Shown: positions 1-64,000 of the stretch, one piece after another
Position numbering within the stretch: position 1 is the stretch's first letter
How the letters are laid out: every line of letters begins with the position of its first letter
NCBI RefSeq assembly: GCF_016919705.1
Contig: NZ_CP070368.1
Span: 1,488,001 to 1,552,000, forward strand
DNA length: 64,000 bases
Origin: Paracoccus methylovorus
GTDB taxonomy: Bacteria; Pseudomonadota; Alphaproteobacteria; Rhodobacterales; Rhodobacteraceae
Direction of reading: 5' to 3'
Notes under the pieces: model-generated
Told to the model about the DNA's origin: nothing
Seen by the model: the letters and a program-made list of their open reading frames with translations, nothing else
The model's database searches: none
Program-made: the position numbers and the translations under genes

Positions 1-1
1 C

Positions 2-1075
2 TATGGCATTGCCCTTCGTGGGATTGCGGGTTTGTTGCGGGTGTTCGTCGCGTTGCGCACTGCACTGCCGCTGGTAGCGCGCGGTATCGCCATGATCGCG
101 CGCGCCCTGCTCGCGAACCCCATCGGCTTGGCTGTCGCCGCCATCGCCGGTGCCGCCTATCTGATCTATCGCAATTGGGAGCCGGTCAGCGCATGGTTCC
201 GGCGGCTCTGGGACAACGTGCGCAACATTTTCGGTGGTTTCGGCCAGTTCGTCACCGGGATATTCACCGGCGACCTGTCTGGCGCGGTGGACGGTCTGCA
301 ACGGATTTGGGACGGTCTGAAGGGCTACTACCAAACCCTCTGGAACGGCATTGAGGGCATCTTTAAGGCCGCGTGGGAAAGCGGCATCAAGCCGATCACC
401 GACGCCCTAGGTGTGACGGATACCATCGTTGCCAGCTGGAACATGGCCAAGGACGCCCTGGGCGCGGCGCTTGATTGGATTTCGAGCAAGTTTTCCGAGG
501 CATGGGCCATCATCTCGCCGGTGATTGACGGGCTGAAATGGGTCAACGAGAAAGGTGCCGCAGCGGTCAACTCGGTCACCGGCGCACATAAGGGGCCGAT
601 CAGCAGCGGCCATACCGGCACCGCCAGCAATAATGGCCTTCCTATCCTACCGCCCGCCGCCATGCCGGGCATCAGCGTCCCGACCGTCACCGCGCGCGCC
701 CAAGGCGGCACCTTCACCCCCGGCATGCTGCTGGTCGGCGAGCGTGGCCCGGAACTGCGCTATGAGAGCCGGGGCGGCTTCATCGCCCATAACAACGCCC
801 TGCGCGGGCTGGTCGATCTGTCGCAACGCGCCCGGTCCCTGGCCGGTTTGGTCATGGCCGGCGATGCTGGGCCGGACTTCGGCGGAACGCCGGTTCCCGC
901 GCCGGTCGCCGCCCCCGCCGCCCGCAACCGCCAGATCACTTATTCCCCACACTACAATATTGCGATCAACGGCAGCGGTCTGGACGCCGCCCAATTGCGC
1001 GCGGCGATCCGCGCCGAAATGGGCGCGGCAGACCGCCGTGCCCGCGCAGACCTGCGGCGGCTGCTGCATGACTAA
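2..1075 (+). CDS. Phage tail tape measure protein, C-terminal part (5' end outside window)
   Basis: The reading frame is open from base 2, so the gene begins before the window; only about 357 C-terminal residues are seen. Tape measure proteins set tail length and line the tail tube of long-tailed phages. The visible part has an Ala/Gly-rich hydrophobic segment near the start (ANPIGLAVAAIAGAAYLIYR), then Trp-rich repeats typical of tape-measure C-termini (NWEPVSAWF, LWNGIEGIF), and a final Gly/Pro-rich tail. It is followed by gpU, gpX and gpD homologues in P2-like order, which supports the call. The stop overlaps the next start by 8 bases. Confidence 0.85.
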   Translation, partial: YGIALRGIAGLLRVFVALRTALPLVARGIAMIARALLANPIGLAVAAIAGAAYLIYRNWEPVSAWFRRLWDNVRNIFGGFGQFVTGIFTGDLSGAVDGLQRIWDGLKGYYQTLWNGIEGIFKAAWESGIKPITDALGVTDTIVASWNMAKDALGAALDWISSKFSEAWAIISPVIDGLKWVNEKGAAAVNSVTGAHKGPISSGHTGTASNNGLPILPPAAMPGISVPTVTARAQGGTFTPGMLLVGERGPELRYESRGGFIAHNNALRGLVDLSQRARSLAGLVMAGDAGPDFGGTPVPAPVAAPAARNRQITYSPHYNIAINGSGLDAAQLRAAIRAEMGAADRRARADLRRLLHD

Positions 1076-1520
1076 GGTGATGATGATCCTCGGGCCGTAT
1101 CCATTCATGCTGCACACCGCCGCACCGCAGGCGGTTGCGCGGCGGTCGGAATATCGTTGGGAACAGCAGGATCGTATCGGCCGCAAGCCTGCCCGCCAGT
1201 TCCTCGGGGCCGGTTCGGACGAAATCACCATGTCGGGCGAAATCCTGCCGCATTTCGCGGGCGGTTACCGGCAGCTTGACGCCATGCGGCTGCTGGCCGG
1301 GCGCGGAAGGCCGCTCCTGCTGGTCAGCGGGCGCGGCGATGTTCTGGGCGATTGGGTGATCACCGGCATCGAGGACGAAGGCAGCGAGTTCTTTGCGGAT
1401 GGTGCTCCTGGTGTCATCGCCTTCACCATGACCATTGCCGAATATGGTGGCGACCGGGGCGGCATCAGTGCCCTGATGTCCGCAATATCGGCCATCCAGA
1501 CCATTGCGAGGCTGCTATGA
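1068..1520 (+). CDS. Phage tail protein, gpU family
   Basis: A 150-aa protein starting at the ATG inside the tape-measure stop region. It has the gpU pattern: an N-terminal stretch on tail behaviour (MMILGPYPFML), a central section with the residues GRKPARQFLGAG and an E-I-x-P-x-F-x-G-G turn (EILPHFAGGYRQLD), and a C-terminal helix. In P2-like phages gpU is a minor tail-completion protein. It overlaps the tape measure by 8 bases and gpX by 4 (ATGA), so it is translationally coupled to both. Family assignment rests on sequence pattern and gene order. Confidence 0.8.
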   Translation: MTKVMMILGPYPFMLHTAAPQAVARRSEYRWEQQDRIGRKPARQFLGAGSDEITMSGEILPHFAGGYRQLDAMRLLAGRGRPLLLVSGRGDVLGDWVITGIEDEGSEFFADGAPGVIAFTMTIAEYGGDRGGISALMSAISAIQTIARLL

Positions 1521-1717
1521 AATACCGCACCAAGGATGGCGATGTCGTCGATCTGATCTGCCGCCGTTATTATGATGGCGACCCGCACAGCGTCGAGGCA
1601 GTCTATGACACAAATCCCGGCCTGGCTGCATACGGCCCCGTCCTGCCTGCCGGCATTGTGATCGACCTGCCGGCCGCCCAGCCGGTCGAGCCGCAGACCA
1701 TTCGGCTGTGGGACTGA
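1517..1717 (+). CDS. Phage tail protein X (LysM-like)
   Basis: A 66-aa protein beginning MKYRTKDGDVVD, with the gpX/LysM-like pattern: a 'D-G-D-V-V-D-x-I-C-x-x-Y-Y' beginning, then 'VEAVYDTNPGLA' and 'LPAGIVIDLPAA'. The family binds peptidoglycan-like or tail components in P2-like phages and is normally 65-75 aa, so this copy is full length. It overlaps gpU by 4 bases and is one base from gpD. Confidence 0.85.
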   Translation: MKYRTKDGDVVDLICRRYYDGDPHSVEAVYDTNPGLAAYGPVLPAGIVIDLPAAQPVEPQTIRLWD

Positions 1718-1718
1718 C

Positions 1719-2693
1719 ATGACGCCGGACTTCAAGATCATCGCCGCCGGGGTCAACATCACGCCCCAGATCAAGGACCGGCTGCTGGGCCTGACCATCA
1801 CGGATGAGGCCGGCACCAAGGCCGACACCGTCGAAATCGTTCTGGATGACCGCGACGGACTGATCGAGCTGCCAGCGTCAGGCGCACCGTTGCTGGTCTT
1901 TCTGGGCTACCGCGAAACCGGCCTGATCCCCATGGGGCTGTTTACCTCTGATGAGGTGATGGTGACATCACCCCCGGCTACCCTGACCATCCGGGCCAAG
2001 GCCGCTGAACTGAGTGGCAGTATCAAGGATCAGAAGACCCGCAGTTGGGACAAGATCACCCTTGGCGATATCGTCATCACAATCGCGGGCGAACATGGGC
2101 TGACCCCGAAGGTCGCCGAGCGGTTCGGCGCAGTCATGGTCGAGCACATCGACCAGACCGAGGAAAGCGATATCAGCTTTCTGGACCGCATGGCGCGCGA
2201 GCACGACGCGCTGCTCAGCATCAAGGGCGGAGCACTTCTGTTCATGGGCAAGGGAGAGGGCCGCACGGTCAGCGGCCTGCCTATCCCGCCCCGCCCGGTG
2301 CTTGAGCGTAACGCGATCACCTGGACGCTGACCCTGACCACCCGCGAGGCTTATAAATCCGTCATGGCGATCTGGCAGGATACCATGCAGGCAAAGCGGC
2401 AAGAGGTTGCGGCCGGCGAGGGGTCGCCCGCCCTGAAGCTGCGCCACATCCACAAGACCGAGGACGAGGCCAAAGCCGCTGCCAATGCAAAGTTGCGAGA
2501 GATCACCCGGGGCAACGACACCTTCGAGGCCAGCTTCCCGGGCGATCCGCTGATCGCGGCCGAGGGACGTATTCTGACTGCCGGTTTCCGTGCCGGCGTC
2601 AATGGCCTCTGGTCGATCAAGACCGCCACTCATACGCTGGATGGCGGAGGCTTCAGTACGGCGATTTCGGCCGAGCGTCCGGGGGCGGACTAG
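1719..2693 (+). CDS. Phage late control gene D protein (gpD), tail/baseplate hub
   Basis: A 324-aa full-length member of the gpD family, which forms the hub at the baseplate of contractile tails and is related to VgrG/gp27. The N-terminal half carries the usual 'VNITPQIKDRLLGLTITDEAG' type strand pattern and 'LPASGAPLLVFLGY'; the middle has 'DISFLDRMAREHDALLSIKGG', a strong gpD signature. It is the last gene of the tail module. No lysis, regulatory or integrase gene follows: host-type sequence begins within about 100 bases, so the prophage or remnant ends here. Confidence 0.88.
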   Translation: MTPDFKIIAAGVNITPQIKDRLLGLTITDEAGTKADTVEIVLDDRDGLIELPASGAPLLVFLGYRETGLIPMGLFTSDEVMVTSPPATLTIRAKAAELSGSIKDQKTRSWDKITLGDIVITIAGEHGLTPKVAERFGAVMVEHIDQTEESDISFLDRMAREHDALLSIKGGALLFMGKGEGRTVSGLPIPPRPVLERNAITWTLTLTTREAYKSVMAIWQDTMQAKRQEVAAGEGSPALKLRHIHKTEDEAKAAANAKLREITRGNDTFEASFPGDPLIAAEGRILTAGFRAGVNGLWSIKTATHTLDGGGFSTAISAERPGAD

Positions 2694-2712
2694 GCCGGTT
2701 CATTCCAGTTGA

Positions 2713-2764
2713 TCGCGTTCCGCGTTCCAGAATATTGTGGTCCCGTCCACCGTCGCGTTCCGCG
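2713..2764. repeat. Direct repeat after the prophage tail module, possible phage right end
   Basis: The 12-base word TCGCGTTCCGCG occurs at 2713-2724 and again at 2753-2764, between the last tail gene and the first host gene. It shares the core TTCCGC with the repeats at 11090-11215, next to the Mu-like repressor. That would suit transposase-binding sites near the end of a transposable phage, but the exact end and a target-site duplication cannot be determined from this window alone. Confidence 0.35.
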
Positions 2765-2767
2765 ACT

Positions 2768-2796
2768 CCCCCGCAGGATATTTTGGACACGAAAGA
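2768..2796 (-). repeat. Dispersed intergenic element, copy 1 (reverse orientation)
   Basis: Read on the minus strand this gives TTCTTTCGTGTCC, then AAAATATCC, then GCGGGGG. The same blocks appear at 13840, 36558 and 44866 (minus). This is the shortest copy, with no hairpin half. Its GAAAGA end lies directly in front of the ATG at 2797 and is the only Shine-Dalgarno-like sequence there. Confidence 0.6.
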
Positions 2797-3546
2797 ATGA
2801 CGCAGTTTCTGGAAGGGCCGCAGGGGCGGCGCATCGCTTATCATCGCAGCGAAGGGACGGGGCCGGGTGTCGTTTTCCTGGGCGGGTTCAGGTCGGATAT
2901 GCAGGGCACCAAAGCGTTGTGGCTGGAGGATTGGGCGCGCAAGTGCGGCCGGGCCTTTCTGCGCTTTGACTATTCCGGGCATGGGGAATCGTCGGGCGCC
3001 TTTGAGGATGGCGCGATCGGCGACTGGTTCGCCGATGCCACGGCCGCGGTCCAGAAACTGACCGAGGGGCGGCAGGTATTGGTCGGTTCGTCCATGGGGG
3101 GCTGGATCGGTCTGCTTCTGGCGCGCACCATACCCGAGCGTCTGGCCGGGCTGGTGACCGTGGCGGCGGCGCCGGATTTCACCGAGCGAGGCTATTGGGC
3201 CGGTTTCCCCGAGGCGGAACGTGCGGCGCTGCTGGAGCAGGGTAGGGTCGAATTGCCAAGTGAATACGGTGATGCGCCCTATGTCATCACCCGTCGGCTG
3301 ATCGAGGACGGGCGCGATCATCTGGTGCTGGACCAGCCCTTGCCCATGCCGTTTCCCGTGCGTTTCCTGCAGGGCACGGCCGATGCCGATGTGCCTATGT
3401 CATGGGCGCTGGACCTGCTGGATCATGCCACGGGCGAGGACATGCGCCTGACGCTGGTCAAAGGGGCGGATCACCGTTTCTCGACACCGGATTGTCTGGC
3501 GTTGATCGGCGCGGCTGTGGATGAGGTGCTGGCGCGAGTTGCCTGA
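2797..3546 (+). CDS. Alpha/beta hydrolase (ABHD10-like esterase)
   Basis: A 249-aa serine hydrolase. The nucleophile elbow is GSSMGG, an early HG-type oxyanion loop is VFLGGF, and the acid/His pair is probably in 'TADADVPMSWA' and 'GADHRFS'. The 'FDYSGHGESSG' segment is typical of the family that includes ABHD10 and bacterial palmitoyl-thioesterase-like hydrolases. There is no signal peptide, so it acts in the cytoplasm; the substrate is unknown. The start was chosen at MTQFLEG because longer N-termini run into the intergenic repeat. It is convergent with phaZ. Confidence 0.8.
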   Translation: MTQFLEGPQGRRIAYHRSEGTGPGVVFLGGFRSDMQGTKALWLEDWARKCGRAFLRFDYSGHGESSGAFEDGAIGDWFADATAAVQKLTEGRQVLVGSSMGGWIGLLLARTIPERLAGLVTVAAAPDFTERGYWAGFPEAERAALLEQGRVELPSEYGDAPYVITRRLIEDGRDHLVLDQPLPMPFPVRFLQGTADADVPMSWALDLLDHATGEDMRLTLVKGADHRFSTPDCLALIGAAVDEVLARVA

Positions 3547-3550
3547 GAAA

Positions 3551-3576
3551 GGCGCGGGCAGGCCCCGCGCCCGGTT
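3551..3576 (+). terminator. Rho-independent terminator after the alpha/beta hydrolase
   Basis: An 8-bp GC stem (GGCGCGGG / CCCGCGCC) with a short loop is followed by CGGTTTT. It sits 5 bases after the stop and between two convergent genes. Confidence 0.6.
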
Positions 3577-3593
3577 TTCTGTCGCCGCCGAGG

Positions 3594-4937
3594 TCAGACC
3601 GCGAGCTTGGCGTCGTGGTCGGATGGGCTGTTTCCGTCTTGCTCGATGGGGCCGCCACTGCTGCGCCGCCGCCTGCGCTGGCCTTTGGGTTGCACCTGCT
3701 CGTCGATGAAGTCCAGCACCAGCGGGCGGATGTTCAGTCGCCAGCTTTTTCCGGCAAAGATGCCATAATGGCCGGCACCGGGTTCCAGATGCTGGGTCTT
3801 GCGGCTTTCGGGAACGCCGGTGCACAGCGCCAGCGCCGCGACGCATTGGCCGGGGGCCGAGATATCGTCGTTGGCGCCCTCGACCGTCATCACCGCGACA
3901 TCGGTGATCTTGCCCAGATCGACCGGCTTGCCGTTCACTGTAAAGCAGTTCTTCGCGATCTCTCGTTCCTTGAAGATGCGCTCGACCGTCGAGAGGTAGA
4001 ATTCCGCGGTCATGTCCATGACGGCCAGGTATTCGTCGTAGAAGGTGTTGTGCTTGTCGCCCTCGGACGCCTGGCCGCGCGCCTCGGCGAATATCTTGTC
4101 AAGGAAGGCCTTGGCGTGGGTTTCGGCATTCATGGCGATAAAGGACGAAAGCTGGGCCAGGCCCGGATAGACCATGCGGCCTGCGCCGCGATACTTGAAG
4201 CCCACCTGCTGGATCATCAGGTAATCGAGCTCGCCCATGGTGATGCGGTTGCCGAAATCCGTCACCTCGGTCGCGGCGGCATCGGGGTCGATCGGGCCGC
4301 CGATCAGGATCAGCGAGCGCGGCTGGGCCTTGGGGTCCTCTTCCGCCAGCAATGCGGTTGCGGCCAGCGCCAGCGGCGCGGGCTGGCAGACGGCGATCAC
4401 ATTGGTGTCGGGGCCGAGGTGGCGGATGAAATCGACCAGATACTGGGTGTAGTCGTCGATATCGAACTTGCCGCAACTGACCGGGATGTCGCGGGCGTTA
4501 TGCCAATCCGTCACATAGACTTCGCAATCGGGCAGTAGCGAGGTGACGGTCTTGCGAAGGAGGGTCGCGTAATGACCCGACATCGGCGCAACCAGCAACA
4601 CCTTGCGCTCCAGCGGTTCGCGGCGGGCGACACGGAAATGCACGAGATCGCCGAACGGGCGCTCGATCACCGGCTCGACGTAGACGACATGGTCCTGGCC
4701 CTCTTCCGAGACGATGGGCGGGATTTCCCAGTCCGGCTTGATAACCATGCGCGCAAAACTGCGTTCGGTCACCCGGCCCCAGGCCGACATCAGCTTGAAC
4801 ATCGGATTCGGCAACAATGCGAATGCCGGGTAGGACGAAAGGGCGCGCGCACTGGCGCCGACCCATTCGTTCGTGTTGCGGATCGTCTCCATCGCGTCGT
4901 AGGAGATGATCCCCTTCAAACCTTTATACGTTGCCAT
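3594..4937 (-). CDS. phaZ: Intracellular polyhydroxyalkanoate depolymerase
   Basis: A 447-aa PhaZ that breaks down stored PHB granules inside the cell. It has the intracellular depolymerase signature: 'WHNARDIPVSCGKFDIDDY' and the nucleophile region AVCQPAPLALA with Cys184, which replaces the serine of ordinary lipases. 'TVEGANDDISAPGQ' and 'EPGAGHYGIFAGKSW' supply the probable Asp and His. The C-terminal 30 residues are Arg/Ser-rich and probably disordered. It is divergent from phaC, with a 114-base shared upstream region. Confidence 0.93.
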   Translation of the reverse strand: MATYKGLKGIISYDAMETIRNTNEWVGASARALSSYPAFALLPNPMFKLMSAWGRVTERSFARMVIKPDWEIPPIVSEEGQDHVVYVEPVIERPFGDLVHFRVARREPLERKVLLVAPMSGHYATLLRKTVTSLLPDCEVYVTDWHNARDIPVSCGKFDIDDYTQYLVDFIRHLGPDTNVIAVCQPAPLALAATALLAEEDPKAQPRSLILIGGPIDPDAAATEVTDFGNRITMGELDYLMIQQVGFKYRGAGRMVYPGLAQLSSFIAMNAETHAKAFLDKIFAEARGQASEGDKHNTFYDEYLAVMDMTAEFYLSTVERIFKEREIAKNCFTVNGKPVDLGKITDVAVMTVEGANDDISAPGQCVAALALCTGVPESRKTQHLEPGAGHYGIFAGKSWRLNIRPLVLDFIDEQVQPKGQRRRRRSSGGPIEQDGNSPSDHDAKLAV

Positions 4938-5051
4938 CCAAACCTTCTCCTTGGAGTTTTGCTGGATTTGACCTTGCCGGGGAAGGACACGGCTTTACCT
5001 GCGTATTGCGCTAGGCATAATGATTTTACGGTTAATGGAGGATTGTCAATT

Positions 5052-7367
5052 ATGGCTGGCAAGGACGAAAAACCGGAGGCGGCCACCGGGGCCGGGTCCA
5101 AACCACGCAAGAAGCGGGGTGCGGAGGATAAAATTCGGTCCGAGGCCCAGGCCGCGAAACCTGAACCCGCGCTAGCCGATTCGGAAAAACCCGCACGGAA
5201 GCGACAAGCGAAAGCCCCGTCTGCAGCCAAGGCTTCGCCAGCGCCCGCGACGCCGGCAAAGCCCGAGGCCGCCAGCGCCAAGCCTGTTTCGGCAAAAGCC
5301 GCCACCAAATCCGGCACGCGCAAACCCGTGTCGCGTGCGCGGACGGCCACGCGCAGCGATCCGCGCACCGGCACGCGCCGCAAACCCTCGGCCAAGGTTG
5401 CTGCAAAGGCACAGGTCGAGGCCGCATCGCTGAGCGCCGTCGATGAGGCGCTGCGTCCGTTGGGGGCGACGGGTCCCGGCTCGGTGCCGCCCATGAGCGC
5501 ACCCGTCGGCGGCAGTCCCGCCCTTGGTGAGAGCGAAAAGCCCGCCAGCCCGGCGGTCGAGCAATCGGTCAGCCCCACCACCGCCGCCTTTGCCGAAGCG
5601 GCCTTTGGGGTCGGCAGCCGCTTGCCCGAGCAACTGGCCCAGAACATCGAACGCATCGAATCGCTGACCCAGCGCCTGATCAGCGCATTGGCCAAGCGGC
5701 GCACGCACAGCCCGGGTGTCGAGATGCCGGGGCCGGAACTGTTCACCACCGCCACCACCGCCTGGGTCAAGCTGCTGGCCGAACAGCCCGAGCGCGTGCT
5801 GGGCCAGCAGGTCAGCTATTGGGGCGAGACGCTGCGCCATTTCGCCGAGGCACAGTCCGCCCTCGCACGCGGTACGCTGATGCCGCCGGCCAGCGAAGGG
5901 CCAAGGGACCGGCGTTTCTCGAACCCGTTGTGGGAGGCGCATCCGTTTTTCAATTTCATCAAACGGCAATACCAGATCAACGCTCAGGCGCTGGAAGAGG
6001 CTGCAAGCGCCCTCGATCTGCCTGAAATGACCGATCGGCGTCGGATCGAATGGTTTACCCGCCAGATGATCGACATGATGGCGCCGACGAACTTTCTGGC
6101 GACCAACCCCGACGCGCTGGAAAAGGCGCTGGAGACCGAAGGCGAAAGTCTGGTCAAAGGGCTGGAGAACCTTGTGCGCGACGTCGAGCAGAACAGCGGC
6201 GAATTGATCGTTTCGCTGGCCGACCGCGATGCTTTCCGCGTGGGCGAGAATATCGGCACCACAGAGGGCACGGTGGTCGCGCGCACCAAGCTTTACGAAT
6301 TGATCCAGTACAAGCCCACCACCGAACAGGTGCATCAGATTCCGTTGGTGATTTTTCCGCCCTGGATCAACAAATACTACATCCTCGACCTCAAGCCGCA
6401 GAACAGCCTGATCAAATGGATCGTCGATCAGGGGTATACGCTGTTCGTGGTGGCCTGGAAGAACCCCGATCCCAGCTATGGCGATACGGGCATGGACGAT
6501 TACGTTGCCGCCTATCTGGAGGTGATGGATCGCGTTCTTGACCAGACCGACCAGAAAAAGCTGAATGCGATCGGGTATTGCATTGCGGGCACCACGCTGG
6601 CGCTGACGCTTTCGCTGCTCAAGCAGCGCGGCGACGACCGGGTGAACTCGGCCACCTTCTTCACCACGCTGACCGATTTCGCGGATCAGGGCGAATTCAC
6701 CGCCTATCTGCAAGAGGACTTCGTTTCCGGGATCGAGGAAGAGGCATCGCGGACCGGCATTTTGGGTGCGCAACTAATGACGCGGACCTTCAGCTTCCTG
6801 CGCGCCAACGATCTGGTCTGGGGCCCGGCCATTCGCAGCTATATGCTGGGAGAGATGCCGCCGGCCTTCGATCTGTTGTTCTGGAACGGCGACGGGACCA
6901 ACCTGCCGGGGCGCATGGCGGTGGAATATCTGCGCGGACTTTGCCAGCAGAACCGCTTTGCCAAGGAAGGGTTCGATCTCATGGGGCATCGCCTGCATAT
7001 AGGCGAGGTGACCGTGCCGCTATGCGCCATCGCTTGCGAGACCGATCATATCGCGCCGTGGAAGGACAGTTGGCGTGGCGTGGCCCAGATGGGCGCCCGG
7101 GACAAGACGTTCATCCTGTCCGAATCGGGCCATATCGCTGGCATCATCAACCCGCCCAGCAAAAAGAAATACGGCCATTACACCTCGGCTGCGGGCTTTG
7201 ATCAGGACGAACAGCATTGGCGCGACAAGGCGCAGTATCACGAAGGCAGTTGGTGGGGCCGCTGGGGCGAATGGCTGGCTGGCCATGCCGGCCGCATGGT
7301 CGAAGCCCGCGTCCCGGCCGAAGGTTTCGGCCCGGCTCCCGGCGTCTATGTTCACGAGCGAGTGTAA
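5052..7367 (+). CDS. phaC: Class I poly(3-hydroxyalkanoate) synthase with long N-terminal extension
   Basis: A 771-aa PHA synthase that polymerises (R)-3-hydroxyacyl-CoA into granules. The catalytic alpha/beta-hydrolase part begins near residue 230. The lipase-like box is GYCIAG with nucleophile Cys510; Asp665 (ETDHIAPW) and His694 (ESGHIAGI) complete the triad. Class I synthases are usually about 580-630 aa; here the first ~175 residues are a Lys/Ala/Pro-rich low-complexity tail. The start at 5052 has GGAG about 10 bases upstream and follows the phaZ-phaC divergent promoter region. The box has Ala where Gly is common (GYCxGG). Confidence 0.93.
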   Translation: MAGKDEKPEAATGAGSKPRKKRGAEDKIRSEAQAAKPEPALADSEKPARKRQAKAPSAAKASPAPATPAKPEAASAKPVSAKAATKSGTRKPVSRARTATRSDPRTGTRRKPSAKVAAKAQVEAASLSAVDEALRPLGATGPGSVPPMSAPVGGSPALGESEKPASPAVEQSVSPTTAAFAEAAFGVGSRLPEQLAQNIERIESLTQRLISALAKRRTHSPGVEMPGPELFTTATTAWVKLLAEQPERVLGQQVSYWGETLRHFAEAQSALARGTLMPPASEGPRDRRFSNPLWEAHPFFNFIKRQYQINAQALEEAASALDLPEMTDRRRIEWFTRQMIDMMAPTNFLATNPDALEKALETEGESLVKGLENLVRDVEQNSGELIVSLADRDAFRVGENIGTTEGTVVARTKLYELIQYKPTTEQVHQIPLVIFPPWINKYYILDLKPQNSLIKWIVDQGYTLFVVAWKNPDPSYGDTGMDDYVAAYLEVMDRVLDQTDQKKLNAIGYCIAGTTLALTLSLLKQRGDDRVNSATFFTTLTDFADQGEFTAYLQEDFVSGIEEEASRTGILGAQLMTRTFSFLRANDLVWGPAIRSYMLGEMPPAFDLLFWNGDGTNLPGRMAVEYLRGLCQQNRFAKEGFDLMGHRLHIGEVTVPLCAIACETDHIAPWKDSWRGVAQMGARDKTFILSESGHIAGIINPPSKKKYGHYTSAAGFDQDEQHWRDKAQYHEGSWWGRWGEWLAGHAGRMVEARVPAEGFGPAPGVYVHERV

Positions 7368-7370
7368 AAT

Positions 7371-7417
7371 TTTTCTGCACTGCAGCAAGAAAATCTTGCA
7401 ATGCTGCAGTGCAGAAA
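7371..7417. promoter_or_regulatory. Probable PhaR operator / phaP promoter region
   Basis: CTGCACTGCAG at 7375-7385 and CTGCAGTGCAG at 7404-7414 form an extended inverted repeat with flanking TTT/AAA. PhaR of Paracoccus is known to bind TGC-rich sites upstream of phaP and phaR. The repeat lies between phaC and phaP, about 70 bases before the phasin start, so it most likely represses phaP until granules titrate PhaR. The binding itself is inferred. Confidence 0.7.
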
Positions 7418-7480
7418 GTATATGGGGGACAGAACAGTTTAACCGGTGCTCACACTTCGCGCCGATCATGGAGAGAGCAA

Positions 7481-7954
7481 ATGGCCAAGACCCCTGACTT
7501 TACGAAGACCCTGCAAGAAGTAATGGCGAAATTCCCGGTCGACACCTCGTCGTTCCAGGATGCCTTCAAATCGCAGACCGCCCTTGGCGAACGGATGGCC
7601 AAGGTTGCGCTGGCCGCCGCCGAGCGTTCGACCGAGATCTCGTCCCAGTGGGCCAAGGACACCATCGCCCGCATGGGTGAGCTGACCTCGTCCAAGGAAG
7701 AGCCGGCCGAATACGCCAAAGCGGTCAGCGATTTCGCCACCGCCGCCGCCGAAATGGCTGCCGAGCATATGGCTGCCTTTGCCGAAGTCGCCAAGAAAGT
7801 GCAGATGGACACCGTCGATCTGATGCTGACCGCCGGCAAGGACCTGGCCTCGGACGCCCAGAAAGCGGCCGAAAAAGCCACGCGTGAAACTCAAGCCGCT
7901 GTCAAGAAAGCTGCTGCCGCCGCGACCTCGTCCAGCACCGTGACCAAGGCCTGA
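7481..7954 (+). CDS. phaP: Phasin, PHA granule-associated protein
   Basis: A 157-aa Ala-rich, strongly helical protein that coats PHA granules. The N-terminus (MAKTPDFTKTLQEVMAKFP) and long amphipathic helices without Cys match alphaproteobacterial phasins. GGAGAGAG lies 6-8 bases before the start. It sits between phaC and phaR, with a TGC palindrome upstream and a strong terminator downstream, so it is probably a single-gene, PhaR-controlled unit. Confidence 0.92.
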   Translation: MAKTPDFTKTLQEVMAKFPVDTSSFQDAFKSQTALGERMAKVALAAAERSTEISSQWAKDTIARMGELTSSKEEPAEYAKAVSDFATAAAEMAAEHMAAFAEVAKKVQMDTVDLMLTAGKDLASDAQKAAEKATRETQAAVKKAAAAATSSSTVTKA

Positions 7955-7990
7955 TCGCGACCTCCACGGTTTAGCGACATCTGACGACAA

Positions 7991-8014
7991 GGGGGCAGTC
8001 CGCTGCCCCCTTTT
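7991..8014 (+). terminator. Rho-independent terminator after phaP
   Basis: A perfect 8-bp stem GGGGGCAG / CTGCCCCC with loop TCCG is followed by TTTT. Confidence 0.85.
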
Positions 8015-8089
8015 CCTATGCGTGCCCGGTGCCGCTTCCGGCGCAGAGAGGCGATTTTCTTTGCATTTTTCCGGACCATTTCCCATCAT

Positions 8090-8105
8090 GCTGCAAATGC
8101 ACTGC
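8090..8105. promoter_or_regulatory. TGC-rich site upstream of phaR, probable autoregulatory operator
   Basis: GCTGCAAATGCACTGC lies 10-26 bases before the phaR start. It shares the CTGC / TGCA words of the phaP operator. Binding would block the phaR ribosome-binding region or promoter, consistent with the known autoregulation of PhaR. Confidence 0.5.
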
Positions 8106-8115
8106 CGGAGGAGCC

Positions 8116-8703
8116 ATGGCTGAGGCCCAGAACACGACCCCGCTTCTGATCAAGCGCTATGCAAGCCGCCGCCTCTATAACACCGAGACGAGCGATTACG
8201 TCACGCTTGAGGATATCGCGGGGTTTATCCGTGCCGGGCGTCAGGTGCGCATCATCGACCTGAAGTCCGGCGATGACCTCACCCGGCAATATCTGCTGCA
8301 GATCATCGCCGAGCATGAGGGCAGGGGAGAGAATGTGCTGCCCATCGAGGTGCTGATCGATCTGGTGCGCAGCTACACGACCCAGGCGCAATCGGTGGTG
8401 CCGCAATTCCTGGCTGCCAGTTTCGAGATGCTGCGCGAGGGTCAGTCCAAGATGATGGAGAATCTTTCGACTTTTCCGAACCCCATGTCCTCGATGCCGG
8501 GGTTCGAGGCGCTTCAGCGCCAGCAGCAGCTGTTCCTGAAGGCCATGTCCGCGGGTTGGGGCACAGGCAGCACCGGCCCCGCAATGGATGACATGGAAGG
8601 GGGCGAGACCGGCCCCGGCGACAAGGGCAGTTCTGATCCCAAGGACATGGACGAGATCCGCCGCCAGCTTGCCGAATTGCAGAAGCGGATTTCGAAACTT
8701 TGA
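8116..8703 (+). CDS. phaR: PHA synthesis repressor PhaR
   Basis: A 195-aa repressor that binds both DNA and PHA. The N-terminal PHB/PHA accumulation regulator domain is unmistakable: LLIKRYASRRLYNTETSDYV (residues ~9-28) followed by the 'GRQVRIIDLKSGDDLTRQ' DNA-binding segment. The C-terminal half has the PHB_acc repeat 'VPQFLAASFEML' and a disordered Gly/Asp-rich stretch. The Shine-Dalgarno GGAGGAG is 3-5 bases from the ATG. It completes the phaZ-phaC-phaP-phaR locus. Confidence 0.94.
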   Translation: MAEAQNTTPLLIKRYASRRLYNTETSDYVTLEDIAGFIRAGRQVRIIDLKSGDDLTRQYLLQIIAEHEGRGENVLPIEVLIDLVRSYTTQAQSVVPQFLAASFEMLREGQSKMMENLSTFPNPMSSMPGFEALQRQQQLFLKAMSAGWGTGSTGPAMDDMEGGETGPGDKGSSDPKDMDEIRRQLAELQKRISKL

Positions 8704-8753
8704 GATAACTGCGACTTGCGCAACGCGTTTTGTCGCGCTAGACGAGCCGCCAC

Positions 8754-8843
8754 GGACGGTTGGCCGAGTGGTCGAAGGCGCACGCCTGGAAAGTGTGTAG
8801 GCGGGGAACCGTCTCGAGGGTTCGAATCCCTCACCGTCCGCCA
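8754..8843 (+). tRNA. tRNA-Ser(GGA)
   Basis: 90 nt including encoded CCA. The acceptor stem is GGACGGT / ACCGTCC with discriminator G. The anticodon loop CTGGAAA gives anticodon GGA. A long variable arm (GGCGGGGAACCGTC) and the T-arm GGTTCGAATCC fit a class II serine tRNA. Confidence 0.97.
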
Positions 8844-8869
8844 CTTTCAAGTTGCGAACCTGCCACGAG

Positions 8870-8890
8870 GCCCCCCAGCGGGGCTTTTTT
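8870..8890 (+). terminator. Terminator of tRNA-Ser
   Basis: Stem GCCCC / GGGGC with a 5-base loop is followed by six T residues, 27 bases after the tRNA. Confidence 0.75.
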
Positions 8891-8899
8891 CTTTTTATC

Positions 8900-9685
8900 T
8901 CAAAGGGGTTTGGCTGCTGGGTCCGCCCTGCGGAGACTGGCAGCACGACGGATATAATGCGCCACATCGTCGCCGATCCGCTGATGGTCGGGTGGTGTGA
9001 TGCGGCCGGAAAAGAACCCGTCCCATACCATCGTCACGATGGTCTTCTTTTGCCCGGCATCCTTCCGGGTTTCTGGCATCAGGCCCAGCAGCCCACCAGC
9101 ATCATAGGCCGCGATCCAGTTGTATAGGGTGGACCGGGACAGCACCTTGCGCTTGCCGTCCGGCAGGACCTGTATCTGCCCGGCTAGCACGTCCAGCGCC
9201 GCTTTGCGCGCTGGGCTGCCCTTCGGTTGTGCCGCCACCTGCCGGATGATGTTCAGCCGCCACTGCGCCACCGCAACCCGCTCATCCCATTTGGGATCGT
9301 GCTGGGTGACCGCCTCGGGCAGCTTGCGCACCTCGCCGGTCGCCGGGTCCACGGCCTCGTCCAGCTTGATGCCCTGCGACAGATACCACGCCTCGCGCAG
9401 ATCAGCCGGCAGGCTGTCAACGTGGACCTGCGGGGCCATGCCGCTCGCGCCGCCCCGACCGATTTCAACCTGACGAACGATAAGGTCAGCGCCGCGCCAG
9501 CGACCCTTTCCGATAGCCTTATTGACGTTCTGCTGGGCTATGCCAGCGAGGGCCGAAAAGGCCGCGACCGACAACCATTTTTCTCGGGTGCGCAATGGGT
9601 GCGCAATTGGGTGCTCAATCAACTGGACCGCAGGGATTGCGCACCCACCTTCGACCAACTGGAATTTATGCGCGACCTGCCCCAT
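8900..9685 (-). pseudogene. Mu-like transposase A, N-terminal fragment
   Basis: A 261-aa frame that begins like MuA-type phage transposases: a winged-helix DNA-binding domain at about residues 34-100 (TREKWLSVAAFSALAGIAQQ and 'NKAIGKGRWRG'), then a second helical domain with 'LSRSTLYNWIAAYDAGGLLG' at ~185-205. The DDE catalytic core and C-terminal MuB-interaction region are absent; homologous sequence seems to stop near 8960, and the last ~15 residues look like random coding. A normal MuA is over 600 aa, so the gene has lost more than half by deletion next to the tRNA-Ser terminator and cannot transpose DNA. Confidence 0.75.
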
Positions 9686-9690
9686 GGCTC

Positions 9691-9933
9691 TTACGCTGTC
9701 CCATCATACAGTGATTGTTGGCGGCAGGCTGGGCACATACGATTGTGCGGCCCTTCGCTGTCGAAATACGTCCCGCAGGTCAGGCAGGGGCGGCACTTCG
9801 CCCGGGCCTTGCGCTCAAGCCGGTCGGCATGGTCGTCAGCCTTCCACCAGGTAGAAAAGGTCGCGACAGCCTTGCCGCCGTCCAGCACGGACCAGAAAGC
9901 CCCGCTGCCCCGAACGGCGAACCGGCTGCTCAT
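9691..9933 (-). CDS. Small phage zinc-ribbon protein
   Basis: An 80-aa protein starting MSSRFAVRGSGAFW. The C-terminal half has two Cys pairs, CLTCG and CPACR, separated by 'TYFDSEGPHNRM', which should bind one zinc ion. Its start overlaps the preceding membrane-protein frame by 4 bases (ATGA), and it ends 5 bases before the transposase start. Such ribbons occur in the early regions of Mu-like phages of Rhodobacteraceae; the function is unknown. Confidence 0.55.
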   Translation of the reverse strand: MSSRFAVRGSGAFWSVLDGGKAVATFSTWWKADDHADRLERKARAKCRPCLTCGTYFDSEGPHNRMCPACRQQSLYDGTA

Positions 9934-10111
9934 GTGCCGACCACGATCGCCACAGCCGCAATCAGCAACCCGCCCATGATCGCGCCCGGCAGCACCCACC
10001 AGCCGGCCGGCAGGACCAGTTCGCCGCCCTCGTCCCGAACCGCACAGGCCCAAGGCAGACGCCGCTCATGAAGGCAAAGACCACGGCAGAAGCACCAAAC
10101 AGGATGATCAT
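9930..10111 (-). pseudogene. Small two-TM phage membrane protein, apparent single-base frameshift
   Basis: Starting at the ATG at 10111 (overlapping the previous stop as ATGA), the frame reads a hydrophobic segment MIILFGASAVVFAFMSGVCL. It then continues out of frame into a second segment, GELVLPAGWWVLPGAIMGGL, which ends in the ATGA overlap with the zinc-ribbon gene. The two halves join into a 60-aa, two-TM protein if one G is added in the GGG run at 10049-10051 (minus strand). This may be decay, a sequencing error, or less likely a programmed shift. Confidence 0.45.
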
Positions 10112-10320
10112 GCCGCACCCTCGCCCAGCAGATGATCCGCATAGCGATCAGCGATCAGATCGTTCAGATGCCCGGTCAGGGTGTTGCGCAGTCCGGCAAT
10201 CAACTCGATGCTGCGTACCTGTTGCAGCATCGAGTTGAACAGTTCGACCCGCTCAACCTCTGTCAGTTCGGACAGCGCCGACCGCGCCAGTTCCGAGGCA
10301 TCCCATGCAGGCTTGCTCAT
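10108..10320 (-). CDS. Small phage early protein, helical, unknown function
   Basis: A 70-aa acidic helical protein (MSKPAWDASELARSALSELT...). It is flanked by ATGA overlaps on both sides: its stop overlaps the membrane protein start, and upstream a short in-frame tail (ending KLVQAAQVAA) overlaps its own start, perhaps the remnant of a further gene. Its place between repressor and transposase suits a Mu-like early gene. I do not recognise the family. Confidence 0.5.
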   Translation of the reverse strand: MSKPAWDASELARSALSELTEVERVELFNSMLQQVRSIELIAGLRNTLTGHLNDLIADRYADHLLGEGAA

Positions 10321-10425
10321 GCTGCCACCTGTGCGGCTTGCACCAGTTTCCGCGCTTCGGCATCCATGCGAACACGATAGGCAGCGGTGACCACCTCACG
10401 TCCAGCCAAGCAGGAAGAGAAGAAA

Positions 10426-11085
10426 ATGGTGGTCGCTGACCGAATACGTGAGCTAGCCCAAGACAAAGATATGAATATAAAGAAATTTTCCAAATTTCTG
10501 GAGGTTAGTGAGCGAACAATCCAGAACTATCTTGCGGGTGTCAGCCTTCCCAATGGGCGCTCTCTTACTGACTTAGCCGAAAAAATTGGTGCTTCGCCCG
10601 CATGGATTTTGGTGGGCATGGGGCCAAAATATCTCACCGGTAACCACCAAAATTTGCACCATCCGATTCCAGATTTTGTCCCGATTCCGCGCTACGTCGT
10701 AGAAGCTAGTGCCGGTTATGGCGCAGCGGTCCATGATGAGGGATGCAGCGGCTATTATGCCTTCAACCGTAAGTTCCTTGAACGGCGTGGGTTGAAGCCG
10801 AACGATCTTTCGGTGATCGCGGTCAAGGGTGACAGTATGGAGCCAGACCTGTCAGAGGGCGATTTGATCCTGCTCGACCGAGCGCAGACAGAATTGTGCG
10901 ACGGCTATGTCTATGTGGTGCGTTTCAACGACGATCTCTTCGTGAAGCGTGTGCAGAAATTGCCCGGCAACCGCATCCAATTGCTATCATCGAATCCGCT
11001 CTATCCACCGATCACGGTAGAGGGTGCCGACCATACCGGTATCCAGATTATCGGCCGCGTTGTGAACTCAACCCATGAATGGTAA
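10426..11085 (+). CDS. CI-like phage repressor with S24 peptidase domain
   Basis: A 219-aa repressor. An XRE-type helix-turn-helix lies at about residues 15-60 (NIKKFSKFLEVSERTIQNYL). The C-terminal half is an S24/LexA-like domain with the nucleophile in VKGDSMEPDLSEGD and the Lys in 'LFVKRVQKL', so it should be able to self-cleave on DNA damage. The start at 10426 is preferred: AGGAAGAG lies 6-12 bases upstream. The first 60 codons are clearly A+T-richer than the host genes, a sign of phage origin. It is divergent from the early genes, as in Mu. Confidence 0.85.
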   Translation: MVVADRIRELAQDKDMNIKKFSKFLEVSERTIQNYLAGVSLPNGRSLTDLAEKIGASPAWILVGMGPKYLTGNHQNLHHPIPDFVPIPRYVVEASAGYGAAVHDEGCSGYYAFNRKFLERRGLKPNDLSVIAVKGDSMEPDLSEGDLILLDRAQTELCDGYVYVVRFNDDLFVKRVQKLPGNRIQLLSSNPLYPPITVEGADHTGIQIIGRVVNSTHEW

Positions 11086-11089
11086 TTTG

Positions 11090-11215
11090 CTTCCGCATCG
11101 GGAAGGGGGCGGAAGCTGGCGGAAGTTAATCCAGCCGATCATGTTCCGCCTCGGCATGATCCAGCCAGAACAGCCGATCAGAAAGACCCCAGCAATTGCA
11201 GGGCTTCCGCAACGG
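11090..11215. repeat. TTCCGC repeats downstream of the repressor, probable Mu-like phage left end
   Basis: Three forward copies of a 12-base site are seen: CTTCCGCATCGG (11090), GTTCCGCCTCGG (11143) and CTTCCGCAACGG (11204). Two inverted GCGGAAG cores lie at 11109 and 11119. In Mu the repressor gene lies next to the left end, whose transposase-binding sites look like this. The terminal TG/CA and the target duplication could not be fixed. Confidence 0.5.
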
Positions 11216-11269
11216 CCATTCCAGACAAGCCCGATCCTCCCATTCTAATTTATTCCATCCCCCCCCAAC

Positions 11270-11286
11270 GGGGGCGCAAAGCCCCC
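11270..11286. repeat. GC hairpin upstream of thrS
   Basis: GGGGGC-GCAAA-GCCCCC, a 6-bp stem without a T tract. It resembles the 3' hairpin half (GGGGGC-AGA-GCCCCC) of the dispersed intergenic element but lacks the TTCTTTCGTG half. Otherwise the 11216-11389 stretch holds only the thrS leader. Confidence 0.35.
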
Positions 11287-11389
11287 TGCACACCTAGCCG
11301 CATTGACAACGCCGGGCAATCGCGCCACACCCGCGCAACATACCCGCAACCGGGCGTTCCGTGGGCGCCAAACCGACGAGGAGGACTCC

Positions 11390-13336
11390 ATGTCCCAGAT
11401 CTCCCTCACCTTTCCCGATGGCAATTCGCGCGACTACCCCGCCGGCATAACGGCGGCCGAGGTCGCGGCCTCCATCGCCCCCAGCCTTGCCAAAAACGCC
11501 ATCTCGGCCAATCTTGACGGCCAGCATATCGACCTGCAATGGCCGATCGGGAAAAGCGGCAACATCTCGATCAATACCATCAAGGACAGCGAACCGGCGC
11601 TGGAACTGATCCGCCACGACCTTGCCCATATCATGGCCCGCGCCGTGCAGGAGCTCTGGCAGGATGTGAAGGTCACCATCGGCCCGGTCCGCGATCAGGG
11701 GTGGTTTTACGATTTCGACCGCGCCGAGCCTTTCACCCCCGAGGATCTGGGCCTGATCGAGGCGCGGATGAAGCAGATCATCGCCGCCCGCGACCCGGTC
11801 CGCACCGAGGTCTGGGACCGCGACCGCGCGCTTGCCTATTACGAAGACCGTGGCGAGCCCTTCAAGATCGAGCTGGTGAACCGCATCCCCGAGGGCGAGC
11901 CGCTGCGCATGTATTGGCACGGCGACTGGCAGGACCTCTGCCGCGGCCCGCATCTGCAACATACCGGGCAGGTGCCGGCAGATGCCTTCCGGCTGACCCA
12001 TGTCGCCGGCGCCTATTGGCTGGGCGACGCCTCGCGGCCGATGTTGCAGCGCATCTACGGCGTGGCCTTCCGTAACCGCGACGACCTCAAGGCCCACCTG
12101 ACCATGCTGGAAGAGGCCGCCAAGCGCGACCACCGCAAGCTGGGCCGTGAAATGGAACTCTTCCACTTCCAGGAAGAGGCGCCGGGCATGGTCTTCTGGC
12201 ACCCGAACGGCTGGTCGATCTATCGCGAGCTGGAAGCATATATGCGCCGCCGGCTGATCCGCGCCGACTACAAGGAAATCAAGACGCCGCAGGTGGTGGA
12301 CCGGGTCCTTTGGGAAAAGTCCGGCCATTGGGAAGCCTATCGCGAGAACATGTTCATCGTCGAGGTCGACGAGGAAGGCGCCAAGGAAAAGCGCGTGAAC
12401 GCGCTCAAGCCGATGAACTGCCCCTGCCATGTTCAGGTCTATAATCAGGGTCTGAAATCCTATCGCGACCTGCCGCTGCGACTGGCGGAATTCGGCTCCT
12501 GCCACCGCTACGAGCCCTCGGGTTCGATGCACGGGCTGATGCGGGTGCGCGGCTTCGTTCAGGACGACGCGCATATCTTCTGCACCGAGGACCAGATCGA
12601 ACAGGAATGCGCCGGCTTCATCGGGCTGCTGTCCTCGGTCTATCAGGATCTCGGCTTCGAGAAGTTCGACATCAAGCTGTCGACCCGGCCCGACGTGCGC
12701 GTCGGCTCGGACGAGATCTGGGACAAGGCCGAGGGCGCGCTGAAAGGCGCCATCGAACATCTCGGCCTGCCCTATGAGGTCAATCCGGGCGACGGCGCCT
12801 TCTACGGTCCGAAACTCGACTTCAAACTGACCGACGCCATCGGCCGCGAATGGCAATGCGGCACCTTCCAATGCGACTTCAACCTGCCGCAGCGGCTCGA
12901 GGCGGAATATGTCGGCGAAGACGGGGGCAAGCACATGCCGGTCATGCTGCACCGCGCCGTCCTTGGCAGTTTCGAGCGCTTCATCGGCATCCTGATCGAA
13001 AACTACGCCGGCAAGCTGCCGCTGTGGCTGGCCCCGCGTCAGGTCGTGGTCGCTTCGATCGTTTCGGGGGCAGATGATTACGTCCACGAAGTCGTCGCCG
13101 CACTGCGCGCCGCCGGCCTGCGGGCCGAGGCTGACACCCGCAACGAAAAGATCAACTACAAGGTGCGCGAACATTCGGTGGGCAAGGTGCCGGTCATCAT
13201 GGCCATAGGCCTGAAAGAGGTCGAAGAGCGCAGCGTCTCGATCCGCCGTCTGGACCATCAGGGCAGTGAAAGCCACGGGCTCGAATCGGCCATCGCCATG
13301 CTGCGCACCGAGACCACCCCGCCGGATCTGCGCTGA
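11390..13336 (+). CDS. thrS: Threonyl-tRNA synthetase
   Basis: A 648-aa class II synthetase that charges tRNA-Thr. It has the full bacterial architecture: an N-terminal TGS domain (~1-60), an editing domain with [10 protein letters not shown] (~73), the catalytic core with zinc ligands in '[10 protein letters not shown]', the class II motif region '[22 protein letters not shown]', and a C-terminal anticodon-binding domain. The start has GAGGAGG 6-8 bases upstream. An upstream in-frame ATG at 11303 was rejected because it lies in the non-coding leader and lacks such a site. Confidence 0.97.
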
Positions 13337-13561
13337 ACGTTTCGGTTGGCGGCAATTTGCCGAAATGGGTGCAAAAGATGATTCGGTCGCAATGGTGCGC
13401 AGTGCATTCGTACTTGCGTTTTTCGACGAATCGTTCATCCTCTCGTCCGCGTGAGCACGACTTTCTACCGCCTCCCTTCACGGGGCAGCCGGACTTGACG
13501 GGAAAGGGCTGCACGGCCCGGGCGCAATCTCGCCCCGGGTAGACTTGAAGGAGAGACGGTA

Positions 13562-13768
13562 ATGGCTACCGGCACCGTAAAATGGTTCAATGCCACCAAA
13601 GGCTATGGCTTCATTGCGCCCGATGACGGCGGCAAGGACGTGTTCGTCCATATCTCTGCGGTCGAGCGCGCCGGCCTGACCGGCCTGAACGACAACCAGA
13701 AAATCGCCTACGAACTGCAGTCCGGTCGCGACGGCCGCAGTTCGGCGTCCGATCTGAAGCTCCTCTGA
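13562..13768 (+). CDS. Cold-shock domain protein
   Basis: A 68-aa single-domain CspA-family RNA chaperone. The RNP1 motif KGYGFIAP and RNP2-type DVFVHIS are intact. It has a strong AAGGAGAG ribosome-binding site and a 225-base gap upstream, which probably includes a long 5' untranslated leader as is common for csp genes. A terminator follows within 30 bases, so it is monocistronic. Confidence 0.95.
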
Positions 13769-13793
13769 TTCCGCAAACCCCGGAATTCGGATA

Positions 13794-13822
13794 CGGCCGG
13801 CCCGCAAGGCGCCGGCCGTTTT
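13794..13822 (+). terminator. Rho-independent terminator after the cold-shock gene
   Basis: CGGCCGGC / GCCGGCCG 8-bp stem with a 9-base loop and TTTT. Confidence 0.85.
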
Positions 13823-13839
13823 CATTCGCCCCCACCAGC

Positions 13840-13930
13840 TTCTTTCGTGAACAAATATCCCGGGGGATGAGGAGCGCCCGGAAAAAGATCCAACGGATCT
13901 TTTTCAGCGACGAAGGGGGCAGAGCCCCCA
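13840..13930 (+). repeat. Dispersed intergenic element, copy 2 (forward)
   Basis: It starts TTCTTTCGTG, then AAATATCC and CGGGGG, as in the other copies. It continues with an 11-bp hairpin GAAAAAGATCC / GGATCTTTTTC (13881-13905) and ends with GGGGGC-AGA-GCCCCC (13915-13929). The same start and the same final hairpin occur at 36558-36637, but with a different middle hairpin. Confidence 0.7.
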
Positions 13931-14022
13931 CTTGGCCTCAAAGCTGGGGCGCCTCAATGCCCCCCTTCCATCACGCGAAACCAGCATCTATCCCCAGTCC
14001 CGGAACTGAACGGGGTGAGGAT

Positions 14023-15489
14023 ATGAATCTGGCCGAACATGTGCTGCGGGCGGGCCTTGCCACGCCGGACAAGCTGGCCATGTCGGTCCTGGAGCTGGGC
14101 GGCGGCGACCGCTGGTCGCATGCCCGGCTGCGGCAGGCGGTCCTGGGTACCGCAACAGGCCTGCTGCAATCGGGCCTGCGTCCGCGCGACCGGCTGCTGA
14201 TGCGTCTGGGAAACACCCCCGGCTTTCCCGTCACCTATCTCGGCGCCATCGCCGCTGGAATCGTCCCGGTCCCGACTTCGGCCATGCTGACCACGCCCGA
14301 GGTCACCCGGATCGCCGCCACGATCCACCCCGCCATGGTGATCGCCGACCACGGCCTTGCCCTGCCCGACCATCCCGCGCCGGTTCTGCCTGCCGCAAGG
14401 CTTGCCGAATTCGCAACCCTGCCGCCGGCCGAATTCGCCCAACACGACCCCGACGATCTGGCCTATATCGTCTTTACCTCGGGCACATCCGGCCAGCCGC
14501 GCGCGGTTTGCCATGCGCATCGCGCCATTCTGGCCCGGCAGATGATGTTTCAGGGCTGGTACGGGCTGACCCCGCAGGACCGGTTGATGCACGCAGGCGC
14601 GTTCAACTGGACCTTTACCCTCGGCACCGGCCTCATGGACCCCTGGACCCTCGGCGCCAGCGCCCTGATCCCTGCCGCTAGCGTCGCGCCCGAGCAGATC
14701 CCGCTGGTCGCCAGCCGCAACGGCGCCAGCATCCTTGCCGCAGCCCCGGGCGTCTTTCGCCGCATGTTGCGCGCCGATTGGAAACCCTGGCGCGACTTGC
14801 GCCATGGCTTGACCGCCGGAGAGCGGCTTGACCCCGGCCTGCGCCGCGCATGGCAGGAACGCACCGGCACCGACCTGCATGAGGCGATGGGCATGTCGGA
14901 ATGCTCGACCTTCATCTCGGGCAGCCCCGCCCGCCCGGCCCCCGAGGGTGCGGCGGGCTTCGCCCAACCCGGCCGCCGCATCGCTATCCTTGACGACGAA
15001 GGGCGCGAACTGCCGCCCGGCACGCCTGGAACCCTTGCCGTCCACCGCTCGGATCCCGGACTGTTTCTTGGCTATCTCGACCAGCCTCGCGACACCGCCG
15101 CGCGCTTCGTGGGCGACTGGTTCGTAACCGGCGATCTTGCCCGGATCACCGATGCGGGCGCGGTCTGCACGCTTGGCCGCGCCGACGACATGATGAACGC
15201 CGGCGGCTTTCGCGTCGCTCCGGCAGAGGTCGAGGACGTGCTGGCCCAAACCCCCGACATCGGCGAGGTCGCAGCGGCCGAACTGCCGGTCGGCCCCGGC
15301 AGCAGCATCATCGCCGCCTTCTGGACCGGCAGCGCGGACGAGCGCGATCTGCGCACCGCTGCCGAGAACGGCCTTGCACGCTATAAGCAGCCGCGCGCAT
15401 ATATCCACCTGCCCGCCCTGCCCCGCACGCCTACGGGCAAGATCAACCGCCGCGCCCTGCGCGAGGCCCATCGCAAGGACCGGACATGA
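14023..15489 (+). CDS. AMP-dependent acyl/aryl-CoA synthetase
   Basis: A 488-aa ANL-superfamily ligase that activates a carboxylic acid through an acyl-AMP to its CoA thioester. Motifs are the ATP-binding FTSGTSGQPRAV (~152), 'EAMGMSECSTFISG' (~290), 'GDWFVTGDLARI' and the C-terminal catalytic Lys in TPTGKINRR. It resembles benzoate- or fatty-acyl-CoA ligases, but the substrate cannot be told. The start at MNLAEHVLRAG was chosen because the region before it is the intergenic element. It overlaps the DsbA-like gene by 4 bases. Confidence 0.85.
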   Translation: MNLAEHVLRAGLATPDKLAMSVLELGGGDRWSHARLRQAVLGTATGLLQSGLRPRDRLLMRLGNTPGFPVTYLGAIAAGIVPVPTSAMLTTPEVTRIAATIHPAMVIADHGLALPDHPAPVLPAARLAEFATLPPAEFAQHDPDDLAYIVFTSGTSGQPRAVCHAHRAILARQMMFQGWYGLTPQDRLMHAGAFNWTFTLGTGLMDPWTLGASALIPAASVAPEQIPLVASRNGASILAAAPGVFRRMLRADWKPWRDLRHGLTAGERLDPGLRRAWQERTGTDLHEAMGMSECSTFISGSPARPAPEGAAGFAQPGRRIAILDDEGRELPPGTPGTLAVHRSDPGLFLGYLDQPRDTAARFVGDWFVTGDLARITDAGAVCTLGRADDMMNAGGFRVAPAEVEDVLAQTPDIGEVAAAELPVGPGSSIIAAFWTGSADERDLRTAAENGLARYKQPRAYIHLPALPRTPTGKINRRALREAHRKDRT

Positions 15490-16124
15490 CCCAGCAGATC
15501 CGCCTCGATATCTTTGCCGACCCCGTTTGCCCCTGGTGCCTGATCGGCAAGGCCGAACTTGACCGAGCGTTGGAAAGCCGCCCCGATCATCCCTTTGCCA
15601 TCACCTGGCAGCCCTTTCGGCTGGACCCGCAGATGCCACGGGCCGGAATGGACTACGTCGCCTATATGAAGATGAAGTTCACCGACGAAAAAGGCATCAT
15701 CGCCGCAATGAAGCCGGTGATGGAGGCCAGCGAGCGGCTGGGGTTGTGGATAAACCCATCGCTGATCGAGCGGATGCCCAATACGCTGGACGCGCACCGC
15801 CTGATGCATTGGGCCGGGATCGAGGGCGCGCAAAGCCCGGTCATGTCCGCCCTCATGCGTGCCCATTGGCGCGAGGGCCAGAATATCTCGAATCCCGACG
15901 TGCTGGTAGCCATCGCCGAGGGGGCCGGCATGGACGGCAAGGTGATCCGCCGCCTGCTTGCCTCGGATGCCGATGTGGACACCGTCAACGCGCGCGAGCT
16001 GCATGCAAGACAGCGGGGCGTGAACTCGGTCCCCACCTTCATCATCGCCGACACCCATGTGGCCTCGGGCGCCCAGTCCGCCGACCTGTGGCAACGGGTA
16101 ATCGACGAGTTGCAATCCCAATAG
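15486..16124 (+). CDS. DsbA-family oxidoreductase (FrnE-like)
   Basis: A 212-aa thioredoxin-fold protein with the active site CPWC at residues ~14-17 (FADPVCPWCLIGK) and the cis-Pro loop GVNSVPTFII near the end. No signal peptide, so it is cytoplasmic like FrnE and 2-hydroxychromene-2-carboxylate isomerase relatives. It is translationally coupled to the acyl-CoA synthetase (ATGA), which hints at a shared pathway or redox protection of it; this is inference. Confidence 0.85.
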   Translation: MTQQIRLDIFADPVCPWCLIGKAELDRALESRPDHPFAITWQPFRLDPQMPRAGMDYVAYMKMKFTDEKGIIAAMKPVMEASERLGLWINPSLIERMPNTLDAHRLMHWAGIEGAQSPVMSALMRAHWREGQNISNPDVLVAIAEGAGMDGKVIRRLLASDADVDTVNARELHARQRGVNSVPTFIIADTHVASGAQSADLWQRVIDELQSQ

Positions 16125-16155
16125 GTTGCGCGCGGCGCCTTAAAAGGCGCAAGAT

Positions 16156-16185
16156 CTGGAAATTGTCGCGCGATTCGCCTATATT
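16156..16185 (+). promoter_or_regulatory. Candidate promoter of nrdJ
   Basis: CTGGAA (16156-16161) and TATATT (16180-16185) are 18 bases apart, 93 bases before the start. It follows a GCGCCT-TAAA-AGGCGC hairpin at 16135-16150 that lacks a T tract. No cobalamin riboswitch core and no clear NrdR box was recognised. Confidence 0.3.
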
Positions 16186-16277
16186 CAGTCTTCTCCATCT
16201 TTCCGACTGGAACCCGGCGTTCGCGGCTGTATAAGACCCGTTCGCCAATTTTCGACCTCTTGCCAAGGACCTCCGCC

Positions 16278-18542
16278 ATGAGCCGATTCTCTGCTCCTAT
16301 CGCCGAACAGATCTGGGACATGAAATACCGGCTCAAGGACAGCGACGGCCAGTCCATCGACCTGTCGGTCGAGGATAGCTGGCGCCGCATCGCCCGCGAT
16401 CTTGCCCGCGTCGAAAAGGATCCGACGCTGTGGGAAGACCGCTTTTATGCCGCGCTTGAGGATTTCAAGTTTCTGCCCGCCGGCCGCATTCTGGCCGGCG
16501 CCGGCACCGGGCGCGAGGTGACGCTGTTCAACTGCTTCGTCATGGGCACCATTCCCGACAGCATGGGCGGCATCTTCGACATGCTGAAAGAGGCCGCGCT
16601 GACCATGCAGCAGGGCGGCGGCATCGGCTATGACTTCAGCACCATCCGCCCGCGTGGGGCCGAGGTAAAGGGCGTCGCCGCCGACGCCTCGGGACCGTTG
16701 TCGTTCATGGATGTCTGGGACGCCATGTGCCGCACCATCATGTCGGCGGGCTCGCGCCGCGGGGCGATGATGGCCACCATGCGCTGCGACCACCCCGATA
16801 TCGAGGCCTTCATCCAGGCCAAGCAGGACAGCGCCCGTCTGCGCATGTTCAACCTGTCGGTGCTGGTGACGGATGCCTTCATGGAGGCAGTCAAGGCCGA
16901 TACCTCGTGGGATCTGGAATTCGGCGGCAAGGTCTATCACACCGTGCAGGCGCGCGATCTGTGGAACCGTATCATGCGCGCGACCTATGACTATGCCGAG
17001 CCGGGCGTGATCTTCATCGACCGCATCAACCAGCAAAACAACCTGTCTTATGCGGAAACCATCGCCGCCACCAACCCTTGCGGCGAACAGCCTCTGCCGC
17101 CCTATGGCGCTTGCCTGCTGGGGTCGGTCAACCTTGCCCGGCTGGTCGAGGCACCCTTTACCGCCGAGGCGCGGCTGAACGCGGACGCCCTGGACGAGTT
17201 GGTCCGCACCGCCGTGCGCATGATGGACAACGTGGTCGATGCCTCGAAATTCCCGCTGCCGCAGCAGGCGGACGAGGCGCAGGCCAAGCGCCGCATCGGG
17301 CTGGGCGTCACCGGTCTTGCCGATGCGCTGTTGATGCTGGGCCTGCGTTATGGCGCGGCTGATGCTGTCGAACAGACCCGTATCTGGATGAAGGCCATCG
17401 CGCGCTCGGCCTATCTGGCCTCGGTCGATCTGGCACGGGAAAAGGGCGCTTTCCCGCTGTTTGACGCGAAGAAATACCTGAATTCGGGCTTTATGCGCCG
17501 GATGGATGCGGACGTGCGCGAGGCGGTGGCCCAGCACGGCATCCGCAATGCGCTGCTGACCTCGATCGCGCCGACCGGCACGATCTCGCTTTACGCCGGC
17601 AACGTCAGTTCGGGCATCGAGCCGGTCTTTGCCTATGCCTATACCCGCAAGGTGCTGCAAAAGGACGGATCGCGCACCGAGGAAGAGGTCGTCGATTACG
17701 CCGTGCAGATGTGGCGCGACCTGAAAGGCGACGCCCCCCTGCCGGATTATTTCGTCAACGCCCAGACGCTGGCGCCGATGGACCATGTCGCCATGCAGGC
17801 GGCGGCACAGGAATGGGTGGACAGCTCGATCTCCAAGACCATCAACTGCCCCGAGGACATCGGCTTTGAAGAGTTCAAGGACGTCTATCTGGCCGCCTGG
17901 GATAAGGGCTGCAAGGGCTGCACCACCTATCGCCCCAATGACGTGACCGGCTCGGTCCTGTCGGTCAGCGAAAAGACCGACGCCGCGCCGCAGGCCGACA
18001 AGGGCGCCGATGTGGTCTATCTGACCGAGCCGCTGGACCGTCCAGCGGCATTGGAGGGCGCGACCTACAAGCTGAAATTCCCTGGCAGCGAGCACGCGAT
18101 CTATATCACCATCAACGACATCGTGCAGGCCGACCACCGCCGCCCCTTCGAGGTCTTCATCAACTCGAAGAACATGGAGCATTTCGCCTGGACCGTGGCG
18201 CTGACGCGCATGATCTCGGCGGTGTTCCGTCGTGGCGGCGACGTGTCCTTTGTGGTCGAGGAACTGAAGGCGGTTTTCGACCCGCGCGGCGGCGCGTGGA
18301 TCGAGGGCCGCTATGTCCCCTCGATTCTCGCGGCCATCGGCGGGGTGATCGAGCGTCACATGATCGCCACCGGCTCGCTTTCGGGTGAGGGCATGGGGCT
18401 GAAAACCGATCCCCAGGCCGAGGTAATGGCGGTGGGCGAACGCCCGCGCGGCCCCGCCTGCCCCTCTTGCGGCCAATACGGCATGCGGATGATCGAGGGC
18501 TGCATGACCTGCCCCTCTTGCGGCCATTCGAAATGCGGCTGA
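16278..18542 (+). CDS. nrdJ: Adenosylcobalamin-dependent (class II) ribonucleotide reductase
   Basis: A 754-aa enzyme that makes deoxyribonucleotides with coenzyme B12, with or without oxygen. Recognisable are 'FNCFVMGTIPDSMGGIF' near the N-terminus, the active-site loop NPCGEQPLPPYGACLLGS (~260-277), 'TSIAPTGTISLYAGNVSSG', and a C-terminal Cys-rich tail with CPSCG, CMTCPSCG and a final CG. Those supply the redox-active cysteines and a zinc ribbon. The start at MSRFSAPIAEQ was chosen over an ATG 18 bases upstream by homology of the N-terminus. Confidence 0.95.
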   Translation: MSRFSAPIAEQIWDMKYRLKDSDGQSIDLSVEDSWRRIARDLARVEKDPTLWEDRFYAALEDFKFLPAGRILAGAGTGREVTLFNCFVMGTIPDSMGGIFDMLKEAALTMQQGGGIGYDFSTIRPRGAEVKGVAADASGPLSFMDVWDAMCRTIMSAGSRRGAMMATMRCDHPDIEAFIQAKQDSARLRMFNLSVLVTDAFMEAVKADTSWDLEFGGKVYHTVQARDLWNRIMRATYDYAEPGVIFIDRINQQNNLSYAETIAATNPCGEQPLPPYGACLLGSVNLARLVEAPFTAEARLNADALDELVRTAVRMMDNVVDASKFPLPQQADEAQAKRRIGLGVTGLADALLMLGLRYGAADAVEQTRIWMKAIARSAYLASVDLAREKGAFPLFDAKKYLNSGFMRRMDADVREAVAQHGIRNALLTSIAPTGTISLYAGNVSSGIEPVFAYAYTRKVLQKDGSRTEEEVVDYAVQMWRDLKGDAPLPDYFVNAQTLAPMDHVAMQAAAQEWVDSSISKTINCPEDIGFEEFKDVYLAAWDKGCKGCTTYRPNDVTGSVLSVSEKTDAAPQADKGADVVYLTEPLDRPAALEGATYKLKFPGSEHAIYITINDIVQADHRRPFEVFINSKNMEHFAWTVALTRMISAVFRRGGDVSFVVEELKAVFDPRGGAWIEGRYVPSILAAIGGVIERHMIATGSLSGEGMGLKTDPQAEVMAVGERPRGPACPSCGQYGMRMIEGCMTCPSCGHSKCG

Positions 18543-18635
18543 TCGGCGCCGGGCAGCGCAAACTCTGCCCGGCTGGAAACCGTATCTGGCGAAATTGCAT
18601 CAAAGGTGTAGCCTTGTGATTGCAGGAAGGAGCAG

Positions 18636-20189
18636 ATGCGCATGTCCCGAAAGACCGCCCGCTATGTGATCGTCCCTGACGACAACGTCTTCAACGACAG
18701 CATGGAAACGACCAGCTTCCGGCTGTTTCGCGCCATGCATCACCGGCTTTTCCGCCCCTCGGGGGCAAAGCCCGCGGACAGCATGGCGCGGGGCGCCTGC
18801 CAAGGGTCGGAACCGGCGGCCCGGCCACCCCTGAGGATGCTGGATACCGAGGTTGGGCGGATCAGGTTGCTTGATTCCATCGGCGAGAACGAGGCGTCGC
18901 TGGTTCGTATGACGCCACAGCAGGCGCGCGAATTGCAGCGCGCCTATCCCGGACTGCGCGTGCGGCCCGAACTGCGGCTTTATCCCCTGCGCTATGGCCA
19001 GATCAATATCATTCGCAAGCAGGCCAATCCGGCAGCCTTTCGCTCGGCCAAAGAGCTTGAATTGCGCTGCGTCGACGCGCTCAGCGGCAAGCCGGTCGCC
19101 GGGGCCTCGGTCGTGGTGGTGCTGGACAGCCGGCGCGGCTTTGGCATCTCGGATGCGGTGACGGATAAGGACGGGCGGTTCCGCACCCCCCTGCCCGCCC
19201 GACAAACCCGCATCGACGCGGTGATCTGCCAGCCGCTGGCCGGATACTGGCCCGGCGGGACCGAGGATATCCCCGTCGCCGCCGAGGGCCTGACCGAACT
19301 GACCCTGTCGCTGGTCCCTGTTGCCGAGGATTTCAGCGACGGGCTTGCGCAGATGCTGGCCCCGGCAAAAAAGACCGACGGGCGTGGCGTCAGGGTCGCT
19401 GTCGTCGATACCGGCGTCGATCCCGCCAAGGGGTTGAACCTTGAACGTGGGCTGAACACCACCGGAACCGAACCCGCCGACGAATGGTTCGACAATGGCA
19501 CCGGCCATGGCACCCATGTCGCGGGCATCGTGGCCCGCATCGCGCCACAGGTCGCGCTGCATTCCTATCGCGTCTTTGAAAAGGGCGATGGCGGGGCCAG
19601 CGAATTCGCCATCGCCCGCGCCATCCGTCAGGCGGTCGAGGACGGCTGCGACATCATCAACCTGAGCCTTGGACAGTCGTCCGAGCCGATCGCGATCTCG
19701 CGCGAGGTGCGGCGCGCCCGCGCCTTGGGCGTGGTCTGCGTTGCGGCTGCTGGCAATGACTATATGTCGCCCGTCTCATATCCGGCGCGTTCAGGGGTGG
19801 TGGTGGCGGTATCGGCGGGTGGCTTGCTGGATAGCTGGCCAAAGGGCGCAATCACCGGCCGCAACGTCGCGGACGACCCCGCCCCCATAAAGGATCGCTT
19901 TTTTGCCAGATTCAGCAATATCGGACCGGAAGTGGACTTTATAGGACCGGGTGTCGGTATTATATCTTGGGTGAACAGGACCTCGAAGGGGGTAATGGAC
20001 GGCACCTCGATGGCTTGTCCCGCCGTGGCCGGGCTGGTGGCGCGGCTGCTGTCCCGAAACCCCGAAGTTCTTTCGGCGGAACGCAACCAACAGCGCTCCG
20101 ACGACATTATCAAGTTGGCGAACAGCCATGCGGTTCCGATAGGTTTCGGCCACGAATACGAAGGCGCCGGCCTGATCGACCAAAGGTAA
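18636..20189 (+). CDS. Intracellular S8 subtilisin-like peptidase with prodomain and inserted beta domain
   Basis: A 517-aa serine protease. The triad is complete: Asp258 (VAVVDTGVD), His291 (GHGTHVAG) and Ser458 (DGTSMACP), with oxyanion Asn374 (AAGND). Residues ~8-117 end in 'VRMTPQQARELQRAYPGLRV', like an I9 propeptide. Residues ~140-228 look like a carboxypeptidase-regulatory/CNA-B beta sandwich (GKPVAGASVVVVLD, 'TDKDGRFRTPLP'). There is no signal peptide or membrane segment, so it is probably cytoplasmic. A second start at 18642 has a better Shine-Dalgarno spacing. It is followed after 9 bases by the 87-aa gene and then the endonuclease, forming one operon. Confidence 0.85.
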   Translation: MRMSRKTARYVIVPDDNVFNDSMETTSFRLFRAMHHRLFRPSGAKPADSMARGACQGSEPAARPPLRMLDTEVGRIRLLDSIGENEASLVRMTPQQARELQRAYPGLRVRPELRLYPLRYGQINIIRKQANPAAFRSAKELELRCVDALSGKPVAGASVVVVLDSRRGFGISDAVTDKDGRFRTPLPARQTRIDAVICQPLAGYWPGGTEDIPVAAEGLTELTLSLVPVAEDFSDGLAQMLAPAKKTDGRGVRVAVVDTGVDPAKGLNLERGLNTTGTEPADEWFDNGTGHGTHVAGIVARIAPQVALHSYRVFEKGDGGASEFAIARAIRQAVEDGCDIINLSLGQSSEPIAISREVRRARALGVVCVAAAGNDYMSPVSYPARSGVVVAVSAGGLLDSWPKGAITGRNVADDPAPIKDRFFARFSNIGPEVDFIGPGVGIISWVNRTSKGVMDGTSMACPAVAGLVARLLSRNPEVLSAERNQQRSDDIIKLANSHAVPIGFGHEYEGAGLIDQR

Positions 20190-20198
20190 GGCCCAGAG

Positions 20199-20462
20199 GT
20201 GAAGACCATGAAGACGCAATACAAGAGACCCCTAAGCTGCGTTCTCGTCTATGCCGATGACCGCGACCCCAGCCGCGAGGAAACGGCCGAGGTGCTGGAC
20301 CAACTCAGGCCGCTGCGCGCCGAAGAGGTCGTGCCCGGCACGATCCGGGTCAAGGGCAGCCTGAACGACGTGCGCAAATATCTGGGCGAACTTGCGCATT
20401 GGCAGTTGGCGCAGGAAAAGATCTTTGCCCTTAATCCCCCGCACAAGGCACAGCTACGCTGA
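20199..20462 (+). CDS. 87-aa protein with inhibitor-I9-like pattern
   Basis: I know no family name for it. The sequence suggests a beta-alpha-beta-beta-alpha-beta order: strand SCVLVYAD, helix REETAEVLDQLR, strands around AEEVVPGTIRVKG, helix LNDVRKYLGELAHW, strand AQEKIFAL. That is the order of subtilisin propeptide/inhibitor I9 domains. It stands between a subtilase and a nuclease, and its stop overlaps the nuclease start by one base. A role as a trans-acting inhibitor or chaperone of the protease is inference. An alternative start is at 20208. Confidence 0.7.
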   Translation: MKTMKTQYKRPLSCVLVYADDRDPSREETAEVLDQLRPLRAEEVVPGTIRVKGSLNDVRKYLGELAHWQLAQEKIFALNPPHKAQLR

Positions 20463-21391
20463 TGCCGCGCGGCTTCGGCCCGTCTGCCGGGCTTGACGCG
20501 CTGCGGGTTACAAATGCAATTTTACCGCTGGAAAGCTATGACGACCGCCCGGGCTATGACCCGGGTTTCGTTTTGCAGTCTCATCCCCTGCCATTGCCCG
20601 GTCCGGGCCGCTGGGCGGATGATCTGGTCCACCTGACCCCCGAGGCCCGGCAACAGAGCCGCGACGACAGCGAGCTTCGCTATACCCATTTCTCGGTCCG
20701 TATGGCGCAGTCGCGCGCCCTGCCGCTTTGCAGCGCGTGCAATATCGACGGCAGCCGTTCCGATCACAGCGTGCCACGCAGCGACATCTGGCGGCGCGAT
20801 CCGCGGATCAATACCGGCTTGCAGAACCTGAACGAAGGTTACGGCCACGACCATCAGGGCCTGTTCAGTCGCGGTCACATGACCCGGCGCAAAGACCCGA
20901 ACTGGGGCCCGCCAGAGATCGCGCAGCGTGCCGACGCCGACACGTTCCACATCACCAATGCCGCCCCGCAGCGTCAGGGTTTCAATGCCGGCATCTGGCT
21001 GGCGCTCGAGGACTATGTCCTCGACAATACCGATCGCGCCAATCTGAAAGTGACGGTCATCACCGGCCCCATCCTTTCGCCCGATGATCCGGTCTATTAC
21101 AACCGCCGGATTCCGACCGCCTTCTGGAAGATACTGGCTTTTGTCCATGCAGGGACCGGGGCGCTGACGACGATAGGCTATCGCCGGTCGCAGATGGATT
21201 ACCTGCCCCGGCCGGCCGGTGGCCGTTTCGTCTTTGGGGATTTTCGCGACAGCCAGGTTCCGGTCCGCGCCATTGCGCAGGAAAGTGGGCTGGATCTTGC
21301 CGCCTATGCCGAACTGGACGTAATGGCCGGCGCCGGACCCGAGATGGAGATCCGGGTCGCCAGCACCGCCGACTTCTATCTGTCGCGCTGA
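20462..21391 (+). CDS. DNA/RNA non-specific endonuclease (NUC family)
   Basis: A 309-aa His-Me finger nuclease that cuts DNA and RNA with a single metal ion. The catalytic block is FSRGHMTRR with general-base His139, followed by KDPNWG; the metal-binding Asn is Asn166 in FHITNAAPQ. Most family members have DRGH; here the first residue is Ser136. 'LPLCSACNIDG' upstream is the usual N-terminal motif. Unlike the secreted NucA/Serratia enzymes it has no signal peptide, so an active enzyme would be toxic to its own cell unless controlled. It is the last gene of the subtilase operon. Confidence 0.85.
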   Translation: MPRGFGPSAGLDALRVTNAILPLESYDDRPGYDPGFVLQSHPLPLPGPGRWADDLVHLTPEARQQSRDDSELRYTHFSVRMAQSRALPLCSACNIDGSRSDHSVPRSDIWRRDPRINTGLQNLNEGYGHDHQGLFSRGHMTRRKDPNWGPPEIAQRADADTFHITNAAPQRQGFNAGIWLALEDYVLDNTDRANLKVTVITGPILSPDDPVYYNRRIPTAFWKILAFVHAGTGALTTIGYRRSQMDYLPRPAGGRFVFGDFRDSQVPVRAIAQESGLDLAAYAELDVMAGAGPEMEIRVASTADFYLSR

Positions 21392-21403
21392 TCCGAAAAC
21401 GCC

Positions 21404-23035
21404 TTAGCCATCCAGCACCGGAAAGCCGCGCGACAGGATGCGCCCGGCCAGCGGCGCGGAAATGGTGCCGGGGGTGCGGCCCCGATCAAGGCCAAGACGG
21501 GTCTGGACAAAGGCCCCCGCCAGATCGGCATCGCCTTGGGTCAGCAGCACGGCGGCGGTCAGCAGCAGGGCGCTGCGTTCGACGAACCAGCGCGCCTCGG
21601 CCTCGGGGACCGCGCTGCCCCAGCGGCTGCGATGCGCGGTCAGCGCGGCGTCATAGGCCGGGTCCAGCCCCGCCGCCGCATCCAGCCGCACCGCCAGCAT
21701 TTCAGCCGCCAGAGGATCGCGCGCCAACGTCCGCAGCGCATCAAGGCAGATCACATTGCCCGAGCCCTCCCAGATGCCGTTCAGCGGCGCCTCTCGGTAC
21801 AGCAGCGGCAGCGGCGTATCCTCGACATAGCCCATGCCGCCCAGTACCTCCATCGCCTCGGCCACGACCATCGGGCACAGCTTGTTGGCCATGTATTTCG
21901 CCAGCGCCACGCCGATGCGGGCAAAGGCGCGATCATCTTCCCCGGTGCCGTCAAAGCTTGCCGACACATGCAGGCCCAACGCCAGACTGCCGTGCCAGTC
22001 CAGCACCAGATCGGCCAGCACCGCGCGCATCAGGGGCTGGTCGATCAGCCGGCGCTGAAAGACCCTGCGATGGGCGGTCCAGTGATGCGCCTCGCGTAGC
22101 GCGGCCCGCATCAACCCCACCGGAGCCATGGCGGTATCGAGCCGGGTGTGATGCACCATCTGGAGGATGGTTCGGATACCGTCGCCCTCGCCGCCGATGC
22201 GCCACGCCAGGGCGCGGTGATACTCGATCTCGGCCGAGCCGTTCGAGCGGTTGCCGAGCTTGTCCTTGAGCCGCAGGATGCGGATCGCGTTGCGGTCCTT
22301 GTCCAGCCAGCGCGGCACCAGAAAACAGGTCAGCCCGCGCCCGGTCTGCGCCAGCGTCAGAAAGCCGTCCGACATCGGCGCCGAGCAGAACCATTTATGC
22401 CCGGTCAGCCGCCATGCCGTGCCGTCCGGTTCTGCCCGCGTCGTATTGGCGCGCACGTCCGAACCGCCCTGTTTTTCCGTCATCGCCATGCCCAGCGTCG
22501 CACCCGTCTTGCCGGCCAGCGGAAGCACGGACGGATCATAGCGCCGCGACAACAGCGCTCCGCGCCAGTCCCCGGGCAAGTCTTCGGCCGCGGAAACGAC
22601 AGGAACCGAGGCATAGGTCATGGTCAGCGGGCAGCAATGCCCCGGCTCGACCTGACTGGCCAGATAGACCATCGCGGCATGGGTCAGATGACCGGCCTGC
22701 CCGCCCTCCCACGCGACCGAATGATAGCCGGCACCGATCGAATCGCGCATGAAACGATGGTAGGCGGGGTGAAAGCGCAGCTCATCCAGCCGCCTGCCAC
22801 CGCTGTCGAACAAATCCAGTTCGGGCGAGTGGCGGTTTGCATCACGCGCGGCCTGACGCATTTCCGCCCGGCCCAGCAACGCTCCATAGCCGGCCAGCGC
22901 TTCGGTTTGCGCACCACCCGCCTGCATGATCGCCCGCAGCGCCGGATCGTCGCGCCACAGGTCGCGGTCGCCGGGGCTTTCGGGCTGGTTCATCACCTCA
23001 TGCGTTTCCAGATCGGCCGTCGGATCAAGATGCAT
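21404..23035 (-). CDS. Acyl-CoA dehydrogenase, AidB-like
   Basis: A 543-aa flavoprotein of the AidB branch: 'AMTEKQGGSDVRANTT' and 'LTGHKWFCSAPMSD' (FAD/substrate binding), 'IWEGSGNVICLDALRT' with the region of the catalytic Glu, and an extra C-terminal helical domain that makes it longer than ordinary acyl-CoA dehydrogenases (~380 aa). AidB binds DNA and protects it from alkylation in E. coli; an enzymatic role in fatty-acid or isovaleryl-CoA oxidation is equally possible. The start at 23035 has AAGGGG upstream; an ATG 7 codons earlier is possible. Confidence 0.88.
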   Translation of the reverse strand: MHLDPTADLETHEVMNQPESPGDRDLWRDDPALRAIMQAGGAQTEALAGYGALLGRAEMRQAARDANRHSPELDLFDSGGRRLDELRFHPAYHRFMRDSIGAGYHSVAWEGGQAGHLTHAAMVYLASQVEPGHCCPLTMTYASVPVVSAAEDLPGDWRGALLSRRYDPSVLPLAGKTGATLGMAMTEKQGGSDVRANTTRAEPDGTAWRLTGHKWFCSAPMSDGFLTLAQTGRGLTCFLVPRWLDKDRNAIRILRLKDKLGNRSNGSAEIEYHRALAWRIGGEGDGIRTILQMVHHTRLDTAMAPVGLMRAALREAHHWTAHRRVFQRRLIDQPLMRAVLADLVLDWHGSLALGLHVSASFDGTGEDDRAFARIGVALAKYMANKLCPMVVAEAMEVLGGMGYVEDTPLPLLYREAPLNGIWEGSGNVICLDALRTLARDPLAAEMLAVRLDAAAGLDPAYDAALTAHRSRWGSAVPEAEARWFVERSALLLTAAVLLTQGDADLAGAFVQTRLGLDRGRTPGTISAPLAGRILSRGFPVLDG

Positions 23036-23126
23036 CACCCATCCCCTTTGCTGCATCGCTGCGCGATGTTAGCCCGGAACGGCGCCCTGCCGCGAATTCC
23101 GTTGCGGCAGGGCGTCAAGACACCGC

Positions 23127-24173
23127 CTATTCGGCGGCAATCTCGCTGCGGCCGGTATAGGCGTTGATCGCGGTCTGGAACGGCAGGTGGCCGATCACCT
23201 CGCCACCCTCGTTTTCGACACGCAGCGCCTGAACCTTGCCCTCGGCCATGCGCTTCAGCGCCTCGGCAATACTGGCCTCGGGGTCGATGGCGACATCCGG
23301 GACCGGCAGGGACGCACTGGCCGTGGCCATGATCGTGCCGACCTTCAGCACACGGCCCCGGTCCACATGCTGAACGAAATTCGCCACATAGTCGTCGGCC
23401 GGACGCAACACGATATCTTGCGCCGAGCCCTGCTGGATCACATCGCCGTCGCGCAAAAGCGCGATCCGGTCACCGATGCGCAGGGCCTCGTCAAGATCGT
23501 GGGTGATGAAGACGATGGTCTTCTTCACCTCGTTCTGAAGATCCAGCAGCACCGTCTGCATGTCATAGCGGATCAGCGGGTCCAGCGCCGAATAGGCCTC
23601 GTCCATCAACAGGATCGGCGCGTCGTTGACCAGCGCGCGCGCCAGCCCCACCCGCTGCTGCATGCCTCCCGAAAGCTGGCTGGGATAGCTTTTCTCATAG
23701 CCCAGAAGCCCCACCCGCTCGATCCAGCGCATGGCGGTGCGATAGCGCTCGGCCTCGGAAAGGCCCTGCACCTCAAGCCCGTAGGCGGCATTGTCCAGAA
23801 CGGTGCGATGCGGCAGCAGGGCGAATTTCTGGAACACCATCGCGGTCCTGTGGCGGCGAAACTCGCGCAGGGCCTCGGGCGACATCTCCACGACATTCTG
23901 CCCCTCGATAATGATTTCGCCGGCGGTCGGCTCGATCAGGCGGTTGATGTGGCGGATCAGCGTCGATTTGCCCGACCCGGACAGCCCCATGATGACCTGG
24001 ATGCTTCCCGGCGCGATCGAGATGTTGATGTCGCGCAAGCCCAGCACATGATGGTGACGCGCCTGCAGTTCCGCCTTGGTCATGCCGGCCCGGACCGCCT
24101 CGACATGCTTGGCGGGATATGGGCCGAAAATCTTGTAAAGATTGCGGATCTCGATACCGATTGGATCAGCCAT
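23127..24173 (-). CDS. Betaine/choline-type ABC transporter, ATP-binding protein
   Basis: A 348-aa ATPase of the ProV/OpuAA/ChoV group that energises import of quaternary ammonium or sulfonium osmolytes. It has the group's N-terminal extension ('IRNLYKIFGPYPAKHVEAV'), Walker A GLSGSGKST, signature LSGGMQQRVGLARAL, Walker B ILLMDEAYSALDP, and a C-terminal CBS-like region after ~280. It overlaps the permease start by 8 bases, so the three transporter genes form one operon. Confidence 0.92.
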   Translation of the reverse strand: MADPIGIEIRNLYKIFGPYPAKHVEAVRAGMTKAELQARHHHVLGLRDINISIAPGSIQVIMGLSGSGKSTLIRHINRLIEPTAGEIIIEGQNVVEMSPEALREFRRHRTAMVFQKFALLPHRTVLDNAAYGLEVQGLSEAERYRTAMRWIERVGLLGYEKSYPSQLSGGMQQRVGLARALVNDAPILLMDEAYSALDPLIRYDMQTVLLDLQNEVKKTIVFITHDLDEALRIGDRIALLRDGDVIQQGSAQDIVLRPADDYVANFVQHVDRGRVLKVGTIMATASASLPVPDVAIDPEASIAEALKRMAEGKVQALRVENEGGEVIGHLPFQTAINAYTGRSEIAAE

Positions 24174-25053
24174 GGCTTACCTCGCGATGCTTTTGCAGCC
24201 GCTTGCCCCATGCCTGACTGATGCGGTCGAACAGGATGGCGATACCGACGATGGCAAAGCCGTTGAACACGCCAAGCGTGAAATACTGGTTCGAGATCGC
24301 CTTCAGCACCGGCTGACCCAGCCCCTGCACCCCGATCATCGAGGCGATCACCACCATGGCCAGCGCCATCATGATCGTCTGGTTGATCCCCGCCATGATC
24401 GTCGGCAAGGCCAACGGCAGCTCGGCCTTCACAAGCTTTTGCCATGTGGATGAGCCAAAGGCGTCCGCAGCCTCCAGCACCTCGGGATCGACTTGCCGGA
24501 TGCCCAGATTGGTCAGGCGGATCATCGGCGGGATGGCGTAGATCACCACGGCGATCAGCCCCGGCACACGACCGATGCCCAGAAGCATGACCACCGGGAT
24601 CAGATAGACAAAGCTGGGCATGGTCTGCATGACGTCCAGCACCGGGTTCAGGATCGACTGCACCCGGCGCGACCGCGCCATCAGAATGCCCAGCGGCAGC
24701 CCGACGGCGATGGAAATCAGCGTCGCGGCAAAGATCATCGACACCGTCTTCATCGTGTCGTCCCACATGCCGAACAGACCGATCAGCACCAGCGTCACCA
24801 CGCTGCCGATGACGATCCGCAGGCTGCGGCTGGCGCCCCACGCCAGAACAGCGACGACCAGCAGGATGATCGGCCATGGCGTATTGGTCAGCAGTCTTTC
24901 GGACCAGATCAGGAAACTCTGCAGCGGACTGAAAAAGCCCTCGATCATGTCGCCGTAGCTTCGGGTGAAGTTTCGAAAGCCTTCGTCGATGACCTTCTTG
25001 AGGTCGCGAAGATAGCCGTCATTTAGCTGGGGAAAGGAGGTTAACCATGTCAT
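24166..25053 (-). CDS. Betaine/choline-type ABC transporter, permease
   Basis: A 295-aa inner-membrane permease of the ProW/OpuAB/ChoW type. About six or seven membrane segments are visible (IILLVVAVLAWGASRSLRIV, 'VTLVLIGLFGMWDD', 'PSFVYLIPVVMLLGIG'). The coupling EAA loop is 'EAADAFGSSTWQKLVKAELP'. It lies between the ATPase and the binding protein. Confidence 0.92.
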   Translation of the reverse strand: MTWLTSFPQLNDGYLRDLKKVIDEGFRNFTRSYGDMIEGFFSPLQSFLIWSERLLTNTPWPIILLVVAVLAWGASRSLRIVIGSVVTLVLIGLFGMWDDTMKTVSMIFAATLISIAVGLPLGILMARSRRVQSILNPVLDVMQTMPSFVYLIPVVMLLGIGRVPGLIAVVIYAIPPMIRLTNLGIRQVDPEVLEAADAFGSSTWQKLVKAELPLALPTIMAGINQTIMMALAMVVIASMIGVQGLGQPVLKAISNQYFTLGVFNGFAIVGIAILFDRISQAWGKRLQKHREVSHG

Positions 25054-25128
25054 GGTGATCTCGTCCGCGCTGGTTCGGAAAGATAGGGGCAGGCAGCAAG
25101 AGCCGCCCGCCCGCCGGACAGGCTGCGC

Positions 25129-26130
25129 TTACAGCGCGGCCTTGATGCGTTCCGCCGCCTCGGGCGTGACCCACTGGGTCCACATCTCTTCGTTGTTGCG
25201 CAGGAACTCACGCGCCCCGTCTTCGCCGGTGGCCTGATTGTCGGTCATCCAGGCCATGAGCTTGTTGACCGTATCGTTGCTCCAGCTGCGTTTCGACAGA
25301 TATTCGATGACGCCGGCATCGGCCTCATCCGCGAATTTCTTGGACACCAGCGTAAAGACGTTGTCGACCGGAAAGGCGTTCGGCTTGGGGTCCGAGCAAT
25401 CCGCGACCGAGGTGCAGCGTTTCCATTCCTCGACATCAAGCGGCACGCCGAAATCCACCGCGACCATGTCATACTTGCCCAGAAGCGAGGTCGGCTCCCA
25501 ATAAAAGCCCAGCCACGGGGCTTTTTGCTCGTAAGCGCGAGAGATCGAACCATCAAGGCCCGCGGCCGAGCCGGTATCGACCAGCGTGAAGCCATGCCCC
25601 TCGATATCAAAGCCTTTTGCAAGCTGCGTGGTCACGACCGTGCCACCCCAGCCCTGCGGTCCGTTGTATACCGCGCCTTTGGACGAATCCTCAGGGGCGG
25701 GGAACAATTCGGGATGGGCCAGGATTTCCTCGATCTTGTTCAGGTTCGGATGTTCATCCAGCATATAGCGTGGGATGAACCAGCCCTGCTGGCCGCCATC
25801 CGTCAGCGAGCGGCTGAGCGAGACGATCTTTTCATCCTTCAGCCCGGCATCGACGATCTCGGGCATCAGGTCGACCCAAGCCTCGGGCACAACTTCGGGC
25901 TGACCCTTTTCCACCAGCGAGGTGATGCTGGGCACGGTGTCGCCGACGATGATCTCGGCGCTGCAGCCATAGCCCTGATTCAGGATGAACTGGTCCAGAT
26001 TGGCCAGAACCTCGGCGCTTTGCCAGTTCATGCTGGCAATGGTCAGGTTGCCGCAATCCGCCGACGCGCTTCCAGCCAATGCCATGAAGGGCAAAGCGAA
26101 TGCGGTGCCAAGAAGTAATGATTTTTTCAT
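25129..26130 (-). CDS. Betaine-type ABC transporter, periplasmic substrate-binding protein
   Basis: A 333-aa OpuAC-family protein with a clear signal peptide (MKKSLLLGTAFALPFMALAG, cleavage after ASA). Aromatic residues that usually cage the trimethylammonium or dimethylsulfonium head group are present in MNWQSAE, PEAWVDL, GPQGWGG and FYWEPTS. The ligand may be choline, glycine betaine, proline betaine or DMSP. The neighbouring DMSP-lyase-like gene makes DMSP a serious candidate. The start at 26130 was chosen for its AGGGAA site and signal peptide. Confidence 0.9.
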   Translation of the reverse strand: MKKSLLLGTAFALPFMALAGSASADCGNLTIASMNWQSAEVLANLDQFILNQGYGCSAEIIVGDTVPSITSLVEKGQPEVVPEAWVDLMPEIVDAGLKDEKIVSLSRSLTDGGQQGWFIPRYMLDEHPNLNKIEEILAHPELFPAPEDSSKGAVYNGPQGWGGTVVTTQLAKGFDIEGHGFTLVDTGSAAGLDGSISRAYEQKAPWLGFYWEPTSLLGKYDMVAVDFGVPLDVEEWKRCTSVADCSDPKPNAFPVDNVFTLVSKKFADEADAGVIEYLSKRSWSNDTVNKLMAWMTDNQATGEDGAREFLRNNEEMWTQWVTPEAAERIKAAL

Positions 26131-26202
26131 GTTTTGTTTCCCTGTCGCGAACATTGGTGGTGGCAGCCCGTCCCGTCGCGTGAGGTTGGGCGCCTGTTTG
26201 GG

Positions 26203-27006
26203 TCAGGAAGTTCCTCCTGCCGGTTGTCGCCTCAGCATGCGGCCGCGTTCGACCGCCGCGTCCAAGGCAATTCGCATCGAGGATGAGAAACCCGCCGCAT
26301 CCGCAGCATCAAGACCGGCGGCAGTCATCCCACGATAATCACGATAATCATGTAGCACCTGACACGCTTGGGCTATGCGCCCCTCAAGAAGCTGCGCGGC
26401 ATTGCAGATCACGCCCTCGACGGCGCGGCAGGCGGTTTCGGGCGCAACCCCGGCCTGGGTCAGCCAGTCCAGCATGGCTTGCGCCATCAGCGCAGGATAG
26501 GCCGAGCCCGAGCCGGGAACCGCCGCCATAAGCTCCAGATGCGCCTCGTCATGCAATCGCTCGACGCTGCCAAGAACCGACAGGACGTTTTCAAGCGTGG
26601 CCGCATCTCCGGCCGTGACCAGCCCGTCGCCAATCCATGGCGTATAGGATTTCCCCAGCTCGGCCGCCGCGTTCGGCATGGCGCGGGCGCAACGGGCTCC
26701 TGTCTGGGCGAGATCGGACAATGTGATGCCTGCCATAAAGGAAATCAGCAGGCGGCCGGGGGCCGCCAATATGACATCTTCCCAGTCGTGCGGGCGCACC
26801 GATACGACAATAACGTCACATCTTGCGACAATATCGTCAGCGTCGCGCGCCCATGTCACCCCAGCATATCCTGAATAGAGCGGCTGGGAACGCGCGTCCC
26901 GGGTCAGCACCGCCAACCGATCCGGGGTCACGACACCGCTGTCCAGCAACCGCCTGCCCAGAATCGCCCCCAGCCATCCGTTCGCGCCGATGATCCCGAC
27001 CCTCAT
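26203..27006 (-). CDS. Pyrroline-5-carboxylate reductase-like dehydrogenase
   Basis: A 267-aa NAD(P)-binding protein similar to ProC. The N-terminal Rossmann turn is GIIGANGWLGAILG, with Asn where Gly is usual. The family block is 'ELMAAVPGSGSAYPALMAQA' (~165-184), close to the P5CR signature. It may reduce or oxidise a cyclic imino acid made from an osmolyte rather than serve proline synthesis. It overlaps the TetR gene by 4 bases and lies in the same orientation as the importer. Confidence 0.75.
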   Translation of the reverse strand: MRVGIIGANGWLGAILGRRLLDSGVVTPDRLAVLTRDARSQPLYSGYAGVTWARDADDIVARCDVIVVSVRPHDWEDVILAAPGRLLISFMAGITLSDLAQTGARCARAMPNAAAELGKSYTPWIGDGLVTAGDAATLENVLSVLGSVERLHDEAHLELMAAVPGSGSAYPALMAQAMLDWLTQAGVAPETACRAVEGVICNAAQLLEGRIAQACQVLHDYRDYRGMTAAGLDAADAAGFSSSMRIALDAAVERGRMLRRQPAGGTS

Positions 27007-27656
27007 GCCACCTGCCCCCCTGCCGGGGCCCCGGTGACGGGGATGAAGCGGGCATTGAAACGGGCGATCTCGCGCGGCTCCGGGCTCTGACCGGTATAGA
27101 TCTCGACATAGGTCGGGATGCGCTCCAGCCGGGTTGGAATATCCTCTCGGGCCTGCATCGAGATATAGCCGATCTGCACCAGATAGACCGTCCGTGCCCG
27201 GACATCCGCCACGGCGGGGTCATGACCCCAGGCCACCAGCATCTCGACCAGCGCTTGCAGCCGCGCTGCATCCGCCACCTCGATCCGCTCGGCGACCTTA
27301 CGGTCCTGCAAGGCCCAACTGCGGACCGCGAATTCCAGCCGGGAATCGAAGGCATCCGACAGCAAGCAGGTCAGGACGTTCAGCATCGCCTCGGTCTGGG
27401 TCTCGGCATATTGGCGGGTCGCGGCGACCAGCGGCTGGGTCGTCCGCGCCTCCCACCCTTCCAAAAGCGCGTTAAGCAGCGCCTCGCGATCTCCGAAAAA
27501 CCAGTAAAAGCTTGTGCGCGACAGGTTCAACTGCTTGGCAAGCGGCTGAATTTTCACCGCATCGACACCGCTGTCGATCAGCGCCTTATAGCCGGCCTCC
27601 AGCCATCCCTCACGAGATCCGCGCCAGCCGGTTTCGGGGGCAACATTGTTATCCAT
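27003..27656 (-). CDS. TetR-family transcriptional regulator
   Basis: A ~217-aa regulator. The N-terminal helix-turn-helix reads 'VKIQPLAKQLNLSRTSFYWF' followed by FGDREALLNALL, standard TetR. The ligand domain is not recognisable. It is divergent from the demethylase/DMSP-lyase pair and starts the ProC-like operon, so it probably controls both from the shared 146-bp region. The start is uncertain: ATGs at 27656 and 27668-27692 are possible. Confidence 0.85.
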   Translation of the reverse strand: MDNNVAPETGWRGSREGWLEAGYKALIDSGVDAVKIQPLAKQLNLSRTSFYWFFGDREALLNALLEGWEARTTQPLVAATRQYAETQTEAMLNVLTCLLSDAFDSRLEFAVRSWALQDRKVAERIEVADAARLQALVEMLVAWGHDPAVADVRARTVYLVQIGYISMQAREDIPTRLERIPTYVEIYTGQSPEPREIARFNARFIPVTGAPAGGQVA

Positions 27657-27802
27657 GCCTCCATGATTAACCACAGGCCCGATTCGGCTCAACTTAATTG
27701 TTCATGGATGCATATCAAAGGATCATTGGTGTTTTTTTTATTGACACAAGTGAACATTCCTTACTTTCATATAGTAGCGACTCCACCGTCACAGGCAGAT
27801 CC
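27657..27802. promoter_or_regulatory. Divergent control region of the osmolyte cluster
   Basis: The stretch is A+T-rich. A -35-like TTGACA at 27741-27746 faces the + strand, with TTTCAT at 27765 (18-bp spacing) or TATAGT at 27770 as weak -10 candidates. Inverted half-sites TGTTCA (~27697) and TGAACA (~27751) could be the TetR operator. Confidence 0.35.
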
Positions 27803-29839
27803 ATGTCGAACGATCCTCTTTTGCAGCCCTATCAGTTGAAGCACCTGACACTTCGCAACCGGATCATGATCACCAGTCATGAGCCCGCCTACCCCGAGGA
27901 CGGCATGCCGAAAGAGCGCTACCGCGCCTATCATGTCGAACGCGCCAAGGCGGGCGTGGCGCTGACCATGACGGCGGGATCGGCGGCGGTGTCGCGCGAC
28001 AGCCCCCCGGTCTTCAACAATATCCTGGCATGGAAAGATGAGGTCGTCGGCTGGATGAAGCAACTGGTCGACGAATGCCACGACCATGGCGCGGCGGTAA
28101 TGATCCAGTTGACGCATCTGGGCCGGCGCACGCGCTGGGACAAGGCGGACTGGCTGCCGGTGGTCGCGCCAAGCCACGAACGCGAGGCCGCGCACCGCGC
28201 CTTTCCCAAGCGGATGGAAGACTGGGACATGGCCCGCATCACCAGCGATTTCGCCGATGCGGCCGAGCGGATGAAGGCAGCCGGCGTCGACGGGATCGAG
28301 CTTGAAGCCTACGGCCATCTGCTGGAACAGTTCTGGTCGCCGCTGACCAACGACCTTGACGCGCCCTATGGTGGCAACCTTGAAAACCGCCTGCGCTTTA
28401 CCTTTCAGGTGCTGAAAGCCATCCGTGATCGCTGCGGGCCCGAATTCATCACCGGCCTGCGCTATACCGGCGACCAGATGCAACCCGGCGGCATGATGGC
28501 GGATGAGGGCCTGCAGGTCTCGCGCATGCTCAAGGACAGCGGGCTGGTGGATTTCCTGAACGTGGTGCGCGGCCATATCGACACCGACGCCGGGCTGACC
28601 GACGTGATCCCGGTGCAAGGTATGCGCAACGCCCCGCATCTGGAGTTTGCCGGCCAGATCCGCAAGGCGACGAATTTCCCCACCTTCCACGCGGCCAAGA
28701 TCCCGGACGTGCCCACCGCGCGCCATGCCATCGCCTCGGGGCTTTTGGACATGGTCGGCATGACGCGGGCGCATATGGCCGACCCGCATCTGGTGCGCAA
28801 GGTGATCGAGGGACGCGAGGATGACATCCGCCCCTGCGTCGGCGCGAACTATTGCCTTGACCGCATCTATCAGGGCGGCCTTGCCTTTTGCCTGCATAAC
28901 GCGGCGACGGGGCGCGAGCAGACCATGCCCCATACCATTCCCGCCGCGCCCGCGAAAAAGCGCATCACCATCGTCGGCGCAGGCCCTGCCGGTATGGAGG
29001 CCGCCCGCGTCGCCGCCGAACGCGGCCATGAGGTCACCGTATTCGAGGCGGCGGATGCTCCGGGCGGCCAGATCCGCCTGACCGCGCTGGACGAGCGGCG
29101 GCGCGAGATGATCTCGATCATCGCATGGCGTATGGCTCAGTGCGAAAAGCGGGGCGTGAGTTTCAACTTCAACAGCTATGCCGAACCCGAGGACGTGTTG
29201 GCCACCAATCCCGACGATGTCATCATCGCCACGGGCGGCCTGCCCCATGTCGAGGTGCTGGCACAGGGCAACGACCTTGTCTGCTCGGCCTGGGACATCC
29301 TGTCGGGTGATGTGAAGCCGGGCCGCAACGTGCTGATCTTCGACGATGCCGGCGACCATGCAGCCTTACAAGCAGCCGACCTGATTTCGGCCAGCGGCGC
29401 GGCGGTCGAGATCGTGACCCCCGACCGCAGCTTTTCGCCCGAGGTCATGGCGATGAATCTTGTGCCCTATATGCGCAACCTGCAAAAGCGCGACACGACC
29501 TTTACCGTGACCTGGAGGCTGATGGCGGTGGCGCGCGACGGCAACCACTTGCGCGCCACCCTTGGCAGCGATTACGGCGATTTTACCCGCGAACGCATCG
29601 TCGATCAGGTTGTCGTCAACCATGGCACCAGACCGCTGGACGAGCTTTACTTCACACTCAAACCGCAATCGTCCAATCTGGGCGAGGTGGACTATGACGC
29701 CCTGATCGCAGGCGAAGCGCAGGGGATTCACAAGAACCCAAGCGGGCGCTTTCGCCTGTTTCGCATCGGCGACGCGGTTGCCGCCCGCAATACCCATGCC
29801 GCCATCTATGATGCGTTGCGGCTGGTAAAGGACCTGTAA
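27803..29839 (+). CDS. TMADH/DgcA/StcD-like N-demethylating flavoprotein oxidoreductase
   Basis: A 678-aa two-part enzyme: an N-terminal old-yellow-enzyme TIM barrel with FMN (~1-340) and a C-terminal FAD/NAD-type domain (GAGPAGMEAARVAAERG at ~394). The family demethylates trimethylamine, dimethylglycine or N-methylproline. The expected iron-sulfur motif C-x2-C-x2-C-x11-C appears as C345-x2-Ala348-x2-C351 ... C363, so one ligand is missing. N-methylproline demethylases of stachydrine catabolism are the closest idea, but the substrate is unproven. A longer upstream start was rejected as it crosses the promoter region. Confidence 0.8.
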   Translation: MSNDPLLQPYQLKHLTLRNRIMITSHEPAYPEDGMPKERYRAYHVERAKAGVALTMTAGSAAVSRDSPPVFNNILAWKDEVVGWMKQLVDECHDHGAAVMIQLTHLGRRTRWDKADWLPVVAPSHEREAAHRAFPKRMEDWDMARITSDFADAAERMKAAGVDGIELEAYGHLLEQFWSPLTNDLDAPYGGNLENRLRFTFQVLKAIRDRCGPEFITGLRYTGDQMQPGGMMADEGLQVSRMLKDSGLVDFLNVVRGHIDTDAGLTDVIPVQGMRNAPHLEFAGQIRKATNFPTFHAAKIPDVPTARHAIASGLLDMVGMTRAHMADPHLVRKVIEGREDDIRPCVGANYCLDRIYQGGLAFCLHNAATGREQTMPHTIPAAPAKKRITIVGAGPAGMEAARVAAERGHEVTVFEAADAPGGQIRLTALDERRREMISIIAWRMAQCEKRGVSFNFNSYAEPEDVLATNPDDVIIATGGLPHVEVLAQGNDLVCSAWDILSGDVKPGRNVLIFDDAGDHAALQAADLISASGAAVEIVTPDRSFSPEVMAMNLVPYMRNLQKRDTTFTVTWRLMAVARDGNHLRATLGSDYGDFTRERIVDQVVVNHGTRPLDELYFTLKPQSSNLGEVDYDALIAGEAQGIHKNPSGRFRLFRIGDAVAARNTHAAIYDALRLVKDL

Positions 29840-29854
29840 CCCCGAGGAGATGCC

Positions 29855-30439
29855 ATGACTCGCCCCGAAACTTTGCAACATCTGCTTGATGTGGCCCTGC
29901 CTGCGATGCAGGCCCGCGCCCACGACGGCGACTCGCCCGCCTCGTTGGCCCGCATCACCGAGGCCAGCCGGACGGTCGGCAACCCCGGGGCGACTCCGGC
30001 CAGCCTGCCGGTTTGCAACTGGCTGGACCGGGCACTGGCACGCGAACCCGACGCATCCGACCTGGCCGCACTGTTCGCGGCCTTCCGCACGCTGTCGCCG
30101 CTGCTGCGCTGGCGGACCCGCACAGGCGACTCCACAGCCAGCGAGGGTTTTGCGGACAACCACGCCAACGCCATGCTGCTGGGTCCCGGCGGTCTCGAAG
30201 AGCGTCGCGACCTCTGGCTGGGCATCAGCCTGCTGGCGCCCGGCACGCGCTATCCCGATCATCAACATGCGCCCGAGGAAACCTATCTGGTGCTCTCGCC
30301 CGGCCAGTTCCGCAGAAACGGCTCGGACTGGTTCGAGCCCGGCGTGGGCGGCAGTTTCTTCGTCGCGCCAAACTCGGTCCACGCCATGCGGGCGACCAAG
30401 GATGCGCCGCTTTTCGCGCTCTGGGCGCTTTGGGCCTAG
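29855..30439 (+). CDS. dddQ: DddQ-type cupin dimethylsulfoniopropionate lyase
   Basis: A 194-aa cupin. The motif is DHQHAPEETYLVLS plus a later NSVHAMRA. The metal and catalytic residues known from DddQ (His125, Glu129, Tyr131, His163) have exact spacing counterparts in His138, Glu142, Tyr144 and His176. DddQ splits DMSP into acrylate and dimethyl sulfide. The gene starts 15 bases after the demethylase with a GAGGAG site, so they are co-transcribed. Other cupins of this superfamily have no known DMSP activity, so the substrate needs testing. Confidence 0.72.
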   Translation: MTRPETLQHLLDVALPAMQARAHDGDSPASLARITEASRTVGNPGATPASLPVCNWLDRALAREPDASDLAALFAAFRTLSPLLRWRTRTGDSTASEGFADNHANAMLLGPGGLEERRDLWLGISLLAPGTRYPDHQHAPEETYLVLSPGQFRRNGSDWFEPGVGGSFFVAPNSVHAMRATKDAPLFALWALWA

Positions 30440-30481
30440 AGGGCGGACAACAAGCAGCCTGCGCCGCATATCCGGCGTGGG

Positions 30482-31420
30482 CTATGGCCGAAACTGCCCC
30501 GCCCCCGTTCCCACAGGATCGGCGGCCCGGGCCAGCCCAAGCGCCCGGGAGGGCATCAGCGCGAACAGGCCAGAGGAAATCACGATCACCGAACCTAGGA
30601 TGGTCCAAAGATCGGGACGCTCGTGAAACAGCACGATTCCCGCGATCATTGCAAAGACCAGCCGCGTATATCTGAACGGCGTCACCGCAGCGATTTCGCC
30701 AGTGCGCATGGCAATGGTAAGCGCAGTATAGGCAACGACCCCCGCCGCAGAACCGGCCAGCAGACCCAAGGCCACCTCGACCCGCGGCCATTCAGGGCCC
30801 GAGCCGAACGGCAATGCGATCAACCCCGAGACAATGAGCATCAGGAACCCCAAAACGCCAAGCTGACGGTAAGACATCGTGTGCGGGGCAGCTCGGGTCG
30901 CCAGATCCCGGCCCGCAAAACCCAGCGTCGCAATGACGGCAAGCAGCGACAGGATGCCAAAACCCTCGGCGCCCGGACGCAGGATCATCACGACGCCCGC
31001 AAAGCCCACCAGCACGGAAATCCAGCGGCGAAGGCTTACCTTTTCGCCGAAAAAGATGCCCGCCCCGGCAATCACGACCAGCGGCGCGGCCTGAAGTATC
31101 GCCGAAGCCGTTGAAAGGGGCGTAAGCGCGATGGCCAGCATGAAAAACAGCCGGCCCGTCACCTCGAACGCCGAACGCGACAGCATCACCGGCGATACCA
31201 TGGCCTTGGAAACCGGGGGTTCACCGGCATGCAGGGCAAGCGCCGAGAAAACCAGCACGCCAAACAGGCCGAATGACACAAGCACCTGCCCCACCGGCAG
31301 ACTGGTCGCCGCGTACTTTAGCAGCGCATCCTCCATGGCAAAGCAGCCCATTGCCAGGATCATGAACATGGCGCCCCGAAGGTTCCAGGCAGAGCCACGC
31401 CTACCGTGCTGAGTGTTCAT
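30482..31420 (-). CDS. EamA/DMT-family transporter
   Basis: A 312-aa membrane protein with ten predicted segments in two EamA repeats (MFMILAMGCFAMEDALLKY... and 'LGVLGFLMLIVSGLIALPFG'). The family exports amino acids and other small metabolites. It is convergent with the DddQ-like gene and may or may not belong to the same pathway. Confidence 0.85.
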   Translation of the reverse strand: MNTQHGRRGSAWNLRGAMFMILAMGCFAMEDALLKYAATSLPVGQVLVSFGLFGVLVFSALALHAGEPPVSKAMVSPVMLSRSAFEVTGRLFFMLAIALTPLSTASAILQAAPLVVIAGAGIFFGEKVSLRRWISVLVGFAGVVMILRPGAEGFGILSLLAVIATLGFAGRDLATRAAPHTMSYRQLGVLGFLMLIVSGLIALPFGSGPEWPRVEVALGLLAGSAAGVVAYTALTIAMRTGEIAAVTPFRYTRLVFAMIAGIVLFHERPDLWTILGSVIVISSGLFALMPSRALGLARAADPVGTGAGQFRP

Positions 31421-31602
31421 TCTACGTCTTCACCAATCTACGAGAGTTTTGCGGCTCTACCATCGTCGCTCGCGCGGCAGAAGACCAGCCATCGGTTTAG
31501 TGAAGTGGTTTCGCGGCTATCGTTGCCGATCCGCGAACATTTCTTGTTGCTTTCCTGCACTCTGAAAAGCGGCGAGGTTCCCCCCGCCGCCGGATCTGGT
31601 CG

Positions 31603-31779
31603 CTACCTGCCAAGGGCGTCGTATCGCTGCTCCCAAGACTGGACCCTGTGCGAAGCTGCCGCCAAGGGCAGGTCTTCGACTTCTGTCCTGTCGTCCAATA
31701 CATCGGCCGCCCCTTTGAGCTTCTGGCGCTCATCGAACACGGCCCGCCTCACTTCGCGCATGCTAGGCTTGCTGGTCAT
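31603..31779 (-). CDS. Small hypothetical protein
   Basis: A 58-aa charged protein (MTSKPSMREVRRAVFDERQK...). It has a very good ribosome-binding site (GGAGGA, 6 bases before ATG) and stands alone in a non-coding region. An inverted repeat ACGATA-AATTC-TATCGT lies about 70-90 bases upstream and could be its operator. I do not recognise the family, and no function is proposed. Confidence 0.45.
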   Translation of the reverse strand: MTSKPSMREVRRAVFDERQKLKGAADVLDDRTEVEDLPLAAASHRVQSWEQRYDALGR

Positions 31780-31850
31780 AGCAGTTCCTCCATCGGGCGA
31801 CGCGATATCCGCGCAGCAAGATAAAGATAACATAGCCGGTCCATTTTTTC

Positions 31851-31867
31851 ACGATAAATTCTATCGT
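31851..31867. promoter_or_regulatory. Perfect palindrome, possible operator
   Basis: ACGATA-AATTC-TATCGT, 6+6 bases around a 5-base centre, in an A+T-rich stretch upstream of the 58-aa gene. The regulator is unknown. Confidence 0.4.
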
Positions 31868-32288
31868 CATTTACAGATATTTAGGGTTTCGGCGATCTCA
31901 TCTACCGCTTTCCCGCAACCTTCCCATGCGCAGCCAGCACCGTTTTAAACCGCAGAAGGCAGGCATTGCCCGCGCGGATCGCGGGCGGATCAACGCCATG
32001 CGGGAACCCGACAGCATTTTGCTCCTTTTATAACTGTCGCGAACGTTGGTAGTGAGTATCGGGGCCCCGGTTACAGCCCAACGCACGGAGTTCCCGAAAA
32101 TCGGGAGCAATCATACGGTCACACTGGAGAAAAGGGGCCGGTGGCCAAGCAGGCGGTTCGTCCCGCGCCAAGGTGGCCACTAGGTCATCTTGTGACAGCG
32201 TGTGGAAAATCGTCTGGCCATGTTGGGATGGCCTCGCCGCAGAACTGGCCAATCCGCCCTCAAGGCGGCGTGGGTTTTAGGGAGGAAA
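31868..32288. other. Non-coding stretch between the small gene and tRNA-Met
   Basis: About 420 bases in which I can support no gene, tRNA or repeat. Short open frames on both strands have no clear ribosome-binding site. It holds whatever leader and terminator tRNA-Met needs on the minus strand. Confidence 0.5.
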
Positions 32289-32365
32289 TGGTAGCGGAGG
32301 AGGGATTTGAACCCCCGACACAAGGATTATGATTCCTCTGCTCTAACCAGCTGAGCTACTCCGCC
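32289..32365 (-). tRNA. tRNA-Met (elongator, CAT)
   Basis: 77 nt including encoded CCA. The acceptor is GGCGGAG / CTCCGCT with discriminator A, the D-arm is GCTCAGCTGGTTAGAGC, and the loop ATCATAA gives anticodon CAT. It lacks the C1:A72 mismatch of initiator tRNA. An Ile2 (lysidine) identity is less likely because the acceptor fits elongator Met. Confidence 0.93.
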
Positions 32366-32612
32366 ACGGGTGCGTGCGATTTACGGTGCGTGGCGGGGGG
32401 CGTCAAGGGGCCGAAAGCAGCTTTGCCAAAGTTTTTGACGCGCCGGGAAAACCTTGGTCGTGCAAACTACCGCCGCGCCTGCCATAGGCAAAAAATACCT
32501 GCCTATACCCCTTCGGGACCAAGGCGGATGCCGCGCGTCTTTCACAGTCACGCACCCCGGAAAAGGGCATCTTACCCGCCGCCGCTTTATGTGAATAAAA
32601 GCCCGGCTCTCG
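32366..32612. other. Spacer between tRNA-Met and the DUF815 gene
   Basis: 247 bases with no supported gene. It must contain the tRNA-Met promoter (minus strand) and the end of the tat operon transcript; no clear terminator was found. Confidence 0.4.
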
Positions 32613-33455
32613 TCAGACAGAGATGCCGTTGCGTCCAGCCAGATCGGTAAAGAACTGCCACGCCACCCGGCCCGAGCGCGAACCCCGCGTCGCCTGCCAT
32701 TCGATGGCTTCGGCGCGCAACTGCTCTTCCGGGATCTGCAAGTCATAAGCGTCGCAATAACCGCGCGCCATGGCCAGATATTCGTCCTGCGAACAGGGGT
32801 GAAAGCCCAGCCACAACCCGAAACGATCCGACAGCGAAACCTTTTCCTCGACTGCCTCGCCGGGATGGATGGCGGTCGAACGCTCGTTGTCGATCATGTC
32901 GCGCGGCATCAGGTGGCGCCGGTTCGAGGTGGCATATAGAATCACATTGGCGGGCCGGCCCGAGATGCCGCCGTCCAGCACCGCCTTGAGCGATTTATAT
33001 TGCGTATCGTCGTGACTGAAGGACAGGTCGTCGGAAAACAGCACGAAACGGCGATCCGCAGCGCGACCCAAAATCGCCAGCAACCGCCCGACCGAGCCCA
33101 GATCCTCTCGCGCGATCTCGACCAGAACCAATGGCAGGCCCTGACGCACGGCCTCGGCGTGCACCGCCTTGACCAACGAGCTTTTGCCCATCCCGCGCGA
33201 ACCCCAAAGCAGCGCGTTGTTCGCCGCATGGCCGCGCGCGAATTGCAACGTATTCGCCAGCAACGTGTCGCGCGCCCGGTCGATGCCGATCAGTTGCACC
33301 AGATCGACGCGGTTGACCTCTTCGACTGGCTCCAGCCGGTCAGGGTCGGGTTGCCAGACATAGGCGGTCGCCTCGGCAAATGTCGGCTCGGGCGCGGGGG
33401 CCGGAGACATCCGTTCCAGCGCCGCGGCGATACGCAGCAAGGCTTCTTCAGACAT
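32613..33455 (-). CDS. DUF815 AAA-type ATPase
   Basis: A 280-aa P-loop ATPase of the DUF815 family. Walker A is [14 protein letters not shown] (~94-107), the Walker B-like strand is '[15 protein letters not shown]', and a sensor-like '[18 protein letters not shown]' follows. The function is not known. Its start overlaps the tatC stop by 8 bases, so it is made together with the Tat translocase. Confidence 0.88.
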
Positions 33456-34326
33456 CGGCTTCCTGTTCTTCCAGTTCTCGTTTCTTCTCGATCCGGCGCA
33501 CGAGGAAAATCGACACCTCGTAAAGCCCGTAGATCACCGAAAACAACACGACCTGGCTGATCACGTCCGGGGGCGTGATCATGGCGGCCAGCACCAGAAT
33601 CACCACGACGGCATAGCGCCGAACACTGGCCAGCCCCTCGGAGGACACCAGCCCGGCCTTGCCCATCAGCGTCAAGGCCACCGGCAACTGGAAGGACAGG
33701 CCAAAGGCCAGAATGAACTTGGTGGTCAGCCGCAGGTATTCCTCGACCGAGCCTTGGAAGACGATGCCGGCCCAAGGCTGAGCCGCCGTGGCAGGCGGAA
33801 CGGCGTCCCCCCCTGCTTGCGCCACCGCCTGTGCCGCCAAGGTCGGATCGTCGGGCAGCGCCAACGGCCCTTGCTGAAAGCCCAGGAAAAAGTCAAAGGC
33901 CCAAGGCAGAATGATGTAATAGGCGAAGGCCGCGCCGATCAGGAACATTACCGGCGACGCGATCAGGAACGGCAGCAAGGCGTTCTTTTCACTGCGGTAA
34001 AGCCCCGGTGCAACGAAACGCCACAGTTGATAGCCCACGACCGGAAAGGCCAGCACGAAGCCACCGAAAAAGGCAATGCGCATGGCGACAAAGAACCCCT
34101 CCTGCAATTTCAGCAGGATCAGCCCACAGGTCTGGCCGCGCTTTTCCAGCGCATTGCAGATCGGCTGGGTCAGGAAATCGAAGATCGGATTCCAGATGAA
34201 ATAGCAGGCCACCATCGCCACGACAAAGGCCAGCACGGACCAAATCAGTCGCGTGCGCAACTCGGCCAGATGTTCGATCAGCGGGGCAGAGCTTTCGTCG
34301 ATATCTTCCGGCTTGGCAGATTTCAT
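33448..34326 (-). CDS. tatC: Twin-arginine translocase subunit TatC
   Basis: A 292-aa polytopic protein that binds Arg-Arg signal peptides. The '[16 protein letters not shown]' N-terminus with conserved Glu, and [17 protein letters not shown], are the TatC hallmarks; six membrane segments are present. An insertion '[20 protein letters not shown]' lies in a periplasmic loop. The start was chosen at MKSAKPED; the upstream open frame is the antisense of tatB's low-complexity tail. Confidence 0.95.
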
Positions 34327-34357
34327 CGCCACGGAACGACCTTTCCTGTCAGTCTTG

Positions 34358-34858
34358 TCAAGCGCGGTCCGAGCGGCGCACGGCATGCAGCCGGCGGCGG
34401 CCCTCGGCGGTGTCGAGCGGCTCGGCCTCTTCTGGGGCCGGCGGGGCAGCGACGCCCGGCGCGGGGGGGAGGGCTTCGGACGCATCGCCGCCATTTGCCA
34501 CGGGTTCGGGCGGCAAGGGGGCCGAGGGATCGGATACGGGGGCCTTGCGACCGGCTTCGTCCTTGGGATTCAGCGGATCCCATTTCTCGAAACGTTCGGT
34601 CGCGCGCTCCAGCGCATCAAGGCCCAACGCACGCTTGGAAGTCAGCGCGTTCACGTCCTTGAGCGTCTTGGCCGCATCATCAAGTCCCGAGGCCTTCGCC
34701 GCATCCTCCATGGCGCCGCTGAATTCACGCGCCATTGACCGGGCACGCGCAGTGACCCGACCCAGCGTGTGAAACAGCTTGGGCAGGTCCTCGGGGCCGA
34801 TGACGATCAACGCCACGACTCCGATCAGCAGTAGCTCACTCCAGCCGATATCGAACAT
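34358..34858 (-). CDS. tatB: Sec-independent translocase protein TatB
   Basis: A 166-aa protein with one N-terminal membrane helix ([20 protein letters not shown]), the Glu-Pro hinge and amphipathic helix typical of TatB, and then a long Pro/Ala-rich tail. It lies between tatA and tatC in the order tatA-tatB-tatC-DUF815. Confidence 0.93.
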
Positions 34859-34876
34859 GACCTTGGGGCCGGCGGA

Positions 34877-35203
34877 TCAGAGCTTGGTCGTGTCGGTCGG
34901 CGTCACGTCACGCAGCGCGCCATCGGTCGCGGCGCGGGTGCGCTCGGCTTCCAGCTTGGCACGTTCGGCCGCGATTTCGGCGCGGGCGCGGTCGATATCG
35001 TCAGCGGTGCTCAGCGTCTCAAGTTCCTTGGTCTCGCTGCGGGCGGCGGTGTCGATATCCTCGGCACCCTCCTTTACGCCTTTCTTGAAGGCAGTGATTC
35101 CCTTGCCGACCTCGCCCATCAGGGACGAGACCTTGCCGCGACCGAAAAGAACCAGAACGACGATTGCGATAAGCAATAGCGCCATGGGTGAAGGTGCGTG
35201 CAT
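34877..35203 (-). CDS. tatA: Sec-independent translocase protein TatA
   Basis: A 108-aa TatA that forms the translocation pore. Membrane helix MALLLIAIVVLVLFGRGKVS (FG-R/K hinge), then amphipathic helix LMGEVGKGITAFKKGVKEG. The start at 35203 has GGAGGT at 7 bases; a longer frame upstream lacks this. Confidence 0.93.
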   Translation of the reverse strand: MHAPSPMALLLIAIVVLVLFGRGKVSSLMGEVGKGITAFKKGVKEGAEDIDTAARSETKELETLSTADDIDRARAEIAAERAKLEAERTRAATDGALRDVTPTDTTKL

Positions 35204-35362
35204 CTGTTTACCTCCGTGGCAGGCCCCCCGGGCCTTGCGGTGCATCTATCCGTCCCGATATAGGTCGGGAACGCCACGTTCGAAACCCCCAAACGCGTGA
35301 TTACACCGTTTGACACGCCGCCGCGCTTCCCCGCGCCAGATTTCCACGCAATACTGAAGGCA

Positions 35363-35980
35363 ATGGAAAGCACTCAGATCATCAGCGCCTTCGTCACGCT
35401 GTTCGTCGTGATCGACCCGGTAGGGCTTGTACCGCTGTTCATCGCGCTGACACGCGGCATGTCGCCGCAGCGAACCCGGCGAATCGGCTGGCGGGCACTG
35501 GCCATCGCGGCAGTGCTGATGACCTTGTTCGGCCTTGCAGGCGAGGCAATCCTGACAGGCATCGGCATCTCGCTGTCCGCCTTCCGCGTCGCAGGCGGGC
35601 TGCTTTTGTTCCTGACCGCGCTCGACATGCTCTTCGAACGCCGCACCGAGCGGCGCGAAGGACAGCAGGCGCGCGACGAGGACGACGACCCATCGGTCTT
35701 TCCGCTGGCCACGCCGCTTCTGGCGGGTCCGGGGGCGCTGGCCTCGATGATCCTGCTGGTCGGGCAGGATCCGGGCCCGACCCATACGCTGATGATCCAT
35801 CTGGTCATGCTGACTGTGCTGGGGATCGCGGCCGTGCTTTTCGCCATGGCCCGACCGATCGCCAATCTGCTGGGTCGCACCGGCACCATGGTGGTGACGC
35901 GCCTTTTCGGTATGCTGTTGGCAGCGCTGTCGATCCAGTTCGTCTTCGACGGGCTCAAGGGATCGGGATTGGTTGGATGA
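35363..35980 (+). CDS. MarC-family membrane protein
   Basis: A 205-aa inner-membrane protein with six segments; conserved FVVIDPVGLVPLFIALT and 'FPLATPLLAGPGALASMI' are MarC motifs. The family's transport role is unsettled. The start at MESTQIIS was preferred; the frame upstream to 35297 overlaps the promoter region. It overlaps the protease gene by 4 bases. Confidence 0.88.
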   Translation: MESTQIISAFVTLFVVIDPVGLVPLFIALTRGMSPQRTRRIGWRALAIAAVLMTLFGLAGEAILTGIGISLSAFRVAGGLLLFLTALDMLFERRTERREGQQARDEDDDPSVFPLATPLLAGPGALASMILLVGQDPGPTHTLMIHLVMLTVLGIAAVLFAMARPIANLLGRTGTMVVTRLFGMLLAALSIQFVFDGLKGSGLVG

Positions 35981-36552
35981 GCGAAGAATTCGGACGCGTC
36001 GCCTATCTGGTGCTGCTGCTGATCGCGGTCGGCGGCTTCCTGGTGGTGGAATTTCGGGTGCGACCGGGGCAAACGCTGCGGCAGGCGGCGGCCTGGGGAT
36101 TGATCTTCCTGGGGGCCGTGGCGCTGGCCGGGCTCTGGGACGATATCCGAGGCGCGATCTCGCCCCAGGCGCGCATGCTCGAGGGCGGCCGGATCGAGGT
36201 GCCAATCGGGAATGACGGCCATTACCACCTGACGGCTCAGGTGAACGGGACACCGGTGCGCTTCGTCATCGACACCGGCGCAACCACCATCGCCCTAGGG
36301 CCGCGCGACGCCGCCCGCGTCGGCATCAACCCCGACGAACTCGTCTTTGCCGGTCAGGCTCGCACGGCGAACGGCATCGTTGAAACCGCCACCGTCCTGC
36401 TCGACTCCGTGGTCATCGGCGATATCCGCGACACCCGGGTTCCGGCGGTGGTGCTGCGCGCCGATCTGGACCAGTCGCTGATGGGCATGTCCTACCTGTC
36501 GCGCTTCGCCCGTGTCAGCATCGAGGGCAACCGCCTCATTCTTGAACGCTGA
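35977..36552 (+). CDS. Retropepsin-like aspartic protease, TIGR02281 type
   Basis: A 191-aa protein with two N-terminal membrane helices (~8-25 and ~38-55) and a C-terminal single-lobe aspartic protease domain. The active site is VIDTGATTIALG (~92), followed by 'LLDSVVIGDI' and 'LMGMSYLSRFARVSIEGNRL'. It would work as a dimer, anchored in the membrane with its domain probably in the periplasm. It is translationally coupled to marC. Confidence 0.88.
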   Translation: MSEEFGRVAYLVLLLIAVGGFLVVEFRVRPGQTLRQAAAWGLIFLGAVALAGLWDDIRGAISPQARMLEGGRIEVPIGNDGHYHLTAQVNGTPVRFVIDTGATTIALGPRDAARVGINPDELVFAGQARTANGIVETATVLLDSVVIGDIRDTRVPAVVLRADLDQSLMGMSYLSRFARVSIEGNRLILER

Positions 36553-36557
36553 TTCAT

Positions 36558-36637
36558 TTCTTTCGTGTGGAAATATCCCGGGGGAGCGTGTTGCGCGCCC
36601 CGTCAAGGGGCGCGCAACAGGCGGGGGCAGAGCCCCC
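36558..36637 (+). repeat. Dispersed intergenic element, copy 3 (forward)
   Basis: TTCTTTCGTG, then AAATATCC and CGGGGG, 5 bases after the protease stop. A 13-bp stem TGTTGCGCGCCCC / GGGGCGCGCAACA (36589-36619) is followed by GGGGGC-AGA-GCCCCC (36623-36637). The hairpins may also act as a terminator between the convergent protease and holC genes. Confidence 0.7.
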
Positions 36638-36656
36638 AATACGCGGCCCCGCGCTG

Positions 36657-37106
36657 CTACTGCTTGCGCTCCCAGCGCCCGCCGGCCTCGGACCAGTATT
36701 CCGCCGCCACACCCGCGGCCTTCAACGCGCGCCATTGCATCCGGGCGCGCTCCAGCGCCTCCGGATCATTGCCGTCAAAGACGATGCAGGCACGCTCCAG
36801 CGCCATGCATTCGGCCCCCGAAACCTCGGCGCCTTCCAGCGCGATCAGGCAGCGCGCGGTATTCCCCACCGCCTGTCCCTCGACGGTCAGCAGCACGGGT
36901 TGGCGCGCATCATGCGCGCCCCCGGCCAAACCGTGTGGCAGGAATCCTTCGCCCAGCCAAAGCCGCTCGTCCAAAGCCACTTGCCGCGCCCGGTCCCTGC
37001 CCCGCAGCTCGACCCGCCAACCCGCCTGCAAACTTTTGCCGATCAGCATCGGCAAAAGCTGCACCGGACCTGAACGGGTCAGGTGATAGAACAGGGCCGA
37101 ACCCAT
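36657..37106 (-). CDS. holC: DNA polymerase III chi subunit
   Basis: A 149-aa HolC that links the clamp loader to single-strand DNA-binding protein. 'ALFYHLTRSGPVQLLPMLIG', 'LWLGEGFLPHGLAGG' and 'RARMQWRALKAAGVAAEYWS' fit the family. The start overlaps the pepA stop by one base, the usual pepA-holC pairing in alphaproteobacteria. Confidence 0.93.
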   Translation of the reverse strand: MGSALFYHLTRSGPVQLLPMLIGKSLQAGWRVELRGRDRARQVALDERLWLGEGFLPHGLAGGAHDARQPVLLTVEGQAVGNTARCLIALEGAEVSGAECMALERACIVFDGNDPEALERARMQWRALKAAGVAAEYWSEAGGRWERKQ

Positions 37107-38707
37107 CAGCCCCTCGTCTCGAAACGGTCGCGCACCAGCCGGTCCAGCGTCATCACGCCCCAGCCAGATGCCCCTTTGGGCGCCAGCCGGGTCTCCGAGG
37201 GCGGCAGGGCCACCCCGGCGATATCCAAATGCACCCAAGGCGTGTTGTCACGCACGAACCGCTGCAGGAACTGCGCCGCGGTGATCGAGCCCGCCGCACG
37301 TCCGCCGGTGTTCTTGATATCGGCCAGTCGCGAATCGATCAGCTTGTCGTATCCCGGCCCCAGCGGCAGGCGCCAGGCGCCCTCGCCCTCGGCCTTCGCA
37401 GCATCCAGAACCGCCGTGGCGAAGGCGTCGTCGTTCGAGAACACCCCGGCATTCTCGTGCCCCAGTGCGATAATGACGGCGCCGGTAAGCGTCGCCAGAT
37501 CGACCATGGCCGCGGGCTTGAAGCGGTCCTGCGCATACCAAAGCACATCGGCCAGCACGAGCCGGCCTTCGGCATCGGTGTTGATGACCTCAATCGTGTC
37601 GCCTTTCATCGAGCGCACGATATCGCCGGGCCGCTGCGCCTTGCCGTCGGGCATGTTCTCGACCAGACCGACCAGCCCCACGACATTGGCCCGCGCCCGG
37701 CGCAAAGCCAAAGCACGCATGACACCGGCGACAACGCCCGCGCCGCCCATGTCCATGGTCATTTCCTCCATGCCGGCTGCGGGTTTGATCGAGATGCCGC
37801 CGGTGTCGAAGACGACGCCCTTGCCGATCAGCGCCAGCGGGGCGGCGTCGCCTCCGCCGTTCCAGCGCATGACGACCACCTTGGATGGGCTCTCCGAGCC
37901 CTGCCCCACGGCCAGAAGCGCGCGCATCCCCAGCTTGGCCAGTTCGTCCTGTTCCAGAACCTCGACCTCAAGACCCAGTTCGCGCATGGCCAGCAGGCGG
38001 TCGGCAAAATCGCTGGTGGTCAGCACGTTCGCCGGCTCGTTCACCAGATCGCGGGCAAAGAACACGCCCTCGGCCAGCGCAGCGCCATCCGCCGCCGCAC
38101 GCGCCAGCGTCTCGGGGTTCTGGTGCATGAAGGTCACGCGCCCCCGTGGCGTGGCGCCCGGGGGCGCATCCTGCCCCGCCTCTACAGTGCCGGCCGCATC
38201 CGACAGTCGCGCATCCTCGGGCGCCCCGGTGTGGCTGGTGCTGGCGGCGGGTTCGGTCGGCGCCTCGTTTTCGACGGCCGTGCCGTTTTCGGATTTCTTC
38301 GTCTTATAGGCCGAGAAATCATAGGCCCGCAGCGCCAGCCCAAGCGCGACTTCGGCGGCGCGCGGGTGATTCCCGGCCAATACCAGCGTCTGCGCCTTGC
38401 CCAGCTTCGCACCGATGCTGGCGCCCGCGGTCCGGGCCGCCGTGACATCTGCATCTGCAGGCAGCAGCACCAGTTGCAGCGCCTCGGCCTTCAGCCCGGC
38501 GGGAAAGGCCAGTTCCAGCGCCTTGCCCGGCTTGACCGCCTTCCACGCATCCGAGGCGAGGGCGCGGGTCAGCGCCTCACGCGTCGGACGCGGCAGACCG
38601 GCCGGCAACCGCCCGGCCTTTGGCACCAGGATCGCGACGCGGCCGGGCCTTTCGGCCAGTCCCGCGACATCCGTCGCCGTAAAGGAAATTTCGACTGGAT
38701 GAGTCAT
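37106..38707 (-). CDS. pepA: Leucyl aminopeptidase
   Basis: A 533-aa M17 zinc/manganese aminopeptidase. The C-terminal catalytic domain has 'VGKGVVFDTGGISIKPAAG' type sequence and the signature NTDAEGRLVLAD. A loop between the N-terminal and catalytic domains (~135-185) is unusually acidic and Pro/Thr-rich. The start MTHPVEIS was chosen because the upstream frame crosses toward the divergent lptF promoter. Confidence 0.95.
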   Translation of the reverse strand: MTHPVEISFTATDVAGLAERPGRVAILVPKAGRLPAGLPRPTREALTRALASDAWKAVKPGKALELAFPAGLKAEALQLVLLPADADVTAARTAGASIGAKLGKAQTLVLAGNHPRAAEVALGLALRAYDFSAYKTKKSENGTAVENEAPTEPAASTSHTGAPEDARLSDAAGTVEAGQDAPPGATPRGRVTFMHQNPETLARAAADGAALAEGVFFARDLVNEPANVLTTSDFADRLLAMRELGLEVEVLEQDELAKLGMRALLAVGQGSESPSKVVVMRWNGGGDAAPLALIGKGVVFDTGGISIKPAAGMEEMTMDMGGAGVVAGVMRALALRRARANVVGLVGLVENMPDGKAQRPGDIVRSMKGDTIEVINTDAEGRLVLADVLWYAQDRFKPAAMVDLATLTGAVIIALGHENAGVFSNDDAFATAVLDAAKAEGEGAWRLPLGPGYDKLIDSRLADIKNTGGRAAGSITAAQFLQRFVRDNTPWVHLDIAGVALPPSETRLAPKGASGWGVMTLDRLVRDRFETRG

Positions 38708-38838
38708 GCTCCTGCCCCTTCGCGTTGTCCTGTCATGGCGGAAACTAGTCACGCCCGCGCCGGTTGACCAGAGCCGGGGCTTTCCCAATGCCCGCACAGC
38801 AGCTAATCAGTCGATATCCGAGCCCCGCGAAAGCCCCA

Positions 38839-39999
38839 ATGCCCCGCATCGATCGCTATATCCTGTCGCAGTTCATGACCCTGTTCGGGTTCTTTGCGCT
38901 GGTGCTGGTCTCGGTCTATTGGATCAACCGCGCCGTGTCGCTGTTCGAGCAGCTTATCTCGGACGGGCAGACGGCGCTGGTGGTGCTGGAATTCACTGCG
39001 CTGACGCTGCCCTTGGTGATCTCGGTCGTGCTGCCCATCGCGGCTTTCGCCGCCAGCGCCTATGGCACCAACCGGCTGTCCTCGGAATCCGAACTGGTGG
39101 CGATGCAGGCGACCGGCATGTCGCCTTGGCGGCTGGCGCGGCCGGTGCTGGTCTTTGGCGTGCTGGTGGGACTGATGGTCGCACTGCTGGTTCATGCCGT
39201 CGTGCCCATGGCGCGCGGCCGGCTGGCCGACCGGCAGGCCGAAATCGCCCAGAACGTCACGGCGCAATTCCTGCGCGCGGGTGCGTTCCAGTATCCCGTG
39301 TCCGGCGTGACGCTTTACATCCGCGACATAGCGGCGGACGGGCGGCTGATGGATTTCTTTCTCGAGGATGCCCGCGACCCGGACAACCAAAACATCTATA
39401 CCGCGACCGAGGCGCTGTTGGTCAGGACCGACGAAGGCCCGCGTCTGGTGATGATGCAGGGCATGGTGCAGAACCTGCGCCATTCCGAAGGCCGGCAAAG
39501 CCTGTCGGTGACGCGGTTTTCCGAACTGGCCTATGACCTCGGCACGCTTATCGACGCGGGCGAAAGCCGCAAGCGCGACCTGCGCGCCTATTCGACGTTG
39601 CGCCTGCTGCAACCCGATGCCGAACTGCTGGAGGCGACCGGCGCCACCGCCGACCGCGCCCTGGCCGAGGCGCATGAGCGCTTGGCCAAACCCTTTCAGG
39701 CACCGGTCGCAGCCCTGCTGGGGTTCGGCATGCTGCTTTTGGGCGGGTTCAGCCGTTTTGGCGTCTGGCGGCAGGTGGTCTGGGCCGTGATCGCACTGAT
39801 CGTCGTGCAATTCCTTAGCACCGCGGCCGAGAATCAGGTCGCCAGCAACGCCTCGCGCTGGCCGTTGATCTATGTCTCGCCCATGGTGGGGGCGGCGATC
39901 TGTCTGGCGGTATTGTGGCTGGCCACCAAGCCGCGCGGCCCCCGCAACAAGGCAACCACGGACACGGGGACGGGAACGGCGAAAGGGGGCGCGGCATGA
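38839..39999 (+). CDS. lptF: LPS export permease LptF
   Basis: A 386-aa inner-membrane protein of the LptB2FG transporter. 'IDRYILSQFMTLFGFFALVL' is the N-terminal coupling helix, three further segments follow, and the periplasmic beta-jellyroll spans ~120-270. The C-terminal helices end in a Thr/Gly-rich tail. It starts the operon lptF-lptG-lptD-surA and overlaps lptG by 4 bases. Confidence 0.93.
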   Translation: MPRIDRYILSQFMTLFGFFALVLVSVYWINRAVSLFEQLISDGQTALVVLEFTALTLPLVISVVLPIAAFAASAYGTNRLSSESELVAMQATGMSPWRLARPVLVFGVLVGLMVALLVHAVVPMARGRLADRQAEIAQNVTAQFLRAGAFQYPVSGVTLYIRDIAADGRLMDFFLEDARDPDNQNIYTATEALLVRTDEGPRLVMMQGMVQNLRHSEGRQSLSVTRFSELAYDLGTLIDAGESRKRDLRAYSTLRLLQPDAELLEATGATADRALAEAHERLAKPFQAPVAALLGFGMLLLGGFSRFGVWRQVVWAVIALIVVQFLSTAAENQVASNASRWPLIYVSPMVGAAICLAVLWLATKPRGPRNKATTDTGTGTAKGGAA

Positions 40000-41117
40000 T
40001 CCTTTCCTTTTACGTCGCCCGGCGTTTCCTGCGCATGCTGCTGATGATCGCCGCGATCTTCGGCGCCATCCTGTTCCTGATCGACATTGTCGAGCAGATC
40101 CGACGGTTCTCGGACCAGAACATCGGCCTTACCGGCGCGGCTGCGTTGTCACTGCTGAACATCACCGCAAGCTTTTACTCCATCCTGCCGCTGATTACCG
40201 TGCTGGCGGGAATCGCGCTGTTTCTGAACCTGTCGCGCAGTTCCGAGCTGGTGGCGATCCGCGCCTCGGGACGATCGGGCATCCGGGTGCTTGCCGCCCC
40301 AGCGGTCACGGCGGCGCTGGCCGGCATACTGGCGGTCGCGGTGCTGAACCCGATCGTCGCGGCGACAACGAAACGCTATGACGACGCAGTCGCGCAGATG
40401 AAAACCGGCAGCAGCCAAACCGTCAGTGTCGGCGATGACGCGGTCTGGCTGCGTCAGGCGTTGCCGACACGGGACGAAAACGGTGACGAGACTTCGGGTC
40501 AGGTGGTGATCCGCGCCAATCGCGCCAGCCCCGACGCCACCACGCTTTACGATGCGACCTTCATGGTCTTTTCGCCCGAAACCGGACCAACCCGGCGCAT
40601 CGACGCGGCCCGCGCACGCCTGACCGAAGGCGCGTGGGAGCTGACCGACACCAAGGAATGGCCGCTGACCCAGCCCAACCCCGAGGCGATGGCCCGCACC
40701 GCGCCGCGGCTGGAATTGCCGACCGACCTGACCGCGGCCCGCATCCGCGACAGTTTCGGCCGGCCCGAGGCGATTCCGGTCTGGCAATTGCCCGCCTTTA
40801 TCCAAGGATTGGAGCGCGCGGGTTTTTCCGCCCAGCGGCATAAGGTCTGGTTCCATATGGAACTGGCGCGCCCACTGCTGATGGCGGCCATGATCGCCAT
40901 CGCGGCGGTGTTCACCATGCGCCATATGCGCGGGCGCCGGATGGGGCTGCTGGTGCTGGGTGCGTTCGGCTGTGGCATCGGGCTGTTCTTTTTGCGCAAC
41001 CTTGCGCAGGTGCTGGGCGACAATGGCGGCATCCCGCCGGCTTTGGCCGGTTGGGCGCCGCCCATCGTCGCGCTGCTCTTTGCCCTTGGGGCGCTCTTGC
41101 GGCTGGAGGACGGTTGA
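39996..41117 (+). CDS. lptG: LPS export permease LptG
   Basis: A 373-aa partner of LptF with the same layout: 'ARRFLRMLLMIAAIFGAILF' N-terminal helix, periplasmic domain, and C-terminal segments including FHMELARPLLMAAMIAIAAV and RGRRMGLLVLG. It overlaps lptD by one base. Confidence 0.93.
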   Translation: MILSFYVARRFLRMLLMIAAIFGAILFLIDIVEQIRRFSDQNIGLTGAAALSLLNITASFYSILPLITVLAGIALFLNLSRSSELVAIRASGRSGIRVLAAPAVTAALAGILAVAVLNPIVAATTKRYDDAVAQMKTGSSQTVSVGDDAVWLRQALPTRDENGDETSGQVVIRANRASPDATTLYDATFMVFSPETGPTRRIDAARARLTEGAWELTDTKEWPLTQPNPEAMARTAPRLELPTDLTAARIRDSFGRPEAIPVWQLPAFIQGLERAGFSAQRHKVWFHMELARPLLMAAMIAIAAVFTMRHMRGRRMGLLVLGAFGCGIGLFFLRNLAQVLGDNGGIPPALAGWAPPIVALLFALGALLRLEDG

Positions 41118-43495
41118 TGGCGCGCAGGCACAACAAACGAGCGGCCGCAAAGGCGGCGCGTGCCGCGCTGCTGGCGGCCTTGCTGCCTAGCATGGCACTG
41201 GGTCAAAGCCTGACACCGGACGGCCAGACCCTGCCGGTCTATGACCAGCCCGAAGACGTGGTGCAGGGTCCGGCCGGCCCGGCGCTCGCCCCGACCGAAA
41301 GGCCCGATGGCAATGCCCGTTTTGCCGATGGCACCGAGGCATCGCACGCCCCCAGCCTGGCCAGCCGGCCCGGCGCGGTGCAGATCAACGGCAGCGGCGC
41401 GCCGGCCGAGGGCAGCCCGGCCACGCTTTTGGCCGATCAGGTCACGCTGGGCGGGGATAACCGGCTGGTCGCCTCGGGCGGGGTGGTGATCTGGTATCGC
41501 GGCGCCCGCCTGATCGCCTCGCGCGTGGTTTACGACAACCAGACCGGCGCGGCGGTGATCGAAGGGCCGATCCACCTGACCGAACCCTCGCGCACCGGCA
41601 CCCAAAATGAAACCATCCTGATCGCCGACAGCGCGCAGTTGGACCCGAACATGCAGGACGGCATCCTGCACGGCGCCCGACTGGTGCTGGCACGCGAGAT
41701 GCAGATGGCCGCACGCGAAATGCGCCGCAGCGAAAACGGCGCAGTCACGCGGCTGGACAATGTTGTCGCCTCAAGCTGCCAGATCTGTGCCGAGGACCCG
41801 ATCCCGCTGTGGGAAATCCGCGCCCGCTCGATCACCCATGACGCCCGCACCAACAAGCTGCATTTCGACCGCCCGCAGTTCCGCGCGCTTGGCATGCCCA
41901 TCGCCACCCTGCCCCGACTGACCGCGCCCGATCCCACGGTCGAGCGCATGACGGGCTTTTTGCGTCCGCAGTTCCGCACCACCTCGGGGTTGGGGTTCGG
42001 CATCAAGCTGCCCTATTTCGTGACGCTGGGCGATCATGCCGACATCACGCTGACACCCTATGTCGCCGCCTCGCGCACCCGGACGCTGGAACTGCGCTAT
42101 CGTCAGGCCTTCAGCAACGGCGCGATGGAATGGAATGGCGCGATCAGCCGCGACGATATCGAGCAAGGTCGGACCCGCGGCTATCTGTTCGGCGGCGCGC
42201 GGTTCGAACTGCCGCGCGGCTATATGCTGGGCCTGCAGATCCAGATGGCCAGCAACCGCGCCTATCTGCTGGATTACGATATCTCGCAGGCCGACCGGCT
42301 GTGGAGCGGGCTGACGCTGGACCGCGTGCGTCGGGACCGCATGGTCATGGCGCGGCTTGGCAACTACGAATCCTTGCGTAACGACGAACCCGCAGGGTTT
42401 GCGCCCTCGGTCGTCGCCGATGCGCTGTGGAAGCGGCGCTGGACACCCAACCGGCTTGGCGGAATCGCCAGCATGGAATGGTCGCTGCACGCCCACCGCC
42501 GCTCATCCAGCGAGGATCGGCTGGGCCGGGACATGGCGCGCGGCTCGGTCATGCTGGGCTGGCAGCGCAGCGAGATCCTGCCCGGCGGTTTGGTGGGCGC
42601 CATCGATACGCAGGTGAACGCCGATTTCTATCGCATCAATCAGGACAGCGATTTCGAGGATTGGGTGCTGCGCGCCGATCCGGTGCTGGGGGCCGAACTG
42701 CGCTGGCCGCTGGCCCGCCATTCGGGCGGTGTCACCCATATCATCGAACCGGTGGCGCAGTTGATCTGGTCGCCCAAGCATGACGCGGAGGACGACGTCC
42801 CCAACGAAGACAGCCAGTTGATCGAATTCGACGAGGGCAATCTGTTCGCACTGAACCGTTTTCCCGGCAGGGACGCGCGCGAATCAGGCTTGCGGGCGAA
42901 TCTGGGCATCGGCTGGACACGGATCGATCCGGCTGGCTGGTCCATCGGCCTGACTGCCGGGCGTGTGCTGCGCAGCAATGCCGACCCGGCATTTCAGGAC
43001 AGCGGCCCCTTGGGCGGCAAGCGGTCGGACTGGCTGCTGGCGGCGCATTACTCGGGCGCGAACGGGCTGGCCATCGCCAACCGGGCATTGTTCGACGACA
43101 GTTTCTCGATCAGCCGCAACGAACTGCGGTTGGGCTGGTTCCGCCCGGACCTGCAGGTATCGGCCGGTTATCTATGGCTCGATTCGGACGAAAGCGAGAG
43201 CCGCGAGCAGGATGTCTCGGAACTGACCATGGCGGGGGGGTGGCAGATCGCAAGCGGCTGGTGGGCTACGACCGAAACGCGCTATGATTTCACCGCTGAT
43301 CGCGCGCAAAAGGCGCAGTTGGGGTTGGAGTTCCGCAACGAATGCGTGACCGTGGAAATGTCGATCGAGCGACGCTTTACATCGCTGGGCGAGGTGCGGC
43401 CGGACACCCGCTTCGACCTGGGCATCCGGCTGGGCGGCTTTGGCCAGCAAAAGGCTGGTCCGGGAACGGTGGCGCGCCGCGCCTGCCTGCGCTAA
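41117..43495 (+). CDS. lptD: LPS assembly outer-membrane protein LptD
   Basis: A 792-aa outer-membrane barrel that inserts LPS with LptE. Signal peptide (~1-29, ALLAALLPSMALGQ), then an OstA-like jellyroll (~95-235) with 'GGVVIWYRGARLIASRVVYD', then the barrel. Cys pairs for the disulfides are seen in SSCQICAED and near the C-terminus (NECVTVEMS, ACLR). Good family length. It is translationally coupled to lptG. Confidence 0.94.
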   Translation: MARRHNKRAAAKAARAALLAALLPSMALGQSLTPDGQTLPVYDQPEDVVQGPAGPALAPTERPDGNARFADGTEASHAPSLASRPGAVQINGSGAPAEGSPATLLADQVTLGGDNRLVASGGVVIWYRGARLIASRVVYDNQTGAAVIEGPIHLTEPSRTGTQNETILIADSAQLDPNMQDGILHGARLVLAREMQMAAREMRRSENGAVTRLDNVVASSCQICAEDPIPLWEIRARSITHDARTNKLHFDRPQFRALGMPIATLPRLTAPDPTVERMTGFLRPQFRTTSGLGFGIKLPYFVTLGDHADITLTPYVAASRTRTLELRYRQAFSNGAMEWNGAISRDDIEQGRTRGYLFGGARFELPRGYMLGLQIQMASNRAYLLDYDISQADRLWSGLTLDRVRRDRMVMARLGNYESLRNDEPAGFAPSVVADALWKRRWTPNRLGGIASMEWSLHAHRRSSSEDRLGRDMARGSVMLGWQRSEILPGGLVGAIDTQVNADFYRINQDSDFEDWVLRADPVLGAELRWPLARHSGGVTHIIEPVAQLIWSPKHDAEDDVPNEDSQLIEFDEGNLFALNRFPGRDARESGLRANLGIGWTRIDPAGWSIGLTAGRVLRSNADPAFQDSGPLGGKRSDWLLAAHYSGANGLAIANRALFDDSFSISRNELRLGWFRPDLQVSAGYLWLDSDESESREQDVSELTMAGGWQIASGWWATTETRYDFTADRAQKAQLGLEFRNECVTVEMSIERRFTSLGEVRPDTRFDLGIRLGGFGQQKAGPGTVARRACLR

Positions 43496-43526
43496 TGTCC
43501 GGCAAAACCATGCGGCGAGGGAGCTG

Positions 43527-44798
43527 ATGCGGCGAATTCTTCTGGGGGCGGCCATGGCCGCAATGCTGGCGGGAAGCGGGGTTGCCCCGGCTTTTGCGCA
43601 GGGCAATCCGTTCCAGCCGTTGGTCTATGTCAACGATTCGGCCGTCACCCGTTACGAGCTGGAGCAGCGCATCCGCTTTCTGCAGATCCTGCGCGCACCC
43701 GACGGCGACCGCGCCTCGGCCGAACAGGCGCTAATCGACGACCGGTTGCGCATCTTTACCGCTGACCAGATGGGCATCACTGCCAGTGACGCACAGATCG
43801 ACGCCGGCTTGGCCGAATTCGCCGGTCGCGCCAATCTGGGCGTCGAGGAATTCGTGCGCGCGCTGTCTCAGGCCGGGGTCGAACAGCAGACATTCCGCGA
43901 CTTCATCGCCGCCGGCGTTGTGTGGCGCGAGGTCCTGCGCCAGCGCATCGTGCCGCAGGTCCGTGTCAGCGATGCCGAGGTCGATCAGGAATTGCAGCGC
44001 GTGATCGAGACGCCACGCATCACCCATATCGCGCTGTCCGAGCTGATCATCCCCGCCCCTCCCGGTCAGGAGGCGCAGGCCATGGGGCTGGCGGAATCGC
44101 TGGTGCAGAGCGTGCGCTCCGAAGCCGATTTCGCAGCGGCGGCGCGGCGCTATTCGGCGACACCTTCGGCCGAGGACAGCGGGCGACTGCCCTGGATGCC
44201 GCTGGAGAACCTGCCGCCCTCGCTGCGACCTATCATCCTGTCGATGAGCGCCGGCCAGATCAGCCAGCCGCTGAGCGTGGAGGGCGCGGTGGTGCTGTTT
44301 TTCCTGCGCGACACCCGTGGCTCGCTGCGGCCCGGTGCAAAGGAACAGGTACTGGACTATGTCCGCTTTCGCCTGGCCAGCACCGCCGACGCCAACCGGA
44401 TCGCGGCACTTTCCGACACCTGCGCCGATCTTTTCGTCCATGCGCGCGGTTTGCCACCCGAGCAGATCCAGCGCCAGACCCTGTCGCAAAGCCAGATCCC
44501 AGCCGGCGACGCCATCCGGCTGGCATCGCTGGACGACAACGAAACCTCGGTCATCAACCTGGGCGGCACGGCCGACCTGCTGATGCTTTGCAGCCGCCAG
44601 CCAGCGCTGCTGGCAGGCACAGCCCAGAAACCGCCGGTCGCGGTGACCGCCGAGGGGGAAGAGGCGACCGCCCCGGATCCCAACGCGGTGCCCGATCGTG
44701 AAGAGATGCGTAACCAGATCTTCAGCCGCAAGGTCGGGCAAGCGGCCGACAACTATCTGGCCGAGTTGCGGGCCAATGCGATCATCCGGCGGCCGTAA
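43527..44798 (+). CDS. surA: SurA-like periplasmic peptidyl-prolyl isomerase/chaperone
   Basis: A 423-aa protein with a signal peptide (to ~FAQG), a SurA N-terminal chaperone domain ('VYVNDSAVTRYELEQRIRFL') and one parvulin domain (~165-270: 'SVRSEADFAAAARRYSATPS'). It assists folding of outer-membrane proteins such as LptD, encoded just upstream. A GGCGAGGGAG site precedes the start. Confidence 0.9.
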   Translation: MRRILLGAAMAAMLAGSGVAPAFAQGNPFQPLVYVNDSAVTRYELEQRIRFLQILRAPDGDRASAEQALIDDRLRIFTADQMGITASDAQIDAGLAEFAGRANLGVEEFVRALSQAGVEQQTFRDFIAAGVVWREVLRQRIVPQVRVSDAEVDQELQRVIETPRITHIALSELIIPAPPGQEAQAMGLAESLVQSVRSEADFAAAARRYSATPSAEDSGRLPWMPLENLPPSLRPIILSMSAGQISQPLSVEGAVVLFFLRDTRGSLRPGAKEQVLDYVRFRLASTADANRIAALSDTCADLFVHARGLPPEQIQRQTLSQSQIPAGDAIRLASLDDNETSVINLGGTADLLMLCSRQPALLAGTAQKPPVAVTAEGEEATAPDPNAVPDREEMRNQIFSRKVGQAADNYLAELRANAIIRRP

Positions 44799-44810
44799 TT
44801 CTGAGGCGAT

Positions 44811-44866
44811 GCGCCAGGGGCGCTTCGCCCCCCGGACCCCCAGAGGGTATTTGGAACAACGAAGAA
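44811..44866 (-). repeat. Dispersed intergenic element, copy 4 (reverse orientation)
   Basis: Read on the minus strand: TTCTTCGTTGTTCC, AAATACCC, GGGGG and the hairpin GGGGGGCGAAGCGCCCC. It diverges more than the others. Its GAAGAAG end serves as the ribosome-binding site of pdxA, exactly as copy 1 does for the hydrolase. Confidence 0.6.
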
Positions 44867-44867
44867 G

Positions 44868-45839
44868 ATGACTGAAGTTGGGCGGCCCATCATCCTGACC
44901 TGCGGAGAACCTGCGGGCATTGGACCGGAACTGGCGCCCAAGGCGTTAGCCTCGGCCGTGCCTTTCGTCTTTCTGGGCGATCCGCGTCACTTGCCCCCGG
45001 ACACGGCCTGGACCGAGGTTACTACGCCAGATGAGCCGGTGGCGGACGGCGTTCTGGCAGTGCTGCGGCATGATTTTCCTGCACCCGCGACGCCGGGACG
45101 CCCCGATCCTGCCAATGCGCCGGCAGTGATCGAGGTGATCGCCCGCGCCGTCGATCTGGCCATGTCGGGCGCAGCCGGCGGCATCTGCACTTTGCCGATC
45201 AATAAAGAGGCGCTGAAGCGCGGCGCCGGTTTCCGCTTTCCGGGGCATACCGAATATCTGGCGCATCTGGCGGGCGATGTGCCAGTGGTGATGATGTTGG
45301 CCTCGACCTCGGTCGAACCGCCCTGTCGGGTGGTGCCGGTAACGATCCACATTCCGTTGGCCGAGGTGCCTCTGGCACTGACGCCGGCATTGCTGGAGCA
45401 GGCGATCCGCATCACCGATGCCGCCATGCGGCGTGATTTCGGCATCACCCGGCCTCGGCTGGCTGTAGCCGGGCTGAATCCCCATGCCGGCGAAAACGGC
45501 GTGATGGGCGACGAAGAAGCGAGCTGGATGGCCAAGCTGATCGAGCGGTTGCAGCGGGACGGTTTCGATCTGCGCGGGCCGCTGCCGGCGGACACCATGT
45601 TCCATCCGGCAGCACGAGCCCGCTATGACGCAGCGCTTTGCGCCTATCACGATCAGGCGCTGATTCCGATCAAGACGCTGGATTTCGCAGGCGGGGTTAA
45701 TGTGACGCTGGGCCTGCCTTTCGTGCGCACCTCGCCCGATCACGGCACCGCCTTTGACATCGCGGGCGAGGGCGTGGCCGATGCAGCCAGCGTCATCGCG
45801 GCGTTGCGCATGGCCCATGAGATGGCGGGCCGGCGATGA
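44868..45839 (+). CDS. pdxA: 4-hydroxythreonine-4-phosphate dehydrogenase
   Basis: A 323-aa metal-dependent dehydrogenase of pyridoxal phosphate synthesis. '[16 protein letters not shown]' at the N-terminus, '[13 protein letters not shown]' with a metal His, [16 protein letters not shown] and '[13 protein letters not shown]' are all conserved. It overlaps rsmA by 4 bases. Confidence 0.96.
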
Positions 45840-46684
45840 GCGCAATCGACGGGCTGCCGCCGCTGCGCGAGGTGATCGCGCGGCATGATCTGCGCGCCAA
45901 GAAACAACTGGGCCAGAACTTCCTGTTGGATCTGAACCTGACCGCCAAGATTGCCCGTGCAGCGGGCGATCTGACGGGATGCGATGTGATCGAGGTTGGC
46001 CCGGGTCCCGGTGGCTTGACCCGCGGCCTGCTGGCAGAGGGCGCGCGGCATGTGCTGGCCATCGAAAAAGACGCCCGCGCCCTGCCAGCCCTGGCCGAGA
46101 TCAGCGCCGCTTATCCGGGACGGCTGGAGGTCATCCACGGCGATGCGCTGGAAATCGATCCTCTGGCGCATCTGACGCCGCCGATCCGCATCGTCGCGAA
46201 CCTGCCCTATAACGTCGGCACCGAGTTGCTGATCCGCTGGCTGACGCCGCCCGCATGGCCGCCCTTTTGGCAGTCGCTGACGCTGATGTTTCAGAAAGAG
46301 GTGGCCGAGCGGATCGTGGCGCAGCCGGGCGGCAAGGCCTATGGCCGGCTTGCGGTGCTGTCGCAATGGCGCACCGACGCGCGGATCGTCATGACCCTGC
46401 CCCCCGAGGCTTTCGTGCCCGCGCCCAAGGTGCATTCGTCGGTGGTGCATCTGACCGCACTCCCCGGTCCACGCTATCCGGCCGATCCAGCCGTGCTGAA
46501 CCGGGTCGTGGCGGCGGGGTTCAATCAACGCCGCAAGATGCTGCGCGCCTCGCTGAAAGGGTTGCACCCCGAGATCGAGACGCTGCTGATTCAGGCCGGA
46601 ATCGCCCCCACCGCGCGGGCCGAAGAGATCGGGCTGGAGCAGTTTTGCGCGCTGGCGCGGGGACTGGCCGCCGCGCCGCGCTGA
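45836..46684 (+). CDS. rsmA: 16S rRNA (adenine1518/1519-N6) dimethyltransferase
   Basis: A 282-aa KsgA-type methyltransferase that dimethylates two adjacent adenines in 16S rRNA. Motifs: [11 protein letters not shown] (~21), '[16 protein letters not shown]' for SAM, and NLPYN (~121). Usual length. Last gene of the lpt-surA-pdxA-rsmA series. Confidence 0.96.
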
Positions 46685-46687
46685 CAT

Positions 46688-47491
46688 TCACTCGCCAGAA
46701 GCGTTTTCCGGCTGCGTTCCTGCGGCTTTGGCACCCTGTCCCCGGCCGGTCTTTTTCGCGGCAGGTGCGCTTGCACCTTCCTCGACGGGTTTTTTGCGGC
46801 TGCGCGGGGCTGCCGTGGTCGCGGTCGTCGTGCGGCTGCTACGGCGGCGAGGCGCCGGGGCAGGCTCAGCGACAGCCGGCGCTTCCGGAGCGGCGGCGGC
46901 AGGTTCAACTGGCGCCTCGGGCACAACGGCGGTGCTTTCAGGGGTCTCAATCGGGCCAGCAGCATCCTCGTCCCGGGCGATTACCGGCGGCAGGCCGGCT
47001 GCGACAGGCGCGGCGGGGGCAGGTTCAGCGCGCTCCTCGGTACGGGGGGCGGGCTGACGCTCTTCGCGGCGATCATCGCGACGTTCGTCACGGCGATCAT
47101 CGCGCCGGTCCTGACGGTCATGACGTTCAGGGCGCTGGCCATTCTGGCCGTTCTGGCCACCGTTTTCAGTAGCGGAAAACTGGCCGTTGCCGTCCTGACC
47201 ATCTTCGTCACGGTTAGGCTGCTGGTGGCTTTGACGCTCGGCCTGCTCGCGCTGCGCCTCGCCCAAAAGCCGGGTGTAGTGTTCGGCGTGTTGAAGAAAG
47301 CTCTGCTCGGCCACCCGGTCGTTGGAAAGCTGGGCGTCACGGGCGAGCGTGAGATATTTTTCGATGATCTGCTGGGGCGTGCCGCGCACCTTGCCCTCGG
47401 GTCCCGAGGAGTCGAAGACGCGGTTAACGATATTGCCCAGCGAACGCTGTCGGTTCGACTTGTTACGCGAACGGGATTTGGATGATCTCAT
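46688..47491 (-). CDS. DUF4167 protein with disordered C-terminus
   Basis: A 267-aa protein. Residues 1-80 are the conserved DUF4167 domain ('RNKSNRQRSLGNIVNRVFDS', 'QIIEKYLTLARDAQLSNDR'). The rest is low complexity: an Arg/Asp-rich repeat (RRDDRRDERRDD), Ala/Pro stretches and a basic end. It may bind RNA or DNA, but the function is unknown. It is convergent with rsmA, with only 3 bases between stops. Confidence 0.88.
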   Translation of the reverse strand: MRSSKSRSRNKSNRQRSLGNIVNRVFDSSGPEGKVRGTPQQIIEKYLTLARDAQLSNDRVAEQSFLQHAEHYTRLLGEAQREQAERQSHQQPNRDEDGQDGNGQFSATENGGQNGQNGQRPERHDRQDRRDDRRDERRDDRREERQPAPRTEERAEPAPAAPVAAGLPPVIARDEDAAGPIETPESTAVVPEAPVEPAAAAPEAPAVAEPAPAPRRRSSRTTTATTAAPRSRKKPVEEGASAPAAKKTGRGQGAKAAGTQPENASGE

Positions 47492-47739
47492 CAGCTTGTT
47501 TGTCAGTTTATATCCAGCGAAGGCCGGCTGAGGTTGGGGTCATTCCTAAGGCGGATGTCAGCGCAGGTACGGCTATTCTTCCGCTTCCCGCGTTACCAGT
47601 GAAAATCTGGATTATCTGAGTATGATTGACCCGTGCGTGGGCGGCGCGCCCCCGTCACAAGAGCGAATAAACACGCCACAGCGTCGCTTACAAGCAAAAA
47701 TTTCGTCAAAAGGCGCAAAAGACGCGGATCATTGCCGGA

Positions 47740-48567
47740 TCAAAGCGGCTTGCGAGCGGTAACAACCCGATCCCGCCCATCCAGATCGGGCAGAATCCGA
47801 GGGGCGATCAGCCCGGCCGCGCACATCAGGGACACCACGGCAGCGCCTTGCGTGGGGCCGATTTCGACCATCAACCGCCCCCCCGGCAGCAGATGCGCAG
47901 GCGCGCCGGCGGCGATCACGCGATAGGCGGAAAGCCCGTCAGCGCCGTCGGTCAGGGCCTGATGCGGCTCCCATTCTCGAACCTCGGGGTTTAGCTGCGC
48001 CATCTCTTCCAGCGCAATATAGGGAGGGTTCGACACGATCAGATCGAACCGGCCCCGGACCGAGCTGAACCAGTCAGATTCCAGAAAATCTGCGCAAACA
48101 CCTATTCTGCCTGAATTTTCCTGAGCCACCTTAAGGGCTGCAGACGAAATGTCAGTGCCTGTACCGCGCACGCCCGGCCGTTCCGCCAGCAGCGAGATCA
48201 GGATGGCCCCCGTCCCGGTGCCCAGGTCCAGCACCGAAGAAAACGGCTCGGCCAGCGCAGCCTCGACCAGCGTTTCCGTCTCGGGGCGTGGATCGAGCGT
48301 GTCGCGCGTCACGCAAAAATCGTGCTTCCAGAATGCGCGGCGGCCAAGGATCTGGCTGACCGGCTGGCGCGCGGCGCGTGCGACAAGCCCCGCGTCGAAA
48401 CGTCGCAGGGCTTCGGGTGGCAGCGGCGCGGCCAAGGCGGCGGCAAGATGGTGGCGCGGCAGCTCCAGCGCATGGGCCAAAAGCAGCCGGGCATCATCGG
48501 CAGCGCCCGGCACACCCGCCGCGGCAAGTCGTGCGGCACCCTGACGCAGCGCCTCGGCCCCGGTCAT
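47740..48567 (-). CDS. prmC: Release factor glutamine methyltransferase
   Basis: A 275-aa SAM-dependent enzyme that methylates the Gln of the GGQ motif in release factors. SAM site VLDLGTGTGAI (~113) and catalytic VSNPPYI (~179) are intact. It sits 4 bases after prfA, encoding its substrate. Confidence 0.95.
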   Translation of the reverse strand: MTGAEALRQGAARLAAAGVPGAADDARLLLAHALELPRHHLAAALAAPLPPEALRRFDAGLVARAARQPVSQILGRRAFWKHDFCVTRDTLDPRPETETLVEAALAEPFSSVLDLGTGTGAILISLLAERPGVRGTGTDISSAALKVAQENSGRIGVCADFLESDWFSSVRGRFDLIVSNPPYIALEEMAQLNPEVREWEPHQALTDGADGLSAYRVIAAGAPAHLLPGGRLMVEIGPTQGAAVVSLMCAAGLIAPRILPDLDGRDRVVTARKPL

Positions 48568-48571
48568 CGGA

Positions 48572-49627
48572 TCACTCTCCCTGTGCGGCCAGACGCGCGG
48601 CCTGGTCGTGGGCCGTCAGCGCATCGGCGATCTCGCCGATCTCACCCTGCATGATGCGGTCCAGCGAATAAAGCGTCAGGCCGATACGATGGTCCGTCAT
48701 CCGGCCTTGCGGAAAATTGTAGGTACGGATGCGTTCGGACCGGTCGCCCGAGCCAACCTGGCTTTTGCGATCCGCCGCACGTTCGGCATCGGCGCGCGTG
48801 CGTTCCATGTCGTAAAGCCGCGCGCGCAGCACCGCCATGGCATTGGCCCGGTTCTGGTGCTGCGATTTTTCCGAACTCGTCACCACGATGCCGGTCGGCA
48901 GGTGGGTGATGCGCACTGCCGAATCGGTGGTGTTGACGTGCTGGCCGCCCGCCCCGCTGGCGCGCATGGTGTCGATGCGGATATCGCTGGCGGGGATGTC
49001 GATATCGACCCCCTCGGCCTCGGGCAGCACGGCGACGGTGGCGGCGCTGGTGTGGATGCGCCCGCCCGATTCCGTCTCGGGCACGCGCTGGACGCGGTGA
49101 ACACCGGATTCATACTTCAGCCGCGCGAAAACCCCCTCGCCCTCGATTCGCGCCACGGCCTCGCGCACGCCGCCAAGATCGGATTCGGCCAGTTCCAGCA
49201 ACTGGAACTGCCATCCCTGCGATTCGGCAAAGCGGCGATACATGTTGAGCAAATCGCCGGCGAAAAGCGCCGCCTCTTCGCCGCCGGTGCCGGGTCGGAT
49301 TTCCAGAATCGCCGGGCGGGCGTCAGCCGCGTCACGCGGCAGCAGGGCGATGCGCAGCGCCTGTTCCTGATCGGGCATGGCGGCACGCAGGCGCAACAGC
49401 TCGTCCTGCGCAAGTTCGCGCATCTCGGGATCGGCCAGCATGGCCTCGGCTTCACGGATGCCGTCCTGTGCGGCGCGCCAATGGGCGATCTGCGCGACAA
49501 CGGGCCTGAGTTCGGCATATTCGCGGCTGATGGGGGCGATTTCGTCGGCCGAAGGCCCGGCATTCAGCCGCGCCTCGAGATATTCGAAACGCTCGACGAT
49601 CTGGGTAAGGCGGTCTTCCGGCAACAT
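48572..49627 (-). CDS. prfA: Peptide chain release factor 1
   Basis: A 351-aa RF1 that reads UAA and UAG. The tripeptide anticodon is Pro-Glu-Thr in [13 protein letters not shown] (~184-196), and the catalytic motif is [14 protein letters not shown] (GGQ ~229). Usual length. First gene of the prfA-prmC pair. Confidence 0.96.
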
Positions 49628-49682
49628 TCGATGGCATTAACCGTTGCGCCAACAGGCAGCAAGGCGGAACCTGGTGAAACAT

Positions 49683-49696
49683 CTGACCCAGATCAA
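49683..49696 (+). promoter_or_regulatory. FNR-like box upstream of ccp
   Basis: CTGAC-CCAG-ATCAA matches TTGAT-N4-ATCAA except at two bases of the left half. It lies 66-79 bases before the ccp start. FnrP control of cytochrome c peroxidase is known in Paracoccus denitrificans, which makes the site plausible. Confidence 0.5.
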
Positions 49697-49761
49697 AGTG
49701 CGGTCGGACTGAACGGTGCAGAATAACGCATGACCAGCCACCTAGCCAAAGGAAGCACAAC

Positions 49762-50841
49762 ATGAAACTCGTCCCCATTCTGACCGCGACGAGTCTTGCC
49801 CTCTCCGCGCTGCCGGCCATGGCACAGACCGAGCCCCTCGACGACAGCGCCCTGCGCGCGGATGCCCAAGACGTGTTCGAGGCGATCCCCGAAAAGATGG
49901 TCGCGATCAAGCAGACCGAAGAGAACCCCGAGGGCGTTCTGCTGACCCCCGAGCAGATCGAACTGGGCAAGGCATTGTTCTTTGATCCGCGCATGTCCGC
50001 CTCGGGCCTGATTTCCTGCCAGACCTGCCATAACGTCGGGCTGGGTGGCGTTGATGGATTGCCGACCTCGATCGGGCACGGCTGGCAGAAAGGGCCGCGC
50101 AACGCGCCCACCATGCTTAACGCGATCTTCAACGCCGCACAGTTCTGGGACGGCCGCGCCCCCGATCTGGCCGAGCAGGCCAAGGGGCCGGTTCAGGCCG
50201 GCGTCGAGATGAGCAACACCCCCGACCAAGTGGTCAACACCATCAATTCGATGCCGGAATATGTCGAATCCTTCAAAGCGGCCTTCCCCGGTCAGGACGA
50301 TCCGGTCACTTTCGACAACTTTGCCGCCGCTATCGAGCAGTTCGAGGCGACGCTGATCACCCCCAACAGCGCCTTCGACCGCTTCCTTGCAGGTGACGAC
50401 GCGGCGATGAGCGAACAGGAAAAACGTGGGCTGCAGGCATTCATGGAGACCGGCTGCACAGCCTGCCATTACGGTGTGAACTTGGGCGGGCAGGACTATC
50501 ATCCCTTCGGCCTGATCGCCAAACCGGGTGCCGAGGTGCTGCCTGAAGGTGATACCGGACGCTTCGAAATAACCCAAACCGTGGATGACGAATATGTCTT
50601 CCGCGCGGCACCGTTGCGCAACGTCGCGCTGACCGCGCCCTATTTCCACTCGGGCGTGGTCTGGAATCTGGCCGAAGCGGTCAAGATCATGTCCTCGGCA
50701 CAGATCGGCACCGAACTGACCGATCAACAGGCGGAGGACATCACCGCCTTCCTCGGCACGCTGACTGGCGAGCAACCGCAGATCGTGCATCCGATCCTGC
50801 CGGTGCGCACCGCCACCACTCCGCTGCCGGCACCGATGTAA
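49762..50841 (+). CDS. ccpA: Di-haem cytochrome c peroxidase
   Basis: A 359-aa periplasmic enzyme that reduces hydrogen peroxide with electrons from cytochrome c or pseudoazurin. It has a signal peptide (1-22, ending AMA-Q). Two haem-binding sites are CQTCH (Cys86-His90, peroxidatic) and CTACH (Cys232-His236, electron-transferring). 'GPRNAPTMLNAIFNAAQFWD' is a family signature. It stands alone between an FNR-like box and a strong terminator. Confidence 0.94.
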   Translation: MKLVPILTATSLALSALPAMAQTEPLDDSALRADAQDVFEAIPEKMVAIKQTEENPEGVLLTPEQIELGKALFFDPRMSASGLISCQTCHNVGLGGVDGLPTSIGHGWQKGPRNAPTMLNAIFNAAQFWDGRAPDLAEQAKGPVQAGVEMSNTPDQVVNTINSMPEYVESFKAAFPGQDDPVTFDNFAAAIEQFEATLITPNSAFDRFLAGDDAAMSEQEKRGLQAFMETGCTACHYGVNLGGQDYHPFGLIAKPGAEVLPEGDTGRFEITQTVDDEYVFRAAPLRNVALTAPYFHSGVVWNLAEAVKIMSSAQIGTELTDQQAEDITAFLGTLTGEQPQIVHPILPVRTATTPLPAPM

Positions 50842-50864
50842 GCCAACGCGCGGCATTAGACGAG

Positions 50865-50889
50865 AAAGGGGCCCCGACGGGCCCCTTTT
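50865..50889 (+). terminator. Terminator after ccp
   Basis: A 10-bp stem AAAGGGGCCC / GGGCCCCTTT, loop CGAC and a final T. Being symmetric, it may also stop yceI transcripts. Confidence 0.85.
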
Positions 50890-50908
50890 GCTTGTGATCT
50901 TTGGCAGT

Positions 50909-51490
50909 TCAGTCCGCTTTTACGGCTTCGATCGTAATATTGATCTCGACCTCGTCCGCGATGGCCGGGGCGAACTTGCCCAGATTGAACTCGGACCGCT
51001 TGATCTTGGCTTCCGCATCGAAACCGGCAGCTTCCTTGCCGGTCATCGGATGAACGCCGCGCTGGTTCAGATCAACATCCAGCACGACCTGCTTTGTCAC
51101 GCCGTTCAGCGTCAGATCGCCCGTGACCTTGGCTTCATCATCGTCATCAGGTTCGACCTTGGTGGACGTAAAGGTCGCGACCGCGTCGCTCGCATCGGTG
51201 TTGAAGAAATCCGGCCCGAACAGATGCTGGTCCAGTTCTTCCGAGACCGTGCGAAGTCCCGACAGCGGAATGGTCGCCTCGACGCTGGAATTGGCCGGGT
51301 TTTCGGCATCCAGCGTCAGCTTGCCAGTGACACCGTTGATGATGCCGGTGCTGGTCGAAAAGCCAAGGTGATTATATTCGAAAACGACCTGGCTGTGCGA
51401 AGGGTCGAATTCATAGACCACCGGCTCGGCCCACACAGAGGTGGCACCAACCAAAGTAAATGCGGCGACAGAGGCAAAGATGGATTTCAT
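50909..51490 (-). CDS. YceI-family periplasmic protein
   Basis: A 193-aa protein with a signal peptide (MKSIFASVAAFTLVGATSVW, cut after WA). The YceI lipocalin-like fold is seen in 'YEFDPSHSQVVFEYNHLGFS' and 'VTGDLTLNGVTKQVVLDV'. The family binds isoprenoid-type lipids. The start was chosen at the signal peptide; the longer frame upstream is not coding. It is divergent from rpsF. Confidence 0.92.
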   Translation of the reverse strand: MKSIFASVAAFTLVGATSVWAEPVVYEFDPSHSQVVFEYNHLGFSTSTGIINGVTGKLTLDAENPANSSVEATIPLSGLRTVSEELDQHLFGPDFFNTDASDAVATFTSTKVEPDDDDEAKVTGDLTLNGVTKQVVLDVDLNQRGVHPMTGKEAAGFDAEAKIKRSEFNLGKFAPAIADEVEINITIEAVKAD

Positions 51491-51650
51491 GCTGAACTCC
51501 CGATTGAAAAGATAATGAATGGTTCTGTCAGAAAATGCCCCAGCATCAACAAAGGTTTCCGACAAATACCCTGACATTTTCGTGTTTCGCCGCAGCGCAG
51601 AAACTGTGTCGCCGCAGCGGCGACTATCCAGCGATTTCCGGCGTTTTCCC

Positions 51651-51678
51651 TTGCACTCTCGGGCATGACCGCTATAAG
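51651..51678 (+). promoter_or_regulatory. Promoter of rpsF-rpsR-rplI
   Basis: TTGCAC (51651) and TATAAG (51673) with 16 bases between them, about 100 bases before rpsF. It is the best sigma-70-like match in the 290-base gap. Confidence 0.6.
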
Positions 51679-51780
51679 GCCGCATCCTTTCCGCAAATGC
51701 GAAACCGGTGCAGCCTCTCGTGGCGGGGCGCGGAAGGGTTGTCCCGCCGTTGAAGTGCGCCCTGAACATAAGGTGCAGAC

Positions 51781-52167
51781 ATGCCGCTTTACGAGCATGT
51801 GATGATCGCCCGTCAGGACCTGTCGAATACGCAGGCCGAAGGTTTGATCGAACATTTCTCGACCGTGATCGCCGACAACGGCGGTAAGGTTCTGGAAAAC
51901 GAATACTGGGGCGTGCGCACGCTCGCCTATAAAATCAACAAGAACCGCAAGGGCCACTACGCCTTCCTGCGTTCGGACGCGCCCTCGGCCGCCGTGCAGG
52001 AAATGGAGCGTCTGGCCCGCCTGCATGACGACGTCATGCGTGTGCTGACCGTCCGCGTGGACGAGCACAAAGAAGGCCCCTCGGTTCAGATGCAAAAGCG
52101 CGACGAGCGCGAGCGCGGTGATCGTGGCGAACGCCGCGAGCGTCGTGACCGCGACGACCGGAACTAA
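51781..52167 (+). CDS. rpsF: 30S ribosomal protein S6
   Basis: 128 aa. 'YEHVMIARQDLSNTQAEGLI' and 'YWGVRTLAYKINKNRKGHYA' are S6 motifs. The C-terminal tail is a long Arg/Asp/Glu-rich extension, common in alphaproteobacteria. First gene of rpsF-rpsR-rplI. Confidence 0.97.
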   Translation: MPLYEHVMIARQDLSNTQAEGLIEHFSTVIADNGGKVLENEYWGVRTLAYKINKNRKGHYAFLRSDAPSAAVQEMERLARLHDDVMRVLTVRVDEHKEGPSVQMQKRDERERGDRGERRERRDRDDRN

Positions 52168-52185
52168 GGGAAAGGAACCAGAACA

Positions 52186-52413
52186 ATGGCCAACAAACCC
52201 TTCTTCCGTCGCCGGAAAGTCTGCCCCTTCTCGGGCGACAATGCCCCCGCCATCGACTACAAGGACACGCGTCTGCTGCAGCGTTACATCTCGGAACGCG
52301 GCAAGATCGTGCCCTCGCGCATCACCGCAGTCTCGGCCAAGAAGCAGCGCGAACTCGCGCGCGCCATCAAACGCGCCCGCTTCCTCGCCCTGCTGCCCTA
52401 TGCCGTGAAGTAA
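52186..52413 (+). CDS. rpsR: 30S ribosomal protein S18
   Basis: 75 aa with the S18 core '[20 protein letters not shown]' and '[20 protein letters not shown]'. It binds S6 in the 30S platform. Confidence 0.98.
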
Positions 52414-52425
52414 GGAGAGACGATC

Positions 52426-53010
52426 ATGCAAGTCATCCTGCTGGAACGCGTGGCCAGACTGGGCCAGATGGGCGAGGTCGTGCGTGTCAAGGACGGTTTC
52501 GCGCGCAACTACCTGCTGCCGCAAGGCAAGGCGCTGCGCGCTTCGGACGCCAATATCCAGGCGTTTGAGGCCCGCAAGGCGGAACTCGCCTCGCGCAACG
52601 ACGAAACCCGCACCGACGCCGAAAAGATCGCCGAGAAACTCGACGGTCAGATCTTCGTCATCATCCGCTCTGCTTCGGATGCCGGCGCGCTCTATGGTTC
52701 GGTCACGCCGCGCGATGCCGCCGATGTCGCCAATGCCGAAGGCTTCGCGATCGAACGCCGTCAGGTCGTCCTGACCGCCCCGATCAAGGACCTGGGCCTG
52801 CACGAAGTCCGTGTGCACCTGCACCCGGAAGTCGACGTGACGATCAAGCTGAACGTGGCCCGCTCGCCTGAAGAGGCCGAGCTGCAAGCCTCGGGCAAAT
52901 CGATCCAGGAACTCGCCGCCGAAGAAGAAGCCGCCGCGGAATTCGAAATCGCCGAGCTTTTCGACGATATCGGTTCGGCCGGCCGCGACGACGACGAAGC
53001 CGCGAACTGA
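52426..53010 (+). CDS. rplI: 50S ribosomal protein L9
   Basis: 194 aa. N-terminal domain [19 protein letters not shown] with '[12 protein letters not shown]', linking helix, and C-terminal domain. An acidic tail of about 45 residues extends past the usual ~150 aa. A terminator follows at 53033. Confidence 0.97.
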
Positions 53011-53032
53011 TCGCATCTTCATCGAAGCATCG

Positions 53033-53060
53033 AAAACGCGCCGTAACCCGGCGCGTTTTA
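53033..53060 (+). terminator. Terminator of the ribosomal protein operon
   Basis: A 10-bp stem AAAACGCGCC / GGCGCGTTTT with a 7-base loop. The T tract is part of the stem. Confidence 0.85.
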
Positions 53061-53168
53061 TCATGACCAAATGACAGCACCCCTTGCCCGCTACGACGTG
53101 TTGGCGGAACATTCGCCGGATTGCGGGGTTGAATCGTAAAGCGACCCTTCGCCAAAGGATTTTCCCGA

Positions 53169-53957
53169 ATGCGCCACCAGGACGACCTGCCCCCCGTCAC
53201 CCCCACATCCGTCGAGGAAACCAGCCAGACACGCTTTGGCCCCCGCCCTGCATCCAAGGACTATCGCCGCGCTCCGGGGCCAGTGGAATCGCGCCGAATC
53301 CCGCCGCATGGCGATGTCTCGCCCGATGGCGGCCGCCCGTGGCCACGGCCCTCGCGCCGGGCGAAATGGCTGGTGCTGGGCGGCACAGGTCTGGCGGCCG
53401 CAGCGCTTACCGCGGGGACGGTGATCGCTGTGCGCCATGTGCTCGACCTCGTGTCCAATGACGAACCCTCACCCAACCGCGATCCCGTGCCGCCCCGGCC
53501 CGCCAATCCCCACAGCCTGCAGTCGCCCCCCCGCCAGCAGGAACCGGAAACTCCCACGCCACCCAAGACAAAGCCGCAGCCGACGTCTCGCCCCTCCCGG
53601 GACCTCCCACGCCAAAACATACTGCAAGAGGTTGAAGCCAACACGGCCAGCCTCACCAACGCCGTGGAAAATGTGATGCACACATTCACCGCCGCCTTGA
53701 CCGGCTTCCGCACCGTCGCGGGACAGGCCAGCACCATCGTGCAAGAATTCGGCGATGCTGCAGCCATGGTGCGCGACATTATCGACCGCAAACCCACGCG
53801 TCCTCAGCCTCCCAGCCGCTCGCAAGCGCCCTATCCCGACGACCGCCACGGCGCCCATATGCCAGACCTGCACGACGATCCGTTGCTGCATGACCCAATG
53901 GATGGCCCCGACCCCGGCGGCCCGGCCGACCACAACCCGCGCATACATCGCCTCTAA
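53169..53957 (+). CDS. Hypothetical single-TM, proline-rich protein
   Basis: 262 aa, family not recognised. One membrane helix at ~66-88 (KWLVLGGTGLAAAALTAGTV) separates a disordered basic N-terminus from a Pro-rich region (~95-150). A helical segment of ~50 residues (ILQEVEANTASLTNAVENVM...) that could be a coiled coil follows, then a His/Asp/Pro-rich end. No ribosome-binding site is strong. It stands between two terminators, as a single-gene unit. Confidence 0.6.
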   Translation: MRHQDDLPPVTPTSVEETSQTRFGPRPASKDYRRAPGPVESRRIPPHGDVSPDGGRPWPRPSRRAKWLVLGGTGLAAAALTAGTVIAVRHVLDLVSNDEPSPNRDPVPPRPANPHSLQSPPRQQEPETPTPPKTKPQPTSRPSRDLPRQNILQEVEANTASLTNAVENVMHTFTAALTGFRTVAGQASTIVQEFGDAAAMVRDIIDRKPTRPQPPSRSQAPYPDDRHGAHMPDLHDDPLLHDPMDGPDPGGPADHNPRIHRL

Positions 53958-54085
53958 ACCCGGATCTCCCTGTAAACAGGTGGCGCCAACAATATCCCAC
54001 CTGCACGACTTCTGCGTTGCCCAAATACCCATCCGCAACCACTCCACCGGCCCATCCGGGCCAATCCCATCCGGGCAGCGCAACG

Positions 54086-54111
54086 AAAAAGGCCGCCCCG
54101 ACGGGACGGCC
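54086..54111 (-). terminator. Terminator of tig
   Basis: On the minus strand GGCCGTCCC-GTC-GGGGCGGCC (9 bp, one T-G pair) is followed by TTTTT, 26 bases after the tig stop. Confidence 0.85.
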
Positions 54112-54136
54112 CTTATCCTTTGATCGAGGTGGCGGA

Positions 54137-55471
54137 TCAGAGCTGATCCAGCGCCTCGATGGCTTTTTCCAGCTCGTCCTTGGTCACGGTCTTCTCAGCA
54201 ACCTTGGCGCCTTCGACGATATGGTCCACGACCTTGTCTTCGAAGATCGGCGCGCGCAGTTGCTGCTGCGCCTGCGGATTCTGCTGGATGAACTCGAAGA
54301 AGGCGCGTTCCTGGCCCGGGAACTGGCGGGCCTGACGCATCACCGCCTGGGTCATCTCCTGGTCGGAAACGGTGATCTCGGCTTTTTGGCCGATTTCAGC
54401 CAGAAGCAGGCCCAAGCGAACGCGACGCTCGGCCAGCGACTTGTGCTCGTCGGTCGTCTCGATCTCACCATGGTTATGGCCGTGCTCTTCCGGGTGCTCT
54501 TCGTGCCACAGTTGATGCGCGATCTGATTCGCCTCGGCCTCGACCAGCGATTCGGGCAGATCGAACTTGACCAACTCGTCCAGCTTGTCCAGCAGCGCGC
54601 GCTTGAGCACCTGACGCGAGGCGCCATTATACTCGGCTTCCAGCCGCTCGCGGATCTGGCCCTTCAGCGCGTCCAGGCTTTCGGCACCGAATTTCTTGGC
54701 CAGTTCGTCGTCAATCTCGGCCGGCTTCGGCGCTTTCACCGCTTTGACGGTGGTTTCAAAGATCGCGTCCTTGCCCGCAAGCGTGGGGTGACCGTAATCC
54801 TCGGGGAACTTCACCTCGACCTTGACCTCGTCACCGGCCTTGGCGCCAACAAGCTGCTCCTCGAAACCGGGGATGAAGCTTTTCGAGCCCAGCACCAGCG
54901 GATAATCCTCGGCGGTGCCGCCTTCGAATGCCTCGCCGTCGACCATGCCCTTGAAGTCGATCACGATCTGATCGCCGTCCTTGGCTTTGGTGCCCTTTTT
55001 GCGGTCTTCAAAGTTCTGGACGTTCTTGGCAAGATTTTCCAGCGCCTCGGTCACCTGCTCTTCGCTGGCCTCGACCACCAGCCGCTCCAGTTCGACACCT
55101 GACAGATCGGTTTCCGGGATGGCCGGCAGCGCCTCGTAGGCGACGGTCACGACGACATCGTCACCCTCTTTCCAGGACTCGCCATTGACCATTTCGATCT
55201 TGGGCTGGACAGCGGGACGGTCGCCGGATTTTTCCAGATGGTTGCGCAGCGCGGTATCGATCGCCTCTTGCATGGCATCGCCCAGCACGCGTTGGCCGAA
55301 CTGCTTTTTCAGCAGCGCCATGGGCACCTTGCCCTTGCGGAAGCCCTTCATCTCGACTTCGGGCTGGGCCTCTTTCAGCTTCGCATCCACCTGCGCCGCC
55401 AGATCGGCCGCGGGCAGGGTGAACTCATAGCCCCGCTTCAGCCCTTCGTTCTGGGTTTCCTTGACCTGCAT
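54137..55471 (-). CDS. tig: Trigger factor
   Basis: A 444-aa ribosome-bound chaperone and prolyl isomerase. The ribosome-binding tail has [20 protein letters not shown] (GFRxGKxP motif, ~38-57); the FKBP domain spans ~150-240 ('[20 protein letters not shown]'); a helical C-terminal domain follows. A His-rich insert [18 protein letters not shown] lies in that domain. The start has GGAAG about 6 bases upstream. Confidence 0.96.
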
Positions 55472-56195
55472 TTGTCTTCCTTCATCCACAAACCATCGCG
55501 CGGGCAGAGGCATTGCAGCCTCACCGACGCCCGAACCTGCCGTCCCGCGCCCCCGCCTGTTTCAGCGCGCTTGCTATGGGATTTCGCCCCCCATAGCAAG
55601 AACGAAGGCGGGATTCGTCACGTGGGACGCGCCTTTCACAGCCTGCTTTGCACAGCATCGCCAGCCCAGGCGTCCGATGCCCGCTTACCCTTCGGAAGCG
55701 AGAAGCGGCAGCCTTATCGCCCTTTGGTTGAAATGAACATTATAGTTTCATTTTCCTCAATGAGCCCGCCGGAACCCATGAGTTGCGATGAACTACGCTC
55801 GGCAATCTTTCGCTGATATACAATAACTTGCATCCGCAGGTTGTAGGTTCCGAAAAATCAAGGCACTGCCTTTATTAGGTCAGCAAATGCAACCTAACTT
55901 ATGGACATATTCCCTTTCTCGTCACAGGGGTGCATACAGACAACGTTCCGTAAGCGGTTGTTTGTTAACCTTGGTAAGCGTTATTTTGGTTGTTTGTTCA
56001 AACCTGACCGGGCGGGTGCCCAGACTTGTTCTCGCCCGGTTGTGAATCTGCAAAATCCCCTCGGATTTTCTCCTGCCATCGCCATTCGTTCATAGGCAAG
56101 AACTGGCCGAACTCGCGTCTGGCGATTCCTTTGCGCCTGCATCTTTCAGACAAATTATCTAAATTCAGTCTTTGATGCAGCTATATGCCACACGG
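55472..56195. other. A+T-richer non-coding stretch between tig and gltX
   Basis: 720 bases with no convincing gene. The second half (~55730-56160) is visibly A+T-richer than its surroundings. It contains several stem-loops: ACCGGGCG / CGCCCGGT around 56007-56041 and AAAATCC-CCTC-GGATTTT around 56052-56069, plus a TATACAAT -10-like word near 55818. A 64-codon frame at 55901 lacks a ribosome-binding site. A small RNA or a remnant of transferred DNA is possible. Confidence 0.45.
55570..55600. repeat. 11-bp hairpin upstream of tig
   Basis: CTTGCTATGGG / CCCATAGCAAG with a 9-base loop, about 100 bases before tig. No T tract on either side, so it may be a protein-binding site or a small repeat rather than a terminator. 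Confidence 0.5.
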
Positions 56196-56222
56196 AAAAG
56201 GCCGCCTCTTGGGCGGCCTTTT
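56196..56222. terminator. Bidirectional terminator near gltX
   Basis: An 11-bp stem AAAAGGCCGCC / GGCGGCCTTTT with loop TCTTG, 24 bases after the gltX stop (minus strand); symmetric, so it also works in the + direction. Confidence 0.85.
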
Positions 56223-56245
56223 CGCATCTTTCCCGCAGCCAAGGA

Positions 56246-57571
56246 TCAGTCGCGCGCGCGCACGACCTGCAACAGCGGCATGACCTCGGACATATCCGGC
56301 CCATGAGCCTGCCCGGTCAAAGCCTTGCGCAGCGGCATGAACAGCCCCTTGCCCTTGCGTCCGGTCGCCTCCTTGACCTTGGCGGTAAACTCACCCCATG
56401 TCGCATCGGTATAGGGTGGAGGCGGCAACAGCTTCATTGCCTGTGCGATGAACTCGGCATCCTCGGGCTCGATCTGCGGCTCCGCACCATTCGCGAAGAT
56501 CTGCCACCAATCGGCCAGGTCATCCAGCTTGGTGATGTTTTGCGAGGCGACGCGCCAGAACCGCTCGGCCAGTTCGTCGGGCACACCAAGCGCGGCGATA
56601 CGATCCTTGACCGCCGCAAACGGCCGCGACTGGTTGGCCTCTCGCGTCAGGGGCCACAGATCCTCGGCGTCGAACTTGGTGGGCGAGGCACCGAATTGCG
56701 ACAGATCGAAGCCCTCGGCCAGTTCGTCCAGCGACATCTTCAACTCAACCGGCTGCGACGAGCCCAGCCGCACCATCAGGGACAAAAGCGCCTGCGGCTC
56801 GACTCCGCTTTCGCGCAGATCCCGGATCGACAGGGTGCCAAGACGCTTGGAAAGCTCTTCGCCCTTAGCGCCCGTCAGAAGGCTGTGGTGGGCGAAAGCC
56901 GGCGGCTTGGCCCCCAGCGCGCGGATGATCTGGATCTGCGTCGCTGTATTGGTCACATGATCGGCGCCGCGCACGATATGGGTCACGCCCATGTCGGCGT
57001 CATCGACGGAACTGGCAAAGGTATACAGCACCTGCCCGTCGGCGCGGATCAGCACCGGGTCCGAAACGCTGGCCGCATCGATGGAGATATCGCCAAGGAT
57101 TCCATCGGACCACTCGATCCGCTCCTGATCCAGTAGGAAACGCCAGTAGCCGGCCCGACCCTCGGCGCGCAGCTTGTCCTTTTCCTCGGCAGAGAGCTTC
57201 AGGCCAGCGCGGTCATAGACCGGCGGCTTGCCCATGTTCAGTTGCTTCTTGCGCTTGAGGTCCAACTCGGTCGGGGTTTCGAAGACCTCGTAAAGCCGGT
57301 TCGCGGCGCGCAGTCCGTCGGCCGCTTCGGCATAGCGGTCCAGCCGGTCCGACTGCCGCTCGATCCGGTCCCAGGTCAGGCCCAGCCACTCCAGGTCGCG
57401 CTGGATGCCGTCGGCATATTCCTGCTTCGACCGCTCGCGGTCGGTATCGTCCAGCCGCAGGATGAAGGTGCCGCCCGCCTTGCGCGCGATCAGATAGTTC
57501 ATCAGCGCCGTGCGAAGGTTGCCGACATGGATATGGCCGGTGGGCGAAGGGGCGAAACGGGTGATGGTCAT
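56246..57571 (-). CDS. gltX: Glutamyl-tRNA synthetase
   Basis: A 441-aa class I synthetase. N-terminal motif PSPTGHIHVGNLRTALMNYL (HIGH-like) and the second ATP motif ELSKRLGT (~240) are intact. Many alphaproteobacteria have two gltX copies, and this shorter one, lacking the four-Cys zinc motif near residue 100, may be the paralogue usually called gltX2. A GluQ/Asn-specific role is not decided by the sequence. Confidence 0.93.
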   Translation of the reverse strand: MTITRFAPSPTGHIHVGNLRTALMNYLIARKAGGTFILRLDDTDRERSKQEYADGIQRDLEWLGLTWDRIERQSDRLDRYAEAADGLRAANRLYEVFETPTELDLKRKKQLNMGKPPVYDRAGLKLSAEEKDKLRAEGRAGYWRFLLDQERIEWSDGILGDISIDAASVSDPVLIRADGQVLYTFASSVDDADMGVTHIVRGADHVTNTATQIQIIRALGAKPPAFAHHSLLTGAKGEELSKRLGTLSIRDLRESGVEPQALLSLMVRLGSSQPVELKMSLDELAEGFDLSQFGASPTKFDAEDLWPLTREANQSRPFAAVKDRIAALGVPDELAERFWRVASQNITKLDDLADWWQIFANGAEPQIEPEDAEFIAQAMKLLPPPPYTDATWGEFTAKVKEATGRKGKGLFMPLRKALTGQAHGPDMSEVMPLLQVVRARD

Positions 57572-57647
57572 GGAAGTTCTCCTGTCGGCTTCGCTCTTTC
57601 ACAAACGGCGGTTTTTGTCCATATCGGGACCAAAGCGAGGATTGCCG

Positions 57648-58055
57648 ATGTTTGACTGGAAGAATGCGGAGGCGCCGGACGCGGCGTTGATCGAGGAACT
57701 GGCACGCGAGGCCATCGCCGGTCTGCCGCCGGAATTCGCCGGCCCCGCCGCGCAGGTCGTCCTGCGGGTCGAGGATTTTGCCAGCGAGGAATTCCTTGAC
57801 GAACTGGAAATCGACGACCCGCTGGAGCTGACCGGGCTTTATGACGGCGTGCCGATGACCGAGAAATCGACCAGCGACCCGCAACATTTTCCCGATACGG
57901 TCTGGCTGTTCCGCCGCGCCATCCTGGACGAATGGGCCAGCCGTGGCGACGTGTCCCTAGGCGCACTGGTTGCCCATGTCGTGGTACATGAATTCGCCCA
58001 TCATTTCGGCTGGTCCGACGACGATATTGCAGCCATCGATCGCTGGTGGGAATGA
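57648..58055 (+). CDS. Minimal zincin-type metallopeptidase-family protein (DUF1025)
   Basis: A 135-aa protein with the zinc motif HEFAHHFGWSDDDI at the C-terminus (HExxH) and conserved 'VVLRVEDFASEEFLDELEI' and 'LTGLYDGVPMTEKS' earlier. The family is short and its substrate unknown. The start was chosen at MFDWKNAE. The stop overlaps the next gene start (ATGA). Confidence 0.88.
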   Translation: MFDWKNAEAPDAALIEELAREAIAGLPPEFAGPAAQVVLRVEDFASEEFLDELEIDDPLELTGLYDGVPMTEKSTSDPQHFPDTVWLFRRAILDEWASRGDVSLGALVAHVVVHEFAHHFGWSDDDIAAIDRWWE

Positions 58056-59014
58056 TGGATCAGGCGCCGATCCTGACCATAACGCTGAACCCGGCGCTGG
58101 ACCTTACCACCGCCTGCACCCGTGTGGTGCCCGACATCAAGCTGCGTTGCGAAGCGCCGCGTTTCGATCCCGGCGGCGGCGGCATCAACGTCAGCCGGGC
58201 GATCCGTGCCATGGGCGGGGAAAGCACGGCGCTGGTCGCCCTTGGCGGCGCAACCGGCCAGCGCATCTGCGAACTGCTGGCCGAAACGGGAATTCCGCTC
58301 CAGACGCTGCCTGCCCCGGGCGAGACACGGCAGTCCGTGACCGTGGACGACCAGACCATCCGCCAGCAATACCGTTTCGTCATGCCCGGCCCTGAATGGT
58401 CCAAGACCGATGTTCAGGCTGCGCTGGAGGCTACCGCCGATGCCGCCGCGCCCGGCGCGCTGGTGGTGCTGTCCGGCTCCAGCCCGCCGGGGGTGCCTGC
58501 CTGCTTTGCCGCCATGCTGGCTGACCGGCTGCGCGGAACCGGAGCGCGGCTGATCGTGGACACCTCGGGTCCGGCGCTGGCCGAGGTCGCCGCCGCCACC
58601 GACCGCCGCGTCGAAATCCTGCGCATGGACGACGAAGAGGCCGAAGGGCTGGCCGGCCGCCCCCTGCCCTATCGCGCCGATACGGCGGCTTTCGCCGCGG
58701 GGCTGGTCGCCTCGGGCGCTGCGCATGGAGTGATCGTGGCGCGCGGGCGCGACGGCAATATCATCGCCACAGACGATGGCATCTGGCATGCCGAGGCCGC
58801 GCGGGTGCAGATTGTCAGCAAGGTCGGCGCAGGCGACAGCTTTCTTGCGGGGTTCACGCTGGGCCATGCGCGTGACTGGCCGGTGGCCGATGCACTGGGG
58901 CTGGCAGCCGCAGCAGCCTCGGCCACGGTGCAGACCCCTGCGACAGAACTCTGCCACGGCCCGGATGTCGAGCGGCTGTTCGCCGCCCGCATGGTGACGC
59001 GGATGCAGGCTTAG
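58052..59014 (+). CDS. PfkB-family hexose/phosphosugar kinase (1-phosphofructokinase type)
   Basis: A 320-aa ribokinase-fold sugar kinase. 'LTITLNPALDLTT' and 'FDPGGGGINVSRAIRAMGG' bind the sugar phosphate, and VGAGDSFLAGFTLG is the PfkB ATP/catalytic motif with the Asp base. It is close to 1-phosphofructokinase (FruK) and Pfk-2; with no fru operon nearby, the substrate may be fructose-6-phosphate or tagatose-6-phosphate. It is coupled to the zincin gene. Confidence 0.88.
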   Translation: MMDQAPILTITLNPALDLTTACTRVVPDIKLRCEAPRFDPGGGGINVSRAIRAMGGESTALVALGGATGQRICELLAETGIPLQTLPAPGETRQSVTVDDQTIRQQYRFVMPGPEWSKTDVQAALEATADAAAPGALVVLSGSSPPGVPACFAAMLADRLRGTGARLIVDTSGPALAEVAAATDRRVEILRMDDEEAEGLAGRPLPYRADTAAFAAGLVASGAAHGVIVARGRDGNIIATDDGIWHAEAARVQIVSKVGAGDSFLAGFTLGHARDWPVADALGLAAAAASATVQTPATELCHGPDVERLFAARMVTRMQA

Positions 59015-59529
59015 TCGCGCCCGTCCATCCGCACGAAATCCAAGACGCTGCCCTGAGCCTGCCCCACGGCTGACCAATCACCGATCTGGAAATCGACGAC
59101 CAGAGTCGCCGCCGTCGGATAACGGCGGAAATCCGGGTCCAGCGGCACGCGCGCCGGCAACATGGCCGCAAAGGCGGCGATACCGGGGTTGTGCCCGATC
59201 ATCATCACCGTCGGGGCCGAGGCGCTGCGCAGGATCTCCAGCATCTTCTCGGGGCCGGCCTGGTAAAGCGCCGCCTCGTAACGGATATGCGGCCGCACCT
59301 CTAGGGGGGCCATGGCGATACGCTCCCAGGTTTCGCGCGTGCGCTCCGAGGTCGAGCACAGCACCTCTTCGGGCTCATAGCCGCGGCTGGCCAGCCAATC
59401 GCCCAGTTCGCGTGCCGAACGGCGGCCGCGCGCATTCAGCGGGCGGGCGTGATCGTCCTGCGCCGGGTCGTCCCAGGACGATTTGGCATGACGGGTCAGA
59501 ATCAGACGGCAGTGTCCGAGTGGGGTCAT
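59011..59529 (-). CDS. SixA-type phosphohistidine phosphatase
   Basis: A 172-aa histidine phosphatase. The catalytic block is LILTRHAKSSWDD (RHG variant RHAK, usual in SixA), the second is IGHNPGIAAFA, and 'STSERTRETWERI' gives the Arg pocket. It removes phosphate from phosphohistidine, for example on two-component or PTS proteins. It is convergent with the kinase gene, overlapping by 4 bases. Confidence 0.88.
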   Translation of the reverse strand: MTPLGHCRLILTRHAKSSWDDPAQDDHARPLNARGRRSARELGDWLASRGYEPEEVLCSTSERTRETWERIAMAPLEVRPHIRYEAALYQAGPEKMLEILRSASAPTVMMIGHNPGIAAFAAMLPARVPLDPDFRRYPTAATLVVDFQIGDWSAVGQAQGSVLDFVRMDGRD

Positions 59530-59638
59530 AGAATTGCCTTTTCGGCCATGCGGTTAAATTGAGGCGGCGTCGCCGAGCCTGCCATAGCTTCTGGCGCGCG
59601 GGCAAGTCTTCTCTTTGTGGCGGGATGTCGCGCGCATC

Positions 59639-60553
59639 TCAAAGCCCGCTGTCACCCTGACGCAGGCCGCGCGGCTTGACCCGCGGATCGGTCGAGCGGA
59701 TCAGCGATCCCGCGCCATGTTCGGTAAAAAGCTCCAACAGGCACGCGTTAGGCACCCGCCCGTCCAAGATCACGACCGCGCGCACGCCTTCGTCCAGCGC
59801 CTTCAGCGCGGTTTCGGTCTTGGGGATCATGCCCCCGGCGATGGTGCCATCGGCGATCATCGCGCGGACCTGATCGGGGTGGATCTGGGTCAGCACCTCG
59901 CCCGATCCGCCCTTCACGCCCGACACGTCGGTCAACAGCAGCAACCGGTCGGCCCTGAGCGCACCGGCAATTGCGCCCGCAGCGGTATCACCGTTGACGT
60001 TGAAGGTCTCGTTATCCTCCATCCCGGTGGCGACCGGGGCGATGACCGGGATCAGCCCGGCGTTATAGAGGTCGCGGATGATCTGCACGTTCATCTCGAC
60101 CGGGCGGCCGACGAAGCCCAGTTCGGGATCGTCCGGTTCACAGACCATCAGGTCGTCGTCCTTGCCCGAAATGCCCACGGCGCGCCCGCCGGCGTCGTTG
60201 ATCGCCTGCACGATCCGCTTGTTGACAAGGCCCGACAGCACCATCTCGACCACCTCGACGGTTTCGCGGGTGGTGACGCGCTTGCCACGAACGAAGCGGC
60301 TTTCGATGCCCAGCTTACCCAGCAGGTCGTTGATCATCGGGCCGCCGCCATGGCAAACTACCGGATGGATGCCGACCTGCTTCATCAGCACGATATCGCG
60401 GGCGAATTCGGCCATGGCATCGTCGTCGCCCATGGCATTGCCGCCGAATTTCACCACCACGACCGCCCCGGAGTAACGCTGCATATAAGGCAGGGCTTCC
60501 GAGAGGGTGCGGGCGGTGGCAATCCAGTCACGGTTCATTTTCTGCTTTCTCAT
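59639..60553 (-). CDS. argB: Acetylglutamate kinase
   Basis: A 304-aa amino-acid kinase for step two of arginine synthesis. '[13 protein letters not shown]' holds the catalytic Lys, '[20 protein letters not shown]' binds N-acetylglutamate, and 'GIPVIAPVA'-type sequence is [11 protein letters not shown]. The length and end suggest the arginine-inhibitable form. Starts at 60553 (AGGGG site) and 60538 are both possible. Confidence 0.96.
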
Positions 60554-60614
60554 CAGAAGCCCCTGTTCGTCGCGCCCGACCCTAGGACGCGGGCGCTAAT
60601 CAGTCCAGACCGCC

Positions 60615-61265
60615 TTAGCCGAGACTGGCGATGATGGCGCGCAGGGTGGCAATGCCCTGTCCTTTTTCCGAACTTGTAATCACCAGCTCGGGATAGGCGG
60701 CGGGGTGCTTTTGCAGCGCCTCCCGCACCTGTTCGACCGTGTCGGCCATGGCTTGGGAACCGATCTTGTCGGCCTTGGTCAGCACGACCTGAAAAGGCAC
60801 GGCCGAGCGGTCCAGCAGCCGCATGATCTCGTGATCCACGTCCTTCACGCCGTGGCGCGAATCGATCAGGGTAAAGGCGCGGCGCAGCGTCGGCCGGCCA
60901 GCCAGGTAGTTTTTCAAAAGCGCCTGCCATTTCGCCACCACCGCAACCGGCGCCTTGGCAAAACCATAACCCGGCAGGTCGACGAGGTAGGCGCGCTCGC
61001 CCAGTTCGAAATAGTTGATCTCTTGCGTGCGGCCCGGCGTATTCGAGGCCCGCGCCAGCCCTTTGCGCCCTGTAAGCGCATTGATAAGGCTAGATTTTCC
61101 TGCATTCGAGCGCCCGGCAAAGCAAACCTCCGGCCGGTCGGCGGGCGGCAACCCGTCCATGGCCACCACGCCTTTCAGGAAATCCACCGGGCCTGCGAAA
61201 AGCAGGCGCGCGGCCTCGGCGATTTCGGCTTCAGGCTCGGGGGCAAGTGGGAATGCGACTTTCAT
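60615..61265 (-). CDS. engB: Ribosome biogenesis GTPase YihA/YsxC/EngB
   Basis: A 216-aa GTPase needed for 50S assembly and cell division. G1 GRSNAGKSSLIN (~51), G2 'NTPGRTQEINYF', G3 DLPGYGFAK, G4 TKADKI, G5 TSSEKGQG are all present. It is coupled to the MOSC gene by ATGA and precedes argB. Confidence 0.96.
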   Translation of the reverse strand: MKVAFPLAPEPEAEIAEAARLLFAGPVDFLKGVVAMDGLPPADRPEVCFAGRSNAGKSSLINALTGRKGLARASNTPGRTQEINYFELGERAYLVDLPGYGFAKAPVAVVAKWQALLKNYLAGRPTLRRAFTLIDSRHGVKDVDHEIMRLLDRSAVPFQVVLTKADKIGSQAMADTVEQVREALQKHPAAYPELVITSSEKGQGIATLRAIIASLG

Positions 61266-62020
61266 GCGAGCACCTCGTCACCTAATGCGATTTCACCGCC
61301 GGACACCACCTCGGCATAAATGCCGAAGTTGCGGTGGCCGAATTGCGCCTCAAGTGCCTTGGGCATGTCAATGTCGATGCGGCCGGTAACCGTGTCAGCA
61401 CTTGTCGCCGGGCAACGACCGATGGATTCGGTCACGCGCAATTCGACCGCGCCCACGGTCAGGATACGACCGATGAGATCACGTTCGGCATAAGGCTCCC
61501 AACCGTCCAGCCAGATGTTTCCCCGCCAGCGTTCGATCCCAAGGGGCTTGCCAAGCCGCCCTTCAAGATCGGCAAGGCTCGACAAGGACAGGATCGAGAC
61601 CCAAGGCTGGCTCACGTCGGTCCAGCCGGTCGGTCCCTGAACCAGCCGGGTCGGGGCAGGTTTGTCGGCGGACCACAGCGGGCGCAGCCAGTCGACCAGA
61701 CGCGCACCTTCGGTCGCGGGATCAAAGTCAAGATCGGGCAGATCGGGATGAGTCAGACAGATGCGCCCGTCAGCCATCCCATCACCCCAACCGCCCTGCA
61801 CGGCCTGCAGCCCGGCCGAGGCCGCGCCCCGAAGAAAGCAGGATTTCGGCAGCCAACGTTGCGGTATCTCGCCCGCATGCCGCTCACCCATCTCGGTCAG
61901 AAGTGCCCAGAGCCGGTCGCCCGGCAAGCGCCGCGCCGCATCCAACCGGGTGCGGCGCAGATCCTCGCCCCCGATCGCCTTGATCGGGTACCGGCGTATC
62001 CGGGCGACGCGGGCGGTCAT
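61262..62020 (-). CDS. MOSC-domain protein
   Basis: A 252-aa protein with an N-terminal beta-barrel MOSC-N part ('RYPIKAIGGEDLRR') and a MOSC domain with the presumed sulfur or molybdenum ligand Cys in SIGRCPATSADT. Related to YcbX and mARC N-reductases. Coupled to yidC and engB by 4-base overlaps on both sides. Confidence 0.88.
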   Translation of the reverse strand: MTARVARIRRYPIKAIGGEDLRRTRLDAARRLPGDRLWALLTEMGERHAGEIPQRWLPKSCFLRGAASAGLQAVQGGWGDGMADGRICLTHPDLPDLDFDPATEGARLVDWLRPLWSADKPAPTRLVQGPTGWTDVSQPWVSILSLSSLADLEGRLGKPLGIERWRGNIWLDGWEPYAERDLIGRILTVGAVELRVTESIGRCPATSADTVTGRIDIDMPKALEAQFGHRNFGIYAEVVSGGEIALGDEVLA

Positions 62021-63924
62021 TTTCCGCCCTTATCCTCGCCCTTGTCCTTTGCCTTGGTCCGCGTTGGCAGGCTGGCCCGGATATTGCCGAACATGTCCGG
62101 CCGGTGACCATGCATGCTCATGATAGTGTATTGCTGCATGATGGTGATGGTGTTGTTGGTGATCCAGTAGAGCACCAGCCCCGAGGCAAAACCGCCCAGC
62201 ATCAGCATGAACACCCAAGGCATCCAGGCGAAGATCATCTTCTGTGCCGGATCGGCAGGAGCCGGGTTCAGCTTTTGCTGCATCCACATCGAAATACCCA
62301 GCAGGATCGCCAGCACCGGCAGGGTGAAGCTGTGCAGGAAGCTGCCCTGGCCCGGCGCCGCCCATGGCATGAGGCCGAACAGGTTCCACAAGCTGGACGG
62401 GTCGGGTGCCGCAAGGTCGCGGATCCAGCCGATCCAAGGCGCGTGACGCAACTCGATGGTGACAAAGATCACCTTGTAGAGCGCAAAAAAGATCGGGATC
62501 TGCAACAGCACCGGCAAACAGCCTGCTGCTGGGTTCACCTTCTCGCGCTTGTAAAGCTCCATCACCTCTTTTTGGAACTTAGTCCGGTCATCGCCCGTGC
62601 GCTGCTTCAGGGCCTCCATTTCTGGCTGGAGTTCCTTCATCTTCGCCATCGAGATGTAGGATTTGCGCGCCAGCGGGAAGACCAGCAGCTTCAGCACAAA
62701 GGTCAGCGCGATGATCGCCCAGCCCATGTTGCCGATCATGCCATGCAGCCAGTGCAGCAGGCGGAAGATGGGTTTGGTCAGGAAATAGAACCAGCCCCAG
62801 TCTATGGAGTCCACGAAACGGTCGATGCCGGGATCGGTCTGATAACCATCGATGATCTCCCACACCTTGGCACCGGCAAAGAGATAGCTGGCACTGGTGC
62901 CGGTCGCGCCAGCGGCGACAGTCTGCACCGGCATTCGCGTCTCTGTCTGGTAGATTTCGGCACCCGGTGCATATTTCACCACCGCGGTAAATGGTTGGCC
63001 GGGTGTCGGAGCCAGCGTTGTCATCCAGTACTTGTCGGTGAAGCCGATCCAGCCGTTCTCTTGCACCTCGATCAGTTGGGCCGGGCCTTCGCCCGCCAGC
63101 GGATCGAGCTTGGCCATATCCTTATATTTCTTTTCCAGAAGCTTGCCATCGGTCATGCCGACCGCGCCCTCGTGCAGGACGAAGAAGTTCTGGGTATCGG
63201 GCCGACCGTGGCGCGCCAGAATACCATAGGGCGCGGCCGAGAAAGGCGCGGCACCGGTATTTTCCAACGTCTGCGTCACGGTGAACAGGAACTTGTCGTC
63301 CAGTTCATATGTACGGCGGAAGATCTGGCCGGCGCCATTGTCCCAGCGCAGCGTGACCGGCTGACCGGGCGCGAGGGTTGAACCGGATTCGATCTCCCAT
63401 ACGGTTGCCGGGCCGGGGACCAGAGCGGGATCGGTCCCGGCAGCGGGCATCCAGCCATAGACCGCATAATAGGGCTTGTGTTGAGCAAGCTGCACCTCTC
63501 CTCCGGGCGCGACCGGAGTGCCCCCCGCACGGATCGTGGTTTGCGTCGTCGGCGACAGCAGGCGCACGAAGGGCGAGTCCGGATCTAACGTCTCGCGATA
63601 GCCGGTCAGCTCCAGATCGTCGATGCGTCCACCCGCCAGAGAGAGCGTGCCTGCCAGCGAAGGGGATTCGATCTGCACCCGTCCGGCATTGGCCGAAGGA
63701 TCGCTGCTGGTCGCCGTCGCATCGAGTTCCGGTGCCGCGCCCTGCGACGCCGCACCTGGCGTAGCGGGGGCGCCCGTCTCGGGGGCGGCAGCGTTTTGCG
63801 TGCTGGCCGGCGCTGTATCCTGTGCGGAAGGCACCGGCTCGGGGGCGAAAAAGATCGACCAGACGAGCATGACGAGGGCGGAAAGCACCATCGCCAGGAT
63901 GAGGTTGCGGTTGTTGTCTTGCAT
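62017..63924 (-). CDS. yidC: Membrane protein insertase YidC
   Basis: A 635-aa Oxa1/YidC insertase. The N-terminal membrane anchor (residues ~7-26) is followed by an Ala/Pro/Thr-rich linker, the large P1 periplasmic domain (~75-350) and the conserved core of five segments (~370 onwards), including 'YISMAKMKELQPEMEALKQR' and 'AAGCLPVLLQIPIFFALYKV'. It has the usual length for Gram-negatives. The gene order yidC-MOSC-engB-argB is conserved in Rhodobacteraceae. Confidence 0.96.
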   Translation of the reverse strand: MQDNNRNLILAMVLSALVMLVWSIFFAPEPVPSAQDTAPASTQNAAAPETGAPATPGAASQGAAPELDATATSSDPSANAGRVQIESPSLAGTLSLAGGRIDDLELTGYRETLDPDSPFVRLLSPTTQTTIRAGGTPVAPGGEVQLAQHKPYYAVYGWMPAAGTDPALVPGPATVWEIESGSTLAPGQPVTLRWDNGAGQIFRRTYELDDKFLFTVTQTLENTGAAPFSAAPYGILARHGRPDTQNFFVLHEGAVGMTDGKLLEKKYKDMAKLDPLAGEGPAQLIEVQENGWIGFTDKYWMTTLAPTPGQPFTAVVKYAPGAEIYQTETRMPVQTVAAGATGTSASYLFAGAKVWEIIDGYQTDPGIDRFVDSIDWGWFYFLTKPIFRLLHWLHGMIGNMGWAIIALTFVLKLLVFPLARKSYISMAKMKELQPEMEALKQRTGDDRTKFQKEVMELYKREKVNPAAGCLPVLLQIPIFFALYKVIFVTIELRHAPWIGWIRDLAAPDPSSLWNLFGLMPWAAPGQGSFLHSFTLPVLAILLGISMWMQQKLNPAPADPAQKMIFAWMPWVFMLMLGGFASGLVLYWITNNTITIMQQYTIMSMHGHRPDMFGNIRASLPTRTKAKDKGEDKGGK

Positions 63925-64000
63925 TCAGGACCAGCCCTTCGTCGTCACCCAGTCTGAGGGTTCGGGCCGCTTCAACAGAAGCGACCGGCAAAGGTCAAGG

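Follow-up and report, generated by a model that had tools for sequence, protein, structure and literature searches.

The window analysed here is a stretch of 64,000 nucleotides from Paracoccus methylovorus (assembly GCF_016919705.1, contig NZ_CP070368.1, positions 1,488,001 to 1,552,000), whose genus is one of soil bacteria. Three consecutive open reading frames on the plus strand form what we call the SUB-SML-NUC cassette: SUB (18636..20189, +) encodes a 517-aa S8 subtilase, SML (20199..20462, +) a small protein of 87 aa, and NUC (20462..21391, +) a 309-aa DNA/RNA non-specific endonuclease of family PF01223. ORF calling in the window confirmed the gene content and coordinates of the original prediction, and the active sites are intact. 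The predicted intergenic gaps of 9 and −1 bases are also correct if SML starts at the GTG at 20199. However, the ATG at 20208 is the likelier start because it fits a ribosome-binding site better, with AGAGG at 20195-20199 followed by 8 nt and then the ATG (20195..20210, +). With this start, SML has 84 aa and the gap between SUB and SML becomes 18 nt; several SML homologues also start near this methionine. The ATG of NUC overlaps the stop codon of SML (TGATG), an overlap shared by nine of the 16 related loci (L066-L073 and L079). In a pattern scan, no sigma-70-like promoter was found, and five terminator-like sites were counted compared with 2.8 expected. The cassette is preceded by the ribonucleotide reductase gene nrdJ and followed by a convergent gene for an acyl-CoA dehydrogenase with an AidB N-terminal domain; the ten window neighbours scanned all have roles in metabolism, transport or translation.

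SUB matches Peptidase_S8 in Pfam (7.3e-34) over residues 249-483 (19380..20084, +) and matches subtilisin BPN' at 2e-31. The residues D258 (19407-19409, +), H291 (19506-19508, +), N374 and S458 (20007-20009, +), which correspond to the catalytic residues of the S8 family, are all invariant in an alignment of 15 SUBs. The full triad that had been predicted is therefore present, and both the profile match and the Asp-His-Ser triad place SUB among the subtilases. An Ig-like (CarboxypepD_reg-like) domain at residues 146-226 (19071..19313, +) is weakly matched, its 26.1 bits (1.1e-05) lying below the Pfam cut-off of 32.3. The N-terminal domain, residues 1-118 (18636..18989, +), is predicted with low confidence to adopt a subtilisin-propeptide-like fold. 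For SUB, PADLOC gave its generic 'subtilase' model plus two IetS matches, both weak, and it had no match for SML or NUC; beyond the generic model, no known PADLOC defence system was recognised in the cassette.

The Endonuclease_NS domain of NUC (Pfam, 1.6e-40) covers residues 65-281 (20654..21304, +), and membership of PF01223 is indicated by a profile score over the cut-off, the RGH motif and the N/E residues. H139 (20876-20878, +), N175 (20984-20986, +) and E183 (21008-21010, +), presumably the catalytic residues of this endonuclease family, are invariant among 11 aligned NUC domains. Outside the Pfam domain, an N-terminal segment (20519..20641, +) is conserved in the clade with the motif Y.DR.GYDP.F...LP, in which the columns G31, F36, L45 and P46 are invariant in the 11-row alignment. 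This segment is a candidate pro-segment. Sequence alignment revealed no long gating insert in NUC relative to its fused relatives.

SML was originally described as I9-like, a description that may fit its predicted fold type but finds no counterpart in its sequence. Its predicted topology is beta-alpha-beta-beta-alpha-beta, and in predicted topology both SML and the N-terminal domain of SUB may resemble the subtilisin propeptides and POIA1 of family I9. In contrast, SML matched no Pfam family at E<=1, the I9 profile included, and showed no sequence match to subtilisin propeptides or POIA1; among the 50 VIA matches listed for SML, 4zoq is the only subtilisin prodomain noticed. An origin of SML as an internal duplication of the SUB N-terminal domain was considered and found no support, since a profile comparison of the two gave a probability of about 1%.

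The N-termini of all three proteins are of low hydrophobicity, with a 19-residue Kyte-Doolittle maximum of no more than 0.79 over the first 30 windows. The predicted lack of signals is thus upheld as the lack of an N-terminal hydrophobic stretch on this scale, and it makes a cytoplasmic location of SUB, SML and NUC likely. A Pfam scan of the three proteins found no sensor domain.

The three-gene order was then sought in other genomes. A scan of 84,980 species genomes with the NUC alignment yielded 179 confirmed loci, the best 80 of which were taken; the distribution described here rests on genome samples and on these best 80, with a bias toward close relatives. In 16 of the 80 (L066-L081), SUB and then SML lie directly upstream of a short NUC of 309-342 aa. 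These loci, which overlap with the genus survey below so that the counts are not additive, span Paracoccus, Cereibacter/Rhodobacter, Ensifer and a Caulobacterales MAG. They include P. denitrificans DSM 413 (L067), which has the three-gene form, and P. versutus DSM 582 (L068); the SUB of L069 has a shorter frame, of 452 aa. The 16 loci sit in about ten different flank sets, a grouping that is approximate because ORF strands were miscalled at some loci. Beyond the cassette, only common families (e.g., ABC ATPases) and antisense artefacts recur across the flank sets. NrdJ and the dehydrogenase flank the cassette in the window, in MKU1 and in P. denitrificans, while P. versutus and genome G436 have only the dehydrogenase flank in common with the window. 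The predicted gene order thus recurs and moves between loci, more than would be expected by chance.

Within the order, SML was found in 5 of 390 genomes, its own included; one of these matches is weak (E 0.009). NUC, at E<=1e-5, occurs in 25 of the 390. SUB was detected at E<=1e-60 in 18 of 125 Paracoccus genomes. Across the class, the SML profile matched only its own genome among 289, and in 72,556 plasmid records SML gave three matches, all from Paracoccus, and NUC 84. The cassette is therefore accessory, patchy and rare, rather than part of the conserved core synteny that the original prediction had named as its counter-case. A clean, unoccupied site between nrdJ and the gene for the acyl-CoA dehydrogenase was not seen among 61 Paracoccus genomes: the dehydrogenase occurs in 16 of them, three with the module adjoining and 13 without, and in none of these 13 does nrdJ lie within 1.5 kb of it. 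Regarding transfer into Rhodobacteraceae LNNU 3342, there was no clear excess compared with the core-gene yardsticks IlvC and NrdJ.

SUB and SML were inseparable in the Paracoccus genomes examined, as SML adjoins SUB in all 18 genomes with SUB. NUC follows them in 12 of the 18 and is absent there in six, suggesting that SML is the partner of SUB. Four of these six genomes lack a PF01223 match at E<=1e-5; G406 has one and G448 two; the PF01223 protein of G406 and one of the two in G448 are trypsin-NUC fusions. Among ten plasmid regions examined, SUB-SML without NUC was found on plasmids of Paracoccus aminovorans, Paracoccus sp. TOH, Variovorax and Rhizobium leguminosarum 9B, the first two of which are also among the six NUC-less Paracoccus genomes. 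At the loci that lack an adjacent NUC, including those in the four genomes without any PF01223 match at this threshold, SUB-SML must have another target or use.

A setting in a defence island and a link to phage, both raised in the original prediction, were not borne out. The neighbour scan covered 99 of 118 ORFs from 11 of 12 loci, all ten of L061 and nine others being left out. Among these 99 ORFs, nine PADLOC models each matched a single protein; three of the nine describe CARF-type regulators. Transporters, enzymes and regulators make up most of the 25 Pfam families listed, out of 87 in total. At 1e-10, PADLOC had no match among ten long window proteins. No defence island was found around the cassette in the window or around the related loci scanned. 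A scan of viral contigs gave no match, and in phage records NUC had two weak matches, at 23% identity, and no SUB match covered 80% of the protein; neither source revealed phage carriage. Some relatives of the cassette do lie among conflict-type genes. On a Ti plasmid, for instance, genes for a TIR protein, a second S8 peptidase and a CHAT protein adjoin SUB, SML and a trypsin-NUC fusion.

A protease occurs in the same protein as NUC, or next to it, at 77 of the 80 best loci, so the second counter-case of the original prediction, nuclease homologues mainly without a protease, does not apply. Pfam placed Trypsin_2 in the same protein as NUC at 58 of the other 64 loci, and a separate trypsin or caspase gene lies beside NUC at three more (two Trypsin_2, one C14 caspase). 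A Trypsin_2 ORF stands directly upstream of NUC in L125, perhaps as part of one split gene; the next gene in L140 encodes Trypsin_2 plus a hydrolase; and a divergent C14 caspase gene adjoins NUC in L142. These three were assigned by length and motif, as the pooled domain scan gives only counts. No protease was seen at three loci: L082 and L084 (Glomeribacter) are short contigs of 3150 and 3602 bases, and in L134 only 89 bases separate the contig end from the start of the NUC frame. In the first survey, within the order, eight of ten domain-scanned nuclease relatives carried Trypsin_2. In Rhizobium leguminosarum GLR17 (L056), genes for a CHAT-domain protein and a SIR2/pYEATS protein precede a NUC of 54% identity. 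Trypsin-NUC fusions do not as a rule have an S8 peptidase nearby, matches at E<1e-20 being listed for two of 64 loci (L097 and L118).

As a control, 150 genomes of the phylum were searched for PF01223; 30 were positive, and 108 ORFs around 29 loci were scanned. Of these, 24 matched PF01223 and three matched Trypsin_2; S8 and C14 were absent among the 25 families listed, with 56 more families outside that listing. Since PF01223 at large is rarely linked to a protease, protease linkage marks the clade of the window's NUC and not the whole family.

The NUC phylogeny was built from 92 NUC domains by a quick maximum-likelihood method and rooted at the midpoint; the support stars of the quick method are weaker. 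The 17 S8-linked NUCs (16 loci and the window) together with the CHAT-linked NUC formed one starred group (99), and most remaining rows are trypsin fusions; L047 and L134 are labelled as such in the tree, although Pfam finds trypsin in neither. Because of the midpoint root, loss of trypsin in the S8-linked group is only the simplest reading. In Agrobacterium pTiCFBP5877 and Rhizobium CIAT894, SUB and an 80-aa SML are followed by a trypsin-NUC fusion, and both NUCs fall outside the S8-linked group. In the SUB tree, Ensifer L076 groups with these Rhizobiaceae (100/100), and its NUC is of the short kind. Its SUB is 63.5% identical to that of Agrobacterium and 65.1% to that of CIAT894 (63.5-65.4% across the Agrobacterium/Rhizobium SUBs), with NUC identities of 46.5 and 45.4%; against the window, SUB is 36.7% and NUC 58.7% identical. 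The Ensifer SUB is thus nearer to Rhizobiaceae and its NUC nearer to Paracoccus, indicating that one kind of SUB-SML has been combined with two kinds of NUC.

Combined, these results favor reading the cassette as a mobile, cytoplasmic protease-nuclease effector module with a proteolytic switch on NUC, to which we assign a probability of roughly 0.5. As 77 of the 80 nuclease relatives are linked to a protease, such a switch is the best reading; it is plausible and would be akin to some bacterial immunity or self-killing systems, while a defence purpose is less certain than the switch. Of the original interpretation, the recurrence, movement and protease association of the genes have stood, whereas the defence-island setting and phage link have not. 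Who cuts whom, inhibition by SML, the trigger and the defence role are what we infer from these comparisons. SML, as the dedicated partner of SUB, would most likely act in trans as a pro-domain-like inhibitor or chaperone and so hold SUB in check. Some signal would release SUB, which may then cut NUC or its conserved N-terminal segment; the cut NUC would turn on DNA and RNA degradation, leading to growth arrest or cell death. SUB would thereby do in trans what the trypsin domain of related proteins may do in cis. The weakest point of this model is what keeps a standalone NUC inactive. The protease-less contigs L082 and L084, and the lack of a gating insert, a sensor domain, a defence island and phage carriage in the scans above, also count against it.

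The six NUC-less loci among 18 speak against a simple killer nuclease, and together with the four plasmid regions they would be expected if SUB itself were the effector or trigger, acting through proteolytic killing or lysis, with NUC as an accessory or structural partner. A precedent is LypC of Caulobacter crescentus, for which a 2026 report (PMC13236601) describes a protease serine needed for GTA-linked lysis and nuclease residues that are dispensable; this likewise counts against the simple model and makes it less certain that the killing is done by the nuclease. However, H139, N175 and E183 are invariant in the aligned clade, and two distinct NUC lineages have each been combined with SUB-SML, which argues that selection acts on the nuclease and leaves an effector role for SUB unlikely. 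Gene order could instead point to SML as an antitoxin of NUC that SUB degrades to free the toxin, as in proteolysis-regulated toxin-antitoxin systems. SML directly precedes NUC, and the TGATG overlap in the window and in 9 of 16 loci resembles that of many antitoxin-toxin pairs. We nevertheless consider an antitoxin role improbable: SML tracks SUB and not NUC, adjoining SUB in 18 of 18 genomes including the six without an adjacent NUC. Moreover, none of the 64 loci L082-L145 had a match to the SML profile at E<=0.01, and the trypsin-NUCs that do have SML (L057 and L058) have SUB too.

The metabolic, transport and translation genes flanking the cassette would suit an ordinary scavenging or turnover operon that breaks down macromolecules for nutrients or clean-up. 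Such a role is hard to reconcile with proteins in which signal peptides are not apparent, with a patchy, moving and rare cassette, and with a nuclease clade whose members are linked to trypsin, caspase or CHAT proteins, and it appears quite improbable. The Amidase_2 domain of one trypsin-NUC relative (L046) hints at cargo of a contractile or other injection system directed against rival cells. Yet none of the ten window neighbours scanned was recognisable as a secretion or injection gene, and no such gene family was recognised as common to the different flanks, so that we give this explanation very little credence.

A proteolytic switch on NUC has counterparts in the literature. Kaur et al. 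2020 (eLife, PMC7159879) predicted 'System 3' conflict systems, mostly in alphaproteobacteria, which couple a NucA-type endonuclease to a trypsin-like peptidase. Some of the polypeptides also contain an S8 domain, some of the systems have EAD1 or STAND partners, and the nuclease was predicted to be deployed through a proteolytic cascade. The cassette is alike in coupling a NucA/Endonuclease_NS effector to peptidases, and its NUC groups with the trypsin-NUC relatives. It differs in that its three genes are without a trypsin domain: no trypsin-like peptidase was found in the cassette proteins (E<=1) or the ten neighbours (1e-5), and no STAND partner among these neighbours. In addition, its S8 peptidase is a separate gene with a small, predicted ferredoxin-like partner, an arrangement absent from the System 3 section of that text. 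Because the core trypsin is missing, the cassette is best classed as a putative trypsin-less variant of System 3 and not as a member. In the open-licence PMC literature searched, no description was found of an operon of a subtilase, a small protein and a PF01223 nuclease.

Activation of an MBL-fold nuclease by protease cleavage, with trypsin or caspase partners, was shown experimentally by Tuck et al. 2025 (PMC12799240). HamM/HamAB, Avs1 and Canu of that study are alike in pairing a nuclease gene with an interchangeable protease whose cleavage activates the nuclease; they differ in the MBL fold, the trypsin or caspase and the gating inserts. NUC belongs to PF01223 and lacks the MBL fold of the pro-nucleases HamM and CanC, and the words subtilisin and EndoG are absent from the main text of PMC12799240. 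We tentatively propose, with the odds against it, that PF01223, the EndoG/EXOG type of animal apoptosis, could be a second nuclease superfamily run as a pro-nuclease. Its activating protease would be interchangeable across unrelated folds: trypsin in cis, a subtilase plus an inhibitor-like protein in trans, or a caspase or CHAT protein next door. The Paracoccus cassette would be the minimal, self-contained, mobile subtilase form. If true, protease activation would be known for nucleases of the EndoG/NucA fold as well as of the MBL fold, and protease replacement across folds would be shown. The minimal three-gene form in P. denitrificans DSM 413 makes the 2020 NucA-peptidase prediction directly testable.

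The nearest experiment to the cassette that we found is that on LypC, encoded in the LypABC operon of C. crescentus, which is described as patchily distributed and outside defence islands (PMC13236601). LypC is a trypsin-endonuclease fusion and is likened here, by architecture, to the fused relatives of the window's NUC; the spacing of H471 and N505 in LypC is 34, compared with 36 between H139 and N175 in NUC. The operon differs from the cassette in its partners, a CARD-trypsin protein (LypA) and an NLR-like protein (LypB).

The Agrobacterium plasmid pTiCFBP5877 carries a compact conflict-type gene cluster (L057, positions 1301-10932 of that locus; other coordinates outside the window are likewise locus-internal), in which the S8 subtilase SUB, the small protein SML and a trypsin-NUC fusion, a single protein with Trypsin_2 and PF01223 endonuclease (NUC) domains, have a TIR protein, a second S8 peptidase and a CHAT protein as divergent neighbours. 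In R. leguminosarum GLR17 (L056, 1456-6918), an LCAT/M17N/CHAT protein, a SIR2-pYEATS protein and a standalone NUC are encoded consecutively, and the annotated start of this NUC (6151) misses about 50 residues that can be aligned to the window NUC. The gene list of the Variovorax WDL1 plasmid record lacks an 87-aa ORF behind SUB (L061, 7307-7570), which is an SML relative (8.3e-7).

In the window, the module has a convergent neighbour on the minus strand (21404-23056), encoding an acyl-CoA dehydrogenase with the N-terminal domain of AidB, a protein of the alkylation response. The same gene adjoins a trypsin-NUC fusion in the Paracoccus genome G448 (L186, 7004-11045), where the SUB-SML pair is located elsewhere.

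A C14 caspase gene and a standalone NUC form a divergent pair in Streptomyces roseolilacinus (L142, 7893-9843). In Pontibacter vulgaris (L118, 5987-9840) a divergent gene for a 450-aa S8 peptidase, matching the SUB profile at 1.3e-24, lies immediately upstream of a trypsin-NUC fusion.

One trypsin-NUC fusion has an Amidase_2 domain added at its N-terminus (L046, 10713-13319). At two further loci, genes close to trypsin-NUC fusions (L103, 5465-7590; L141, 3921-6267) share similar helical N-termini. These may be reminiscent of EAD1 adaptor domains; EAD1 is, besides STAND, one of the partners named for a subset of the predicted NucA-trypsin System 3.
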